Of a stretch of 50,426 nt of DNA, positions 1 to 50,426 are shown one piece after another; the first letter of the stretch is position 1, and the number at the start of each line of letters is the position of its first letter. The DNA is taken from contig CAMKNZ010000015.1 in the NCBI GenBank assembly GCA_946414315.1, positions 1 to 50,426 of the forward strand. The letters run 5' to 3'. The stretch is from an uncultured Clostridia bacterium (lineage in GTDB: Bacteria; Bacillota; Clostridia; Christensenellales; Aristaeellaceae). Below the pieces are notes generated by a model. It was not told the origin of the DNA. It did no database searches and was given only the letters and a program-made list of their open reading frames with translations. The translations under genes and the position numbers were made by a program.

Positions 1-56
1 TCCTGGTGAATTTTTCAGAAAATTTTCGCCGCTGGCATTCATCAACAGAAGAATGG
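1..56 (-). repeat. Promoter-module repeat, copy A (cut by window edge)
   Basis: Read on the minus strand this matches copy C (19148-19236): both carry CATTCTTCTGTTG, then GCGGCGAAAATTT, then CTGAAAAAT. The matching -10 part would lie beyond the left edge, so the copy is incomplete. Copies B and C end in an extended -10 box in front of leftward genes. By analogy this copy probably drives a leftward gene outside the window. Confidence 0.6.
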
Positions 57-130
57 TGGCATGGCTCAGTCGGTAGAGCACATCGTTCACATCGATGGGG
101 TCGTTGGTTCGAGTCCAACTGTCACCACCA
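55..130 (+). tRNA. tRNA-Val (anticodon CAC)
   Basis: A 76-base cloverleaf can be drawn by hand. The acceptor stem GGTGGCA (55-61) pairs with TGTCACC (120-126) with one G-T wobble. The D stem is GCTC/GAGC. The anticodon stem CATCG/CGATG encloses a 7-base loop with CAC at 88-90, which reads GUG valine codons. The T arm is GTTGG-TTCGAGT-CCAAC. The discriminator A and an encoded CCA end occupy 127-130. A strong terminator follows at once. A damaged copy of the 3' part lies at 5846-6030. Confidence 0.95.
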
Positions 131-133
131 AGC

Positions 134-169
134 GCAAGCCCTTGTAGATCAAGGGCTTGCTTCTTTTTG
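134..169 (+). terminator. Rho-independent terminator of tRNA-Val
   Basis: A perfect 11-bp stem, GCAAGCCCTTG (134-144) with CAAGGGCTTGC (150-160), has a 5-base loop and is followed by TTCTTTTTG. It starts four bases after the tRNA CCA end. Confidence 0.9.
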
Positions 170-183
170 TCCATTTCCGTTTT

Positions 184-203
184 CGTGTACCCCGGGGTAC
201 ACG
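184..203. repeat. 20-bp perfect palindrome
   Basis: CGTGTACCCC joined to GGGGTACACG forms an uninterrupted palindrome 15 bases after the tRNA terminator. No T run follows, so it does not look like a terminator. A partial echo, CCCGGGGGGTAC, occurs after the second tRNA-derived terminator near 6077-6088. It could be an operator or a recombination site; the function is unknown. Confidence 0.5.
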
Positions 204-304
204 ACTGTTGTGTATACAGAGTGTCCACTCACAAAAGTACCATATTGTATAGTAGCTTTTGTGGTGGATTCGGCATCTTTGTTTTAAGTTATTTTTAAGG
301 AATC

Positions 305-318
305 CATGCTAATATAAT
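305..318 (+). promoter_or_regulatory. Extended -10 promoter, esterase operon
   Basis: CATGCTAATATAAT contains TG one base before TAATAT, and an overlapping TATAAT at 313-318. The same string CATGCTAATAT recurs as the -10 of the HxlR promoter at 2211-2221. No good -35 is present, which extended -10 promoters tolerate. It lies about 65 bases before the esterase start. Confidence 0.45.
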
Positions 319-383
319 CGCATGATATCGAGCAGCGAAAGCGTAAGACCGGATATCGAAATCAATGATGGAGGATATTCCTT

Positions 384-1376
384 ATGAAAAAGATCATCTC
401 AATGGTTCTTGCTCTTTCGCTCCTCTGTACTGTCGGCGCTGCTTTTGCAGAAGCCCCTGGCGGGCGCGGTGGCAATGGCGGTCCCGGTGATAGACAAGGC
501 GGTATGCGCGGTGGTAATGGTGGTGGTACGGATAAATCCAGCGATTCCGAGCTTCAGGCTATGATCGCCGAGGTCGCGCCAAAGTTTCAGCTGCTGACTT
601 ATGAAGACGCAGAAACCGGTACCAGTCTGCAGTATCAGTTGTTTATCCCAGAGAATTATGATGAAACCCAAAGCTATCCCATGATCCAGTTTATTCCCGA
701 TTCAAGCGCTGTCGGGCGCGGTACGGATTATGTGTTGACCCAGGGATGGGGCGGGCTGATCTGGGCAACAGAGGAAGAGCAGGCTAAGCATCCCGCTTTT
801 GTAGTCGTGCCTGTCTTTACGGAAACTGTTGTGGATGACAATTTCAATCATTCCGGCCAAATCGATGTGGCTATGCGCCTGCTTCAGTCACTGACGGAGA
901 CCTACCCCATTGACACGGACAGGATTTATACAACCGGCCAGTCCATGGGTGGTATGACTTCATTTCATCTGAGTATTGCGTATCCTGACTTTTTCGCCGC
1001 CTATCTGTTTGTCGGGAGCCAGTGGGACACGAGTCTGCTGAACGGCCTGGAGGATGAAAACTTCTTCTATATCGTTTCCGCGGGTGATCCCAAGGCCTCC
1101 GCCGGTCAGGCCGAACTGCTCGCCCTGTTCAATGCGGATGGCGCTGCATACAGTCATAAAGAATGGAGCGCACAGGATGACGCTGACACACAGAATGCCG
1201 CTGTGGCCGCCATGCTGGCGGAGGGCTGTCAGGAAAACTTCGTGACATTCACGCTGGGGACGACGCTTGCAGCAGGCCAAACCTCCGGCGGCGGCGCTGG
1301 TGAGCATATGACTTCCTTTGACTATGCCTATAAACTGGGAGCAGTCCGTGACTGGCTGTTTTCACAGAGCAAGTGA
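384..1376 (+). CDS. Secreted alpha/beta-hydrolase (PHB depolymerase/feruloyl esterase-like)
   Basis: This 330-residue secreted esterase has a signal peptide (residues 1-22, a KKIISMVLALSLL core ending AFA). A glycine/arginine-rich linker spans about residues 25-50, and the hydrolase domain follows. The nucleophile elbow GQSMGG places the catalytic serine at about Ser187. Relatives cleave polyhydroxyalkanoate or feruloyl esters, but the substrate is not decidable here. It probably forms one transcript with the Sel1 protein, which starts 8 bases after the stop. That neighbour has a similar EAP-GGxG tail right after its own signal peptide, suggesting shared localisation or a paired function. The hydrolase class is clear; the substrate is open. 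Confidence 0.8.
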   Translation: MKKIISMVLALSLLCTVGAAFAEAPGGRGGNGGPGDRQGGMRGGNGGGTDKSSDSELQAMIAEVAPKFQLLTYEDAETGTSLQYQLFIPENYDETQSYPMIQFIPDSSAVGRGTDYVLTQGWGGLIWATEEEQAKHPAFVVVPVFTETVVDDNFNHSGQIDVAMRLLQSLTETYPIDTDRIYTTGQSMGGMTSFHLSIAYPDFFAAYLFVGSQWDTSLLNGLEDENFFYIVSAGDPKASAGQAELLALFNADGAAYSHKEWSAQDDADTQNAAVAAMLAEGCQENFVTFTLGTTLAAGQTSGGGAGEHMTSFDYAYKLGAVRDWLFSQSK

Positions 1377-1384
1377 GGTGCTGC

Positions 1385-1984
1385 ATGAAGAAAGGAATCC
1401 TTATTCTGATGTCGCTCACGCTCATCCTGGCTTCCGTTACTGCAATGGCTGAAGCGCCCCGCAATGGCGGACGAGGCAATGGAGCGGGAGGCGGCTCTAT
1501 GCAGACCCTTAACGAAGGCATTGCCTATATGAACGGCGACGGCGTTGACCAGGACTACGAAAAAGCGCTTCAGCTTTTCATGGAGGCCTTCGAAGCAAGA
1601 AGCATGAAAGCGGCCCGCTATGTAGGCATGGTGTATGAACAGGGCCTTGGTGTGGAACAGGACTACGAGAAGGCGGCTGAATACTATGCCAAAGGCGTAG
1701 AGGCTGGCGATCTGACAAGTGGTTATTACCTGGGCTTGCTTTTCAAACAGGGGCTCGGTGTTGAACAGGACTATACCAAAGCTGCGGAGCTCTTTGCCTC
1801 TGTGGAAGCGTCTGAGAACAAGTCCGCCACAGGCGTCGTTGCTGCCGGATATGAACTTGGTATTCTTTTTGAGCAGGGCCTTGGCGTGGAGCAGGATCTG
1901 AATAAAGCGAAACAGCTTTACCAGGAAGCCGCAGAATACGAGTACCCGGATGCTATCGAGGCGCTTGAGCGGCTAAGCAAATAA
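1385..1984 (+). CDS. Secreted Sel1-repeat protein
   Basis: The ATG at 1385 follows GAGGTG at a suitable distance and is preferred over a GTG at 1373. The product is about 199 residues. A signal peptide (MKKGILILMSLTLILASVTAMA) is followed by a short glycine-rich stretch. About four Sel1/TPR-like repeats come next, each around a EQGLGVEQDYEKA-type turn. Sel1 repeats form helical solenoids that bind proteins. The position directly behind the secreted esterase, with the same EAP + glycine-rich start, suggests it acts with that enzyme outside the membrane. No catalytic motif is visible. Confidence 0.85.
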   Translation: MKKGILILMSLTLILASVTAMAEAPRNGGRGNGAGGGSMQTLNEGIAYMNGDGVDQDYEKALQLFMEAFEARSMKAARYVGMVYEQGLGVEQDYEKAAEYYAKGVEAGDLTSGYYLGLLFKQGLGVEQDYTKAAELFASVEASENKSATGVVAAGYELGILFEQGLGVEQDLNKAKQLYQEAAEYEYPDAIEALERLSK

Positions 1985-2008
1985 AAGAAACATTCAATAA
2001 CCTTAAAG

Positions 2009-2038
2009 GCGTTGCTCATCAAGGGCAACGCTTTCTTT
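2009..2038 (+). terminator. Probable terminator after esterase-Sel1 operon
   Basis: GCGTTGC (2009-2015) pairs with GCAACGC (2025-2031) across a 9-base loop, followed by an interrupted T tract (TTTCTTTG). It starts 24 bases after the Sel1 stop codon. Confidence 0.65.
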
Positions 2039-2192
2039 GCTTGACTTTCAGAGCAGGCAAAGTGAGTAATACTGCTACAGGTACTGCTTTAATGCAGAAT
2101 AATCACGGTATATTACAGATTGCTCTTTCATGGGCAATCAGCAAACAGTCGATGTTAACGGTTCGCCGGATTAGTGAATGATATGATTGTAC

Positions 2193-2221
2193 TTGCTCCT
2201 GCTTATATTACATGCTAATAT
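2193..2221 (+). promoter_or_regulatory. Sigma-A promoter of the HxlR-macro-SirTM operon
   Basis: TTGCTC (2193-2198), 17 bases, then TAATAT (2216-2221) preceded by TGC, making an extended -10. The HxlR start lies 48 bases after the -10, leaving room for an operator that I cannot identify. Confidence 0.6.
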
Positions 2222-2269
2222 GAATGTGACACGCGAAATTGCATATTATTTTCTCCTGGAGGTATACAT

Positions 2270-2605
2270 ATGCTGACGAAAGCAGAACTGCCGGAGTGCC
2301 CGGTAGCCACTACTCTGCAGCTTATCGGAAACAAGTGGAAAATTCTGATCCTTCGTAATCTGATGGCTCGTCCGTGGAGATTCAACGAGATGCTCCGCTC
2401 CATTCCCGGAATCAGTCAAAAAGTCCTGACTGACAACCTCCGCGCTTTGGAAAACGATGAGATCATCACCAGAACGGTTTTCCCGGAAGTGCCGCCTAGA
2501 GTGGAATACGCGCTGAGCGATCTGGGAGAATCCATGCGCCCGATTATCAAAGCCATGGAAGTCTGGGGAACCGGATATCAGCAACTGGTGCGTGAAAGCA
2601 AATGA
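2270..2605 (+). CDS. HxlR-family winged-helix regulator
   Basis: This 111-residue protein has the usual HxlR length. It shows a conserved N-terminal Cys (PECPVATTLQLIGNKWKILILRNL), then a winged helix with FNEMLRSIPGISQKVLTDNLRALE and the wing PPRVEYALSDLG. HxlR proteins often sense electrophiles or redox state through that cysteine. GGAGG at 2258-2262 sets the start. The stop overlaps the macrodomain start (ATGA), so the regulator is the first gene of the ADP-ribosylation operon and probably autoregulates it. The inducer is unknown. Confidence 0.9.
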   Translation: MLTKAELPECPVATTLQLIGNKWKILILRNLMARPWRFNEMLRSIPGISQKVLTDNLRALENDEIITRTVFPEVPPRVEYALSDLGESMRPIIKAMEVWGTGYQQLVRESK

Positions 2606-3381
2606 ATCAGAACGAAAGACGCAGATGGCTGATCCATGCCCTGCTGGAAGAAATGCCGCAGTATCAGTATCCTGTGTTTCCCTATACAGCTGACCGTCAG
2701 TGGCGGCTGCTCCGCAGCCTGATGAATGTCCGTCCGCCGATGCCTGTCTCTGAGGAGTTTCTGCAGATCCAGGATGCTTTCCTGAAAGAAATGACAGAGG
2801 AAAAGGGTATAGCGGACGCAGATCGTCTGCCTGCCTGCACCGAAGACCACCGCCTCATCCTCTGGCAGGGAGATATCACGACCCTGCGGTGCGACGCCAT
2901 TGTCAATGCCGCGAACAGCCAGATGCTTGGTTGTTTTTCTCCCTGCCATGGCTGCATCGATAACATCATCCATACCATGAGCGGTGTGCAGCTGCGCCTG
3001 GCCTGCCATGAACTGATGCGGGCACAGGGATATGAGGAACCTGCCGGACAGGCAAAGATTACGCCCGGCTTCAACCTGCCTGCGAAATATGTGCTGCACA
3101 CGGTCGGACCGATCATCAATGATGAGGTCACCCCTGAAGCCGAAGCATTGCTGGCATCCTGCTACCGTTCCTGCCTGGAAATGGCCGAACGGCATGATCT
3201 GCATTCCGTCGCTTTCTGCTGCATCGCCACCGGGGTTTTCCGCTTCCCGCCGGACCTCGCGGCAGAGATCGCCGTCCGGACCGTGGAGGAATTCCTGCAG
3301 AAAGAAACCGGTATCCGGCGCGTAATCTTCAATGTCTTCAAAGACAGCGATCTGGAAATCTATCAGAGACTGCTGACATAA
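2602..3381 (+). CDS. Zinc-macrodomain protein-ADP-ribose hydrolase (SirTM-linked type)
   Basis: The 259-residue protein has a helical N-terminal extension (1-80) and a macrodomain from about residue 83. The domain begins LILWQGDITTLRCDAIVNAANS and has the GCFSPCHGCIDN loop. Cys111, His116 and Cys118 match the zinc-binding segment of the macrodomains encoded beside class M sirtuins. In that family the enzyme removes ADP-ribose that the neighbouring SirTM adds to protein. The ATGA overlap with HxlR and the downstream SirTM support this pairing. Zinc dependence and substrate are taken from the family, not shown here. Confidence 0.88.
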   Translation: MNQNERRRWLIHALLEEMPQYQYPVFPYTADRQWRLLRSLMNVRPPMPVSEEFLQIQDAFLKEMTEEKGIADADRLPACTEDHRLILWQGDITTLRCDAIVNAANSQMLGCFSPCHGCIDNIIHTMSGVQLRLACHELMRAQGYEEPAGQAKITPGFNLPAKYVLHTVGPIINDEVTPEAEALLASCYRSCLEMAERHDLHSVAFCCIATGVFRFPPDLAAEIAVRTVEEFLQKETGIRRVIFNVFKDSDLEIYQRLLT

Positions 3382-3508
3382 AAAGGAAAGCGGTTACCAA
3401 AAGGTGCCTATGTAATAAAAAAGTGCGTTCTTGTTTTGCCTTCTCCTCTGTTTTATGCTTCATTTGCCGGCGGAAAAGCCGGAAAGAAACTCAAAGGAGA
3501 AAAAGCAA

Positions 3509-3850
3509 ATGAAAGAGCAGAAAAACTGGGCGTATGGCGTGAGCATCAATGGTGTCGGCACCATTTTCTACGGCAGGGAGTATTTTGCCGGGGAAGGTAT
3601 TGTAAATCCCCTGACCGCGGCACCGTATACGAAGGACGAAATCGTCGCCATTGAAAAAGGCGCTGACGGAAAAGCGGAAGGTTATACTTTTGACCTGCCG
3701 GAAAATGCCGTCCTGGGCATGAACGGATTCTGGTATGATGCAGCCAATGCGGCCGCGGTCACAAGCCACGCTGACCCGCTGGCGCAGGGAACGGACGGAG
3801 TATTTACAACTGCTGACGGTAGGGAAGTTGCGGCGCCGATTGCGAAGTAA
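3509..3850 (+). CDS. Unrecognised 113-residue protein between macrodomain and sirtuin
   Basis: The ATG at 3509 follows AAAGGAG (3493-3499) at 9 bases. A longer reading from 3431 lacks a ribosome site. The 113-residue protein has no signal peptide, membrane segment or cysteine. It contains GVGTIFYGREYF near the N-terminus, an acidic middle and a repeated D-G-x-A/V turn near the end. I do not recognise the family. There is no lipoyl-lysine motif, so it is not the GcvH-L carrier that usually sits with SirTM. Its place between the eraser (macrodomain) and writer (SirTM) makes it a candidate substrate or specificity partner; that is inference. Confidence 0.7.
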   Translation: MKEQKNWAYGVSINGVGTIFYGREYFAGEGIVNPLTAAPYTKDEIVAIEKGADGKAEGYTFDLPENAVLGMNGFWYDAANAAAVTSHADPLAQGTDGVFTTADGREVAAPIAK

Positions 3851-3916
3851 AACGGCTTTCCGGATGCCCTGACGGAATCTTTCTGCCGGGGTTGTTTACT
3901 GATGACGGAGAATGAT

Positions 3917-4801
3917 ATGGACGAAAAAGTTTTGCTGCTGAAAGAAAAGATCGATCAGGCTGACGCTGTGATCATCGGAGCGGGAGCCGGACTGTCCACG
4001 GCTGCCGGGTTTGTATACTCCGGCGAGCGCTTTGACAGGTATTTCAGCGATTTCAGCCAAAAATACGGCTTCCGGGATATGTATACAGGCGGTTTCTTCC
4101 CATACAGCACACAGGAAGAATTCTGGGCCTACTGGAGCCGGTATATCTGGATCAACCGCTGCATGGACGCGCCGAAATCCGCCTACAGCGATTTGCTTCA
4201 GGTGGTGAAGGATAAAGACTATTTTGTTCTGACCACCAACGTGGACCATTGCTTCCGGAAGGCCGGGTTCGACAAGAAACGGCTGTTCTACACCCAGGGG
4301 GATTACGGCCTGTTCCAGTGTACAAAGCCCTGCTGCAAAAAGACATGGGAAAACGAAGGCATGATCCGGAACATGATCCTGTCCCAGGGGTATATCATCG
4401 GGGAACATAACGAGCTGATCCTTCCGGAAGGCACAGAGGCGAAAATGAGCATACCGGAAGAGCTGCTGCCGAAATGCCCGAACTGCGGTCGTCCCCTGAC
4501 CATGAACCTCCGCTCGGACGATAAGTTCGTGGAGGACGAAGGCTGGCAGGCCGCCGCTGTGGAATATGAGATCTGGCTGACGCAGCATCAGGACCGGAAG
4601 GTTGTTTTCCTGGAGATCGGCGTGGGGTACAATACCCCGGGTATCATCAAATACAGTTTCTGGCAGCAGGTTTATCAGAACAGGAACGCGACCTATGCCT
4701 GCCTGAACATGGAAGAGGAACGGGTTCCGGAGGAGATCCGGGAGCGGACAATCATGATCGGCGGGGATTCTGCACAGGTTATTCGGGAACTGATATCATG
4801 A
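3917..4801 (+). CDS. Class M sirtuin (SirTM), putative protein ADP-ribosyltransferase
   Basis: The start at 3917 follows GGAG at 6 bases; an ATG at 3902 is possible. The product is about 294 residues. It shows GAGAGLS (NAD-binding loop) and TTNVDH (Asn108). TQGDY has Gln127 where classical deacylase sirtuins have the catalytic His. Two Cys pairs (CTKPCC near 135-140 and CPNC near 187-190) form the zinc module. These are the marks of SirTM, which ADP-ribosylates proteins rather than deacylating them. The macrodomain upstream would reverse the mark. It overlaps the DUF1848 gene by ATGA. In studied operons the target is lipoylated GcvH-L, which is absent here. Confidence 0.87.
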   Translation: MDEKVLLLKEKIDQADAVIIGAGAGLSTAAGFVYSGERFDRYFSDFSQKYGFRDMYTGGFFPYSTQEEFWAYWSRYIWINRCMDAPKSAYSDLLQVVKDKDYFVLTTNVDHCFRKAGFDKKRLFYTQGDYGLFQCTKPCCKKTWENEGMIRNMILSQGYIIGEHNELILPEGTEAKMSIPEELLPKCPNCGRPLTMNLRSDDKFVEDEGWQAAAVEYEIWLTQHQDRKVVFLEIGVGYNTPGIIKYSFWQQVYQNRNATYACLNMEEERVPEEIRERTIMIGGDSAQVIRELIS

Positions 4802-5739
4802 TCATCAACACAGGAATGCGCACAGATATTCCGGCCTTTTATTCTGAGTGGTTCGTGAACCGGCTGAAGGCGGGATTTGTGCTGGTACGAAATCCATACA
4901 ATCCGCGTTCCGTCACACGGTACAGGCTGTCGCCGGATTTGGTGGACCTGATCGGCTTCTGCACGAAGAATCCTGCGCCGATGCTTCCGCATATGGACCT
5001 GCTCCGTCCCTATGGGCAATACTGGTTTGTCACGGTCACGCCATACGGAAGAGAGATCGAACCGCGTGTTCCGGACAAACGGAACGTGCTCGAAAGCTTC
5101 AGACGCCTGTCGTGTATTGTCGGCGTGGACAGCATAGGATGGCGGTATGATCCGGTCTTCATCAGCGAAGAGTATCCGGTTGAACGGCATATCAAAGCGT
5201 TTGAGCATATGGCAAAAGCACTGTCGGGGTATACACGCACGGCAGTGATCAGTTTTATCGACCTGTACGAAAAAACAAGGCGCAACTTCCCGGAGGTTCG
5301 ACAGGTCACCGCAGAGCAGCGGCTCCTGCTGGGAGAGACCTTTGTGGAGATCGGGAAGCAATACGGCATGACGATCCGTCCCTGCGGAGAGGGAAATGAA
5401 CTTGCTTCTGTCGGTGCGGACTGCAGCGGGTGCATGACAATCGCCACCTATGAACAGGCGCTGCATCATCGGCTGAAGATGCCGAAGACCGCACCGGCCC
5501 GAAAGGAATGCGCCTGCTATCTGGGCGGAGATATCGGAGCATACAATACCTGCGGCCATTTGTGCCGGTACTGCTACGCCAACTATGACGCGGAGACTGT
5601 CAGGAAGAACATGACCATGCACGACCCGGAATCCCCGCTGCTGATTGGGCATTTGCAGCCGGAAGATCAGGTACATGAAGCCAAACAGGAAAGCTGGATC
5701 GACCCGCAGATCGGCATGGATTTACCGTTGTCGTTGTGA
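4798..5739 (+). CDS. DUF1848 protein with C-terminal CxxxCxxC
   Basis: The 313-residue protein matches the DUF1848 pattern. The N-terminus is a TIM-barrel-like region (IPAFYSEWFVNRLKAGFVLVRNP, GFCTKNPAPM). The C-terminus has CACYLGGDIGAYNTCGHLCRYCYAN, where Cys252, Cys256 and Cys259 form a CxxxCxxC set like the iron-sulfur site of radical SAM enzymes. In typical radical SAM proteins this motif is N-terminal, so its position is unusual, though characteristic of this family. Function is unknown. Translational coupling to SirTM (ATGA) puts it in the same system. Confidence 0.85.
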   Translation: MIINTGMRTDIPAFYSEWFVNRLKAGFVLVRNPYNPRSVTRYRLSPDLVDLIGFCTKNPAPMLPHMDLLRPYGQYWFVTVTPYGREIEPRVPDKRNVLESFRRLSCIVGVDSIGWRYDPVFISEEYPVERHIKAFEHMAKALSGYTRTAVISFIDLYEKTRRNFPEVRQVTAEQRLLLGETFVEIGKQYGMTIRPCGEGNELASVGADCSGCMTIATYEQALHHRLKMPKTAPARKECACYLGGDIGAYNTCGHLCRYCYANYDAETVRKNMTMHDPESPLLIGHLQPEDQVHEAKQESWIDPQIGMDLPLSL

Positions 5740-5845
5740 ACGGTTCTCCGGAGCCAAAAATCACTTTCTGTCTTGTGAAAGAAAACCATTTTTTTGCATG
5801 AGAATATACTATATCTTGTGGTTTATGCAAACATACCAATGAGTG

Positions 5846-6030
5846 AGAGCACATCGTTCACATCATGGGGCGCGGAGCCGATGCGCCCGCAGTGCGGGAT
5901 GAAGCGAGGCGGAAGCGTAGTGAGCAACAAGTACAGACGCCGCTCCAAGGCGGCTGTACGCCGATTGCGAACTTGACCGAACGAGCGAAGCGAAGTGAGA
6001 CCGTTGGTTCGAGTCCAACTGTCACCACCA
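5846..6030 (+). pseudogene. Broken tRNA-Val copy with 131-base insertion
   Basis: Bases 5846-5870 match bases 75-100 of the intact tRNA-Val (end of D stem to variable loop) with one base missing. Bases 6002-6030 match its bases 102-130 exactly, including the T arm and CCA. Between them lie 131 unrelated bases (5871-6001) rich in hairpins: CCCGC-AGT-GCGGG, GGGCGC/GCGCCC, and GTACA-GAC-GCCGC with GCGGC-TGTAC. The 5' acceptor strand is missing, so no functional tRNA can form. It could be a relic attachment site, a decayed duplicate, or a small structured element inserted in a tRNA. Confidence 0.8.
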
Positions 6031-6033
6031 CCC

Positions 6034-6069
6034 AGAGAAGCTTGAGAAATCAGGCTTCTCTTTCTTTTT
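6034..6069 (+). terminator. Terminator after the tRNA-Val remnant
   Basis: AGAGAAGCTTGA (6034-6045) pairs with TCAGGCTTCTCT (6050-6061) around a GAAA tetraloop and is followed by TTTCTTTTT. It sits four bases after the CCA end, as in the intact tRNA locus, but with a different stem sequence. Confidence 0.85.
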
Positions 6070-6150
6070 ACCCTTGCCCGGGGGGTACTCATTTGCTGTA
6101 CACAAAATTCGGTGTGGGCAAGGTGACGGTTCACCTAATATCCCAAACCT

Positions 6151-6183
6151 TCGATGTAAACGAAATCGCTGGTCGATGTAAAC
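6151..6183. repeat. Two direct repeats TCGATGTAAAC, 22 bp apart
   Basis: TCGATGTAAAC occurs at 6151-6161 and 6173-6183, centre spacing 22 bp (about two helical turns). Just before it is AGGTGA-CGGT-TCACCT at 6121-6136. No gene starts here; the neighbouring leftward gene ends at 6234. It may be a regulator-binding relic; no function is assigned. Confidence 0.4.
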
Positions 6184-6200
6184 AAGGTACCGGAAAATGG

Positions 6201-6224
6201 AAAAAGCGTCACCGAAGTGACGCT
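6201..6224 (-). terminator. Terminator of the leftward flavodoxin/hydrolase cluster
   Basis: On the minus strand AGCGTCAC and GTGACGCT pair across a TTCG tetraloop, followed by TTTTT. It lies 10 bases after the EFR1 stop codon. Confidence 0.9.
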
Positions 6225-6233
6225 CCTGGTCGA

Positions 6234-7007
6234 TTATGCCTGGTTGTTTGCATCTACAATCTCCCGCAGAGAGATGTGGGGATTCCTGTAACGCGCCTTT
6301 GGGTTGGGTTCTTTGACGGTTGCGAACTGAATGGCCTTGGTGGGACAAGCCTGAATACAGGCCATACAGTTGGCGCACCGGGTATAATCATATGCCGGCG
6401 TGCCATCCTCCAAATGGATACATCCCCGGGGGCATACGCGGGAACAGGTGCCGCAGCCGACGCACGCCTCCGTCACCGAGTAGAGCGGAAAGCTGTACAT
6501 TGGGCCAGTTTGTCTGATCCACTCGACAAAATGCTCATAGAAGTCAATTTCGCCTTGTTCCGCTTCCTGCACCTGTTTTTTCCCGGCTTCAATGTCGGCC
6601 TTGATATCCGCAATGTGCGTATCCACCTGCTTCTCAGGCTCCAGGCGACGCTGCTCATCCATATCAAACACGATGATCGCGTTATCGTGCATGATGATGG
6701 TGCTGATGTAATCCGCCTTTTTGCCAATGGCATTCAGCCAGGCCTGGGTTCGCTGAGCCACTCCGCCATGATGCATGCCGTAGGTAATCACGAGGTAGAA
6801 ATACTCGGTCTCAAAAATGGATTCCCGAATAAAATCCTTCACCAGCTTCGGCACCTCAAATTCAAAGAGCGGACAGACGATACCAATCCGGCTTGCCTGA
6901 TAGATTCGATGCTCTTTGCGCATTACCTGAGGGATGCTGACTTGCTCATTGTCCAAATGTTTTGCCACATACAGGCTGTTGCCGGTGGCTGTAAAATAGA
7001 AAACCAT
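6234..7007 (-). CDS. EFR1-family ferredoxin (flavodoxin-ferredoxin fusion)
   Basis: The 257-residue protein has an N-terminal flavodoxin-like domain with the FMN phosphate loop FTATGNSLYVAK. A helical linker covers about 140-170. The C-terminus has two [4Fe-4S] clusters: CVGCGTCSRVCPRGC and CANCMACIQACP. EFR1 proteins are thought to move low-potential electrons; the partner is not known. The start has a GGAGG site. It is the last gene before a strong terminator and follows the secreted cyclophilin-like and flavodoxin genes, all redox-flavoured. Whether it shares their transcript is likely, given the common strand and a gap of 110 bases. Confidence 0.9.
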   Translation of the reverse strand: MVFYFTATGNSLYVAKHLDNEQVSIPQVMRKEHRIYQASRIGIVCPLFEFEVPKLVKDFIRESIFETEYFYLVITYGMHHGGVAQRTQAWLNAIGKKADYISTIIMHDNAIIVFDMDEQRRLEPEKQVDTHIADIKADIEAGKKQVQEAEQGEIDFYEHFVEWIRQTGPMYSFPLYSVTEACVGCGTCSRVCPRGCIHLEDGTPAYDYTRCANCMACIQACPTKAIQFATVKEPNPKARYRNPHISLREIVDANNQA

Positions 7008-7117
7008 GACGAATCCTCCGTTTGCAGTGTGTATCTCGTTCTACCCGTTGTATACATGACTGTACCGCACAGCAAATCAGCCATGCGGTCAGCAAAATAA
7101 TGATTCTGTTTTTCATT

Positions 7118-7990
7118 TTATGGCACCGAAATAGTGATGGTCACATCGCCATTGCTCAGCAGTTCTCTCATTTCTTCCGCCGTCTTGTCGGTGATATGGC
7201 CTAGCCTGGTATAGGCCCATGAATTATGGCCGTAGAACACCACTAACTGGCTATCGGAATACAGCACAATGTCGCCGGAGGAAGTGCTGGTCTGCGCGTC
7301 CTGGCTGGGCAGCCGCTTACCAATGGAGCCCACCTGCTCAAAACCGCCATACATGGTCATCTGGATGGTCAGACCGTTTTGTGCCAGTTCCTTCAGCGCG
7401 GTTACGGAGTCATTGTCTTCCCAGGCCACGGCAACAGGCGTTTCGTTGATTTTCATCTGCATGGCGGGTTCGTCCTCACTTTCGTCTAGTTCGATCAGCA
7501 CATCATAGCTGCCGTTCAGCGCTGCGATGTCAGCCAGAGGGCAGGTGATCACACCAATATTTACCTGACTGCCATAGATTTCAGATTCATTCTGATCTTC
7601 GAAGAGAATGGTGAAGTAGGGAGCGTCGGTGGCGTAGTCGATGTCACCGTTCAGCCACCCATAATGCTCTTCTTCCTCGTTGTAGGGCAGATCTTCCGTC
7701 ACCCCGCAGAAATCATGAGAATAGCGGCTCATATGCTGCGTGTAAGGCAGCTTGGCGATCAGCGCCTGCGCAGTTTCAGAATCGTTCAGCACACCGGGAA
7801 TGACGGTGTTCCCAAAGTGCAGCAGAATTTTCGTGCCGTTTTTCGGCGGCAGCCGGGTGGGCATGGCGGGATCGTCCGTCTGCATCTGCGCGCCGTCTTT
7901 AGCGACGCGTCTGCCATTCTCGGCGGAGGCAGTAAAAGTCAGGGAACTCATCATCATGGTGGCCAGCAGGATCAAAAGCATACGTTTCAT
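7118..7990 (-). CDS. Secreted protein with two cyclophilin-like fold domains
   Basis: The 290-residue protein has a signal peptide (KRMLLILLATMMMSSLTFTASA). The second half (about 170-290) has the signature of the small cyclophilin-like fold family: GGFEQVGSIGKRLP, GDIVLYSDSQLVVFYGHNSWAYTRLGHI. The first half (about 50-165) looks like a diverged copy, with LHFGNTVIPGVLND and a loop ending in YGWLNGDIDYA. This family is commonly found beside flavodoxins, as here (flavodoxin ends 15 bases upstream). Prolyl isomerase activity is not established for it. GAGGAGG sets the start. A tandem secreted arrangement is less common than single-domain cytosolic forms. Confidence 0.8.
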   Translation of the reverse strand: MKRMLLILLATMMMSSLTFTASAENGRRVAKDGAQMQTDDPAMPTRLPPKNGTKILLHFGNTVIPGVLNDSETAQALIAKLPYTQHMSRYSHDFCGVTEDLPYNEEEEHYGWLNGDIDYATDAPYFTILFEDQNESEIYGSQVNIGVITCPLADIAALNGSYDVLIELDESEDEPAMQMKINETPVAVAWEDNDSVTALKELAQNGLTIQMTMYGGFEQVGSIGKRLPSQDAQTSTSSGDIVLYSDSQLVVFYGHNSWAYTRLGHITDKTAEEMRELLSNGDVTITISVP

Positions 7991-8005
7991 GTGTGTTTCC
8001 TCCTC

Positions 8006-8713
8006 TTATTTCATCGTGTTCTGCGCGAAGGTTCTTACTTCACTCTCAAAGCTGTACGGATCATATCCGGATACGGCCACACCCTGTATGACGGTTGCGT
8101 TCGGCTGCAGCTGCCGGATTTTCTCCACCGTATCGGCAAACCTGCTGCCGCAATGAGCGGTGAACACATAAATGGTCTTGCCGGAGAGATCGGTTTCTTC
8201 CAGAAAAGCCCGAAGCGGCGTGCAGACGGTGTAGTGCCAGATGGGCGCTGCCAGGTAAACCGTGTCATACCCGCTGACATCGTCCAGATGGGTCGCCATC
8301 TGAAGATTCACAAAATCGATGTCCTGACCTTCGCCAACAGCTACCGTCTGATAGTAATCCGAGGGATAAGTATAGGCAGTTTGAATCGGAAAGACATCCG
8401 CGCCGGTCTCCTCTGCGATCCATTTGGCAATGAGGCCCGCGTTGCCGATCAGTTCGCCATTTTCATCCCGGTTCAATGTAGCGCTGGAAACCACGTCCAC
8501 ATCAGGATCAAACATCGTGTTTCCTACCCGTGAAAACCATGCAACCAGTACCTTGTGATTCGTGCCGGGGATCAGGCCGATCGGCTCCGCTGTCTGCGGC
8601 GCGTAGTCCGTATACCGGGTATAGTTCTCCATCTCATTCTCTTCTTCCGCCCACGCGGCGCATAACCCAGTCAGCAGCATCACTGCCAGGAAAATGCTCC
8701 ATAAGCGCTTCAT
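8006..8713 (-). CDS. Secreted flavodoxin
   Basis: The start at 8713 (MKRLWSIFLAVMLLTGLCAAWA) follows GGAGGG and gives 235 residues with a signal peptide. The flavodoxin domain follows. It includes VLVAWFSRVGNTM, which serves as the FMN phosphate loop, then the APIWHYTVCTPLRAFLEETDLSGKTIYVFTAHCGSRF region typical of this family. An exported flavodoxin would act at the cell surface, perhaps with the exported cyclophilin-like protein next to it. Electron source and target are not evident. Confidence 0.88.
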   Translation of the reverse strand: MKRLWSIFLAVMLLTGLCAAWAEEENEMENYTRYTDYAPQTAEPIGLIPGTNHKVLVAWFSRVGNTMFDPDVDVVSSATLNRDENGELIGNAGLIAKWIAEETGADVFPIQTAYTYPSDYYQTVAVGEGQDIDFVNLQMATHLDDVSGYDTVYLAAPIWHYTVCTPLRAFLEETDLSGKTIYVFTAHCGSRFADTVEKIRQLQPNATVIQGVAVSGYDPYSFESEVRTFAQNTMK

Positions 8714-8726
8714 CAAAATGCCCTCC

Positions 8727-8922
8727 TCACTTTGCTTTGATCGCAAAAATCAGATAGTCCAGACAGTCCAGCTTTTTTCTGCTCCGCGTGGATGATGTCC
8801 AGCAGCAGGAGACGGTAGCTGATGAGCAAGCTCAGCCGGGCTCTGTTCTCTTGCCCGCGCATGGACTCAAGTGAATCGATCAGTTTCTGATCGCAGCCCG
8901 TGTCCTTCAGGTATTCCCGCAT
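8727..8922 (-). pseudogene. Small conserved helical protein, frameshifted
   Basis: Read straight, the frame runs through to 8713 and ends in nonsense. Removing one base from the A6 run (plus strand T6, 8773-8778) restores QKKLDCLDYLI and a stop at 8727-8729, just before the flavodoxin ribosome site. That restored end matches the paralogue at 10109-10342 (SQRKVDCLDFLI). Slippage by -1 would not give the right frame, so this is decay or an assembly indel. The N-terminal part is also short relative to the paralogue. Confidence 0.7.
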
Positions 8923-9071
8923 CCGATGCAGAACTTCAGTTCCTTACCTTTCAGGCTGATATGCCCGACCTCATGTCCGGCATCTTTCGCTCCGGCGATC
9001 AGGCGCTCGGCCATGATATCCGAATTGCTCTTTGCCCGGAGACTTGTGGAGATAACAAGTATGCTGCTCAT
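8907..9071 (-). pseudogene. Truncated NADPH-dependent FMN reductase fragment
   Basis: The 54-codon reading begins MSSILVISTSLRAKSNSD and ends at KFCIGCGNT with a stop at 8907. It matches the first quarter of the flavodoxin-fold FMN reductase family (the phosphate loop STSLRAKSNSD and the KFCIGC strand). The rest of the gene is missing, and the small-protein remnant begins where the family would continue (CxxCQ). A deletion probably joined two neighbouring genes. Confidence 0.75.
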
Positions 9072-9082
9072 ATGATTCTCCT

Positions 9083-10102
9083 TTACTGCAGATATTCGGT
9101 GAAAAATGCTTCCAGCTTATCAAAGGGGATGGCATCCTTGCCACCGCCGTCATAGAGATCGGTATGGACGGCACCGGGGATAATCATGAGTTCTTTGTTA
9201 TCCGTGTACTTGCTGTCCCTGACCATGTCGGCATAGGTGTCACGGCTGAAATAGCAGGAATGAGCTTTCTCACCATGAATAATCAACACTGCGTTTCTGA
9301 TTTCACTCGTGTAAGTATTAATCGGTTGATTCATGAAGGACTCGCAGCCGATAATGTTCCAACCGCCGTTGGAGTTGAGAGATCTGGCATGGTATCCACG
9401 ACTGGTCTTGTAGTAGTCGTGATAGTCCGCAACAAAGAACGGAGCATCCTCAGGAAGCGGATCCACCACGCCGCCGCCCAGCTTGTATTCACCATTTTTC
9501 AGATCTTCCAGTCTCTGAGCGCACACGGCGGCCCGCTTCTGATAACGCGCCTCTTCGTTGTTCTCACTGTCAAAGTATCCGTTTGCGTTCACTCTGGCCA
9601 TATCGTACATGGTTACGGCGACGGTTCCTTTGATACGGGTGTCAAGTGCCGCTGTGTTGAGCGCCATGCCGCCCCAGCCGCAGATCCCGATGATGCCGAT
9701 GCGGTCCGGATCAGCTTTTTCATGCAGGGAAAGGAAGTCCACCGCCGCCATGAAATCCTCGGTATTGATGTCGGGAGATGCCATATAACGGGGATAACCA
9801 CCGCTTTCTCCGGTGAAGGACGGATCGAACGCAATCGTGAGGAATCCGCGTTCTGCCATGGTCTGGGAATACAAGCCGGAGCACTGTTCCTTGACGGCTC
9901 CGAAAGGACCGCTCACAGCAATCGCCGGGAGTTTGCCTTCCGCCTTCTTCGGGATATACAGGTCTGCTGCCAGTGTGATACCGTAACGATTCACAAAGGT
10001 CACTTTACTGTGGTCGACTTTTTCGCTTCTGGGGAAGGTCTTGTCCCATTCCATCGTGAGGTTGAGCTCTTCTTTTCCGATCACGATCAATCTCTCCTTC
10101 AT
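9083..10102 (-). CDS. Alpha/beta-hydrolase with Cys at the nucleophile elbow
   Basis: The 339-residue cytosolic protein resembles the YcjY/dienelactone-hydrolase-like group: VTFVNRYGITLAADLYIP at the start, the oxyanion region VSGPFGAVKEQ, GFDPSFTGESGG-like loop, and the elbow GICGWGG. The nucleophile position is Cys rather than Ser. An acid and a late His (GAVHTDLYD) complete a plausible triad. The start follows the upstream stop by only a few bases with no clear ribosome site, suggesting translational coupling. Genes of this type frequently sit with flavodoxins and LysR/MerR regulators, as they do here. The substrate is unknown. Confidence 0.85.
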   Translation of the reverse strand: MKERLIVIGKEELNLTMEWDKTFPRSEKVDHSKVTFVNRYGITLAADLYIPKKAEGKLPAIAVSGPFGAVKEQCSGLYSQTMAERGFLTIAFDPSFTGESGGYPRYMASPDINTEDFMAAVDFLSLHEKADPDRIGIIGICGWGGMALNTAALDTRIKGTVAVTMYDMARVNANGYFDSENNEEARYQKRAAVCAQRLEDLKNGEYKLGGGVVDPLPEDAPFFVADYHDYYKTSRGYHARSLNSNGGWNIIGCESFMNQPINTYTSEIRNAVLIIHGEKAHSCYFSRDTYADMVRDSKYTDNKELMIIPGAVHTDLYDGGGKDAIPFDKLEAFFTEYLQ

Positions 10103-10108
10103 AAGTAT

Positions 10109-10342
10109 CTACTGTATTGCTTTTGCTGTCCGGCGGATCAGGAAGTCAAGGCAGTCGACTTTGCGCTGGCTCTCGTGTAGCTCATCCATCCGTTTGCTCC
10201 GGCATTTCCGAAAGTACCGGAGCAGGGTTTCGGTATCACCGGCTTCGTAAAGCTGCTTTGCGTGCTCCAGTTCATCGTCTCCGCACCCGGCATCCGAAAG
10301 ATTGCTGAGGATCTTCTCCAGTTCCGTTTCCAACGGTTTCAC
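10109..10342 (-). CDS. Small conserved helical protein (MerR-associated type)
   Basis: The 77-residue, highly charged helical protein begins at a GTG behind AAGGAAG. It contains AGCGDDELEHAKQLYEAGDTETLLRYF and HESQRKVDCLDFLI, a pattern often seen as a small stand-alone protein beside or fused to clostridial regulators. It has no DNA-binding domain here. It is the first gene of the leftward cluster and divergent from lysR. A frameshifted relative lies at 8727-8922. Function unknown. Confidence 0.75.
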   Translation of the reverse strand: MKPLETELEKILSNLSDAGCGDDELEHAKQLYEAGDTETLLRYFRKCRSKRMDELHESQRKVDCLDFLIRRTAKAIQ

Positions 10343-10379
10343 CTTCCTTGCTTCATCCTGACGGGCTCATTATAACGTC

Positions 10380-10408
10380 TTTACGAACAGCTCGCTAATG
10401 GTTATAAT
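10380..10408 (+). promoter_or_regulatory. Promoter of the LysR regulator
   Basis: TTTACG (10380-10385), 17 bases, then TATAAT (10403-10408). A leftward TATAAT is also present at 10369-10374 for the divergent cluster, with a weaker -35. Confidence 0.65.
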
Positions 10409-10425
10409 GAATATCATGATATTCA
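10408..10425. promoter_or_regulatory. 18-bp palindrome, likely LysR operator
   Basis: TGAATATCATGATATTCA is a perfect palindrome that begins at the last base of the lysR -10 box and contains the LysR T-N11-A pattern. Binding here would repress lysR and could act on the divergent cluster. A related string, GCTTATGGTTATAACTGA, follows the lysR stop codon, compared with GCTAATGGTTATAATGA upstream of the operator. Confidence 0.6.
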
Positions 10426-10456
10426 TATATGGAATATCAGTGAAAGGAGCGTGCCT

Positions 10457-11341
10457 GTGGAGATCCGGACATTACGCTATTTTCTGGCTGTCGCGAGAGA
10501 AGAGAATATGACCCGGGCAGCGGAGATCCTGCATGTGACGCAGCCCACGCTTTCCAAGCAGCTGAAAAGCCTGGAGGATGAACTGGGAAAGAAACTCTTT
10601 ACGCGGCACAGTTTCAGCATTGCCCTGACGGAAGAAGGTGTTCTCCTCAGAAACCGGGCGGAAGACCTGGTATCCATGGCGGACAAGATCGAGCAGGAGT
10701 TCTTTTCGCTGGACGATATCACCGGGGGGAATCTCTACTTTGGTCTGGCAGAGTCCTATCAGATCCGCTACCTGGCCAGGGAAATCCATGAGTTTAAAAA
10801 GAAATGTCCGGCTCTCCAGTATCACATAACAAGCGGAGATACGGAACAGGTTACGGAAAAGCTGGATAAGGGACTGCTTGATTTCGCCGTGATCTGCGAG
10901 GTACCGGATGAGCGGAAATACAACTATATCGTTTTTCCTGAAGCAGACTGTTTCGGCGCTGTTTTTCCGGATGATTCACCCTTGGCAAAGAAAAAACGGA
11001 TTACCGTCAATGACCTGATCGGGCAGCCGCTGTTCTGCTCACAGCAGAGCTGGGAAAACGATATTCGCCCGTGGGCAAAAGAGAAGTTCAGCCAGCTGCA
11101 TCTGGAAGGGTCTTTCCGGCTTTCCTATAACGGTTCAATGTTTGCAAAAGAGAGGCTGGGTATTCTCCTGACGCTGAATAACCTGATTGACACATCCAAA
11201 GAAAGCGGACTGGTTTTTCGTCCGCTGACCCCGTATCTGGAGATGAAAATGTATCTGATCTGGAACAAGTATCAAAGCTTTACGCCTGTTGCGGAACGAT
11301 TTCTGAAGCAGGTGAGATTGTCTTTTTCAGAAAACTCTTGA
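10457..11341 (+). CDS. LysR-family transcriptional regulator
   Basis: The GTG at 10457, 7 bases after GAAAGGAG, gives the standard LysR opening MEIRTLRYFLAVAREENMTRAAEILHVTQPTLSKQLKSLE (helix-turn-helix, residues 1-60). The effector domain (about 90-290) follows; total 294 residues. A GTG at 10451 is too close to the ribosome site. The gene is divergent from the flavodoxin/hydrolase cluster, with a palindrome over its own -10 box, the usual autoregulatory layout. The effector is unknown. Confidence 0.93.
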   Translation: MEIRTLRYFLAVAREENMTRAAEILHVTQPTLSKQLKSLEDELGKKLFTRHSFSIALTEEGVLLRNRAEDLVSMADKIEQEFFSLDDITGGNLYFGLAESYQIRYLAREIHEFKKKCPALQYHITSGDTEQVTEKLDKGLLDFAVICEVPDERKYNYIVFPEADCFGAVFPDDSPLAKKKRITVNDLIGQPLFCSQQSWENDIRPWAKEKFSQLHLEGSFRLSYNGSMFAKERLGILLTLNNLIDTSKESGLVFRPLTPYLEMKMYLIWNKYQSFTPVAERFLKQVRLSFSENS

Positions 11342-11418
11342 AAAGTTAACTTGAAAGTTATTCTGGCCAAAATCAATTTCGCTTATGGTTATAACTGAAA
11401 TCCCAGTCTGCGGTCAAT

Positions 11419-11455
11419 AAAAAAGAACAACCCGCCGGTTCGTTATAAACCGGCG
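11419..11455 (-). terminator. Terminator between azlD and lysR
   Basis: CGCCGGTT (11433-11440) pairs with AACCGGCG (11448-11455). On the minus strand the stem is followed by TTGTTCTTTTTT. It therefore ends the leftward azlCD transcript, and may also slow lysR read-through. Confidence 0.75.
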
Positions 11456-11467
11456 AGTGGTTATTGC

Positions 11468-11514
11468 GTTTAATCGCGATTAAACTCACTAAGGGTTAGG
11501 AAGGAATATTCCTT
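11468..11514. repeat. Two perfect palindromes between convergent genes
   Basis: GTTTAATCGCGATTAAAC (11468-11485, 18 bp) and AAGGAATATTCCTT (11501-11514, 14 bp). Neither has a T run or a nearby gene start. They lie in the 242-base gap between the lysR and azlD stops, beside the terminator hairpin. Function unknown. Confidence 0.5.
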
Positions 11515-11583
11515 ATATTCCGTCTCATTAACAATTTCGTAACTTCCGGTTTTCTGATTCATTCACAGTTCTGAACAGATTTG

Positions 11584-11907
11584 TTACATGACGCGAATCA
11601 GGATCATATAGCATACGGTTCCGGCAATAATCGACAAATACATGTTTTTTCGTGCAACCTGAAGGATAACTACCAGCGCACAGGCTGCGAGCTCCGGAAT
11701 GCCAAACGGTGACTGACTGAAGGAAGTATCACGCAAACAGTAGATCACAAGCACCGTCATGATGGCAGGTGGGAGCGCTTTTCCGAGATACCGGATCACT
11801 TTCGGCAAAGGCCTGTTTCCGAACAGCAGAAACGGAAATGCGCGAAGGGCCCAAGTAACAACTGCGATGACTCCGATAACTGCGATGGGATACATTGTGT
11901 TATTCAT
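11584..11907 (-). CDS. azlD: AzlD-family branched-chain amino acid exporter subunit
   Basis: The start at 11907 (MNNTMYPIAVIGVIAV) follows GGAGGG at 8 bases, giving 107 residues. There are about four hydrophobic segments and the AzlD markers RAFPFLLFG and LPPAIMTVLVIYCLRDT. AzlD is the small partner of AzlC; together they export branched-chain amino acids and analogues. The start lies inside the end of azlC (8-base overlap). A second azlCD pair is at 36779-37799. Confidence 0.93.
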   Translation of the reverse strand: MNNTMYPIAVIGVIAVVTWALRAFPFLLFGNRPLPKVIRYLGKALPPAIMTVLVIYCLRDTSFSQSPFGIPELAACALVVILQVARKNMYLSIIAGTVCYMILIRVM

Positions 11908-12595
11908 CTGTCGTGCCCTCCTGCTGTTCAACAGGCTTACGAAGGAATAACAGTGCTGCCAGGCAAGAAACCAGCGTTGGAATCAGAAAGTATTCTTTTC
12001 CCAACAACAAATAAAACCCCAAAGCACATACCGCAGCGGTCAAAAAAGGGAGCCGCGTACGATACTGACGCCATTGGTTAACGACAACCACAAGGAAAAA
12101 TGCCGTGGCGGAAAATTCGATTCCACGCATATCGAACTGAAAAAACCGACCTGCGCATGCTCCGATAAAGCAGCCAAAGACCCAGTAGAAATGATCAAGC
12201 ATGGCGATGAGGAAAGCCGCTTTATCTTCATCAAGCCCTTCATCATACTTTACAGAGCAGAGAACAGAATAGGTTTCATCGGTAAGGGTCAGGATCATGT
12301 ATGGATATCTCCAGCCCATCCTGCGAAACTTTTCGATGAAGCCGATCCCGTAGAAAATGTGCCGTGCATTGACAAAAAACGCCATGACTGCCAGGGAGAG
12401 AAGCGTGGCTCCGGATGTCATCATAGGCACCATGACAAGCTGCATTGATCCGGCAAAGATGAAAAAGCTGGAAGCCGTTGTGAGCAGCACACTGTATCCC
12501 GCATCACTCATCAGAATGCCAAAGGCGATACCTATGAACAGATATGTGAAAAATATCGGAATTGTGTTTTTGACTGCAAATCGTAATTCTTTCAC
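11900..12595 (-). CDS. azlC: AzlC-family branched-chain amino acid exporter subunit
   Basis: The 231-residue membrane protein has AzlC hallmarks: FTYLFIGIAFGILMSDAGYS, the FFIFAGSMQLVMVPMM segment, VNARHIFYG, and the LTDETYSVLC loop. With AzlD it forms the amino acid exporter. The promoter is probably the extended -10 in repeat module B, about 80 bases upstream. The frame is intact, unlike the second copy. Confidence 0.93.
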   Translation of the reverse strand: MKELRFAVKNTIPIFFTYLFIGIAFGILMSDAGYSVLLTTASSFFIFAGSMQLVMVPMMTSGATLLSLAVMAFFVNARHIFYGIGFIEKFRRMGWRYPYMILTLTDETYSVLCSVKYDEGLDEDKAAFLIAMLDHFYWVFGCFIGACAGRFFQFDMRGIEFSATAFFLVVVVNQWRQYRTRLPFLTAAVCALGFYLLLGKEYFLIPTLVSCLAALLFLRKPVEQQEGTTDE

Positions 12596-12660
12596 GAACA
12601 GCTACCCTCTTTTCAGCAAAGATGGAAAGAAGAATTGATAGTTTTTGGAAAAGCCCGGGG

Positions 12661-12727
12661 GAGGCTTCCCGGCTCCAATGATAGCATATTCACGGGGTTT
12701 TTTAGAAAAATTGTCGCTGCTGGAATT
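12661..12727 (-). repeat. Promoter-module repeat, copy B, before azlC
   Basis: Read leftward: CCAGCAGCGACAATTTTTCTAAAAAA, then ATATGC-TATCAT-TGG, then CCGGGAAGCCTC. The TATCAT box (plus 12678-12683) with TGC in front is an extended -10 about 80 bases from azlC. It matches copy C over about 70 bases, including the downstream CGGGAAGCCT. Confidence 0.65.
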
Positions 12728-12729
12728 TA

Positions 12730-13446
12730 TCAAAGTGAAACGACTCCGCCAAGATAAGAGATCTGAGTAAGTATACCGTCTTTCACCATATAAGCTTCCC
12801 CGCGCAATTCCTCTTTGACATCATTTATGAACAGATAGCTCCCATCCGGAATAGCGTAAAAGGTCTTTCCAACACTGTCAGGGCATGCGATATCATCATA
12901 AATCATCAATCCATCCAAAACATCATCCCTGTTTTCCTGATAATGGGGCAAAAGATTGGTTTTTGTAAGGTTCAACCCAGTCAGGAATCTTTGATATGCA
13001 GGATCAACTGCCTCTCCTTCTTCTTCAGGCTGAGAATATACAATATCTGCGCTATTCATACTTCCGGCGCTTATCCCTATGACGATGCCAGCGTAATCCT
13101 TTATCAATTCACGAAGATGAATCTTTTGAAAAAAAAGATTCTGCGTTGGCACATGTCCACCTGAAAGGATCAGGAGATTCGATTCGTGCACGAGTTTTTC
13201 AGCCCGGTCCTGGTTTCTGCTGTCCAAGGTATAAAACTGCTCAAACGAAAATCCCGCATCTTCAAATATTTTCTTTGTGAGCGATGCGTAAAAGTCCGTC
13301 TTTTCCCAGCCATCGGGATTTGAACATATATCCAAAGCCCGACAATGATCCGGGAATCGTAAACGTAATTCATCAATGAAATGGTTAGCAGGGTTCAGAT
13401 CTCCCGTGTCAGGCGCGTCTATCCTGCTGGTCAAAAAACAAATCAT
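12730..13446 (-). CDS. Peptidase E-like S51 family protein
   Basis: The start at 13446 follows TGGAGG; an upstream ATG overlaps that site. The product is 238 residues. The S51/glutamine-amidotransferase-like fold shows LLILSGGHVPTQN and the nucleophile elbow GISAGSMN (catalytic Ser), with a later AIPDGSYL strand. Family members are dipeptidases for Asp-X or cyanophycinase-like enzymes; the substrate is not decidable. It is AT-rich compared with its neighbours and shares a leader hairpin with the GNAT gene upstream, suggesting the two arrived together. Confidence 0.85.
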   Translation of the reverse strand: MICFLTSRIDAPDTGDLNPANHFIDELRLRFPDHCRALDICSNPDGWEKTDFYASLTKKIFEDAGFSFEQFYTLDSRNQDRAEKLVHESNLLILSGGHVPTQNLFFQKIHLRELIKDYAGIVIGISAGSMNSADIVYSQPEEEGEAVDPAYQRFLTGLNLTKTNLLPHYQENRDDVLDGLMIYDDIACPDSVGKTFYAIPDGSYLFINDVKEELRGEAYMVKDGILTQISYLGGVVSL

Positions 13447-13458
13447 ACCATGCCTCCA

Positions 13459-13499
13459 CAAATACCGATTTGGTGATATCCCGATTTACGGGAGTTTGT
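13459..13499 (-). promoter_or_regulatory. Shared leader hairpin element, copy 1
   Basis: Leftward reading: CTCCCG-TAAAT-CGGGA-TATCACCAAATCGG, then TATTTGTGGAGG, the ribosome site of the S51 gene. Copy 2 (14055-14096) conserves the stem, changes the loop, and keeps ATRTCRCYAAATCG. No T run follows, so it is not a terminator. Confidence 0.5.
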
Positions 13500-13515
13500 T
13501 GTGAATACTATTATC

Positions 13516-14037
13516 TCATTCTAATGGTATGCGGATGATATGTTTCTGATTCTTGAAATCTCCAATAATCTGGCCGCCGTTTTTCAGCATGATTTTTACG
13601 GTAGGCTCGTTGCTTTTCATCGGGAACAGCTTAATTTCTTTATATCCAATCTCTTTGCATTTTTTCAATAATTCTTTGAATAAAATGCTTCCGTATCCTT
13701 TTCCTCTATATTCCTTAGCGATGCCGTATCCCAGATTTCCTGCGCCGACAACCGTTTCCAGATACTCGGATGACGAATGCCTGACTCTGCCGTAACCGAC
13801 AGGAATACCGTCAACATATAAAACATATGTGGTATATGGAATCCACCCTTCCGGCAAATCAAGGCCTATGGAATGATTATCCGTTACCCGCAACCACTCT
13901 TTATACTCGTCATAGGACAGGTTGTATGCCGGGTTCGTAAAACCGTTCTCTACTTCGGTAATCTCCTGCAGCATATCATATTCTGTTTTGCCCATATCCA
14001 ACGATAGTTGCTTTAATTCAATATTTTGCATCATCAT
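13516..14037 (-). CDS. GNAT N-acetyltransferase
   Basis: The 173-residue single-domain GNAT has the acetyl-CoA loop IAKEYRGKGYGSILFKELL (R/Q-x-x-G-x-G/A) near residues 105-125 and GYGRVRHSSSEYLETVVGAGNLGYGI before it. The start is uncertain among three consecutive ATGs, and the ribosome site is weak (GAAAG). It is AT-rich, like the following S51 gene. The substrate is unknown. Confidence 0.85.
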   Translation of the reverse strand: MMMQNIELKQLSLDMGKTEYDMLQEITEVENGFTNPAYNLSYDEYKEWLRVTDNHSIGLDLPEGWIPYTTYVLYVDGIPVGYGRVRHSSSEYLETVVGAGNLGYGIAKEYRGKGYGSILFKELLKKCKEIGYKEIKLFPMKSNEPTVKIMLKNGGQIIGDFKNQKHIIRIPLE

Positions 14038-14054
14038 TTTTCTTTCTGTTTTTA

Positions 14055-14096
14055 GAAATTACGATTTAGCGACATCCCGACAAACGGGACTTTAAA
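14055..14096 (-). promoter_or_regulatory. Shared leader hairpin element, copy 2
   Basis: Leftward reading: AGTCCCG-TTTGT-CGGGA-TGTCGCTAAATCG, then TAATTTCTA, ahead of the GNAT gene. The hairpin stem is plus 14075-14079 with 14085-14089. See copy 1 at 13459-13499. Confidence 0.5.
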
Positions 14097-14142
14097 GTTT
14101 ATCCAAAATAAACTGTCTTATTAAAATTCAGAAATCAATCTG

Positions 14143-14802
14143 TCAGTATTCCCCCATATCGATCTTCTTCACAATCACGCCCGCGTAATCATGATTTGTT
14201 TTCTCAATATGCTCCGGATTCAGCTGGTAATGGATATTGTACAGGAGCCCCTTTTCTCCTGTCTTGTCTGTTAGATACGCCTCATCAATATGAGCGCCGA
14301 TCACTTCCAGGCAGATCATCGCATGATCGTCTCCCGGAACGATTTCTTTTTCCCAGGCATACCGGCACTCCAGGTTCATGAAGCATTCCCGGACCATCGG
14401 GGCATTTACCCAACTGGCTGATTCCGCTGTTAACCCGGCTGCGGCGATTTCGTCCGTTTCCGCTTCATTATGCCTGATTGTGGCCATGCAGGCATTATAA
14501 TAGTCTGCGGAAAAGAAATTGATCACGGCCTCCTGCTTTTCCTTCAGCGTGCTGTACAGATGGCCGCCCTTATTCACGCTTCCGAGAATAGCATAATACC
14601 CTTTCCCATGATCGGCACTGGTGAAAGCGGACCAGGACTGCATACACGCATTGGTCAGACCGTTTGCCTTATAAGTTGTCACCAGAAACATCGGTGACGG
14701 TACCGTCATCACGAATTCTTTCCAGCAGAAGCCCCAGGCTCTCGAAACATCAGCATAGCTGCCCTTCAATGATTCGGGCATCTCAGAATAGGATTTTTTC
14801 AT
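14143..14802 (-). CDS. Flavin reductase-like (RutF/DIM6) protein
   Basis: The start at 14802 follows GGAGG at 8 bases; a longer upstream reading is spurious. The 219-residue FMN-binding split-barrel has VTVPSPMFLVTTYKANGLTNACMQSWSAF near the N-terminus, typical of NAD(P)H:flavin oxidoreductases. VINFFSADYYNACM and ECRYAWEKEIVPGDDHAMICLEVIGAHID follow. Its start overlaps the DUF5131 stop, so the two are co-translated. It could reduce flavin for a partner enzyme; none is obvious. Confidence 0.87.
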   Translation of the reverse strand: MKKSYSEMPESLKGSYADVSRAWGFCWKEFVMTVPSPMFLVTTYKANGLTNACMQSWSAFTSADHGKGYYAILGSVNKGGHLYSTLKEKQEAVINFFSADYYNACMATIRHNEAETDEIAAAGLTAESASWVNAPMVRECFMNLECRYAWEKEIVPGDDHAMICLEVIGAHIDEAYLTDKTGEKGLLYNIHYQLNPEHIEKTNHDYAGVIVKKIDMGEY

Positions 14803-15569
14803 CGGGCATCCTCCTTTGGTATAAACCCATCCACGATTTTGTAGTCGATCCCCGCTTTGCGGGCCTGCGACATCTGGAAACGGCGGGGGATCCGGTACAT
14901 CCTGCCGTTTTTGATAAAATACGCTCCTGTCTGGTGAAACTGAAAAGGGACGCCTTTGTTCATACACTGGCGGCGGACGTCCAGCACCCATTCGTAATCA
15001 AGCGGCCGTACGTTTATGCCTGATTCTCCTGAGCAGGCTACCTCGCAGATGCTGCCGTCAAGATACTTCTCAAGATTGACCGGACCAAGCATCGGGCCGA
15101 GGATAACCGTTTTATGCCTGATCGGAAGCTCTGCGAAGATCGGCAGCCGGAAATCCGCCCGGTCCTGGTTTTCACAGGTGCAGCCTACGATCACATTATC
15201 ATAGCCGTCTCCCCAGTCAGCCGGCACACATTCCGGAAAGCGTTCAATGCGTTTCGTGAAAAAGTAAAACATGCAATCACTGCGGCATTTGATCATTTTC
15301 CAGCACTCATCACGCCATTGATCCGCGTCCTTCAGCAGAAAATCCGAGGTAAAGCAGGTCATGACCACAGAACCGGGCGCGATCTTCAGCGTTCCGTCGC
15401 GCTTCTTTTTGACCGGCAGGTTGAAATTCTGTGTTTTGCGGCATTGTTCCGATGAAACCGTACTGCCGTATGCTTCGTCCTGCCGATAAACATAGCAGTA
15501 ACGGCATCCTTCGGAATACTTTGTACAGCCATGCCAGGGATTCCAGCTTGCGTATTTCTGTTCACTCAT
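14799..15569 (-). CDS. DUF5131 (Gp37/Gp68-type) radical-SAM-like protein
   Basis: The 256-residue protein opens SWNPWHGCTKYSEGCRYCYV. Cys15, Cys22 and Cys25 form the C-x6-C-x2-C cluster motif of this family, related to radical SAM and spore-photoproduct-lyase-like proteins. SVVMTCFTSDFLL, FFTKRIERF and ESGINVRPLDYEWV are also family-typical. It is co-translated with the flavin reductase, which might supply electrons; that is inference. The reaction is unknown. Confidence 0.85.
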   Translation of the reverse strand: MSEQKYASWNPWHGCTKYSEGCRYCYVYRQDEAYGSTVSSEQCRKTQNFNLPVKKKRDGTLKIAPGSVVMTCFTSDFLLKDADQWRDECWKMIKCRSDCMFYFFTKRIERFPECVPADWGDGYDNVIVGCTCENQDRADFRLPIFAELPIRHKTVILGPMLGPVNLEKYLDGSICEVACSGESGINVRPLDYEWVLDVRRQCMNKGVPFQFHQTGAYFIKNGRMYRIPRRFQMSQARKAGIDYKIVDGFIPKEDAR

Positions 15570-15585
15570 TTTTTCATTCCGGCAT

Positions 15586-16383
15586 TTATAATTTCTTCCC
15601 CTGTATGATCATGGACAGCGGCAAACCGCTGCGATCAATCGCGGCAAACCCGCCGCTGAGATCGCTGTCAAACTCCCGGAGACCGGTAATCACCATTCCG
15701 CTGTTGCACATCCCCGAGATGATCTCGGACATCGAATGGGTAAAGTCAGTGAAAGTTTTGGAATGATAGCTTTTCTGCGTCATATAGAACATGCCGCCGT
15801 TGCCGGTCCATTCATGCTCGAAATAGGAAAACAGGCATTCCGTCCTGTGCGCCGGGTCGAACCCTTCATCGCCCTCAGAAGCCAGCATATTCGTATATGG
15901 ATGCTGCTCATTGATCACAATGACCGCGCCGGGTTTCATGCACTTTGCGACAACGGCAAAGAAACGGTTCAGGTCGTCAAACCAGCAGAGCGCCCCGATC
16001 GTGATGATGACAATATCAAACTGTTCCCTGTACCGGTCGTCGATATCATATACGTTGACCGCTTCGAACACGCAGGGCAGGCCCAGCTCCTTTGCTTTAT
16101 CGTTGGCAAAGGCCACCTGGTTTTCGGCGATATCAAAGCCGATCCCTTTCGCCGCCTTTCCGCTTTTCACCAGGGAAAGCAGTTCCCGCCCGTTATTGCA
16201 GCAGAACTGGCCGATGACCGTGCCCTCCGTGCGGATCTGCCGCAGGACATCAGCCGTCTCCTTGTTGAAAAAGGGATAGTCTTCCTTCTGTATGCGGTCT
16301 GTGATATCAGCGCCCCAGGAAGCATGTCTCTGGTCAAAAGCTTCCTCCCACGCCGCCTTGTTTCCTTCGATATACTTATCCAT
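15586..16383 (-). CDS. SAM-dependent methyltransferase
   Basis: The start at 16383 follows AGAGGAAG and gives 265 residues. The class I fold shows VIGQFCCNNGRELLSLVKSG as the SAM-binding loop (a GxxxxNGRE variant of GxGxG), GFDIAENQVAFA as the acidic strand, and FDIVIITIGALCWFDDLNRFF as the next strand. The small-molecule target is unknown. The start overlaps the preceding triple-domain gene by 8 bases. Confidence 0.88.
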   Translation of the reverse strand: MDKYIEGNKAAWEEAFDQRHASWGADITDRIQKEDYPFFNKETADVLRQIRTEGTVIGQFCCNNGRELLSLVKSGKAAKGIGFDIAENQVAFANDKAKELGLPCVFEAVNVYDIDDRYREQFDIVIITIGALCWFDDLNRFFAVVAKCMKPGAVIVINEQHPYTNMLASEGDEGFDPAHRTECLFSYFEHEWTGNGGMFYMTQKSYHSKTFTDFTHSMSEIISGMCNSGMVITGLREFDSDLSGGFAAIDRSGLPLSMIIQGKKL

Positions 16384-18394
16384 GTAATCTTCCTCTCTGT
16401 TCCGCAAGCCATTCCACACCGGAAGCCTGCTGGTCAACGCCGGGATTCCGGTTTGTCATGACGGCGGCGGCCTCTCCGGTACGGCAGTGCATTTTCATCA
16501 TGCACTGTCCGTTTTCTCCCCAGCCCCGGGAGATCAGCGTATCGTTTTCCCCGATAAACAACCCAAGGCCTGTCCAGGGGAATTTTACCACAGGCTTCAC
16601 CATTTCCCGGACCGTTTCTTTCTGCAGGAAGCCGCTTCCGCCATTATACGCTTTCATAAATTCCCCTGCGATGACCAGCAGCTCTTCCGGGGTGCTCCAT
16701 AGCCCGGATGCCGCGAGATCGGGTACAGCAGGGAATCTTCCCGGGATGGGCAGGCCTTCCTCATCATACCCTGTCGCCATCCTGCTTTCAAAGCGGGCCA
16801 TATTGCCGGGCGTTGCGAAGAAGGTACTGCCCAGGCCCAGCGGATCAAACAGCGTATCCCGGACAATCCCGTCAAAGGATTGACGCATCGTCTCCTGCAG
16901 CATCTGCTGCAGGACGCAGTATCCGGCATCCGAGTACTCAAAAGCTTCTCCCTGCGGCTTTTCCGCCCGGACCGGGCGGTTGTTGTAAGCGGTTTTTCCT
17001 TCCAGGATATCAATCAGGCTGATTTCCGGATCGTTTCGGCGGAGTCCGTAAAACGCGTCATCCCCGTCAACAATTCCGGCAGTGTGGCACAGGATAGACC
17101 GGATGGAAGCGCTGCTTTCACTCCCGTCCGGTGTGCGCAGTTTCCATTGCTGCAGATAGTGATTGACAGGACGGTCGATATCAAGGACACCCTGCTCCTG
17201 CAGTTTCATGACGCAGACCGCAGTAATGAACTTTGAGACGGAACAGGCCGGGAAAACGGTTTCCCTGTTCACCGGCGTATTGCTTTCCCGATCGGCGACA
17301 CCGTAGTATTCTGCCGTTGTTTCCCCGACCGCGTTTGCCCAGGCGCATCCGATTCCGGGAAAGGTTTCCCGCACATTCCTGAGTTCCTTGGTTCCGCGCA
17401 GCTGAATCCTGTAATACAGATCGTCCCCGGAAAACGCCGTTTCTCCCGGGTTCTCCTGCCGGTCATACAGGACAAAGCCCACGCTCTCATAGTTCTTCGG
17501 GGCAATCAGGCTGCTGTTCGTCCGCACACGGATCTCTTCCAGCCCTTCATATTCCCTGATGCGGCGGAGCGCTTCCGCCAGCTGCGCTTTGCCGAATCCG
17601 TTTCCTTTGAAGGCCGTCCGGATGGCATTGTGTCCGATTTCCACATATTCCGGCCGGTTCCTGGGGTCCCAGGAAATAAAGCCGATGGGCTCTTCATGGA
17701 AGCAGGTGACGAAACCGTATCTGGCCGCAATCTCCGGATGATCGAAAAAGAAGTCGTCCGTTTCCCTCCAGTTTTCGTCCCAGCACTGCGCACAGCGTTC
17801 GTCAAAGGAATAGGCATCCTTCAGGATGCTGTACATGATGCCCCGGTCAAAGTCTGTAATCTTCCGGAAGGACAGTACTTCACGGATCCATTCCTCCCTC
17901 GTGATGGCGAAAGCATAGGAAACCGTGTTCTTCGGATCGGGATATTCCTTCACCTTTTTCATGCCGTTGGCCATGGCCGTGCGCCAGGAGCCTTCATTGG
18001 TATATTTCATATAAGAATACAGCGCGTTGTACTTTGTGTTCAGGAACGCCCAGTCCCGGACAGCCCGGGCGGCTTCCTTGGCGAAGCCCCGCCGCCAGTA
18101 TTTCTTATGGATGTGATACCCGACCTCCGGCAGCATGTCCCCGTCGATTTCCTGGATGGTGATGCCGCAGTCCCCGATGAATTCCCCGGTTTCCTTCAGC
18201 ACAACCGCCCACAGGCCGAAGCCGTAATTTGCGTAGTTTTCCAGATTCCAGTCGATCCAGTGCCGGGCGCGGGCTTCGTCAAAAGGCGCGGGATAGTGGG
18301 CCATCGTTTCCGGATCGGATACGATCTCACAGAGAGCGTCAAAATCGTCCGGCGTGTATTCCCGCAGGAGCAGGCGTTCGGTTTCGATTTTCAT
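16376..18394 (-). CDS. GNAT-GNAT-serine beta-lactamase fold triple fusion
   Basis: This 672-residue protein has AAGGAG before its start. Residues 1-172 are a RimJ-type GNAT (TERLLLREYTPDDFDAL, KYWRRGFAKEA). Residues about 173-335 form a second GNAT (LSFRKITDFDRGIMYSIL, AFKGNGFGKAQL). Residues about 336-672 form a class C beta-lactamase/esterase domain. That domain has SVSK (Ser near 388), YSDAGY replacing the common YSNxGY, and GWGENG near the end. There is no signal peptide, so the lactamase-fold domain is cytosolic and unlikely to protect the wall. The reading frame is continuous. It could acetylate and hydrolyse one compound class, such as an amino-modified amide or ester. Confidence 0.9.
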   Translation of the reverse strand: MKIETERLLLREYTPDDFDALCEIVSDPETMAHYPAPFDEARARHWIDWNLENYANYGFGLWAVVLKETGEFIGDCGITIQEIDGDMLPEVGYHIHKKYWRRGFAKEAARAVRDWAFLNTKYNALYSYMKYTNEGSWRTAMANGMKKVKEYPDPKNTVSYAFAITREEWIREVLSFRKITDFDRGIMYSILKDAYSFDERCAQCWDENWRETDDFFFDHPEIAARYGFVTCFHEEPIGFISWDPRNRPEYVEIGHNAIRTAFKGNGFGKAQLAEALRRIREYEGLEEIRVRTNSSLIAPKNYESVGFVLYDRQENPGETAFSGDDLYYRIQLRGTKELRNVRETFPGIGCAWANAVGETTAEYYGVADRESNTPVNRETVFPACSVSKFITAVCVMKLQEQGVLDIDRPVNHYLQQWKLRTPDGSESSASIRSILCHTAGIVDGDDAFYGLRRNDPEISLIDILEGKTAYNNRPVRAEKPQGEAFEYSDAGYCVLQQMLQETMRQSFDGIVRDTLFDPLGLGSTFFATPGNMARFESRMATGYDEEGLPIPGRFPAVPDLAASGLWSTPEELLVIAGEFMKAYNGGSGFLQKETVREMVKPVVKFPWTGLGLFIGENDTLISRGWGENGQCMMKMHCRTGEAAAVMTNRNPGVDQQASGVEWLAEQRGRLHG

Positions 18395-18424
18395 ATTTTA
18401 CTCCTTGCAAACTCCGGTTTGCCG

Positions 18425-19105
18425 TCAGTGCAGTCTCCACATCCAGACGATCAGGTTGTCCGACCGGGTCATCCCGATCTTTTCCTGCAGTTTCAGCGAA
18501 TTCCGGTTGTCTTTTTCCACCTGGCCGAAGGGAACACAGCCGTTTTCCATGGTCTTCACGATATAATGCGTCTGGAGCGCGGCCCCGAACCCCCTGCGCC
18601 TGTATTCGGGGAAAACATACAGAAGCCCCATGCTTCCCTCCAGGTGCTCGCCGATAAAGCCCACCAGGCAGTCCCCGTCATAGCCGAGCAGGACGGATCG
18701 CCGCCTGACCACCTTTTCCATTTCTTCCGGGCTGATCAGGTGATAGGTTTCGGTCAGCATCGGCAGGTCGTTCTCATCCGCCGTCCGGACGGTCAGCCTG
18801 TTGTCCACTGACGGCTTATCACCGTAATAAGCCACCTGGTAACACTCCAGTTTTTCCGAAAACCCGTACCTTTCAAAGGCCTTGAGGCCTGTGGCATAGT
18901 CTGAGACCATCAGCAGGCTGCAGCCGCTGCCGGCATGGCGGTCGAGCAGCGCAAGACCGGCCTCGGCGTCTTCGCACGCCAGCATCAGGGCTTCGCTGAC
19001 GCTGTCCCGGACCAGCAGCGCGTGATCCGTTTCCGCGACGATCTTTCCGCTTCCGCGTTTCAGCACACGGTCGATCCCCAGACAGTCAATTCCGTCAATT
19101 TTCAT
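18425..19105 (-). CDS. GNAT N-acetyltransferase
   Basis: The likely start at 19105 (MKIDGIDC) gives 226 residues. An upstream ATG lies inside promoter module C and is rejected. The C-terminal half carries the GNAT fold (LTVRTADENDLPML; LLYVFPEYRRRGFGAALQ). The N-terminal half resembles a degenerate GNAT-like domain (ALLVRDSVSEALMLACEDAEAG). It is the first of a five-gene leftward operon to 14143 with gaps of 30 bases or less. Confidence 0.85.
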   Translation of the reverse strand: MKIDGIDCLGIDRVLKRGSGKIVAETDHALLVRDSVSEALMLACEDAEAGLALLDRHAGSGCSLLMVSDYATGLKAFERYGFSEKLECYQVAYYGDKPSVDNRLTVRTADENDLPMLTETYHLISPEEMEKVVRRRSVLLGYDGDCLVGFIGEHLEGSMGLLYVFPEYRRRGFGAALQTHYIVKTMENGCVPFGQVEKDNRNSLKLQEKIGMTRSDNLIVWMWRLH

Positions 19106-19147
19106 GATTGCTGCACCGCTCGTTTGAATGTATTGATAAACCCCGGC

Positions 19148-19236
19148 CAGGCTTCCCGTTTCCAATGATAGCATATCCCGGGGGATTTTTCAGATAAATT
19201 TTCGCCGCCGGCTGTCGCCAACAGAAGAATGCCGGT
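19148..19236 (-). repeat. Promoter-module repeat, copy C, before the GNAT operon
   Basis: Leftward: CATTCTTCTGTTG, then CCGGCGGCGAAAATTTATC, CTGAAAAATC, and ATATGC-TATCAT-TGGAAACGGGAAGCC. TATCAT is at plus 19165-19170 with TGC in front. It is the most complete copy: the upstream half matches copy A, the downstream half copy B. Confidence 0.7.
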
Positions 19237-19251
19237 GGGGAACTACAGAAC

Positions 19252-19300
19252 AAAAAAAGAGGCATCGCAGCGGGATCGCTGCAATGCCCCTTTTGTTTTT
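19252..19300 (-). terminator. Bidirectional-looking terminator after the lipoprotein gene
   Basis: GGCAT-C-GCAGCG (19261-19272) pairs with CGCTGC-A-ATGCC (19277-19288) around a 4-base loop. On the minus strand it is followed by TCTTTTTTTG, on the plus strand by CCTTTTGTTTTT. The leftward lipoprotein gene ends 6 bases upstream of this region. Confidence 0.88.
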
Positions 19301-19305
19301 CTGAA

Positions 19306-19695
19306 TTACTGGATGTCGAAGGTGAGGGAACCGTCCACGATCTTCATGGTGATGGTACCATTCACTTTCATGATGGAACCGGTCACGTTGTCGCCGCCTT
19401 CCACGGTGTAGCCGAACATCACGTCAGCCGTGGTGTCATTCTCCAGCTTGACAGGCAGTTCGAGGCCGATGGAATCGCCATCCGGCATGCCGCCTTCTTC
19501 GGGCTTGGATTCCACTTTGTTGTCGCTCTTTCTGTCAGACAGGGTGATCTCGGTCACCTTTTTGCCGGTGTTGTTAACGATCGTGTAGCTGACTTTGCCG
19601 TCTTTGAGCTCTTCCTTCTTCGCGCAGGATACGCACACGACTGCGACAGCAACAATCACCAGGGCCAGGGCCAGAACCAGAATCTTCTTTTTCAT
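19306..19695 (-). CDS. Small putative lipoprotein
   Basis: The start at 19695 follows GGAGA. The 129-residue protein has a lipoprotein signal (KKKILVLALALVIVAVAVV) ending at a CVSC lipobox. The rest is a single beta-rich domain: KVSYTIVNNTGKKVTEITLSD, an acidic middle, then GSIMKVNGTITMKIVDGSLTF. I do not recognise the family. It is likely a surface lipoprotein, transcribed alone: a terminator follows and a catabolite-type operator-like palindrome precedes it. Confidence 0.75.
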   Translation of the reverse strand: MKKKILVLALALVIVAVAVVCVSCAKKEELKDGKVSYTIVNNTGKKVTEITLSDRKSDNKVESKPEEGGMPDGDSIGLELPVKLENDTTADVMFGYTVEGGDNVTGSIMKVNGTITMKIVDGSLTFDIQ

Positions 19696-19785
19696 AGTAG
19701 TTAAATCTCCTTCCAAAGTCGCTCTGCCATTTTTTAGCAGGCGTTTATTTACGCTATTTAATACGCAGATTCCTGCCTGGTGGCA

Positions 19786-19797
19786 GTAAACGTTTAC
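19786..19797. promoter_or_regulatory. LacI/CcpA-like operator palindrome
   Basis: GTAAACGTTTAC is a perfect palindrome resembling the cre core (TGNAANCGNWNNCA). It lies about 90 bases upstream of the lipoprotein start, between that gene and the MBL gene stop. A possible -10 (TATTAA) lies downstream of it on the minus strand. Regulation by a LacI-family protein is inference. Confidence 0.4.
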
Positions 19798-19863
19798 AAT
19801 TTTTTTTATATTTTTTTATTTCCGGGGCACTTCAGTGCCGAAAATCAATGATTTCAGGCTTCT

Positions 19864-20769
19864 TTAATCGTTTGCAGCCTGATCCGCCCGGATGACCTGC
19901 TTTGTATCACCGCCGGAAAGCACCTTTGAGGGGATATAGCTCATGTTGAAATGTTTTCCGTCCACCCGCTCATATCCGTCCTTGACTTTCTCCGCGGCAT
20001 AGAACACCGGCCCGCCCAGGATTCCCGTCCTTTCGCAGCGGTCGTCTGTGCCTGCAATGACCTTCGCCACGGTTTCGATGGCTTCGTCCACCAGGGAAGC
20101 GTCGAAGACTTCGTGCCCGCCGTACATCATGTCAAATTCCGGCTGGCGTTCCTTCAGGCGAAGCAGGTTCCTCATATAGGAAATGACAGGGAGCGAATGG
20201 TCGAACTCCAGGAGGGTGTTTCCGTTGCAGGCATCCCCGGTATAGGCGATCCGGGTCTTATGATCGATCAGGACAACGGAACCGGCGGTATGTCCGCCCA
20301 CCTCCACCACTTCGACGGTCCGGTCTCCCAGGTCAAAAACGTCGCCGTCATACAGCGGATGGATCTTCATGGGATTCCAGTCCGCGAAATTGCCGTCAGG
20401 TTCGATCCGGTCCCGGTATTCCGGCAGGGCGGTCTGCTTTGCCATTTCAAAAAGCTGCTCTTTTTTGACGCCGATGGCTGTCTGGAAAAAACCGATATCC
20501 CGGTGGTGGATCCAGCACTCGTCAAAATGGAAATTACCGCCGAAATGATCGGAATGGGCGTGCGTATTGACGAGTTTAACGGGTTTATCCGTCAGCGTTT
20601 CGCAGAAAGCTTTCAGGTTCCCCAGGCCGATGATCGAATCGATCAGGAGGGCATAATCCCTGCCTTCGATCAGATAGCAGATCGCGCAGGACTGCTCCAC
20701 AAACGCGTTTTTGATCATCCAGCTCTGGTCTGCGATCTTTTCGGCTTTGAAATACGGTATGGCTGTCAT
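19864..20769 (-). CDS. MBL-fold metallo-hydrolase
   Basis: The start at 20769 follows AAAGGAG, giving 301 residues. Metal ligands are seen in THAHSDHFGG (HxHxDH), GGHTAGSV, GDACNGNT and a late GGHEVF. The form is a single-domain cytosolic MBL hydrolase of the broad glyoxalase II/lactonase type. Substrate is not evident. The stop lies upstream of the lipoprotein promoter region; the gene follows the CPT-like kinase with a 38-base gap. Confidence 0.9.
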   Translation of the reverse strand: MTAIPYFKAEKIADQSWMIKNAFVEQSCAICYLIEGRDYALLIDSIIGLGNLKAFCETLTDKPVKLVNTHAHSDHFGGNFHFDECWIHHRDIGFFQTAIGVKKEQLFEMAKQTALPEYRDRIEPDGNFADWNPMKIHPLYDGDVFDLGDRTVEVVEVGGHTAGSVVLIDHKTRIAYTGDACNGNTLLEFDHSLPVISYMRNLLRLKERQPEFDMMYGGHEVFDASLVDEAIETVAKVIAGTDDRCERTGILGGPVFYAAEKVKDGYERVDGKHFNMSYIPSKVLSGGDTKQVIRADQAAND

Positions 20770-20807
20770 CTGTGTTCGCTCCTTTTCCGGTTTATGGTTT
20801 TTCCGTT

Positions 20808-21317
20808 TCAGAACAGGGCCCTGAGAATGGCGTCGGCGCATTCATCCGGCGACAGTTTGCCGGTGTCCACCCGGAAGCTGTACTGAATTCCCGGCGCCAT
20901 CAGTGCTGCCTGTTCCTCCGACTGCGTTTCATACCGGTCCCCGCGGTCGATGTTGCGCTGCCTGCAGATTTCCGGCGGGCAGAACACCTCCACGATATCC
21001 AGGGGATTGTCCCGCAGGATCTCTTTCATCCGCTCATAATGGGGCGCGACGCCGTCCCGTTCCACTAGGATGCTATCAATGATCACGTTTTTCCCCATAT
21101 CGGAAAACAGTTTTGCCGTATGGTACATCATGATGATCACTTCGCCGAGGTATTTCCAGTAGTCTTCCTGCAGGTATTCTTCCCCGATCATTTCCTGGAA
21201 CAGGTCGTTGGCCACGACATAGAAGAAAACATCCCTGCGCGCCTGCAGCGCTTCCACGATGGATGTCTTGCCGGAGCTGGTCACGCCGTTCAGGTAGAGA
21301 ATCCGTCCTTTTTTCAT
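20808..21317 (-). CDS. Chloramphenicol phosphotransferase-like P-loop kinase
   Basis: The 169-residue kinase has the Walker A NGVTSSGKTSI and a NVIIDSILVERDG strand. FCPPEICRQRNIDRGDR is a lid-like arginine segment that matches the CPT family. The archetype phosphorylates chloramphenicol, but most genomic relatives have no proven resistance role. GGAGG precedes the start. Confidence 0.85.
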   Translation of the reverse strand: MKKGRILYLNGVTSSGKTSIVEALQARRDVFFYVVANDLFQEMIGEEYLQEDYWKYLGEVIIMMYHTAKLFSDMGKNVIIDSILVERDGVAPHYERMKEILRDNPLDIVEVFCPPEICRQRNIDRGDRYETQSEEQAALMAPGIQYSFRVDTGKLSPDECADAILRALF

Positions 21318-21341
21318 TGATATTCCTCCGTCAGTTTCCGT

Positions 21342-22061
21342 TCATCTCCCGGACGACCATTTTTCGAGAATCCCGTACAGTTCGTCGTAGGAAGATGCGC
21401 AGTAGTTGATATCGTATGCCGCCATCGCTTCTCCGATGTTTCCGGAGGGCATGAACCATACGGAATCCAGGGACGCGTTTTTCGCGCCGAGCATATCCGA
21501 AGACAGCGAATCGCCGATCATGATGCATGAGGATCCGGGTTCCCCGATCCGGTCCAGGCAGATTTCGAAGAAGGCAGGGTCGGGCTTTGTTACGCCCATG
21601 TCCTCGCTGATGAATAAACCGTCGATATACCGGTCAAGGCCTGTGGAAGCGATCCGGCCTTTCGCGTTTACGGTTGCGCCGTTGGAGGCGATATAGATCC
21701 TTGCGTCCGGTATATTCTCCTTGATCTTTGCGACAAATTCAAGCGCCCCGTCCATGAGCACGCCGTTCACGGACATCGTACGGATGAAATCGTCGTTGAC
21801 CTCCAGGGGATCCAGCCCGGACGCGTCTCCTTCGCACCGGCTGAAAACGTCCAGGAAGCGCTTTGTAAAGAGCTCCGTCCTCGAGATGGTTCCTTTTTCA
21901 AGCTCCAGCCAGAGGGACTTGTTGTATGCCTTGAACGCCCGGTAGATCTCATCCGAGAACGAAAAGCCGTTTGCCCGCAGCACGATGCCCAGCGCTTTAT
22001 ACTCGGAAGCATGAAAATCCAGCAGCGTCTGATCAAGATCAAAGAAGAAGTTGCGATGCAT
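21342..22061 (-). CDS. YjjG-type HAD nucleotidase
   Basis: The 239-residue HAD hydrolase shows motif I FDLDQTLLDF, motif II YIASNGA, motif III around GVTKPDP, and motif IV MIGDSLSSDM. The cap and the FDLDxTL start fit the YjjG subgroup, which dephosphorylates non-canonical pyrimidine nucleotides. The annotation to nucleotidase is by resemblance. It lies 24 bases before the CPT-like gene, probably in one transcript. Confidence 0.85.
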   Translation of the reverse strand: MHRNFFFDLDQTLLDFHASEYKALGIVLRANGFSFSDEIYRAFKAYNKSLWLELEKGTISRTELFTKRFLDVFSRCEGDASGLDPLEVNDDFIRTMSVNGVLMDGALEFVAKIKENIPDARIYIASNGATVNAKGRIASTGLDRYIDGLFISEDMGVTKPDPAFFEICLDRIGEPGSSCIMIGDSLSSDMLGAKNASLDSVWFMPSGNIGEAMAAYDINYCASSYDELYGILEKWSSGR

Positions 22062-22099
22062 GATTCTTTCTTTGTCCTTTCCGTGATACTTTTCCGGAC

Positions 22100-23260
22100 T
22101 CAGTAATTCATCAGGATGTTCTTTATGATGCCTTCCGCATGCGACGGATTGCGGAGAGACGGATTCAGGATGATCAGGTACAGACTGCCGTATTTCTTTG
22201 TCCGGCAGTACAGGTTATGGGATATATAGGACGGTGTTCCGCCGCTGTGCAGGTAAGCGGGTTCGAGCCGGCCGACATTGAGCCATCCGCATCCGTATCC
22301 GTTTTCCGTATTGAACATTTCATCCAGCGATTCCCGGCTTATCAGCTTTCCGCCTGTCAGCGCCCTGTCAAAGGCAAGCAGGTCAGCCGCGCAGGAACAG
22401 ATATCGCCGGCGCCCCGCGCGGTCCGGAAATCTGACATATACCCGGTCGGAAACACGTCGTTAAAATCGAAGGCATATGTTCCTTCCGGAACCGGCTCGG
22501 GTACGCTTGTCAGGCGGCCCGGCTCCGTACAGTATGAATGTTCCATTCCGCAAACGGAAAAGATATGCTCCCGGATATACGCTCCGTAGCTTTTGCCTGT
22601 GATCTTTTCAATGATTATGGCCAGCAGTGTATAGTTGACATTGCTGTATTCATACCCTGTTTCCGGGACATGCCCGGGTTCTGCCTCAAACAGGGCCGCA
22701 AGCAGTTCCTCATCGGAAAACCCGTCCGTATAGTATTTCTTCAGGAGATCATGATCGTTTTCCAGATCCTCTGCCGGAAAGAACTCCCGCCGGAGGCCGG
22801 ACTGCATGTGGAGCAGCCGGCGAATTGTGATCCCGGCGCCCTTTTCAAATTCCGGGAAATACTTTCCGAGCGGGTCGTCAAGATCCAGTTTTCCCTGTTC
22901 CCAAAGCTGCAGGACGGCTGTCGCCGTGAACGTCTTGGTGACCGAGCCGATCTCAAATACCGTATATTCATTCACCCGGGTTGCTCCGTCCGTCTCAACG
23001 GCACTGACGCCGCACAGAAAGATCACACGGTCGTCTGTGGCAAGCAGGTATACGCCGCTGTCCGTGTCAGGAGCAGAGCATTCCTGCCGCATGATCCTGA
23101 CCGGTTTCCGGAAGGCTTCTTCCTGCGTTGTCCAGGTATGATCCGCCTCGTCGTATGCAAGGCCTTCCGTGAACGGCATGCTGCTCTTTCCGGCTGCACA
23201 TCCGGTCAGCATCGCCGCGATGATAACCGGGATCAGGAAGAATCGGATTCTGTACCGCAT
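22100..23260 (-). CDS. Lipoprotein serine hydrolase, class C beta-lactamase fold
   Basis: The 386-residue protein has a lipoprotein signal ending LTGC. The catalytic motifs of class C beta-lactamases and DD-peptidase-like esterases are present: SVTK (Ser nucleophile), YSNVNY, and HSGG. It is membrane-anchored and faces outward. Unlike the lactamase-fold domain at 16376-18394, it is placed to act on the wall or on external drugs. Whether it cleaves beta-lactams, peptides or esters cannot be told. Confidence 0.9.
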   Translation of the reverse strand: MRYRIRFFLIPVIIAAMLTGCAAGKSSMPFTEGLAYDEADHTWTTQEEAFRKPVRIMRQECSAPDTDSGVYLLATDDRVIFLCGVSAVETDGATRVNEYTVFEIGSVTKTFTATAVLQLWEQGKLDLDDPLGKYFPEFEKGAGITIRRLLHMQSGLRREFFPAEDLENDHDLLKKYYTDGFSDEELLAALFEAEPGHVPETGYEYSNVNYTLLAIIIEKITGKSYGAYIREHIFSVCGMEHSYCTEPGRLTSVPEPVPEGTYAFDFNDVFPTGYMSDFRTARGAGDICSCAADLLAFDRALTGGKLISRESLDEMFNTENGYGCGWLNVGRLEPAYLHSGGTPSYISHNLYCRTKKYGSLYLIILNPSLRNPSHAEGIIKNILMNY

Positions 23261-23299
23261 CGGCTGTCCTTTCAGTTTTCCTGTGATTGATGAAGGTGA

Positions 23300-24088
23300 T
23301 CAGGCTTGCTTTTGCGAGATCATCGCGATCCATGCCGGGATCGCCGCCATGGGGTTGTGTTTCCAGTCGTTGATGTTCGCGGTTTCTTTGGCTGTTTTTG
23401 TTTTCAGTTCGTCGAACGTATACCAGAACGAAGCGTCCGCCGACCGGATCTCCGCCATTTCCAGGATCCGCAGTCCGGCCCGGGCGTTGGCGTTGACGAT
23501 ATCCTGGACCCTCCAGTGCAGGTCGGGGAAGACGTCGTCATAGGATTTCCTGATCTCGGGCGTCTTCCATGCTTCCATCGTGAAAGACCGGGTAAAAGGA
23601 TGAACGTCATACATCGCCGAATACCCGCCCTTTTTCAGGACCCTTTCGATATTCCGGTACATCTCTTCCAGGTCCGTGATCCAGGACAGCGTCCCGTTGG
23701 AGGTATAGACCAGGTCAAAGGTTCCGCTGCCGAATTTCGACAGGCGGGTCGTATCGTCGCAGATATACTCTATATCGAGATTCCAGCGCTCGGAAATCTG
23801 CCCGGCGTTTTCCAGCTGCCGTTCGCTGATGTCGGCCGAGGTGACCTGTGCGCCCATGAGCGCGAAAGCGAAGGCCGCGTGATTGTTGCCGCTGGAAGGC
23901 AGCAGGATCTTCTTTCCTCTGAAATCACCGACGTGTTTTTCCATCAGCTCCAGCACGCCGGGGTAAAACGCGGTCCCGGGATCCTCCCTTAACCTGTTCA
24001 GCCTTTCTTCTGTCCGTAAAGAGCGGTACCATTCCGAATCGGAAACCTCATTCCAGTAACGCTTTACTTCCAGTTCCCGTTCTTCCAT
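23300..24088 (-). CDS. SAM-dependent methyltransferase
   Basis: The ATG at 24088 is better spaced from AGGAAG than a GTG at 24100, giving 262 residues. The class I motifs are KKILLPSSGNNHAAFAFALMGAQVTSADIS and FDLVYTSNGTLSWITDLEEMY. The loop is PSSGNN rather than GxGxG, a variant shared by a clostridial family. Target unknown. It lies between a GNAT gene and the lipoprotein hydrolase. Confidence 0.87.
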   Translation of the reverse strand: MEERELEVKRYWNEVSDSEWYRSLRTEERLNRLREDPGTAFYPGVLELMEKHVGDFRGKKILLPSSGNNHAAFAFALMGAQVTSADISERQLENAGQISERWNLDIEYICDDTTRLSKFGSGTFDLVYTSNGTLSWITDLEEMYRNIERVLKKGGYSAMYDVHPFTRSFTMEAWKTPEIRKSYDDVFPDLHWRVQDIVNANARAGLRILEMAEIRSADASFWYTFDELKTKTAKETANINDWKHNPMAAIPAWIAMISQKQA

Positions 24089-24104
24089 ATCCAGTATCAC
24101 TTCC

Positions 24105-24533
24105 TTATAACTCTCTCATGCCGATGGCCGCGGCGGCCGCCCGCATGGGAAGGTTTCCCTGCTCTGTGGTCAGAGTGGCGGCTTTCCCGCTGTTCAGGAT
24201 CCTGAAAGCCATTTCAGCGATCAGCGCTTTGCTGATCCCCTTGTTCCGCTGCTCCGGAACCGTGGCGACGCCGCCGATTTCCGTCTCGCCGTCCCGGAAT
24301 GAGAGCGGGATTGCAAAACTGACGATCTCCTCATCTTTCATGACCGCCAGCGGGTTTCCGACCGTCTGATCGAATTCGTCGGGGTTGACCGGCGTATCGG
24401 TAAACCGGGCATAGAACCGCTGGATGACAGCCAGGTCTTTATGCCAGTCCAGTTCACGGACGGGGCAGGACGCATCGCGTTTCAATTCCCGGATGGAATC
24501 AATACGGTAATAAACAAAGGGATTGCCCATCAT
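24105..24533 (-). CDS. Short GNAT N-acetyltransferase
   Basis: The 142-residue GNAT fold has EIGGVATVPEQRNKGISKALI as motif A, with QRNKGI in place of the standard R/QxxGxG/A. The protein ends soon after GNLPMRAAAAAIGM. GAGGAG precedes the start. It is short for the family but the core is complete. Substrate unknown. Confidence 0.82.
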   Translation of the reverse strand: MMGNPFVYYRIDSIRELKRDASCPVRELDWHKDLAVIQRFYARFTDTPVNPDEFDQTVGNPLAVMKDEEIVSFAIPLSFRDGETEIGGVATVPEQRNKGISKALIAEMAFRILNSGKAATLTTEQGNLPMRAAAAAIGMREL

Positions 24534-24576
24534 GAAATCTCCTCAATACCGCAGGAATGAGGCCCGCGGTTCCGCC

Positions 24577-25071
24577 TCACCCGATATCGTACAGGTAAGA
24601 GATCATTTCGTAGTCTTTGCCGCCCCAGTTATGGGAACCGGTTTTGAACTCTTTGCCGCCGATTTTCTCATAGAATTTCCGGGATTCGGTATTCTCCTTC
24701 AGGCACCAGATGATCATTATTTTCTTTCCGTTTTCCCTGAACTGGTTGACGGCATGCTGCATCAGGAGTTTCCCGATGCCCCGGTTCCTTTTCGCGTACC
24801 GGACATACAGGGCGATTACTTCGCAGTCCGCCGGCTCCTCGTCTGACGCTTCCAGCCAGGCGTAGCCCAGGATCTCATCGCCGTCGGCGGCGACGATAAA
24901 TTTCTGATACCTTCTGACCTCGATCTCATACCGCTGTTCCGCGCTCATGGAATCCAGGAATTCGTCGTCCATGATCCCGCGGTAGGCGGTCTGCCAGTCT
25001 TCGACAAGGATCTCGGCGATTTGCATGACGTCTTCTTTTTCCGCTCTTCTGACTGTGATTTCGTGATTCAT
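24577..25071 (-). CDS. GNAT N-acetyltransferase
   Basis: The ATG at 25071 (MNHEITVRRAEKEDV) is 7 bases after GGAGG; an ATG at 25077 is too close. The 164-residue protein has YVRYAKRNRGIGKLLMQHAVNQF as the acetyl-CoA loop, EDWQTAYRGIMDDEFLDSMS early on, and ENTESRKFYEKIGG late. This is the classical single-domain GNAT layout. Substrate unknown. Confidence 0.9.
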   Translation of the reverse strand: MNHEITVRRAEKEDVMQIAEILVEDWQTAYRGIMDDEFLDSMSAEQRYEIEVRRYQKFIVAADGDEILGYAWLEASDEEPADCEVIALYVRYAKRNRGIGKLLMQHAVNQFRENGKKIMIIWCLKENTESRKFYEKIGGKEFKTGSHNWGGKDYEMISYLYDIG

Positions 25072-25087
25072 ATCCATTCCTCCGCCA

Positions 25088-25615
25088 TCAATCGTTCTCT
25101 TCTGACAATACCGAAACAAGTTCATCCACATTCTGCTCAACCGGCAGCGTCCCGTCAATCCGGATCACGGGACAGTCGACCGTTTTCAGCCAGTCTGTGA
25201 CGTAGGTATCCGGCCGGCTGTCCGTCAGCGAAAACCATTCGCTTTCCCGATCATACAGATCTCCGCCCGGGCGGATCCTGTCCCCGAATTTCCGGTACGA
25301 ACGGTCCCGGACGCGCTGACTGCGGATCTGCTTCGGGACTTCGACCAGGATAATATGATCCAGTGAGTCAATCAGCCTGCTGCCGTAATTGCCTTTTACA
25401 GCCGCAAAGACAAACCTGTGATTCCCGCTGATCCTTTCCTCCAGAAGCCGGACCGCTTCCTCCTTGCTTCTCGGACCGGAAAACGTGTAAGCCGGATCTG
25501 TTTTCGTGAACCAGAGATCCTCATTGTCGATGAACTCATATCCCAGCCGGTCAGCCAGCATTTTCCCCAGGGTGCTTTTCCCGGTTCCGTTGAGTCCGCA
25601 TATCAGAATGCCCAT
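25088..25615 (-). CDS. Adenylate-kinase-like P-loop kinase
   Basis: The 175-residue P-loop protein has Walker A GLNGTGKSTLGKMLADRLGYEFIDNEDLWF. An arginine-rich middle (QIRSQRVRDRSYRKFGDR) resembles the lid of nucleotide and shikimate-type kinases. It is of the AAA/AKL type often annotated as ATPase. Substrate unknown. Start behind AGGAGAAGG. It lies 16 bases upstream of the GNAT gene. Confidence 0.8.
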   Translation of the reverse strand: MGILICGLNGTGKSTLGKMLADRLGYEFIDNEDLWFTKTDPAYTFSGPRSKEEAVRLLEERISGNHRFVFAAVKGNYGSRLIDSLDHIILVEVPKQIRSQRVRDRSYRKFGDRIRPGGDLYDRESEWFSLTDSRPDTYVTDWLKTVDCPVIRIDGTLPVEQNVDELVSVLSEEND

Positions 25616-25637
25616 GGGTTCCTTCTCCTGCTTTCAT

Positions 25638-26159
25638 TCATTCGGGAAGACGGAATGTACTCATGTCTGCTCCTTCCATCCGGAGCAGCGCTATCTTTTT
25701 ATCCATGCCCGCGGCATAACCCGTCAGGTTCCCGCCGGCGCCGATCACCCGGTGGCAGGGAACAATCAGGGCGAACGGGTTATGGCCGACCGCGCCGCCC
25801 ACCGCCTGGGCGGACATACGCTGAACGCCGGTCTGCGATGCGATCCGCTCCGCGATCTGCCCGTAGGTCATCGTCCGGCCGTAGGGGATCGTGAGCAGGA
25901 TCTCCCATACCGCTTTCCGGAACGCGGTGGTTCTCATGGCCAGCGCCGGGGTAAAATCCGGGGCTTTCCCGCTGAAATAGACGTCAAGCCAGCGGCAGGT
26001 TTCGTCAAAAACGGGCAGATTTCGCTCCGGATCATCTTCAGGGAGCGTACCGGGGAATCCCTTCTGCCTGTCAAACCACAGGCCGGTCAGGGTTTCCCCG
26101 TCGCCGGTCATGGTCATGCCGCCCAGGGGAGAACGGTAATGATGTGTGTAAATTGACAT
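25638..26159 (-). CDS. ogt: Methylated-DNA-[protein]-cysteine methyltransferase
   Basis: The 173-residue protein has the active-site motif PCHRVIGAGGNLTGYAAG and the DNA-binding IPYGRTMTYGQIAERI helix-turn-helix. It removes O6-alkyl groups from guanine by suicide transfer to Cys in PCHRV. The short N-terminal domain (MSIYTHHYRSPLGGM) is the usual Ogt/Ada-C form. Confidence 0.93.
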   Translation of the reverse strand: MSIYTHHYRSPLGGMTMTGDGETLTGLWFDRQKGFPGTLPEDDPERNLPVFDETCRWLDVYFSGKAPDFTPALAMRTTAFRKAVWEILLTIPYGRTMTYGQIAERIASQTGVQRMSAQAVGGAVGHNPFALIVPCHRVIGAGGNLTGYAAGMDKKIALLRMEGADMSTFRLPE

Positions 26160-26191
26160 GCTTTACACGCCTTCTTTCCGATCCTCATCTT

Positions 26192-26386
26192 TCAGGCTTT
26201 ATATTCCCAGCCGTGTTCCCCGTGGTAGATCATGAGCTTTGTCATGCCGCCGTCAATGCAGACGTTCTCCCCGGTGATGAATCCGGCTTTATCGGAGCAG
26301 AGGAACAACGCCATTTCCTTGATGGCTTTGCCGATGCCCTGGGCGCCGCCTGTGATGACAGCGGTTTTTCCTTTAAATGCTTTCAT
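26192..26386 (-). pseudogene. Short-chain dehydrogenase with large in-frame internal deletion
   Basis: The 64-residue product starts KAFKGKTAVITGGAQGIGKAI, the Rossmann TGGxxGIG end, and jumps straight to MALFLCSDKAGFITGENVCIDGGMTKLM, the C-terminus of an SDR. The middle, including the catalytic YxxxK, is missing (about 180 residues against the family's usual 250). Start codon and GGAGG remain. Function as a dehydrogenase is impossible. Confidence 0.85.
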
Positions 26387-26414
26387 TCGGTGCCTCCGTC
26401 AGCATATTCTTTGT

Positions 26415-27062
26415 TTACCGCGCAAAGGTCAGGCTGTCCGGCTCCACGTGGCAGGGCAGGAACCGGATCTTCACGCCCGACTTTTCCGCGTGCTCCAGCG
26501 CTTCGCAGAAAGCCGGGTCCGTTTCCCGGTTTCCCCGCACTTCCGTGATCCCGTCCATCTGGATCACGAACAGCAGGACGGGGGTATAGCCCGCCGCGTT
26601 CGCCAGTTCCCGCAGGTGCTTCGCGCCCCGCTCCGTCGGCGCGTCCGGGAAGTATCCGATGCCGTCCCGCTCCAGGGTGCAGCCCTTGACCTCCATCAGG
26701 AACTTTTCGCCGCCCCGTTCCATCATGAAATCCAGCCGGGACTGCCCGTAGACGTATTCGGGGCGGATTACGTCAAAGCCCCGGGTTTCCAGCCATTCCC
26801 GGGCCACGGCGTTGGGCGCCTGGCTGTCGATGTTGACCAGCAGGCCGCCGGATTTCCGGACCGCGATCAGGTCCCAGGCGGTTTTCCGTTCCGGGTTTTC
26901 CGCGCCGGCCAGGAAGACCTCCGCCCCGGGAAGCAGCAGTTCCCGGCAGCGGCCCGTGTTCTTCACATGGACCGTTTCCCGGCGGCCGCCGATCTCCACG
27001 TGGGCGATGAACCGGTTGGGCCGGTCGACAAACACGGCCGGAATCACATTCCTGTATCTCAT
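26415..27062 (-). CDS. sfsA: SfsA (sugar fermentation stimulation protein)
   Basis: The start at 27062 (MRYRNVIPAVFVDRPNRFIAHV) gives 215 residues, standard for SfsA. HVKNTGRCRELLLPGAEVFLA, DSQAPNAVAREWL and LMEVKGCTLERDGIGYFPDAPTERGAKHLREL are signature segments. SfsA is a conserved nuclease-fold/DNA-binding protein of unclear role. Its start lies just past the CDF stop. Confidence 0.93.
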   Translation of the reverse strand: MRYRNVIPAVFVDRPNRFIAHVEIGGRRETVHVKNTGRCRELLLPGAEVFLAGAENPERKTAWDLIAVRKSGGLLVNIDSQAPNAVAREWLETRGFDVIRPEYVYGQSRLDFMMERGGEKFLMEVKGCTLERDGIGYFPDAPTERGAKHLRELANAAGYTPVLLFVIQMDGITEVRGNRETDPAFCEALEHAEKSGVKIRFLPCHVEPDSLTFAR

Positions 27063-27063
27063 A

Positions 27064-28214
27064 TCATTCTTCCGCGAAGTCCGTGTCCATGGTGACCTGC
27101 AGCTCATAATCCGGGAATTCCTTCTGCACGTTTTCCGTGACCTCCCGGCAGACCGCCTTCCGGTCTTTGGCGTCGAAACTGATCACGACGTCAAAACGCA
27201 TGGCCTTCTGTTCCTCCAGCAGATAGAAGCCGTGCATCTGTTTCACATGCTCATGGGCCAGGACAATCTCCTGTACCTTCCGGTGCGCCTCCATGATGTT
27301 TTCATCTTTCGTGTTGACGGAATATACGCCGATCGCCGTCAGGATGACGTGATGTTCAGCCAGTACTTTTATCGTGATCTCGCGGATCAGCTGATCCAGT
27401 TTGTCCGCCGAATACGTATCCGGTACTTCGATGTGAACGGAACCGTTCCAGGTGTCCGGCCCGTAATTGTTCAGGACCAGGTCATACGCGCCCTGCACGT
27501 CCGGAAAGCCGGTGACCGTTTATAGATCCCTCTGACCAGTTCCGTGTCATTCCGTTCCCCGAGGATCCGGGAGATCGTATCCCGCAGCATTTCGACGCCG
27601 GATTTGATGATCACCAGGGAGATGACCGCGCCGAGCCAGGCTTCCAGGGAGATATGGAAGATCAGGAAGATGCCCGCCGCGACCAGGGTGGACGCCGAAA
27701 TAACCGAATCCAGGGTGGCGTCTTCCCCGGAATTGACCAGGGAATCCGAATTGACTTTTTTGCCGACTCCCTTGACATAGCGGCCCAGCAGGATCTTGAC
27801 CACCACGGCCACCGCCACAATGATCAGGGAGACCGCGTTGTAGTCCGGCGTCTCCGGATGAATGATCTGCTTCACGGATTCCACAAAGGACGTGATACCG
27901 GCGTACAGCACGATCACGGAAATGATCATGGCGCTCAGGTATTCGATCCGCCCGTAGCCGAAGGGATGCTTCCGGTCCGGTTCCCGTCCGGCCAGTTTTG
28001 TTCCGATGATCGTGATCAGGGAACTGCCTGCGTCGGAGATGTTGTTGACCGCGTCGAGCACGATGGCGATGGAGTTCGTCATCAGGCCGATCACGGCTTT
28101 GAACCCGGCGAGAAAGACATTGGCAATGATGCCGATCACGCTGGTCCTGACGATCGTCTTTTCACGGGAGTTTTCCCTGATCTCTGTCAGATTCGGGTTC
28201 AGAGGCTCATTCAC
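27064..28214 (-). pseudogene. CDF-family cation efflux transporter, frameshifted
   Basis: The first reading (28214 down to 27471) carries four to six membrane segments and CDF motifs (NSIAIVLDAVNNISDAGSS, HPFGYGRIEYLSA). The second reading (to 27064) carries the cytoplasmic C-terminal dimer domains. Adding one A to the AAA at plus 27519-27521 joins them as GIYKTVTGFPDVQGAYDLVL, matching the family. The break is thus one missing base, either a real mutation or an assembly error. Joined, the protein is about 383 residues and would export divalent metal ions by proton exchange. Confidence 0.85.
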
Positions 28215-28258
28215 GGATACCCCTCCTTTGGCTGTTCTTCCTTAATGCTCTTCAGTTG

Positions 28259-29080
28259 TCAGAGCGCCCCTTTGGGGCAGTTCTTCACGCACTCCATGCA
28301 GAGGATGCACTCCGTGCCGTTTTCCCGGTTCCTGGAGTTGTCGGTCACGTCCACGTCCATGGGGCATACCTTTTTGCACTTTCCGCAGGATACGCATTTT
28401 TCCTTGTCGCATTTAATCCGCATCAGGGCGAAGTAGCTCATGGGCTTCAGGAAAACGGTGACCGGGCAGATATATTTGCAGAAGGCGCGGTTGTCCTTGA
28501 AGGCCCAGGCGAGGATGATCCCGGCGGCGTAATACAGGACGTTGCCGATGATAAAGGCCCAGAACATGATCCGCTCCAGGTTGCCGGCGTGGGCCAGGAA
28601 CAGCGCGCCGACGAAGGCCAGCGACAGGGCAAAGGTGACATACCGGATCCAGCCCAGCTTTTTCCGGGGCCGGGAAGGCACCTTCCAGGGCAGGAAATCC
28701 AGCACCATGGCTGTCCAGCAGGCATAGCCGCACCAGCCCCGGCCGAAGAGCAGGGGCCCGAAGATCTTGGCCACCGCGTAGTGGATCGTCGCCGCCTCGA
28801 AAACGCCGGTGAACAGGTAATACCAGAAGCCCTCGATCTGCATGTTCTCGCGGCTGACAAGCCCGAGCCAGACCAGCATATACAGGCCCACCAGCAGCTG
28901 GACGATGCGCCGGGCATGCCTGTATTTCCGGATGTACAGGAAGATGCCCAGGGCGATGGAGCAGCCGATATAGCTGAAGTTGAACAGGTAGAAGATGTTG
29001 TCCTTCGTCAGCCACAGCGTGACGGCGACCGCCTCAAAGACGGCCAGGATCAGGATGGGCAGCGCATATTTTTTCATCAT
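28259..29080 (-). CDS. NapH-like membrane ferredoxin protein
   Basis: The start at 29080 gives 273 residues with about six membrane segments. Cys motifs are GRGWCGYACW (membrane Cys pair) and FCKYICP, then two [4Fe-4S] sites CVSCGKCKKVCP and CILCMECVKNCP. It is the NapH/YccM/RnfB-like family that moves electrons across the membrane. No partner reductase is adjacent. A promoter with an extended -10 lies about 55 bases upstream. Confidence 0.9.
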   Translation of the reverse strand: MMKKYALPILILAVFEAVAVTLWLTKDNIFYLFNFSYIGCSIALGIFLYIRKYRHARRIVQLLVGLYMLVWLGLVSRENMQIEGFWYYLFTGVFEAATIHYAVAKIFGPLLFGRGWCGYACWTAMVLDFLPWKVPSRPRKKLGWIRYVTFALSLAFVGALFLAHAGNLERIMFWAFIIGNVLYYAAGIILAWAFKDNRAFCKYICPVTVFLKPMSYFALMRIKCDKEKCVSCGKCKKVCPMDVDVTDNSRNRENGTECILCMECVKNCPKGAL

Positions 29081-29131
29081 TGTTCCCCCGCAGGTTCCGG
29101 TCCGGGAGAGACCGGCGTCATTCCGGGTTCC

Positions 29132-29140
29132 ATGATAACA
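29132..29140 (-). promoter_or_regulatory. Extended -10 of the NapH-like gene
   Basis: On the minus strand TGT-TATCAT (plus 29132-29140), followed by GGAACCCGG, resembles the -10 end of the repeat module (TGC-TATCAT-TGG). The upstream box of the module is not recognisable here, so it is at most a partial relative. Confidence 0.4.
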
Positions 29141-29225
29141 CATCTCCCGCGGGAAGGCACGGGTTTTTCACTGCTTGACAGATAGGGTATGATACAGACA
29201 GAAGGATTCGCTGTGGAGGGAAAGT

Positions 29226-29798
29226 ATGCTGCTGGAGCTGTTCCTGACGTTTTTCAGGATCGGGGCGTTTACCTTCGGCGGAGGGTACGCTATGATCTCC
29301 GTGATCGAGGACATCTGCGTATCGCGGAAAAAATGGATCACCCATGAGGACCTGGTGAACGTGACCGTCATCGCGGAGTCCACGCCGGGCCCGGTGGCGA
29401 TCAACTGCGCCACCTTTGTGGGATACAAGCAGAAAGGGTTCATCGGCGCGGTCATGGCCACGCTGGGCGTGGTGCTGCCGTCGTTCATCATCATCTATGT
29501 GATCTCCATGTTTCTGGACCGGTTCCTGGAGATCGCCTGGATCGCCAACGCGTTCAAGGGAATCCGCGTGGCGGTGGGCCTGCTGATCCTGGACGTGGGC
29601 ATCCGGATGGTCAAAAAGATGCCGAAGGAGCCCCTGCGCATCGTGCTGACGGTCTGCGCGGTCCTGGCGACCCTGGCGGTCAGCATCTTCTCCCTGAAGA
29701 TTTCCACCATCGTCCTGCTGCTGGCGGCGGGCCTTATCAGCCTGGCGGTGTTCCTCGTTCAGAAACCGCGGGAAGAGAAGGGCGGTGAGCAGCAATGA
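29226..29798 (+). CDS. Chromate transporter, short ChrA subunit 1
   Basis: The 190-residue membrane protein matches a half-length ChrA: FRIGAFTFGGGYAMISVIE, ESTPGPVAINCATFVGYKQ and LPSFIIIYVISM. Short ChrA proteins work as pairs encoded in tandem, as here, with opposite membrane topology. They export chromate or similar oxyanions; in anaerobes the real substrate is unclear. GGAGGG at the start; ATGA overlap with subunit 2. Confidence 0.92.
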   Translation: MLLELFLTFFRIGAFTFGGGYAMISVIEDICVSRKKWITHEDLVNVTVIAESTPGPVAINCATFVGYKQKGFIGAVMATLGVVLPSFIIIYVISMFLDRFLEIAWIANAFKGIRVAVGLLILDVGIRMVKKMPKEPLRIVLTVCAVLATLAVSIFSLKISTIVLLLAAGLISLAVFLVQKPREEKGGEQQ

Positions 29799-30364
29799 TC
29801 TACCTTGATCTGCTGATCGGCTTCCTGGAGGTCGGCTGCTTCTCCTTCGGCGGCGCCTACGCCGCGATCCCGCTGATCCGGGACGTGGTGCTCCGGTACG
29901 GCTGGGTGTCGGAAGAGATGCTGACGGATATGATCGCCGTCAGCGAGAGTACGCCCGGGCCGATCATGGTCAACCTGGCGACCTATGTGGGCAGCAGCCA
30001 GGCCGGGATTCCCGGCGCGGTCATCGCCACGCTGGCGTCGATCCTGCCGGCCTTCCTGATCATCCTGCTGATCATGCTCGTGATGAAAAAAGCCCTGGAC
30101 AACAAGTATGTCCAGGCGGTGATGCGCGGCCTGCAGGCCTGCGTGATCGGCGTGATCACGGCGGTGGGTATCTACATGCTGTACCAGAACGCGGTCCGTC
30201 CCGTGGTTACGGGCGCGGATGACTTCCGCCCGCTGCTGCTGGCGGTGGTGCTGGCCGTGCTGTATTTCGGTTCCCGGAAGGTGAAGTTCATGAAAAAAGG
30301 CCTGTCGCCGATCATGCTGATCGGGATTGCGGCCTGTCTGGGAATCCTGGCATTCGGAATCTGA
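29795..30364 (+). CDS. Chromate transporter, short ChrA subunit 2
   Basis: The 189-residue partner of the preceding gene shows EVGCFSFGGAYAAIPLI, SESTPGPIMVNLATYVGS and LPAFLIILLIMLV. Its last codon abuts the convergent polysaccharide deacetylase stop (30365), so transcription from both sides meets with no spacer. Confidence 0.92.
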   Translation: MIYLDLLIGFLEVGCFSFGGAYAAIPLIRDVVLRYGWVSEEMLTDMIAVSESTPGPIMVNLATYVGSSQAGIPGAVIATLASILPAFLIILLIMLVMKKALDNKYVQAVMRGLQACVIGVITAVGIYMLYQNAVRPVVTGADDFRPLLLAVVLAVLYFGSRKVKFMKKGLSPIMLIGIAACLGILAFGI

Positions 30365-30997
30365 TCAGAGACGGTTGTCGCTGACGGTCTGCAGGGCGTT
30401 GGAATAAAGCCAGCCGCGCTGCGGGGTCACGTTTTTCCGTTCAAAGAGCTGGGTTACGGTAACGAATTCGTAGCCCCGCTTTTTTAATTCCGGGATGATT
30501 GTCTTCAGGGCGTCCACGGTATTCTGGTTCCACTGCATATCGTGCAGGAGGACGATCTGGCCGTCTTCGGCGTTTGCCAGCACGCGCTCGGCCCGCTGCT
30601 GCGCAGTGACGGTGGGGATCCAGTCCTCGCAGCCCGCGCCGCAGATGAAGGTCATGTCGATGTTGTCGTACATCTCTTTGCTTACGGCGATGAAGGGCGG
30701 GCGGAAGAACTTCGGTTCTTCGCCGGTGATGGCTACGATCTTTTCGGCGCAGGTGTCCACCTCTTTGCGGATCTCCTCCAGGGACAGCTTGTCCATAAAG
30801 GGATGGGTCACGGTGTGGTTCTCGATATCGCAGCCCATGGCTTTGGCCCGGCGGACGACTTCCGCGGACTCCGGCGTAATGTTCCGGGCGATCAGGAAGA
30901 AGGAGGCGAGGATGCCGTGCTCCTCCAGCAGGTCCAGTACCTGGGGTGTGATGACGGTGTTCGGGCCGTCATCGAAGGTCAGCGCGATGATCGGCAT
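30365..30997 (-). CDS. Cytosolic polysaccharide deacetylase (CE4)
   Basis: The start at 30997 follows AAAGGAGG, giving 210 residues and no signal peptide. NodB motifs are intact: TFDDGP (motif 1, metal Asp), ENHTVTHP (motif 2, metal His) and RPPFIAV (motif 3). The late LLHDM motif is also present. It deacetylates N-acetylated sugars or related amides. Without a signal the substrate is probably intracellular, unless exported by other means. A consensus promoter lies 36 bases upstream. Confidence 0.92.
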   Translation of the reverse strand: MPIIALTFDDGPNTVITPQVLDLLEEHGILASFFLIARNITPESAEVVRRAKAMGCDIENHTVTHPFMDKLSLEEIRKEVDTCAEKIVAITGEEPKFFRPPFIAVSKEMYDNIDMTFICGAGCEDWIPTVTAQQRAERVLANAEDGQIVLLHDMQWNQNTVDALKTIIPELKKRGYEFVTVTQLFERKNVTPQRGWLYSNALQTVSDNRL

Positions 30998-31032
30998 AGG
31001 AAAGCCTCCTTTGTGTTCTTGTTCGTACAAAT

Positions 31033-31061
31033 ATGGTAGCAAGCGGGGCGTTATCTGTCAA
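31033..31061 (-). promoter_or_regulatory. Promoter of the cytosolic deacetylase
   Basis: On the minus strand TTGACA (plus 31056-31061), 17 bases, TACCAT (plus 31033-31038). Confidence 0.75.
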
Positions 31062-31171
31062 GGGTTTCGGGCCGGAGGAATAACCGCCTCTATCCGTCTG
31101 TTTCCGGCCTGTATTCCCGTCCGTTTCCGGCGTATGCTATACCCGTGTTCCGGCGAAAAGTGCGGAAGAAC

Positions 31172-31200
31172 TTGAAATCCGGCGCCGGACAGGCGATAAT
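31172..31200 (+). promoter_or_regulatory. Promoter of the flavodoxin gene
   Basis: TTGAAA (31172-31177), 17 bases, GATAAT (31195-31200), 29 bases before the flavodoxin start. Confidence 0.65.
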
Positions 31201-31228
31201 AAATAAAAAAGGAAAGGAAAACGAACAG

Positions 31229-31636
31229 ATGACGTACGCGGTGAGATACTATACCAAGACAGGGAACACCAAACGGCTGGCGGAAGCCGTGGCAGAGGCG
31301 CTGGGCGTTGAAGCGCTGCCGATCAGCGAGCCGGTGACCGAGCCGGTGGATCTTCTGCTGCTGGGCAATTCCTATTACGCTTTCACGATCGATCCGGAGG
31401 TCCGGAGCTTTGTCCGGTCCCTGGATAAGGCCCTGGTCGGGCGCATCGCCAATTTCGGCACCGCGGCCATGATGAAATCCACCCGGAAAAAGGTGAAAGC
31501 CGAAGCGGACAAAATCGGCATTCCGGTGATCGACAGCGAGTTCCACTGCCGGGGCGAGTTCAAAGGGGCGAACAAGGGCAGGCCTGACGCCAACGACCTG
31601 TCCGCGGCCAAAGCCTGGGCAATGACGCTGAAATAA
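31229..31636 (+). CDS. Flavodoxin family protein
   Basis: The start at 31229 follows AAAGGAAAGG, giving 135 residues. YAVRYYTKTGNTKRLAEAVA is the phosphate-binding loop of a flavodoxin, LLLLGNSYYAF the second FMN loop. This is a short cytosolic form (flavodoxin_5-like). It is in the same direction as EamA and GH3 and may share their transcript; its electron partner is not known. Confidence 0.87.
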   Translation: MTYAVRYYTKTGNTKRLAEAVAEALGVEALPISEPVTEPVDLLLLGNSYYAFTIDPEVRSFVRSLDKALVGRIANFGTAAMMKSTRKKVKAEADKIGIPVIDSEFHCRGEFKGANKGRPDANDLSAAKAWAMTLK

Positions 31637-31705
31637 GAAAAACTTTTGAAAGACACGGATCCGTGGTACGATGGGCAGCGGAAAAAACTGCGGCAGGGAA
31701 GGATT

Positions 31706-32596
31706 ATGGAGAAGAACAAGCGCAGCATCGGCCCGCTGCTGATCATCCTGGCCGGCTGCTTCTGGGGCAGCATGGGGATCTTTGTCCGGAGGCTGACAAC
31801 CTTCGGTTTCAGCTCCGTCCAGATCGTGGCGATCCGGGTCACGCTGGCGGCGCTGTTTTTTGGCGCCCTGCTGCTGTGCAGGGACCGGTCCGGCTTCCGG
31901 ATCGCGCTGAAGGACCTGCCCCTGTTCCTGGGGCTGGGCTTCGGGAGCATCCTGTTCTTCACCGTCTGCTATTTTACCGCCATCAACATGATGTCCCTCT
32001 CCACGGCGGCGATCCTGCTGTATACATCCCCCATCTGGATCATGCTGATGTCCGTATTGTTCTTCCGGGAAAAGCTGACCGTCCGGAAACTGCTGGCCCT
32101 GGGGCTGGCATTTGCCGGCTGCGTGCTGGTTTCCGGGATCTCCGGGGAGGGGATCACGCCGGCGGGGCTGCTGATCGGCCTGGGCGCCGGCCTGGGATAC
32201 GGGCTTTACAGCATCCTGGGCACCGTGGCCCTGCGGAAGTATTCCCCCTATACCGTCACAACCTATACCTTCCTGTTCGCGGCCGCCGGATCCTGGCTGA
32301 TCTGCGGCCCGGCAGACATGGTTTCGAAGTTCGCCGCGGCGGAGAACCTGCTTTCGCTGCTGCTCTTCTGCGGCCTGACCGCGCTGGTCACGGCGGTGGT
32401 TCCGTTCCTGGCCTATACCCTGGGACTGCGCACGGTGGAGGCGAGCCGCGCGGGGATCCTGGCGACCATCGAGCCGCTGGTGGCCACGCTGGTGGGCATC
32501 CTGGTCTTTGCCGAGCCCCTGACCCTGCTCTCCGGCCTCGGCATCCTGCTGATCCTTTCCGCGGTGGTCATCCTGAACCGGAAAACGGAACCCTGA
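31706..32596 (+). CDS. EamA/DMT-family transporter
   Basis: The start at 31706 follows AGGGAAGG, giving 296 residues with ten hydrophobic segments in two EamA repeats: GCFWGSMGIFVRRL and LLIGLGAGLGYGLYSI open the halves. YFTAINMMSLSTAAILLYTSPIW and TVEASRAGILATIEPLVATLVG are DMT signatures. Substrate unknown. It precedes the GH3 gene by 59 bases. Confidence 0.92.
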   Translation: MEKNKRSIGPLLIILAGCFWGSMGIFVRRLTTFGFSSVQIVAIRVTLAALFFGALLLCRDRSGFRIALKDLPLFLGLGFGSILFFTVCYFTAINMMSLSTAAILLYTSPIWIMLMSVLFFREKLTVRKLLALGLAFAGCVLVSGISGEGITPAGLLIGLGAGLGYGLYSILGTVALRKYSPYTVTTYTFLFAAAGSWLICGPADMVSKFAAAENLLSLLLFCGLTALVTAVVPFLAYTLGLRTVEASRAGILATIEPLVATLVGILVFAEPLTLLSGLGILLILSAVVILNRKTEP

Positions 32597-32655
32597 TGAA
32601 GGATGCGGCCGGCAAGCTGGACGCGTAACAAAACAAAGAATGAGGGGATCAGCCT

Positions 32656-35262
32656 ATGGACCGCAATACGCCTTTGTATGATACGAGCCTTTCGAACGAG
32701 GAACGGGCAAAATGGCTCGTTTCCCAGCTGACCGTTGAGGAGAAGTTCTCCTGGTTCTGCGCCCGGATCCGGAACGAGCGGCTGGGCTTCGCCGTGTCCA
32801 CCATCGGCGGGGAGGGCGCCCACGGCGTTCAGGCCCGGGCCGGGCAGGGGGAGATGTATCCCCCGACGCCCACGACTTCCTTTACCCAGCCCATCGGCAT
32901 GGCCGCGTCCTTTGACCGGGAGCTCATCCGCAAAGCCGGCGACGTGACCGGGAAGGAATCCCGCGCCTTCGCGAACGCGGTCGGCAAGGGCGGCCACGGC
33001 CGCCTGGCGCCCACCGTCGACCTGTGCCGGGATCCCCGCTGGGGCCGGAACGAGGAAGGCTACGGCGAGGATCCGTACCTGACGGGTAAGATGGCCTCCG
33101 CCTATATCCTCGGCATGCAGGACGAGCACAACTACGACGGTACGCCCCTGAAGGAAGGGGAGCGGGGCGACCGGGTCCGGACCGCCGCGGTACTGAAGCA
33201 TTTCTATGCCAACAACCAGGAATACCGCCGCGGATACGACAGCTTCGACATCAGCGACAAGGTCAAGTACGACTACGAGCTGGAATCCTTCCGCTACTGC
33301 GCGGAGGAAGGCCACGCCGAGGGCGTCATGACCTCCTATAACGAGATCAACCACCTGCCGGCCATGCTGAACCACGAGGTCCAGGATATCCTGAAGGACC
33401 GGTGGGGCATGCACTACGCCATGACGGACGGCGGGGACTTCCTGCAGACCGTGAACTTCCACCACTATTTCGAGACCCATGCCGAAACCCTGGCCGAGGG
33501 CGTGAAGGCCGGCGTGGACGCGATGCTGGACAACCCCTTTGAGGTGGTCAAAGCGGCGAAGGAAGCCTGGGAGCGGGGCCTGATCACGGAAGCGGAAATG
33601 GACAAGTCCATCGTCTGCACGGCGACGGAGCTGATCCGCCAGGGGGTCTTCGACCCGGAGGATCCCTATGCGGAGCTGGACATGGCGGACGTGGGAACGG
33701 ACGAGGCGAAGCGGATCTCCCTGCAGATGAGCCGGGAATCCAACGTCCTGCTGAAAAACGAGAACGGCTTCCTGCCCCTGAAAAAAGACGACGACATCGC
33801 CCTGATCGGCTTTGTCGGCAGCAACTGGTATATGGACTGGTATGCCGGGAAACCCCTGTACAAAGTGACGCTGAAGGCTGGCCTGGAGAAGAAGACGCAC
33901 CGGGAGATCCCCTATGAAAGCGGGCAGACCCTGTTCCGCTTCAAAGCCGGGGACAAGTATATCGGCGGCAGCCATCCGGCCCGGATCCCCTGGGGAACGC
34001 CCGATCCCGGCCCGGCGGAGCTGGTGCTGGTGGATAAAGCTGAGGACGCCGTCGTCTTTGAACAGCTGAACTGGGGCTGCGGCAGCAATTTCCTCTATGC
34101 CCCCGCCTACAGGAAGTATGTGACGGTGGGGCCGGACGGAAAGATCAGCCTGGCTTCCGACGAACCCTTTACCTTCATGGTTATGGAAAACTTCACCATC
34201 GGCAAGGCCGACGCGGTGCGTACGCCGAAGCCCCGCAACGCCAACTGCGTGGAGCTGACCGAATACTGGAACGACGAAGCCTGCGACGTGAAGCTCTACT
34301 GCTTCGGAAACCGGAACGTGTACCTGGAGGACGGAAAGCTGAAGACGGATCCGCTCAGGAGGCTGCGGCCCGAGAGCAACACCAAGGAAGGCGGCAACGT
34401 GGAGGAAGCCTGGGCCGGCTCTGAGAAGGAAGCTTCGGCGCTGACGGTGGAGATCGTCTCCGACGGCATCGAGCGCGCGAAGGAACTGGCGAAGAAGGCA
34501 AAGAAGGTGATCGTGGCCCTGGGCTGCAATCCGGTCATGAACGCGAAGGAAGAGATCGACCGGAGCACCATCGAAATGATCCCGCTGCAGCAGAAACTGC
34601 TGGAGGCGGTGTACGGGGTGAACCCGAACACGGCCGTGGTGCTCATTGCCAACTATCCCTACGCGATCAACTGGATGCAGGAGCATGTGCCGGCGATCCT
34701 GACGAACGCCACCGGATCCCAGGACCTGGGCAACGGCCTGGCCGACGCGCTCTTCGGGGACGCGAACCCCGCGGGGCGGCTCCCCATGACCTGGTACAGG
34801 AGCGACGCGGACCTGCCCCCGCTGGAGGATTACGACCTGATCAGCCATCCCCGGACCTACCGCTACTTTGACAGGCCGGTGCTGTATCCCTTCGGCTACG
34901 GCCTGAGCTATACGACCTTCGGCTACGGAGACCTGCGGGTGGAAAAGAAAAACGGCGGCCTGCGGGCCACCGTGAAGGTGACGAATACGGGAAGCGTGCC
35001 CGGCGACGAGGTGGCCCAGCTGTATATCAGGCGGGTATCGCCCTCGGGAACGGTGCATCCGCTCCGCCGGCTCATCGGCTTTGAGCGGCTGCACGACCTT
35101 GCTCCCGGGGAGAGCCGGGAGGCCGTCTTCAACGTGAACCCCTGCGACCTGGAGATCTATATGGAAAAGGAAGGAAAGAAGGTCGTGGAGCCCGGAAAGT
35201 ACCTGGTCTACGCCGGCGGTTCCTGCCTGGATGAGCGGACGGCCGCGGAAATCGAACTGTGA
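32656..35262 (+). CDS. GH3 beta-glycosidase, cytosolic
   Basis: The 868-residue enzyme has no signal peptide, so it acts on imported oligosaccharides. The TIM barrel (about 1-320) contains LAPTVDLCRDPRWGRNEEGYGEDPYL and KHFYANNQE (Lys181-His182). MTDGGD has the candidate nucleophile Asp258; SDW is the usual form, so TDG is a variant. The alpha/beta sandwich domain starts near 355 (SRESNVLLKNENGFLPL). A beta-rich insertion covers about 420-560. A C-terminal Fn3-like domain follows (TVKVTNTGSVPGDEVAQLYI). Specificity is probably beta-glucoside or beta-xyloside. The stop overlaps a 35259 reading, but the nitroreductase starts at 35286. Confidence 0.93.
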   Translation: MDRNTPLYDTSLSNEERAKWLVSQLTVEEKFSWFCARIRNERLGFAVSTIGGEGAHGVQARAGQGEMYPPTPTTSFTQPIGMAASFDRELIRKAGDVTGKESRAFANAVGKGGHGRLAPTVDLCRDPRWGRNEEGYGEDPYLTGKMASAYILGMQDEHNYDGTPLKEGERGDRVRTAAVLKHFYANNQEYRRGYDSFDISDKVKYDYELESFRYCAEEGHAEGVMTSYNEINHLPAMLNHEVQDILKDRWGMHYAMTDGGDFLQTVNFHHYFETHAETLAEGVKAGVDAMLDNPFEVVKAAKEAWERGLITEAEMDKSIVCTATELIRQGVFDPEDPYAELDMADVGTDEAKRISLQMSRESNVLLKNENGFLPLKKDDDIALIGFVGSNWYMDWYAGKPLYKVTLKAGLEKKTHREIPYESGQTLFRFKAGDKYIGGSHPARIPWGTPDPGPAELVLVDKAEDAVVFEQLNWGCGSNFLYAPAYRKYVTVGPDGKISLASDEPFTFMVMENFTIGKADAVRTPKPRNANCVELTEYWNDEACDVKLYCFGNRNVYLEDGKLKTDPLRRLRPESNTKEGGNVEEAWAGSEKEASALTVEIVSDGIERAKELAKKAKKVIVALGCNPVMNAKEEIDRSTIEMIPLQQKLLEAVYGVNPNTAVVLIANYPYAINWMQEHVPAILTNATGSQDLGNGLADALFGDANPAGRLPMTWYRSDADLPPLEDYDLISHPRTYRYFDRPVLYPFGYGLSYTTFGYGDLRVEKKNGGLRATVKVTNTGSVPGDEVAQLYIRRVSPSGTVHPLRRLIGFERLHDLAPGESREAVFNVNPCDLEIYMEKEGKKVVEPGKYLVYAGGSCLDERTAAEIEL

Positions 35263-35285
35263 ATGAGCATAAGGAGGAAAAGACC

Positions 35286-35813
35286 ATGGATTTCAAAGAA
35301 CTGATTACGGCACGCAAGAGCATCCGGAAATATGAATCCGGGATTGACCATGAAGCGCTGGTCAATATCCTGAAGGAAGCCCGTCGCGCCCCGTCCTGGA
35401 AGAACCAGCAGACGGCCCGCTGCTATGCGGTCGAGACGCCGGAAACGCTGGAGGAGTTCCGGGCGGCGGTCCTGCCGTCCTTCAACCGGAACAGCTCCGC
35501 CAAAGCGGCGCTGATCGTGACTACCTACGTCAAAGGCAACGTCGGTTTCAACGACGGCACCCCCGTCAACGAGATCGGGAACGGCTGGGGCGCGTACGAC
35601 CTGGGCCTGCACGACGCCTATCTGATCCTGGCGGCGAAGAACGCCGGATACGATACCCTGATCATGGGCATCCGGGACGGAGACGCCATCCGGGCGCGGC
35701 TGGGGATCCCCGAAAACGAGGAAATCATGTCCGTGATCGCCATCGGCAAAGCCGCCGAGGAACCCGCTGCGCGGCCCCGGAAGGAACTGGACGAGGTTGT
35801 GAAGTTTTTCTGA
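35286..35813 (+). CDS. Nitroreductase-family protein
   Basis: The start at 35286 follows AAGGAGG, giving 175 residues. ARKSIRKYESGIDHEALVNILKEARRAPSWKNQQT is the N-terminal FMN-binding helix with the R-S-I-R signature. The end has RKELDEVVKFF (family: R-K-p-l-e-e-i-v). It reduces nitro compounds, quinones or flavins with NAD(P)H; the substrate is unknown. Confidence 0.92.
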   Translation: MDFKELITARKSIRKYESGIDHEALVNILKEARRAPSWKNQQTARCYAVETPETLEEFRAAVLPSFNRNSSAKAALIVTTYVKGNVGFNDGTPVNEIGNGWGAYDLGLHDAYLILAAKNAGYDTLIMGIRDGDAIRARLGIPENEEIMSVIAIGKAAEEPAARPRKELDEVVKFF

Positions 35814-35822
35814 GAAAGCGGT

Positions 35823-36743
35823 TTATGATTCGTTGACCAGCTTGCCGGTCATATGATCGATCGTCAGCTCCAGGCACTGGGCCCGGGGCAGGGCGTTCTG
35901 CAGTTCTTTCTGTATATATGCTTCGTCATCCGTAAACTTTCGGCACAGGTTTGTGCCGATCTTTTTTGCCTTTTTCTCATCCGTGACCAGGCTGATCCGG
36001 CCGAAGACGACGACGCTGGTCACGTTCAGCGCCCATTCGCCTTCCTTCCGGTATCCGGCGTCGTAAACGCAGTAGCTGACCCGGTCGTTCATCCGGAGGG
36101 CGTCCAGCTTATGGCCTTCCTTTGCCCCGTGGAAATACAGCTTTCCGTCTTCCGGGTTATACCAGTGGTTCAGGGGAATGCCGTAGGGATACCCGTTCTC
36201 CCCGAGCATGGAGAGCACGCCGCGTGTTTCCTCCCGCAGGATCCGGATGCATTCCGCATCGCTGACCTGCTGCCTGAAGCGGCGCATGGGCCGGAATCCG
36301 CCGGCCAGCCTCGCGTCCGCCTGCGCCTGCAGCGATTCCGGGGGCATCTCCATGATTTCGATCTGCGTTCCGTCCGGGTCGTGGGTCCAGAACATCAGGC
36401 ACCCGGAACCACCCCTTCTGATCTCCGAATCCAGCGGCCCGCCGGCGGCCTTCACGGCCTCATAAGACTGCCGGACATCCTTTGTCATCAGGCAGAGATG
36501 GCAGACCCCGGTCACGTCAGGACCGGAGATTCCCTCCCGGGCGCCGCCCGCGAACAGTTCCAGATACTGCCCCGGGGCGAGGAACAGGTAAACCGTGGCC
36601 AGGGAGCCGTCTTCCGCGTTCATGCGGAAAGCTTCCTCCAGCCCCAGGACCTCTGTGTAAAACCGGATACTTTCCGGGATGTTTTTTGTCCGGATTGCCG
36701 CGTGGCTCAGCCCCGCGACGGTTCCGGCTTTCATTTTGCCCAT
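35823..36743 (-). CDS. VOC domain-pyridoxamine oxidase-like (Nim-type) fusion
   Basis: The 306-residue protein has residues 1-135 as a glyoxalase/VOC domain (HAAIRTKNIPESIRFYTEVLGLEEAF; HDPDGTQIEIMEM). Residues about 150-306 form a split-barrel flavoprotein: MRRFRQQVSDAECIRILREETRGVLSM, GYPYGIPLNHWY and LYFHGAKEGHKLDALR. The second domain resembles the PNPOx-like proteins that include the 5-nitroimidazole reductases. The two families usually occur apart. A single frame, GGAG start. Function unproven. Confidence 0.88.
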   Translation of the reverse strand: MGKMKAGTVAGLSHAAIRTKNIPESIRFYTEVLGLEEAFRMNAEDGSLATVYLFLAPGQYLELFAGGAREGISGPDVTGVCHLCLMTKDVRQSYEAVKAAGGPLDSEIRRGGSGCLMFWTHDPDGTQIEIMEMPPESLQAQADARLAGGFRPMRRFRQQVSDAECIRILREETRGVLSMLGENGYPYGIPLNHWYNPEDGKLYFHGAKEGHKLDALRMNDRVSYCVYDAGYRKEGEWALNVTSVVVFGRISLVTDEKKAKKIGTNLCRKFTDDEAYIQKELQNALPRAQCLELTIDHMTGKLVNES

Positions 36744-36778
36744 GGAGGTTCTCCTTTCGGGTCAGTTGTTGCACACGG

Positions 36779-37102
36779 TCAGAAGACCAACTGGATCAGC
36801 AGCATATAGACGGCGGTTCCGCTGAGGATGCTCAGCAGGGTGCTTCGCTTCCATGCCTGCAGGATAACGACCAGCGCGCCGGCGATGAGCTCGGGGGCGC
36901 CGAAGGGGGCGGCTGTGACCGCGGTGTCCTTCAGGCAGTAAATCACCAGCATCCCGATGATGGCCGGCGGCAGTACCCTACCCAGGTAAGAGACATATGC
37001 CGGGACCTTCTTCCGGAAGACCAGGAAGGGCAGGGCCCGGAGCAGCACGGTGACCGCGGACATGACGGCAATCAGGACAGCGGAATGGGAAGCTGTACTC
37101 AT
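36779..37102 (-). CDS. azlD: AzlD-family exporter subunit, second copy
   Basis: The start at 37102 (MSTASHSAVLIAVMSAVTVL) follows AGGAGG, giving 107 residues. RALPFLVFRKKVP and LPPAIIGMLVIYCLKDT match the first AzlD. Its start overlaps the last base of the azlC stop. The partner azlC is frameshifted in this assembly. Confidence 0.92.
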   Translation of the reverse strand: MSTASHSAVLIAVMSAVTVLLRALPFLVFRKKVPAYVSYLGRVLPPAIIGMLVIYCLKDTAVTAAPFGAPELIAGALVVILQAWKRSTLLSILSGTAVYMLLIQLVF

Positions 37103-37799
37103 CACGCGGCCTCCTTTCCGGCGGCGGTCCGGTTCCGCAGCAGCGTCAGCACCAGGGTGATCAACAGCATTGCGGGGATCAGGAAGCGTTCCGGCCCGAA
37201 GGCCAGCAGGCACGCGAGGGTGCCGAAAAGCCCCGTCAGCGCGGGCAGGTGGTCCTTCATGGTGATCCACTGTTCCGTAAAGGAGGCAATGAACAGGGCG
37301 GTCATGGAGAACTCGATCCCGGCGGTGGAAAAGGGCAGGACGCCGCCCAACAGGGCGCCGGCCAGGCTGCCCGTAACCCACCAGGCCTGGTTGAACAGGG
37401 AAACGAGGAAACGGAACAGGCCGGGATCTGTTCCTTCCGGCGTTTTGCCGTCGCAGAGCAGGGAATAGGTTTCGTCCGTCAGGGCAAAAACCAGGTAAGG
37501 TTTGTATTTGCCGGCATCCCCTTATACCGGCCGATCATGGAAATGCTGTAGAAGAGATGCCGGGCGTTGACCATCACGGTGGTGACTGCGGTGATCAGAA
37601 CGGACGCGCCGCCCTGCAGCAGACCGATCCCCACATACTGCATGGAGCCGGCGAAGATCAGCAGGCTCATGGCCAGGACCCAGGGCACGCCGTAGCCGGC
37701 GTTATGGGCCAGGATCCCGAAACCCATGCCCAAAACCACGTATCCGCCCATGACGGGGAGGGACTTCAGGAAGGCTTTCCGGGCAGTCAGCGCGCGCAT
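37102..37799 (-). pseudogene. azlC: AzlC-family exporter subunit, second copy, frameshifted
   Basis: The first part (37799 to about 37500) reads RALTARKAFLKSLPVMGGYVV and VNARHLFYSIS; it stops early after ANTNLTWFLP. Adding one A to the AAA at plus 37501-37503 gives NTKPYLVFALTDETYSLLC and continues through EFSMTALFIASFTEQW to the stop at 37102. That is the same error type as in the CDF gene. The gene starts 40 bases after the ABC ATPase stop, likely in the same transcript. Joined, about 232 residues. Confidence 0.87.
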
Positions 37800-37839
37800 C
37801 GGATCAGTTCACCTCTTTTTGTTCAGCAGGATACCGGCG

Positions 37840-38634
37840 TCAGGAAAGCAGCATCCGGTCGTTGACGAAGGTTTCGCCGCTGGCTTTGGCAAAGGCCTCC
37901 ATCAGCCGTTCGATGGTGAGCTGCTTTTTCTCCTCTCCGGAGATATCCAGGATGATCCGGCCTTCGTTCATCATGATCAGGCGGTTGCCGTACCGGATCG
38001 CGTCTTTCATATTATGCGTGACCATCAAAGTCATCAAGTGGTTTTCGCGGATGATCTTTTCAGAAAGCTCCAGCACCTTGGCGGCCGTCCGCGGATCCAG
38101 CGCGGCGGTGTGTTCGTCCAGCAGCAGGAGCTTCGGTTTTTTCAGGGTGGCCATCAGCAGGGTCAGCGCCTGCCGCTGCCCCCCGGAGAGCAGGCCGACC
38201 TTTGCGGTCATCCGGTCCTCCAGGCCCAGGCCGAGCTGGGCCAGCTGGTCCCGGTACGCGGCGCGCTCCTCGCGGGTGATGCCGGTTTTCAGCGTCCGGC
38301 TGTCGCCGCGGCGGGCGGCCAGGGCCAGGTTCTCCTCGATCTGCATCGTCGCCGCGGTACCCATCATCGGGTCCTGGAAGACCCGGCCCAGCACGATGGC
38401 CCGTTTATGCTCCGGCATGCCGGTAATGTCCCGGCCGTCGATGACGATGCTGCCGCTGTCCACCGGCCAGACGCCCGCGATGGCGTTCAGCAGGGTGGAT
38501 TTTCCGGCACCGTTTCCGCCGATCACGGTGACGAAGTCCTCCGCCTCCAGGTGCAGGCTGACGCCGTCCAGCGCGATCCGCTCGTTGACGGTCTTCACGT
38601 TGAAGGTTTTTCTGACGTCGGTGATATCAAGCAT
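37840..38634 (-). CDS. ABC transporter ATP-binding protein (TrpZ-type)
   Basis: The start at 38634 (MLDITDVRKTFNV) gives 264 residues. Walker A GGNGAGKST, the Q-loop VFQDP, signature LSGGQRQAL, Walker B KLLLLDEHTAALD and the switch His in VTHNM are all intact. It powers the importer formed with the permease and binding protein directly upstream. It overlaps the permease end by 8 bases. Confidence 0.94.
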   Translation of the reverse strand: MLDITDVRKTFNVKTVNERIALDGVSLHLEAEDFVTVIGGNGAGKSTLLNAIAGVWPVDSGSIVIDGRDITGMPEHKRAIVLGRVFQDPMMGTAATMQIEENLALAARRGDSRTLKTGITREERAAYRDQLAQLGLGLEDRMTAKVGLLSGGQRQALTLLMATLKKPKLLLLDEHTAALDPRTAAKVLELSEKIIRENHLMTLMVTHNMKDAIRYGNRLIMMNEGRIILDISGEEKKQLTIERLMEAFAKASGETFVNDRMLLS

Positions 38635-39553
38635 GTTCGCGGCCTCCTTTCCGGTGGTGCTTTGCGGCCAGGTTTGTCCGCCAGTAAGGCACGGCCAGGA
38701 ATACCGCCACAATGAGCGCGGAGAGCAGCTTGAGCAGGTTCGTGTTCAGGCCCAGCCACAGCACGATCTGGATCACAATGAAGTACAGCACAGCGCCGAC
38801 CGCGACGCCGATCAGTTTCAGGGCGAAATTCCGGAAGATCCGGCTGAAGAGCACCTCGCTGATGATGACTGCGGCCAGGCCGATGACGATGGCACCGCGT
38901 CCCATGTTGACGTCCACGAAGCCCTGGTAATGGGCCAGCAGGGCGGAGGCCAGGGCGACGATCCCGTTGGAGATCATGAGCCCAAGGATCTTCACCCTTT
39001 TTGTGTTGATGCCCTGGGCCCGGGACATGGCCTCATTGGCGCCGGTGGAGCGCAGGACGCTGCCCAGCTCCGTGCCGAAGAACCAGTACAGGACCCCGAT
39101 CAGGACCGCCAGGATGAACAGGGTGATGAAGATCGGGTTATCGATGCTCAGGGTGCGGACGTTCCGCTGGCTGACGATCAGCTGGTACTTGGTCACGTTG
39201 ATTCCCTGGTTGGCTTTGAAATCCATCACGGCCAGGTTCAGCGAGTACAGCGACAGCTGGGTCAGGATGCCGGCGAGGATGGCCGGGATGCCCATGCCGG
39301 TATGGAACAGGCCGGTGATCAGGCCGGCCAGCATGCCGGCAATGACAGCGCACAGCAGTGAAAGCCAGACGTTGCAGCCGCCCAGCATCATCATTACACA
39401 GACGGCGCCGCCGGTGGCCATGCTGCCGTCCACGGTCAGGTCCGCCAGGTCCAGAACCTTATAGGTGATATACACGCCGATGGACATGATGCCCCAGATC
39501 AGCCCCTGGGCGACCGCACCGGGCAGCGCGTTGAAAAGAGATAACAGATTCAC
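38627..39553 (-). CDS. ABC transporter permease (TrpY-type)
   Basis: The GTG at 39553 is 8 bases after GGGGG; a TTG at 39568 is too near the ribosome site. The 308-residue protein has about eight or nine membrane segments and motifs such as QGLIWGIMSIGVYITYKVLDLADLTVDGSMATG. These mark the permeases that go with TrpX-type binding proteins. It probably forms a homodimeric channel. Confidence 0.92.
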   Translation of the reverse strand: MNLLSLFNALPGAVAQGLIWGIMSIGVYITYKVLDLADLTVDGSMATGGAVCVMMMLGGCNVWLSLLCAVIAGMLAGLITGLFHTGMGIPAILAGILTQLSLYSLNLAVMDFKANQGINVTKYQLIVSQRNVRTLSIDNPIFITLFILAVLIGVLYWFFGTELGSVLRSTGANEAMSRAQGINTKRVKILGLMISNGIVALASALLAHYQGFVDVNMGRGAIVIGLAAVIISEVLFSRIFRNFALKLIGVAVGAVLYFIVIQIVLWLGLNTNLLKLLSALIVAVFLAVPYWRTNLAAKHHRKGGREHA

Positions 39554-39620
39554 GGTATTGTCCCCCAAACCACAGTATGGGAGGGACCCGCAGGATCCCT
39601 CCCGGATCAGAAACGGCGGA

Positions 39621-40571
39621 TTACTCGATCGCGGCGTATCCTTCGGGCACGGCGATCTCCAGCGCGGCGCACAGCTCCGCGTTGTATTCCTTGGTCACGT
39701 TCGGAGCAAAGCGCACTTCCATGGCGGAGACGTCCGCGCCTTCCGCCAGGATCTCGTAAGCCATCAGGCCCGTGGCGTAGCCCAGGTCGTAATAGCTGAT
39801 GGACAGGGTGGCGACGCCGCAGCCTTTGCAGATGCCTTCCTCGCCGGCGATGACCGGAACCTTCGCGGGTTCCACGACGTTGCGGATCGCTTCGGTGCAG
39901 GAGGCGGCGGTGTTGTCCGTGGGGATGTAGATGACGTCGCTGCCGTCGCAGGCGTTCTGGGCGACCGAAGCCACGTCGTTGGAATCGGCGAAGGTGTAGT
40001 CCGTGCACTCGCAGCCCAGCGCTTCCAGGTATCCTTTAATCACGTCCGCCTGGTATTTGCTGTTGGGTTCGGCGGAGCAGTAGAGGATGCCGACCTTCAC
40101 GGCGTCCGGGAACAGCTCGCGCAGCATGGCGGCCTGCTGGTCCAGGGGGGCAAGGTCGGAAGTGCCGGAGACGTTGATCCCCGTGGCGCCGGTCCAGTCG
40201 CTGATGTCCAGGGCCGTGGCGTAATCCGTTACGGAAGTGCCGAGGATCGGGATGTCGCCGGTGGCGGCGAAGGCGGCCTGCAGCGCCGGAGTGGCGTTGG
40301 CCATGATCAGGTTCACGTTGTCCGAGACAAAGCCGTTCACGATGGTGGAACAGGTGTTGGAGTCGCCGGAAGCGTTCTGCACATCAAAGGTGACGGCGTC
40401 GCCCAGCTTTTCCGTCAGGGCGTCCTGGAAGCCCTGGGTTGCCGCGTCCAGCGCGACGTGCTGCACCAGCTGGCAGATACCGATGCGGTAAACGGTTCCT
40501 TCCGCGGCGGCGGTTCCGCACAGGCACAGCGCCAGCACGGCGGCGGTCAGGATCATGAGCGTTTTCTTCAT
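39621..40571 (-). CDS. TrpX-type ABC substrate-binding protein
   Basis: The start at 40571 follows AAGGAGG, giving 316 residues with a signal peptide (KKTLMILTAAVLALCLCGTAAA). The domain reads YRIGICQLVQHVALDAATQGFQDAL and GTSVTDYATAL, typical of the PF04392 family predicted to take up tryptophan, tyrosine or similar compounds. No LxxC lipobox with a clear fit, though LCLC is close. The upstream leader codes for a Phe/Tyr-rich peptide, supporting an aromatic amino acid ligand. That is inference. Confidence 0.9.
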   Translation of the reverse strand: MKKTLMILTAAVLALCLCGTAAAEGTVYRIGICQLVQHVALDAATQGFQDALTEKLGDAVTFDVQNASGDSNTCSTIVNGFVSDNVNLIMANATPALQAAFAATGDIPILGTSVTDYATALDISDWTGATGINVSGTSDLAPLDQQAAMLRELFPDAVKVGILYCSAEPNSKYQADVIKGYLEALGCECTDYTFADSNDVASVAQNACDGSDVIYIPTDNTAASCTEAIRNVVEPAKVPVIAGEEGICKGCGVATLSISYYDLGYATGLMAYEILAEGADVSAMEVRFAPNVTKEYNAELCAALEIAVPEGYAAIE

Positions 40572-40615
40572 GGGATGTTTCCTCCTTAACAAAATAAATG
40601 GGGATGAATCATATC

Positions 40616-40648
40616 AAAAAGGGGATCCTTCCATCCGGAAGAACCCCC
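40616..40648 (-). terminator. Attenuator terminator before the ABC importer
   Basis: On the minus strand GGGGGTTCTTCC (plus 40637-40648) pairs with GGAAGGATCCCC (plus 40621-40632): 12 pairs, two of them G-T, loop GGAT, followed by TTTTT. It lies between the leader peptide stop and the binding-protein start, about 45 bases before the start codon. Confidence 0.88.
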
Positions 40649-40674
40649 TTGCTGATCGCTGTCTTCAGGTTCCT
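40639..40674 (-). promoter_or_regulatory. Candidate antiterminator hairpin
   Basis: AGGAACC (plus 40668-40674), two bases after the leader peptide stop, can pair with GGTTCTT (plus 40639-40645): 7 pairs with one wobble. That uses the 5' arm of the terminator, so the two hairpins exclude each other. A ribosome at the leader stop would cover AGGAACC and favour termination; a ribosome stalled earlier would leave it free. Confidence 0.7.
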
Positions 40675-40675
40675 G

Positions 40676-40804
40676 TCAGATGGATCGGGCAGCCATGCTC
40701 CGGATAAAGTAAAAGTGCAGGGCAAAAAAGCGCACTGCACTGAAATAAGCGAAGATGGCGGACAGACGGGCGGCGTGCAGACGGCGGATAATTGTATTTT
40801 TCAT
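40676..40804 (-). CDS. Phe/Tyr-rich leader peptide, 42 codons
   Basis: The ATG at 40804 opens a 42-codon frame ending at TGA (40676-40678). GGGGG precedes it. The peptide begins MKNTIIRRLHAARLSA and contains IFAYFS and FFALHFYF. That is six Phe and two Tyr within 16 codons and no Trp. The aromatic cluster ends about ten codons before the stop. Promoter, peptide, antiterminator and terminator are in the order of classical amino acid attenuators such as pheL. It is too short for standard gene calling. The peptide content suggests phenylalanine and/or tyrosine supply controls the importer. Confidence 0.75.
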   Translation of the reverse strand: MKNTIIRRLHAARLSAIFAYFSAVRFFALHFYFIRSMAARSI

Positions 40805-40840
40805 AACGCACGCGGCCCCCTTCTGAAAGAACTTGCTGAA

Positions 40841-40868
40841 ATTATAGCATTGAAAGGGGCAAAGTCAA
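40841..40868 (-). promoter_or_regulatory. Promoter of the leader-ABC importer transcript
   Basis: On the minus strand TTGACT (plus 40863-40868), 16 bases, TATAAT (plus 40841-40846), with TGC before the -10. Near-consensus; the leader ATG is 37 bases downstream of the -10. Confidence 0.85.
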
Positions 40869-40916
40869 TCCGACTGAATGCAAAAAACAATATCAAAACA
40901 ATGGTAAAAACCGATC

Positions 40917-41357
40917 CTATTTCTTCCAGTAAGCCCCGGTTTCCGGCTGCCAGAGGAACAGGCCCGCCGAGGCGGCCAGGCGGTCCAGGCGCCTGAGCAG
41001 CGTTTTGTCCGGATGGTATACGGTCATGTGGGTATAGTCGCGGTTCAGGGTGAGCAGGGCGTTCTCCCCGGGCAGGAGGATCCAGAGGTCCTCCTTCATT
41101 TCACAGACCCGGCTGAATAACGCCTCCGGCGCGGGATTGGATTCAAAAGCCTCCGTGCCGGCCTCGCAGACCCGGAGGTCGTAATAGCAGTTCAGCTTCA
41201 GCAGGATCTCCGCGAAGCGGGCGTGGATGGCGGCGATCCGTTCAGGCCGGAGATAGTATTCCTCCACCGCAAAATACTGGCCCGAGCTGCCTTCCGGCAC
41301 CTGCTCCGGCAGGAAATCGATCACCCAGTAGGGTTTGTTCAGCAATGCTTCAGTCAT
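40917..41357 (-). CDS. Conserved protein of unknown function
   Basis: The 146-residue cytosolic protein starts behind AGGAGG. It reads MTEALLNKPYWVIDFLPEQVP, GQYFAVEEYYLRPERIAAIHARFAEILLKLNCYYDL and KEDLWILLPGENALLTLNRDYTHMTVYHP. It has no membrane segment or known active site. I recognise it only as a pattern recurring in clostridial genomes. It ends about 50 bases before the leader promoter, without an obvious terminator. Confidence 0.75.
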   Translation of the reverse strand: MTEALLNKPYWVIDFLPEQVPEGSSGQYFAVEEYYLRPERIAAIHARFAEILLKLNCYYDLRVCEAGTEAFESNPAPEALFSRVCEMKEDLWILLPGENALLTLNRDYTHMTVYHPDKTLLRRLDRLAASAGLFLWQPETGAYWKK

Positions 41358-41461
41358 CCGGCGCCTCCTGTAAGGGTCGTTTATGAAACGGTTCTGTCTT
41401 TGATACCCTTATTTTGAATCAAAACAGGGAAAAAAACAAGATGCCTGCGGGCGTCAGGGGT

Positions 41462-41497
41462 GGGACGGATCTTTCAGAACCGTCCCCCGATTTTTTT
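41462..41497 (+). terminator. Stand-alone plus-strand hairpin with T run
   Basis: GGGACGG (41462-41468) pairs with CCGTCCC (41480-41486), followed by CCGATTTTTTT. No rightward gene precedes it, and the cysE promoter follows directly. It may insulate cysE from spurious transcription or end a short RNA not seen here. Confidence 0.6.
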
Positions 41498-41498
41498 G

Positions 41499-41528
41499 TT
41501 GCGGATTGGATGGATATGCAGGTATAAT
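41499..41528 (+). promoter_or_regulatory. Promoter of cysE
   Basis: TTGCGG (41499-41504), 18 bases, TATAAT (41523-41528). The cysE start is 60 bases downstream. Confidence 0.6.
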
Positions 41529-41587
41529 AATCTGTTGTAAAGATTTTATCCATCTGAATTCAGAATCGGATTTCCGGAGGAAGCAGC

Positions 41588-42433
41588 ATGAAAGAAGAGA
41601 TCAGAGAAACGGTGGAGGCCCTGGAAAAGGTATCGGCGGAGCAGATTCACTGCGGCGCGCATACCTGTCCGCCTCCGGACCGGCAGGAGATCGTGAAAGT
41701 GATCCACGAGCTCCAGGCCCTGCTGTTTCCCATGGCTTTCCGGCGGGAATACCCGGACATGGCGGACGAGACGCTGCTGAGCCGCGCCCTGTACCGCCTG
41801 CGGGACCAGCTGGTGGCGGCGATGCGCTTCCAGGACCTGGACGAGGACGCGGCCAGGGACGCCGCGGACGGGATCTGCACCGGTTTCGCGAAGCGCCTGC
41901 CGGAGATCAAACGGCTCCTGCTCCTGGACGTGGAAGCCCTGTATGAGGGCGATCCCGCCGCCCAGTGCCGGGAAGAGGTCATGATCACCTATCCCGGGTT
42001 CCGGGCTATCTCCATTTTCCGCATCGCCCATGAGCTGTATGTGCTCAAAGCGCCGCTGATCCCCCGGATCATGACGGAATACGCCCATGAAAGGACCGGC
42101 ATCGATATCCACCCGGGCGCGACGGTCGGGGAGTACTTCTTCATCGACCACGGCACCGGTATCGTCATCGGTGAGACCACGACCATCGGGAACCATGTGA
42201 AGCTGTACCAGGGCGTGACCCTGGGCGCGAAGAGCTTCGAGCTGGACGAGAACGGCAATCCCGTGAAGAACATCAAGCGGCATCCGGACATCGGAAACCA
42301 CGTGGTGATTTACGCCAACGCGACGATCCTCGGCGGGGATACCGTCATCGGGGACCACTGCGTCATCGGCGGCAATACCTGGCTGACCCGCTCCGTTGAG
42401 GCGGGCAGCGTCGTAACCTACCGGGAGGAATGA
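41588..42433 (+). CDS. cysE: Serine O-acetyltransferase (epsC type)
   Basis: The 281-residue enzyme has GGAGG at the start. An N-terminal helical domain (1-150) is followed by left-handed beta-helix repeats: GIDIHPGATVGEYFFIDHGTGIVIGETTTIGNHVKLYQGVTLGAKS, HPDIGNHVVIYANATILGGDTVIG. It acetylates serine with acetyl-CoA, the first step of cysteine synthesis. The long N-terminal domain is the EpsC/SatA form. No cysK is adjacent. The first deacetylase gene follows by a 3-base step, so co-transcription is likely. Confidence 0.95.
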   Translation: MKEEIRETVEALEKVSAEQIHCGAHTCPPPDRQEIVKVIHELQALLFPMAFRREYPDMADETLLSRALYRLRDQLVAAMRFQDLDEDAARDAADGICTGFAKRLPEIKRLLLLDVEALYEGDPAAQCREEVMITYPGFRAISIFRIAHELYVLKAPLIPRIMTEYAHERTGIDIHPGATVGEYFFIDHGTGIVIGETTTIGNHVKLYQGVTLGAKSFELDENGNPVKNIKRHPDIGNHVVIYANATILGGDTVIGDHCVIGGNTWLTRSVEAGSVVTYREE

Positions 42434-42435
42434 GC

Positions 42436-43194
42436 ATGCTGAAAAGAGTGCTTGCGCTGGCCCTTTGCCTGTGTATGCTGATCCCCTTCGCCTGCGCGGA
42501 GGACAGCAGCGAAGACGTGCTGAAGGATTTCGTGCTGCGTCACGGGGACCGGAACAGTAACAAGATCGCGATCACGGTGGACGACTGCTATAAGAACCGG
42601 CGGGAATGGATCACGTACAACGCGGAGCTGTGCCGGAAATACGGCGTGGCAATGACCTTCTTCCCCCTGGTCTATACGGGATGCCTGGAGGAACAGTACC
42701 GGGATATCTGGCTGGACGTGCTGGACAGCGGCTGTGAGATCGGCACCCATACCAACCGCCACGTCAAGCTGGGGAACCGGGATTACTGGAGCATCGTCAG
42801 CGGCCTGGGCAAAGCCCAGGAAGCCCTGGACCAGACCCTGGGCTTCCACTATGAGGTCCGGTGGCTGCGCCCGCCCTACGGCACGCTGAAAGGAAAAAAG
42901 ATCAGCGAGGCCCAGGTGACCAAGGCGGTCAAAAGGTACGGCTTTGATCACATTGTCCACTGGGACGTCAGCGAGACCAAGGACCTGCAGAAAGCGCTGA
43001 AGAAGATCCAGAACGGCAGCATCCTGCTCTTCCATGCCCAGAAAAAGGACAGCCTGTTCCTGGACAAGCTGATTCCGGAACTGCAGGCCCGGGGCTTTGA
43101 GATGGTGACGCTCAGCGAGATGTTCGGTTTTGATCCGCCGGAAAGAAGCGACGAACTGTACGTGTACAACAGGGCTGATTATGAGAACAAATAA
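42436..43194 (+). CDS. Secreted polysaccharide deacetylase paralogue 1
   Basis: The ATG at 42436, 7 bases after GGAGG, gives 252 residues with a signal peptide (LKRVLALALCLCMLIPFACA). NodB motifs: TVDDCY (family TFDDGP), THTNRHVK (HxxxH) and RPPYGTL. The metal residues are kept, but the Gly-Pro of motif 1 is replaced by Cys-Tyr. It acts outside the membrane, probably on wall or capsule sugars. A second paralogue follows with a 14-base overlap. Confidence 0.9.
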   Translation: MLKRVLALALCLCMLIPFACAEDSSEDVLKDFVLRHGDRNSNKIAITVDDCYKNRREWITYNAELCRKYGVAMTFFPLVYTGCLEEQYRDIWLDVLDSGCEIGTHTNRHVKLGNRDYWSIVSGLGKAQEALDQTLGFHYEVRWLRPPYGTLKGKKISEAQVTKAVKRYGFDHIVHWDVSETKDLQKALKKIQNGSILLFHAQKKDSLFLDKLIPELQARGFEMVTLSEMFGFDPPERSDELYVYNRADYENK

Positions 43195-43945
43195 GATCCT
43201 GCCGCGGCTGACAGCCGCGGCGCTTTGTCTGGTCCTGCTGCTGGGCCTGTCCGCCGCGGCGGCGGAGACGACGGAAGGCCTGCTGAAGGAATTCCGCCTC
43301 CGCCACGGCAGCCGGGAGAGCCGCCGGATCGCCGTCACCATGGACGACGTGTTCGAAACGGAATGGGTCTGGAAGAGCGTGGAACTGTGCAGGCAGTACG
43401 GGATCCGGATGACCTTTTTCCCCATCGGGATCAACCTGAAGGAGGAAGACAGGGAGAACTGGCTGGACGTGCTGGACGCCGGCTGCGAAATCGGCAGCCA
43501 CAGCTACAACCACCTGAAGTTCCAGGACATTCCGGGCTATGTGGCCCTGAACCGGCTGGGGAGATTTCAGGAAACCCTGGACAGGACCCTGGGGACGCAT
43601 TATCCGGTGCGCTGGTTTCGTCCGCCCTTCGGCGCCATCTCCGGCAAAGGGGGAAACGCCGCCGTGACCTATACCGCGATCACGCGGTTCGGATACGACC
43701 ATATCCTGCTCTGGGACGTCAGCGAGACCGACCCGGACAAGGCAGCCGGAAAGGTGCGCAACGGGAGCATCCTGCTCTATCACGCCCGAAAGAAAGACTA
43801 TGAATGCCTGGTAAAGCTGATTCCGGTCCTGCTGGAAGCAGGCTATGAGCCGGTAACGGTAAGCGAGCTTTTTGAGATGGAGCAGCCGGCGCCCGGCGGG
43901 GAAATGTTCGTCTACGACATCAACGAATATCGTGAAAATCAATGA
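43181..43945 (+). CDS. Secreted polysaccharide deacetylase paralogue 2
   Basis: The start at 43181 gives 254 residues with a signal peptide (ILPRLTAAALCLVLLLGLSAAAA). Motifs are TMDDVF, SHSYNHLK and RPPFGAI, with the same layout as paralogue 1 (for example DVLDAGCEIGSH against DVLDSGCEIGTH, and WDVSETxD in both). They arose by tandem duplication. Motif 1 again lacks the usual Gly-Pro, so both may share an altered substrate. Confidence 0.9.
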   Translation: MRTNKILPRLTAAALCLVLLLGLSAAAAETTEGLLKEFRLRHGSRESRRIAVTMDDVFETEWVWKSVELCRQYGIRMTFFPIGINLKEEDRENWLDVLDAGCEIGSHSYNHLKFQDIPGYVALNRLGRFQETLDRTLGTHYPVRWFRPPFGAISGKGGNAAVTYTAITRFGYDHILLWDVSETDPDKAAGKVRNGSILLYHARKKDYECLVKLIPVLLEAGYEPVTVSELFEMEQPAPGGEMFVYDINEYRENQ

Positions 43946-43962
43946 ATCAGGGAAAGTAAAGC

Positions 43963-44889
43963 ATGGATCGTAAATCACTCCGGGGCAGCCTGCTCCTTCT
44001 GCTGGGTTCGGTCATCTGGGGCGCGGCCTTCGTCGCGCAGCGCGTGGGCATGGACCACATGGGTCCCTATACCTTCAACGGGATCCGGATGCTGCTGGCC
44101 TGGCTGGTCATGGTTCCGGTCACCCGGATCTTTGAGGGAAAAGCAAAAAAAGCGCCCGGCTGGCAGGCGCCTGATCCCAAAGAACAGCGGATGGCCGGCG
44201 TGCTCTGCGGCACGCTGCTGTTTGTCGCCACGTCCCTGCAGCAGATGGGCCTGGTCACGACCACGGCAGGGAAGGCCGGGTTCATCACCGCGCTGTATGT
44301 GGTGCTGGTGCCCGTGGCCGCGTGGCTTTTATTCCGGAAGAACCCGGGAAAGATCATCTGGCTGGGCGTCGCCATCGCGGTGGCGGCGCTGTGGCTGCTG
44401 TGCATGCCCGCCGGCGGCGGATTCCGGCTCCAGGGCGGGGACCTGCTGGTGCTGGGCTGCGCGGTGTGCTTCACCTTCCAGATCCTGTGCGTGGACCACT
44501 ACGCCCCGCGGGTCAGCGGCGTGCGCCTGGCCCGGGATGAGTTCTTCGTGACCGGCGGGCTGAGCATGCTGATCGCCGTGGCGACGGAGACGATCACCCG
44601 GGAGGGCGTGATCGAAGGATTGATCCCGATCCTCTACGCCGGCGTCATGTCCGGCGCGGTGGGCTATACCCTGCAGGTGCTGGGCCAGAAGGATACGGAC
44701 CCGACGGTGGCCTCGATCCTGATGTGCCTGGAATCCGTCTTCGCCACGCTGACCGGCGTGCTGATCCTGGGGGAAACAATGACACCCCGCGAAATCGCGG
44801 GGTGCGTGATGATGTTCTCTGCGGTGATCCTGGCCCAGCTTTCGCCGGTCATATCCAGCATCCGTCGAACCGGACGATCTCACCGTTAA
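43963..44889 (+). CDS. EamA/DMT-family transporter
   Basis: The 308-residue protein has ten hydrophobic segments. GSVIWGAAFVAQRVGMDHMGPYTFNGIRML, TTAGKAGFITALYVVLVP and VASILMCLESVFATLTGVLILGE are DMT signatures. Substrate unknown. Its last 41 bases overlap, tail to tail, the last codons of the leftward SDR gene. Confidence 0.92.
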   Translation: MDRKSLRGSLLLLLGSVIWGAAFVAQRVGMDHMGPYTFNGIRMLLAWLVMVPVTRIFEGKAKKAPGWQAPDPKEQRMAGVLCGTLLFVATSLQQMGLVTTTAGKAGFITALYVVLVPVAAWLLFRKNPGKIIWLGVAIAVAALWLLCMPAGGGFRLQGGDLLVLGCAVCFTFQILCVDHYAPRVSGVRLARDEFFVTGGLSMLIAVATETITREGVIEGLIPILYAGVMSGAVGYTLQVLGQKDTDPTVASILMCLESVFATLTGVLILGETMTPREIAGCVMMFSAVILAQLSPVISSIRRTGRSHR

Positions 44890-45571
44890 AGTATTCAGGC
44901 ATTTCCAGCAGGCGGAGCATCGCCTGGGCAGCCTCCTCCGGGGAGGCGATATAGCCCGCGGGGATCTGGTCACGGATCTCCGCGGTTTCTTTTTCCGAAA
45001 GGTGCGCGTTCATGCGGGTGTCCAGGATGCCCGGGGCGATGGCGTTCACGCAGATGTGGGAGGGCGCCAGCTCTTTGGCCAGGGCCTTGGTGAAGGCGTT
45101 CACCGCGCCCTTGGAAGCGCTGTAGGCCACCTCGCAGGAGGCGCCGGCCAGGCCCCACACCGAGGAAACGTTCAGGATCCGCCCGCCGCCGGCGCGGATC
45201 ATATCCGGCACATAGGTGTGGCAGGTGTTGTACAGCGCGGTCACGTTCACCCGCAGGGTCTTTTCCCACTCCTCCGGCGTCATGTCGGTCAGCAGGCCCA
45301 CATACGACACCGCGGCGTTGTTCACCAGCGTGTCCACGGGGCCGAAGCGTTCCCGGAGGCTTCGGACATAGGCAAGGTCGCCCGCGTCGCCGACGTCATG
45401 GACGCAGACAAGATCGCCCGCTGCGGAAACGCGGCGGGCGGTATCCTCCAGCGCAGCCTTGTCGCTGCCGCTGTTCAGGATGATCTTGGTGAAGCGTCCG
45501 CTCTGCGCGCAGGCGATGGCGAATGCCCTGCCCACGCCGTGAGAGGCGCCTGTGATCAGGATCGTGCTCAT
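44849..45571 (-). CDS. Short-chain dehydrogenase (FabG-like)
   Basis: The 240-residue SDR shows TGASHGVGRAFA (cofactor loop), NNAAVSY, the catalytic Ser-Tyr-Lys set (NVSSVWG; YSASKGA), and a GEIVRFDGCWI end, where FabG enzymes usually have VDGG. Substrate unknown. It is coupled by ATGA to the M15-like gene upstream and overlaps the EamA gene at the 3' end. Confidence 0.93.
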   Translation of the reverse strand: MSTILITGASHGVGRAFAIACAQSGRFTKIILNSGSDKAALEDTARRVSAAGDLVCVHDVGDAGDLAYVRSLRERFGPVDTLVNNAAVSYVGLLTDMTPEEWEKTLRVNVTALYNTCHTYVPDMIRAGGGRILNVSSVWGLAGASCEVAYSASKGAVNAFTKALAKELAPSHICVNAIAPGILDTRMNAHLSEKETAEIRDQIPAGYIASPEEAAQAMLRLLEMPEYFNGEIVRFDGCWI

Positions 45572-46719
45572 TGATAATTGAATACGGTGATGACCGCGCC
45601 CATGTTGTCCAGGGAGGACTCATGGCTCTTTGCGTTGTGGGTCAGCTGGACGTTGATGGTCTGGGCGTCGCCCACGGTCTGGCGGTAGACTTCATACATC
45701 AGCTTGTCGTCCACATACAGGGCGATGTGCGGATGCTCCTCGAGGTACTCGATGTACTCTTCCAGGGTGAAGTCCATATAGTGCATGATCGCGGCGTTGC
45801 CCTTGCCGACGTAGCGGTACAGGTTCAGCCTCTTGGAGACGCCGGTCTTGAAGCTCTTGTCCGTGGAGGTTTCCAGGGGCCAGCCGGCCTGCGGGAAACG
45901 GAACACGATGCCGTACTTCCAGCAGTTCTCGTTCATCCACTTCGCTTCGGGGGTGGTGGAATACTTCGGAACGGAGACGTCCGGATCGTTCTTGTCATAC
46001 AGCCGGAGCTCGAAGGCCAGGCCGGAGTTGTATTCGCTGGTGCCGGGATAGTTGACTTCCTTCTTCGCGGCGGCGATCAGGGCATCGCCGGAATATTTGG
46101 AGGAGAGCTTGGTCACCTTGTTGTTGAAGTAGGTTTCCTGGGTCTGCCAGGTGCGGTAGCCTTCCTCGACCAGGTAGTGCTGCATGCCTTCGGCCTTGGC
46201 GGCGACGAGGGCTTCGTGCAGCGCGTCGATGGCGACGGGGAACAGGGTGACGTTGTTGTCCTTCGCCTGGATCTTGTCGTCGCCCTTGTAGGCGCGGGCA
46301 ACGCTGATCACGCCGGATTCGTCAAAGTCCTCCGGACGGGAATGCCATTCGTTGACCAGCAGCATGCCGCCCGTCATCAGCTCGGCGCGGGTGCGGGCTT
46401 CCGCGGTCTGGTTTTCCAGCGGGATGGTGGTCAGGTCCAGCAGGTCCCAGCCCTCGGACTTGTGATCGGGCCAGCTGGGGTTGACCGGCTGATTCGCCTG
46501 GCTCTCCAGTTCAGAGATGCGGGCTTTGTACTCCGCCTCTGCCTGCCTGTTCCGCTCTTCCACCTCGGCCTTCGCGTCGGCGTTGGCCTTGGCGATGGCG
46601 TCCTTCTGGGGCTGGATCACCAGCGGGTTGATCAGGAAGCAGACGACGGCCAGCGCGGCGATCAGGATGGTCAGGATCACTACGACCGGGACGGCCTTGC
46701 TCTTCTTTGTTCTACTCAC
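45568..46719 (-). CDS. Membrane-anchored VanY-like (M15) protein without zinc ligands
   Basis: A GTG at 46719, spaced 7 bases from AGGTG, fits best; 383 residues. One N-terminal membrane anchor (PVVVILTILIAALAVVCFLI), then a charged coiled coil (about 38-78), then a VanY-like domain. The fold is recognisable (EEGYRTWQTQ; WKYGIVFRFP; YRYVG). But SxHxxGxAxD is here SEYNSGLAFE (His to Tyr230, Asp to Glu237), and ExWH before RYVG is RLNL (His to Leu300, Glu to Arg297). All three metal ligands and the catalytic Glu differ, so carboxypeptidase activity is unlikely. It may be a wall-binding or regulatory protein. Confidence 0.85.
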   Translation of the reverse strand: MSRTKKSKAVPVVVILTILIAALAVVCFLINPLVIQPQKDAIAKANADAKAEVEERNRQAEAEYKARISELESQANQPVNPSWPDHKSEGWDLLDLTTIPLENQTAEARTRAELMTGGMLLVNEWHSRPEDFDESGVISVARAYKGDDKIQAKDNNVTLFPVAIDALHEALVAAKAEGMQHYLVEEGYRTWQTQETYFNNKVTKLSSKYSGDALIAAAKKEVNYPGTSEYNSGLAFELRLYDKNDPDVSVPKYSTTPEAKWMNENCWKYGIVFRFPQAGWPLETSTDKSFKTGVSKRLNLYRYVGKGNAAIMHYMDFTLEEYIEYLEEHPHIALYVDDKLMYEVYRQTVGDAQTINVQLTHNAKSHESSLDNMGAVITVFNYQ

Positions 46720-46804
46720 TCTTTTACACCTGCCTTCATCGCAATGGGACAAGGACAAATTCATTCCATAAACATTTCGTTACAAAATATTAAGAATCCT
46801 TCAC

Positions 46805-46833
46805 ATTATAAGGGAAATTTTGAAAAAATGCAA
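46805..46833 (-). promoter_or_regulatory. Promoter of the M15-like/SDR operon
   Basis: On the minus strand TTGCAT (plus 46828-46833), 17 bases, TATAAT (plus 46805-46810), about 86 bases before the GTG start. Confidence 0.75.
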
Positions 46834-46841
46834 GCATGGTC

Positions 46842-47175
46842 ATAACAGCTCAGAAGACAATCCGGCCTCCCTACCGCCGGTGGTTCCCCTTCGGACACGT
46901 TCTCACTAACGGAACCCCGCAGCGGATGCTAAACTCAAACTTCGCCTGCGGCTCGTTTATCGTTAAGCACCGGCGGGAACCCGATAGTCCTCAGTGGAAG
47001 CCCCCGGCCGGTCGGCCTTGCCTGGTTTAAGCGAGCGCGGCCGGTATTCTGGATTTCGGGACATCCACAGCGTTGGTTCTTAGCGATTGGCAAGCCGCAG
47101 GCGCAGACAGAGCTTAGAACCACTACGCGAGGACATAAGCGCGAGCGGTCCCGAAATCAGGATACCGTGACAGCG
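46842..47175. other. Structured intergenic region, candidate RNA
   Basis: About 330 bases without a plausible gene. Several nested inverted repeats are seen: CCGCCGGTG (46874) with CACCGGCGG (46968); GGTTCC (46882) with GGAACC (46911); CCGCAG (46917) with CTGCGG (46946). A long stem is formed by CGGTAT-T-CTG-G-ATTTCGGGAC (about 47042-47062) with GTCCCGAAATCAGGATACCG (about 47148-47167). Inside it TGGTTCTTAGC nearly complements GCTTAGAACCA. It lacks tmRNA, RNase P, SRP and 6S marks that I know. It lies downstream of argS, and the strand of any RNA is undecided. Confidence 0.5.
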
Positions 47176-47183
47176 AGCTGATA

Positions 47184-48902
<1,719 letters not shown>

Positions 48903-48977
48903 GGAGAATCCCTCAAATCCTATCAAAATAACAACGGAAATCATAACATCACAGGGGAAAAAAGGCAACAGGATTGA

Positions 48978-49007
48978 TTGACATCTTCCAATATTATGCA
49001 TTATAAT
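48978..49007 (+). promoter_or_regulatory. Promoter of nifJ
   Basis: TTGACA (48978-48983), 18 bases, TATAAT (49002-49007). Full consensus boxes, as expected for a strongly expressed central enzyme; a 5' leader of about 100 bases follows. Confidence 0.85.
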
Positions 49008-49056
49008 CAGACAAAGAGGCGAACCGTTTTTTTCGTGCGCTTTCAAGTCAGATTAA

Positions 49057-50426
<1,370 letters not shown>

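Follow-up and report, generated by a model that had tools for sequence, protein, structure and literature searches.

A stretch of 50,426 nucleotides from an uncultured Clostridia bacterium (contig CAMKNZ010000015.1 of assembly GCA_946414315.1; hereafter the window) very probably carries a ribosome-mediated leader-peptide transcription attenuator, predicted to sense charged tRNA-Phe and tRNA-Tyr and to control a TrpX-type ABC importer of phenylalanine and/or tyrosine. Ribosome-mediated attenuation had been proposed in an earlier note on this DNA, and the reading is supported here by Phe/Tyr-rich frames conserved among relatives, by covariation of the helices and by a comparison of each locus with permuted partners (p = 5e-5).

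Architecture of the leader region

All features listed for the leader between 40868 and 40616 on the minus strand are present (Table 1). The promoter and the 42-codon Phe/Tyr-rich frame lie as the earlier note had described them. The frame, preceded by a Shine-Dalgarno-like AAGGGGG motif, translates as MKNTIIRRLHAARLSAIFAYFSAVRFFALHFYFIRSMAARSI and ends with FAYFSAVRFFALHFYFIRSMAARSI. Among 27 excised leaders (the window and 26 relatives; L049 is not in this set), TTGAC is found upstream in all 27 and TATAAT in 26, the second count not being independent because the excision was anchored on a −10-like motif. An overlapping GTG frame (MRYEKYNYPP...) was rejected as the leader frame, since in the relatives neither of the two remaining frames has an aromatic run of that kind.

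Table 1. Features of the leader and of the downstream operon in the window.
Feature	Position	Strand	Remarks
Sigma-70-type promoter	40841..40868	−	TTGACT 40868-40863, 16 bases, TATAAT 40846-40841; read directly
Shine-Dalgarno-like AGAAGGGGG of the leader frame	40816..40824	−	11 bases ahead of the ATG; read directly
Leader peptide frame	40676..40804	−	42 codons; 6 Phe and 2 Tyr within codons 18-33
Control codons FFALHFYF	40706..40729	−	codons 26-33; F/Y columns conserved in the alignment of relatives
Hairpin P1 within the frame, GUGCAG...CUGCAC	40715..40740	−	ahead of and partly over the control codons
Antiterminator 5′ arm	40668..40683	−	CCAUCUG (last codons and stop; 40683-40677) plus AGGAACC (40674-40668)
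Antiterminator 3′ arm	40631..40645	−	GGUUCUU 40645-40639 (terminator 5′ arm) plus CGGAUGG 40637-40631 (terminator loop, start of 3′ arm)
Intrinsic terminator	40616..40650	−	14-pair stem (40650-40619), GGAU loop, TTTTT 40620-40616
trpX-type substrate-binding protein, PF04392	39621..40571	−	first operon gene; ATG 40571 behind AAGGAGG
Permease, PF02653, TrpY-type	38627..39568	−	domain match; present in 79/80 relatives' loci
ATPase, PF00005, TrpZ-type	37840..38712	−	domain match; present in 77/80 relatives' loci
azlC (interrupted frame) and azlD	36779..37799	−	domain matches AzlC, AzlD

The leader folds better than its shuffled versions (z −4.75; none of 200 shuffles as good). Hairpin P1 is a probable RNA polymerase pause hairpin, and the U-rich tract behind it by itself favours Phe codons. 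The antiterminator and the intrinsic terminator are mutually exclusive, one arm being common to both. Of the 7-bp antiterminator and 12-bp terminator previously proposed, the AGGAACC:GGUUCUU helix, the shared arm and the TTTTT run all stand, but both structures are longer than was thought: a second, upper helix that had been missed, CCAUCUG:CGGAUGG, brings the antiterminator to 14 bp, and the terminator stem counts 14 pairs, which its AUCA...UGAU flanks could extend past the U run. Once transcription has passed the terminator 5′ arm and loop but gone no further, the antiterminator reaches −18.9 kcal/mol; the finished terminator has −22.7 kcal/mol. In the minimum-energy fold without a ribosome, the 5′ end of the transcript pairs with the antiterminator 5′ arm and leaves the terminator.

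The spacing in the window fits these energies to ribosome positions, the footprint edge being taken as 15 bases from the first base of the A-site codon. With a ribosome on codons 26-33, the antiterminator arm stays exposed 10 to 31 bases further on (window only); with this assumed footprint, a ribosome at the stop codon covers the arm, and the remaining stretch folds at −3.3 kcal/mol. With charged tRNA in good supply, the leading ribosome would translate to the stop codon and cover CCAUCUGA-AGGAACC; with the arm covered, the terminator would form and transcription would end near 40616. When charged tRNA is scarce, the ribosome would stall in FFALHFYF, with 10 to 31 bases left before the arm, and CCAUCUG-AC-AGGAACC would capture the emerging terminator 5′ arm and loop, allowing the polymerase to read into trpXYZ.

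At gathering scores, an Rfam scan of the window returned tRNA only, with no leader family and no T-box (RF00230), and no T-box was found at G000:C15 either. A DNA search of a plasmid collection with the leader as query gave no match.

Conservation of the frame and of its Phe/Tyr codons

Orthologues of the importer were collected at several depths. A contig search supplied the set of relatives (best 80 of 570). Searching 45 genomes of the same genus gave 26 orthologues at ≥ 61% identity, that of the window included, of which 5 are preceded by the leader, 12 by a T-box, 2 (L004 and L006) by a terminator without the frame and 7 by neither. Among 250 genomes of the family, which is assigned to the Clostridia on database taxonomy, 110 contain an orthologue at E ≤ 1e-80, with many further leaders.

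At least four Phe or Tyr codons within ten occur in 50 of 146 non-redundant orthologue upstreams lacking a T-box, against 2.2% of shuffles, an excess of Phe and Tyr with z of about 20. Tyr (z 16.9) and Phe (z 16.2) are the most over-represented residues in these upstreams, followed by Ala (7.1), with Trp at 0.9. The 25 T-box upstreams, where Phe has z 4.5 and Tyr z 1.5, show what U-rich DNA alone yields. The earlier note had called for a search of orthologues for a short frame with clustered Phe/Tyr codons; homologous frames could be curated at 34 loci, all with such a cluster, the exceptions being L004 and L006 of the same genus, which keep promoter, terminator and importer gene and lack the frame, and L051, where no complete leader frame was found. 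At the 34 loci, the maximum of Phe plus Tyr per ten codons averages 5.85 in the leader frame versus 2.59 and 2.82 in the other two. Seven aligned positions of the control region hold F or Y in 52-97% of rows, and at F/Y-rich columns Tyr makes up 42 of the 85 non-Phe residues (Ser 9, Gly 6, Ile 6, Leu 3, Val 2, Cys 0). This interchange of Phe and Tyr speaks for translation of the frame.

Codon statistics do not prove this translation, which we infer, since changes in the frames show no third-position excess, either overall (445/442/465 at positions 1/2/3 of 1606 codons) or by region (512/538/517 in the N-terminal part, 157/231/190 in the control region), as expected if only the control codons matter.

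Aromatic leader frames of a different build precede further orthologues at L063 (Sphaerochaeta), L077, L085, L216 and L226; such frames include members of the Oscillospiraceae (L085, and L097, which is cut by the contig end), and these leaders possibly have independent origins.

Covariation and duplex tests

Covariation of both hairpins, which the earlier note had proposed as a check, was found for the terminator and the upper antiterminator helix; a fixed alignment captures the lower helix poorly. In the 39 sequences of alignment A2, the terminator is paired in 97.1% of cells and 6 of its 14 pairs show changes in both partners; for P1 the figures are 87.7% and 3 of 6. Pairing in the CCAUCUG:CGGAUGG helix extends to 95.9% of cells, and 4 of its 7 pairs have changed in both partners, a result reached by none of 500 shuffles; the sequences behind these alignment-based counts are related and come largely from one family, so that shuffles overstate the significance. 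On the fixed alignment A1, pairing of the lower helix, AGGAACC:GGUUCUU, is poor (3 of 7 pairs in under 15% of rows); this helix slides in register.

The duplex tests started from the 50 upstreams with at least four Phe plus Tyr; 34 terminators were found automatically and 8 re-anchored by hand, L065, L072, L074, L095, L143, L178, L225 and L240 being left out of both tests and L224 of the unanchored one. A test tied to the stop codon was run first and gave a weak signal (own −9.71 versus permuted −8.98, p = 0.014; 5 of 34 loci better than 95% of shuffles), as the stop lies behind the arm, on its downstream side, in many species. An unanchored, alignment-free version came after it, in which the 66 bases ahead of each terminator were paired with their own or with permuted terminator arms. 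Over 36 family loci the own pairings average −24.36 versus −20.71 (sd 0.49) for the permuted ones, with none of 20,000 permutations as low (p = 5e-5), and at 32 of 41 loci the pairing is stronger than in 95% of shuffles of the sequence concerned.

The importer operon and its predicted substrate

The three importer genes are followed in the window by azlC and azlD, which are probably co-transcribed with them. The azlC frame is broken at 37381-37500 on the minus strand, where an early stop is followed by similar coding in another frame, reflecting either a sequencing error or a decayed gene. The earlier suggestion that azlCD is switched together with the importer does not carry over to the relatives, and these genes were rejected as a conserved target of the attenuator: AzlC is present in just 2 and AzlD in none of the 80 loci, whose flanks extend no more than about 1 kb beyond the ATPase gene, some loci ending earlier. 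In six of the 80 loci (L035, L036, L038, L040, L051 and L054) a DAHP synthase gene lies behind trpXYZ, where a single attenuator may govern both the importer and aromatic synthesis.

The aromatic ligand inferred in the earlier note is backed by T-boxes on sister orthologues and by the residues of the ligand site. T-boxes were recognised by pattern and reading, with a specifier scan that took only UUC, UAC and UGG behind GAA. The 32 orthologue T-boxes found in this way, some of which represent one species twice (e.g., L056 and L168), read UUC in 28 cases and UAC in 2, with 2 unread, and all 32 have T in the antiterminator bulge. The T-boxes of a paralogue at 30% identity read UGG in 4 of 5 cases (1 unread), with C in the bulge in 4 of 5. 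In T-boxes, a bulge T pairs with the A discriminator of tRNA-Phe and tRNA-Tyr, and C with the G of tRNA-Trp. The register was checked within the same genus, where UAC is found behind GAA and one further base before an aminotransferase and a symporter, and UGG behind GAA before a trpB-like gene, these genes being named by eye. In one scan the matches before orthologues score 84 to 89 bits, below the Rfam gathering score of 93, and in another, of 20 loci, one (L009) passed that score; in the former, the T-box about 90 bases before the G001 orthologue scores 88.6 bits and the one before the paralogue in the window's own genome (G000:C11) 89.9 bits, both below the cut-off. This paralogue (L002, T-box at 33765-34010 of G000:C11) is a second TrpX-like gene of that genome, and its relatives have a Trp specifier there.

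The closest solved relatives of the binding protein are 6hni, 3lft and 3lkv, that is, CD0873, SP1069 and VC_1101, which hold Tyr, Trp and Phe, respectively, selectivity being set by Glu plus Tyr in Tyr binders, Ala plus Tyr in Phe binders and Ala plus Gln in Trp binders (PMC6816091). The window protein has Glu251 and Tyr267 (numbered in the 323-residue frame 40592-39621), which predicts the tyrosine type, as in CD0873. The Glu/Tyr pair occurs in 38 of 41 leader-type and 26 of 28 T-box-type orthologues and in all 72 orthologues without a recognised element, and therefore marks the orthologue group rather than the leader. The paralogue has Ala/Tyr in 5 of 5 sequences, the Phe type by the same source (PMC6816091), despite its Trp-reading T-box, the alignment at 30% identity being uncertain. 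Against the TrpX equivalog NF041285 (tryptophan-binding), the window protein scores 213.3 bits, below the cut-off of 390. From the sister T-boxes and the Glu/Tyr residues, the importer is predicted to carry Phe/Tyr and not Trp.

The same leader build before other operons

Scanned against 300 genomes of the family, a covariance model of the importer leaders (R1) matched 69 of them at E ≤ 0.01, with 65 places below 1e-6. We read the surroundings of 20 places, 14 of which had been picked as not lying at a known trpX place; these 14 indeed stand before other genes and the other six before trpX. Domain scans were made on one locus of each kind, to which the remaining loci were matched. One more place, G105:C22, runs off its contig.

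Two of the 14 places, from one genus (L315:500-652 and L323:281-417), precede genes for DAHP synthase, an ACT protein, trpE and trpD and carry the codons FFFGWWSW (WW.W), which makes them a candidate trp attenuator in Clostridia. Another (L322:275-422) has RFLLLGL before a leuA-like gene with the Pfam domains HMGL-like and LeuA_dimer, scoring below the cut-offs of the NCBIfam 2-isopropylmalate synthase models. The remaining 11 precede a phenylacetate-CoA-ligase-like (PaaK-like) gene, with a TIGR02155 match below cut-off, and an ACT-domain gene; all 11 are Phe-rich and 9 have a Trp codon, typically as FWFF. The PaaK-like and ACT genes perhaps serve phenylalanine synthesis from phenylacetate. 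PaaK-like/ACT leaders were noted at L316-L321, L324-L328 and L376. The codons fit the operon pathway for Trp with trpE-trpD (n = 2), for Leu with the leuA-like gene (n = 1) and for Phe/Tyr with importers whose sisters have Phe/Tyr T-boxes.

Among 396 genomes at the level of the order, matches at E ≤ 1e-4 outside the family came from just two: G406, where the match again precedes the PaaK-like gene, and G589, where it is short and partial. On reading, 19 weak places (E 1.6e-4 to 0.64) were discarded as showing no convincing leader, save one incomplete copy (L361).

Alternative explanations

The helices could belong to a plain terminator/antiterminator pair, or to two tandem terminators of which one is P1 with its U-rich tail, under the control of a protein or small molecule, the Phe-rich frame being a by-product of U-rich DNA. 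P1 followed by UUUUACUUU does resemble a weak terminator, the T-box upstreams have a Phe excess of their own, L004 and L006 have the terminator but no frame, and the leader frames give no codon-position signal. However, Tyr is as enriched as Phe in the upstreams lacking a T-box and is not enriched in the T-box upstreams, it is the main substitute for Phe, and the aromatic excess falls mainly in one frame; the leader at L180 (71-245, minus strand) even has eight consecutive Tyr codons before the importer. The same build, moreover, has Trp or Leu codons at the control site before other operons, and we regard this explanation as improbable. Those switches to Trp or Leu with the operon also argue against a frame that encodes a functional small hydrophobic peptide, such as a transporter subunit, followed by an ordinary intergenic terminator. 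The C-terminal part of the frame is hydrophobic and of similar character at the 34 loci, as such a peptide would be, but the N-terminal halves vary widely, codon-position bias is absent and the final codons take part in the antiterminator helix, so that this second explanation appears the least probable of all.

Within the preferred reading, ribosome-mediated attenuation, the attenuator could sense a single amino acid, Phe or Tyr, rather than both. The sister T-boxes read predominantly UUC (28 of 32, against 2 with UAC), the Glu of the binding site fits a tyrosine binder (PMC6816091), the run at L180 is of Tyr, and the window has three times as many Phe as Tyr codons in its aromatic stretch. 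Against this, the leaders mix both codons and aligned positions swap F and Y; a single-amino-acid sensor is thus a real but doubtful possibility.

Relation to known attenuators and evolution of the regulators

The mechanism itself is classical. The enterobacterial pheL/pheA, pheST and trpL attenuators likewise combine a leader peptide carrying runs of cognate codons, an antiterminator/terminator switch and a U-run terminator; the window differs in having no Rfam match, in an antiterminator that takes up the terminator loop and includes the last leader codons, and in its target, a Clostridia importer. What is new is the Phe/Tyr version on a TrpX-type importer and its spread over several operons, which is unusual.

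The earlier note held leader-peptide attenuation of this transporter family in Clostridia to be undescribed. For the importer this stands, as none of the literature matches listed, in a search mostly outside subscription journals, reports a leader-peptide attenuator for TrpX-type importers or for this family; leader-peptide attenuation as such had already been described in Firmicutes, including his operons of Clostridia (PMC2965389, PMC9413887 and PMC5794164). Leaders of his genes are reported from the Bacillus cereus group, Eubacteriales (Peptostreptococcaceae, Lutispora) and Erysipelotrichales (PMC9413887) and hisS/hisZ leaders from Firmicutes (PMC2965389). These too are predicted cases of ribosome-mediated attenuation, which replace T-boxes in some lineages; they concern histidine and biosynthesis or synthetase genes, whereas the window concerns Phe/Tyr and an ABC importer, with similar leaders on several operons. 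The Leu-rich ilvD attenuator peptide of Staphylococcus aureus, described as genetically supported, shares the mechanism and differs in serving a branched-chain synthesis operon (PMC5794164). The uORFC-13-1 motif before aroF in Acholeplasma, a candidate Phe-sensing frame with a terminator, belongs to another lineage and a synthesis gene and is described, in the part of the report available, with at least one Phe codon and no named antiterminator (PMC8632094). A TrpXYZ importer of Streptococcus suis is reported to be under T-box control (PMC9382623), thus the same transporter type under tRNA-charging control, with Trp and a T-box there and Phe/Tyr and a leader peptide in the window.

When the regulator label is mapped onto a tree of 105 orthologues, 15 changes are required (minimum 4; shuffled mean 53.6), or 3 for the leader and T-box rows alone, and some T-box orthologues group with leader ones. 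The tree was made by a quick method with SH-aLRT only and holds 105 of 153 sequences, including 24 of the 72 without a recognised element; the 153 are those left after removing 17 loci judged to be duplicate genomes, plus L032, L033 and L142. An exchange of T-box and leader peptide has been reported for hisS (PMC2965389). We think it reasonably likely that one attenuator build (promoter, frame with P1 and two-part antiterminator reaching into the terminator loop) has spread to four or more kinds of amino-acid operon inside one Clostridia family, retuned by swaps of the control codons (Phe/Tyr, Phe plus Trp, Trp, Leu) and exchanged on the Phe/Tyr importer with T-boxes of the same specificity.

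If the attenuator works as predicted, leader-peptide attenuation in Clostridia would be widened from histidine genes to aromatic amino-acid uptake, and importers usually labelled as tryptophan transporters would be assigned a Phe/Tyr substrate. The family would also offer a natural experiment, with T-box and leader peptide, two unrelated sensors of tRNA charging, acting on orthologues within a genus, and with a single RNA build adapted by exchanging codons.
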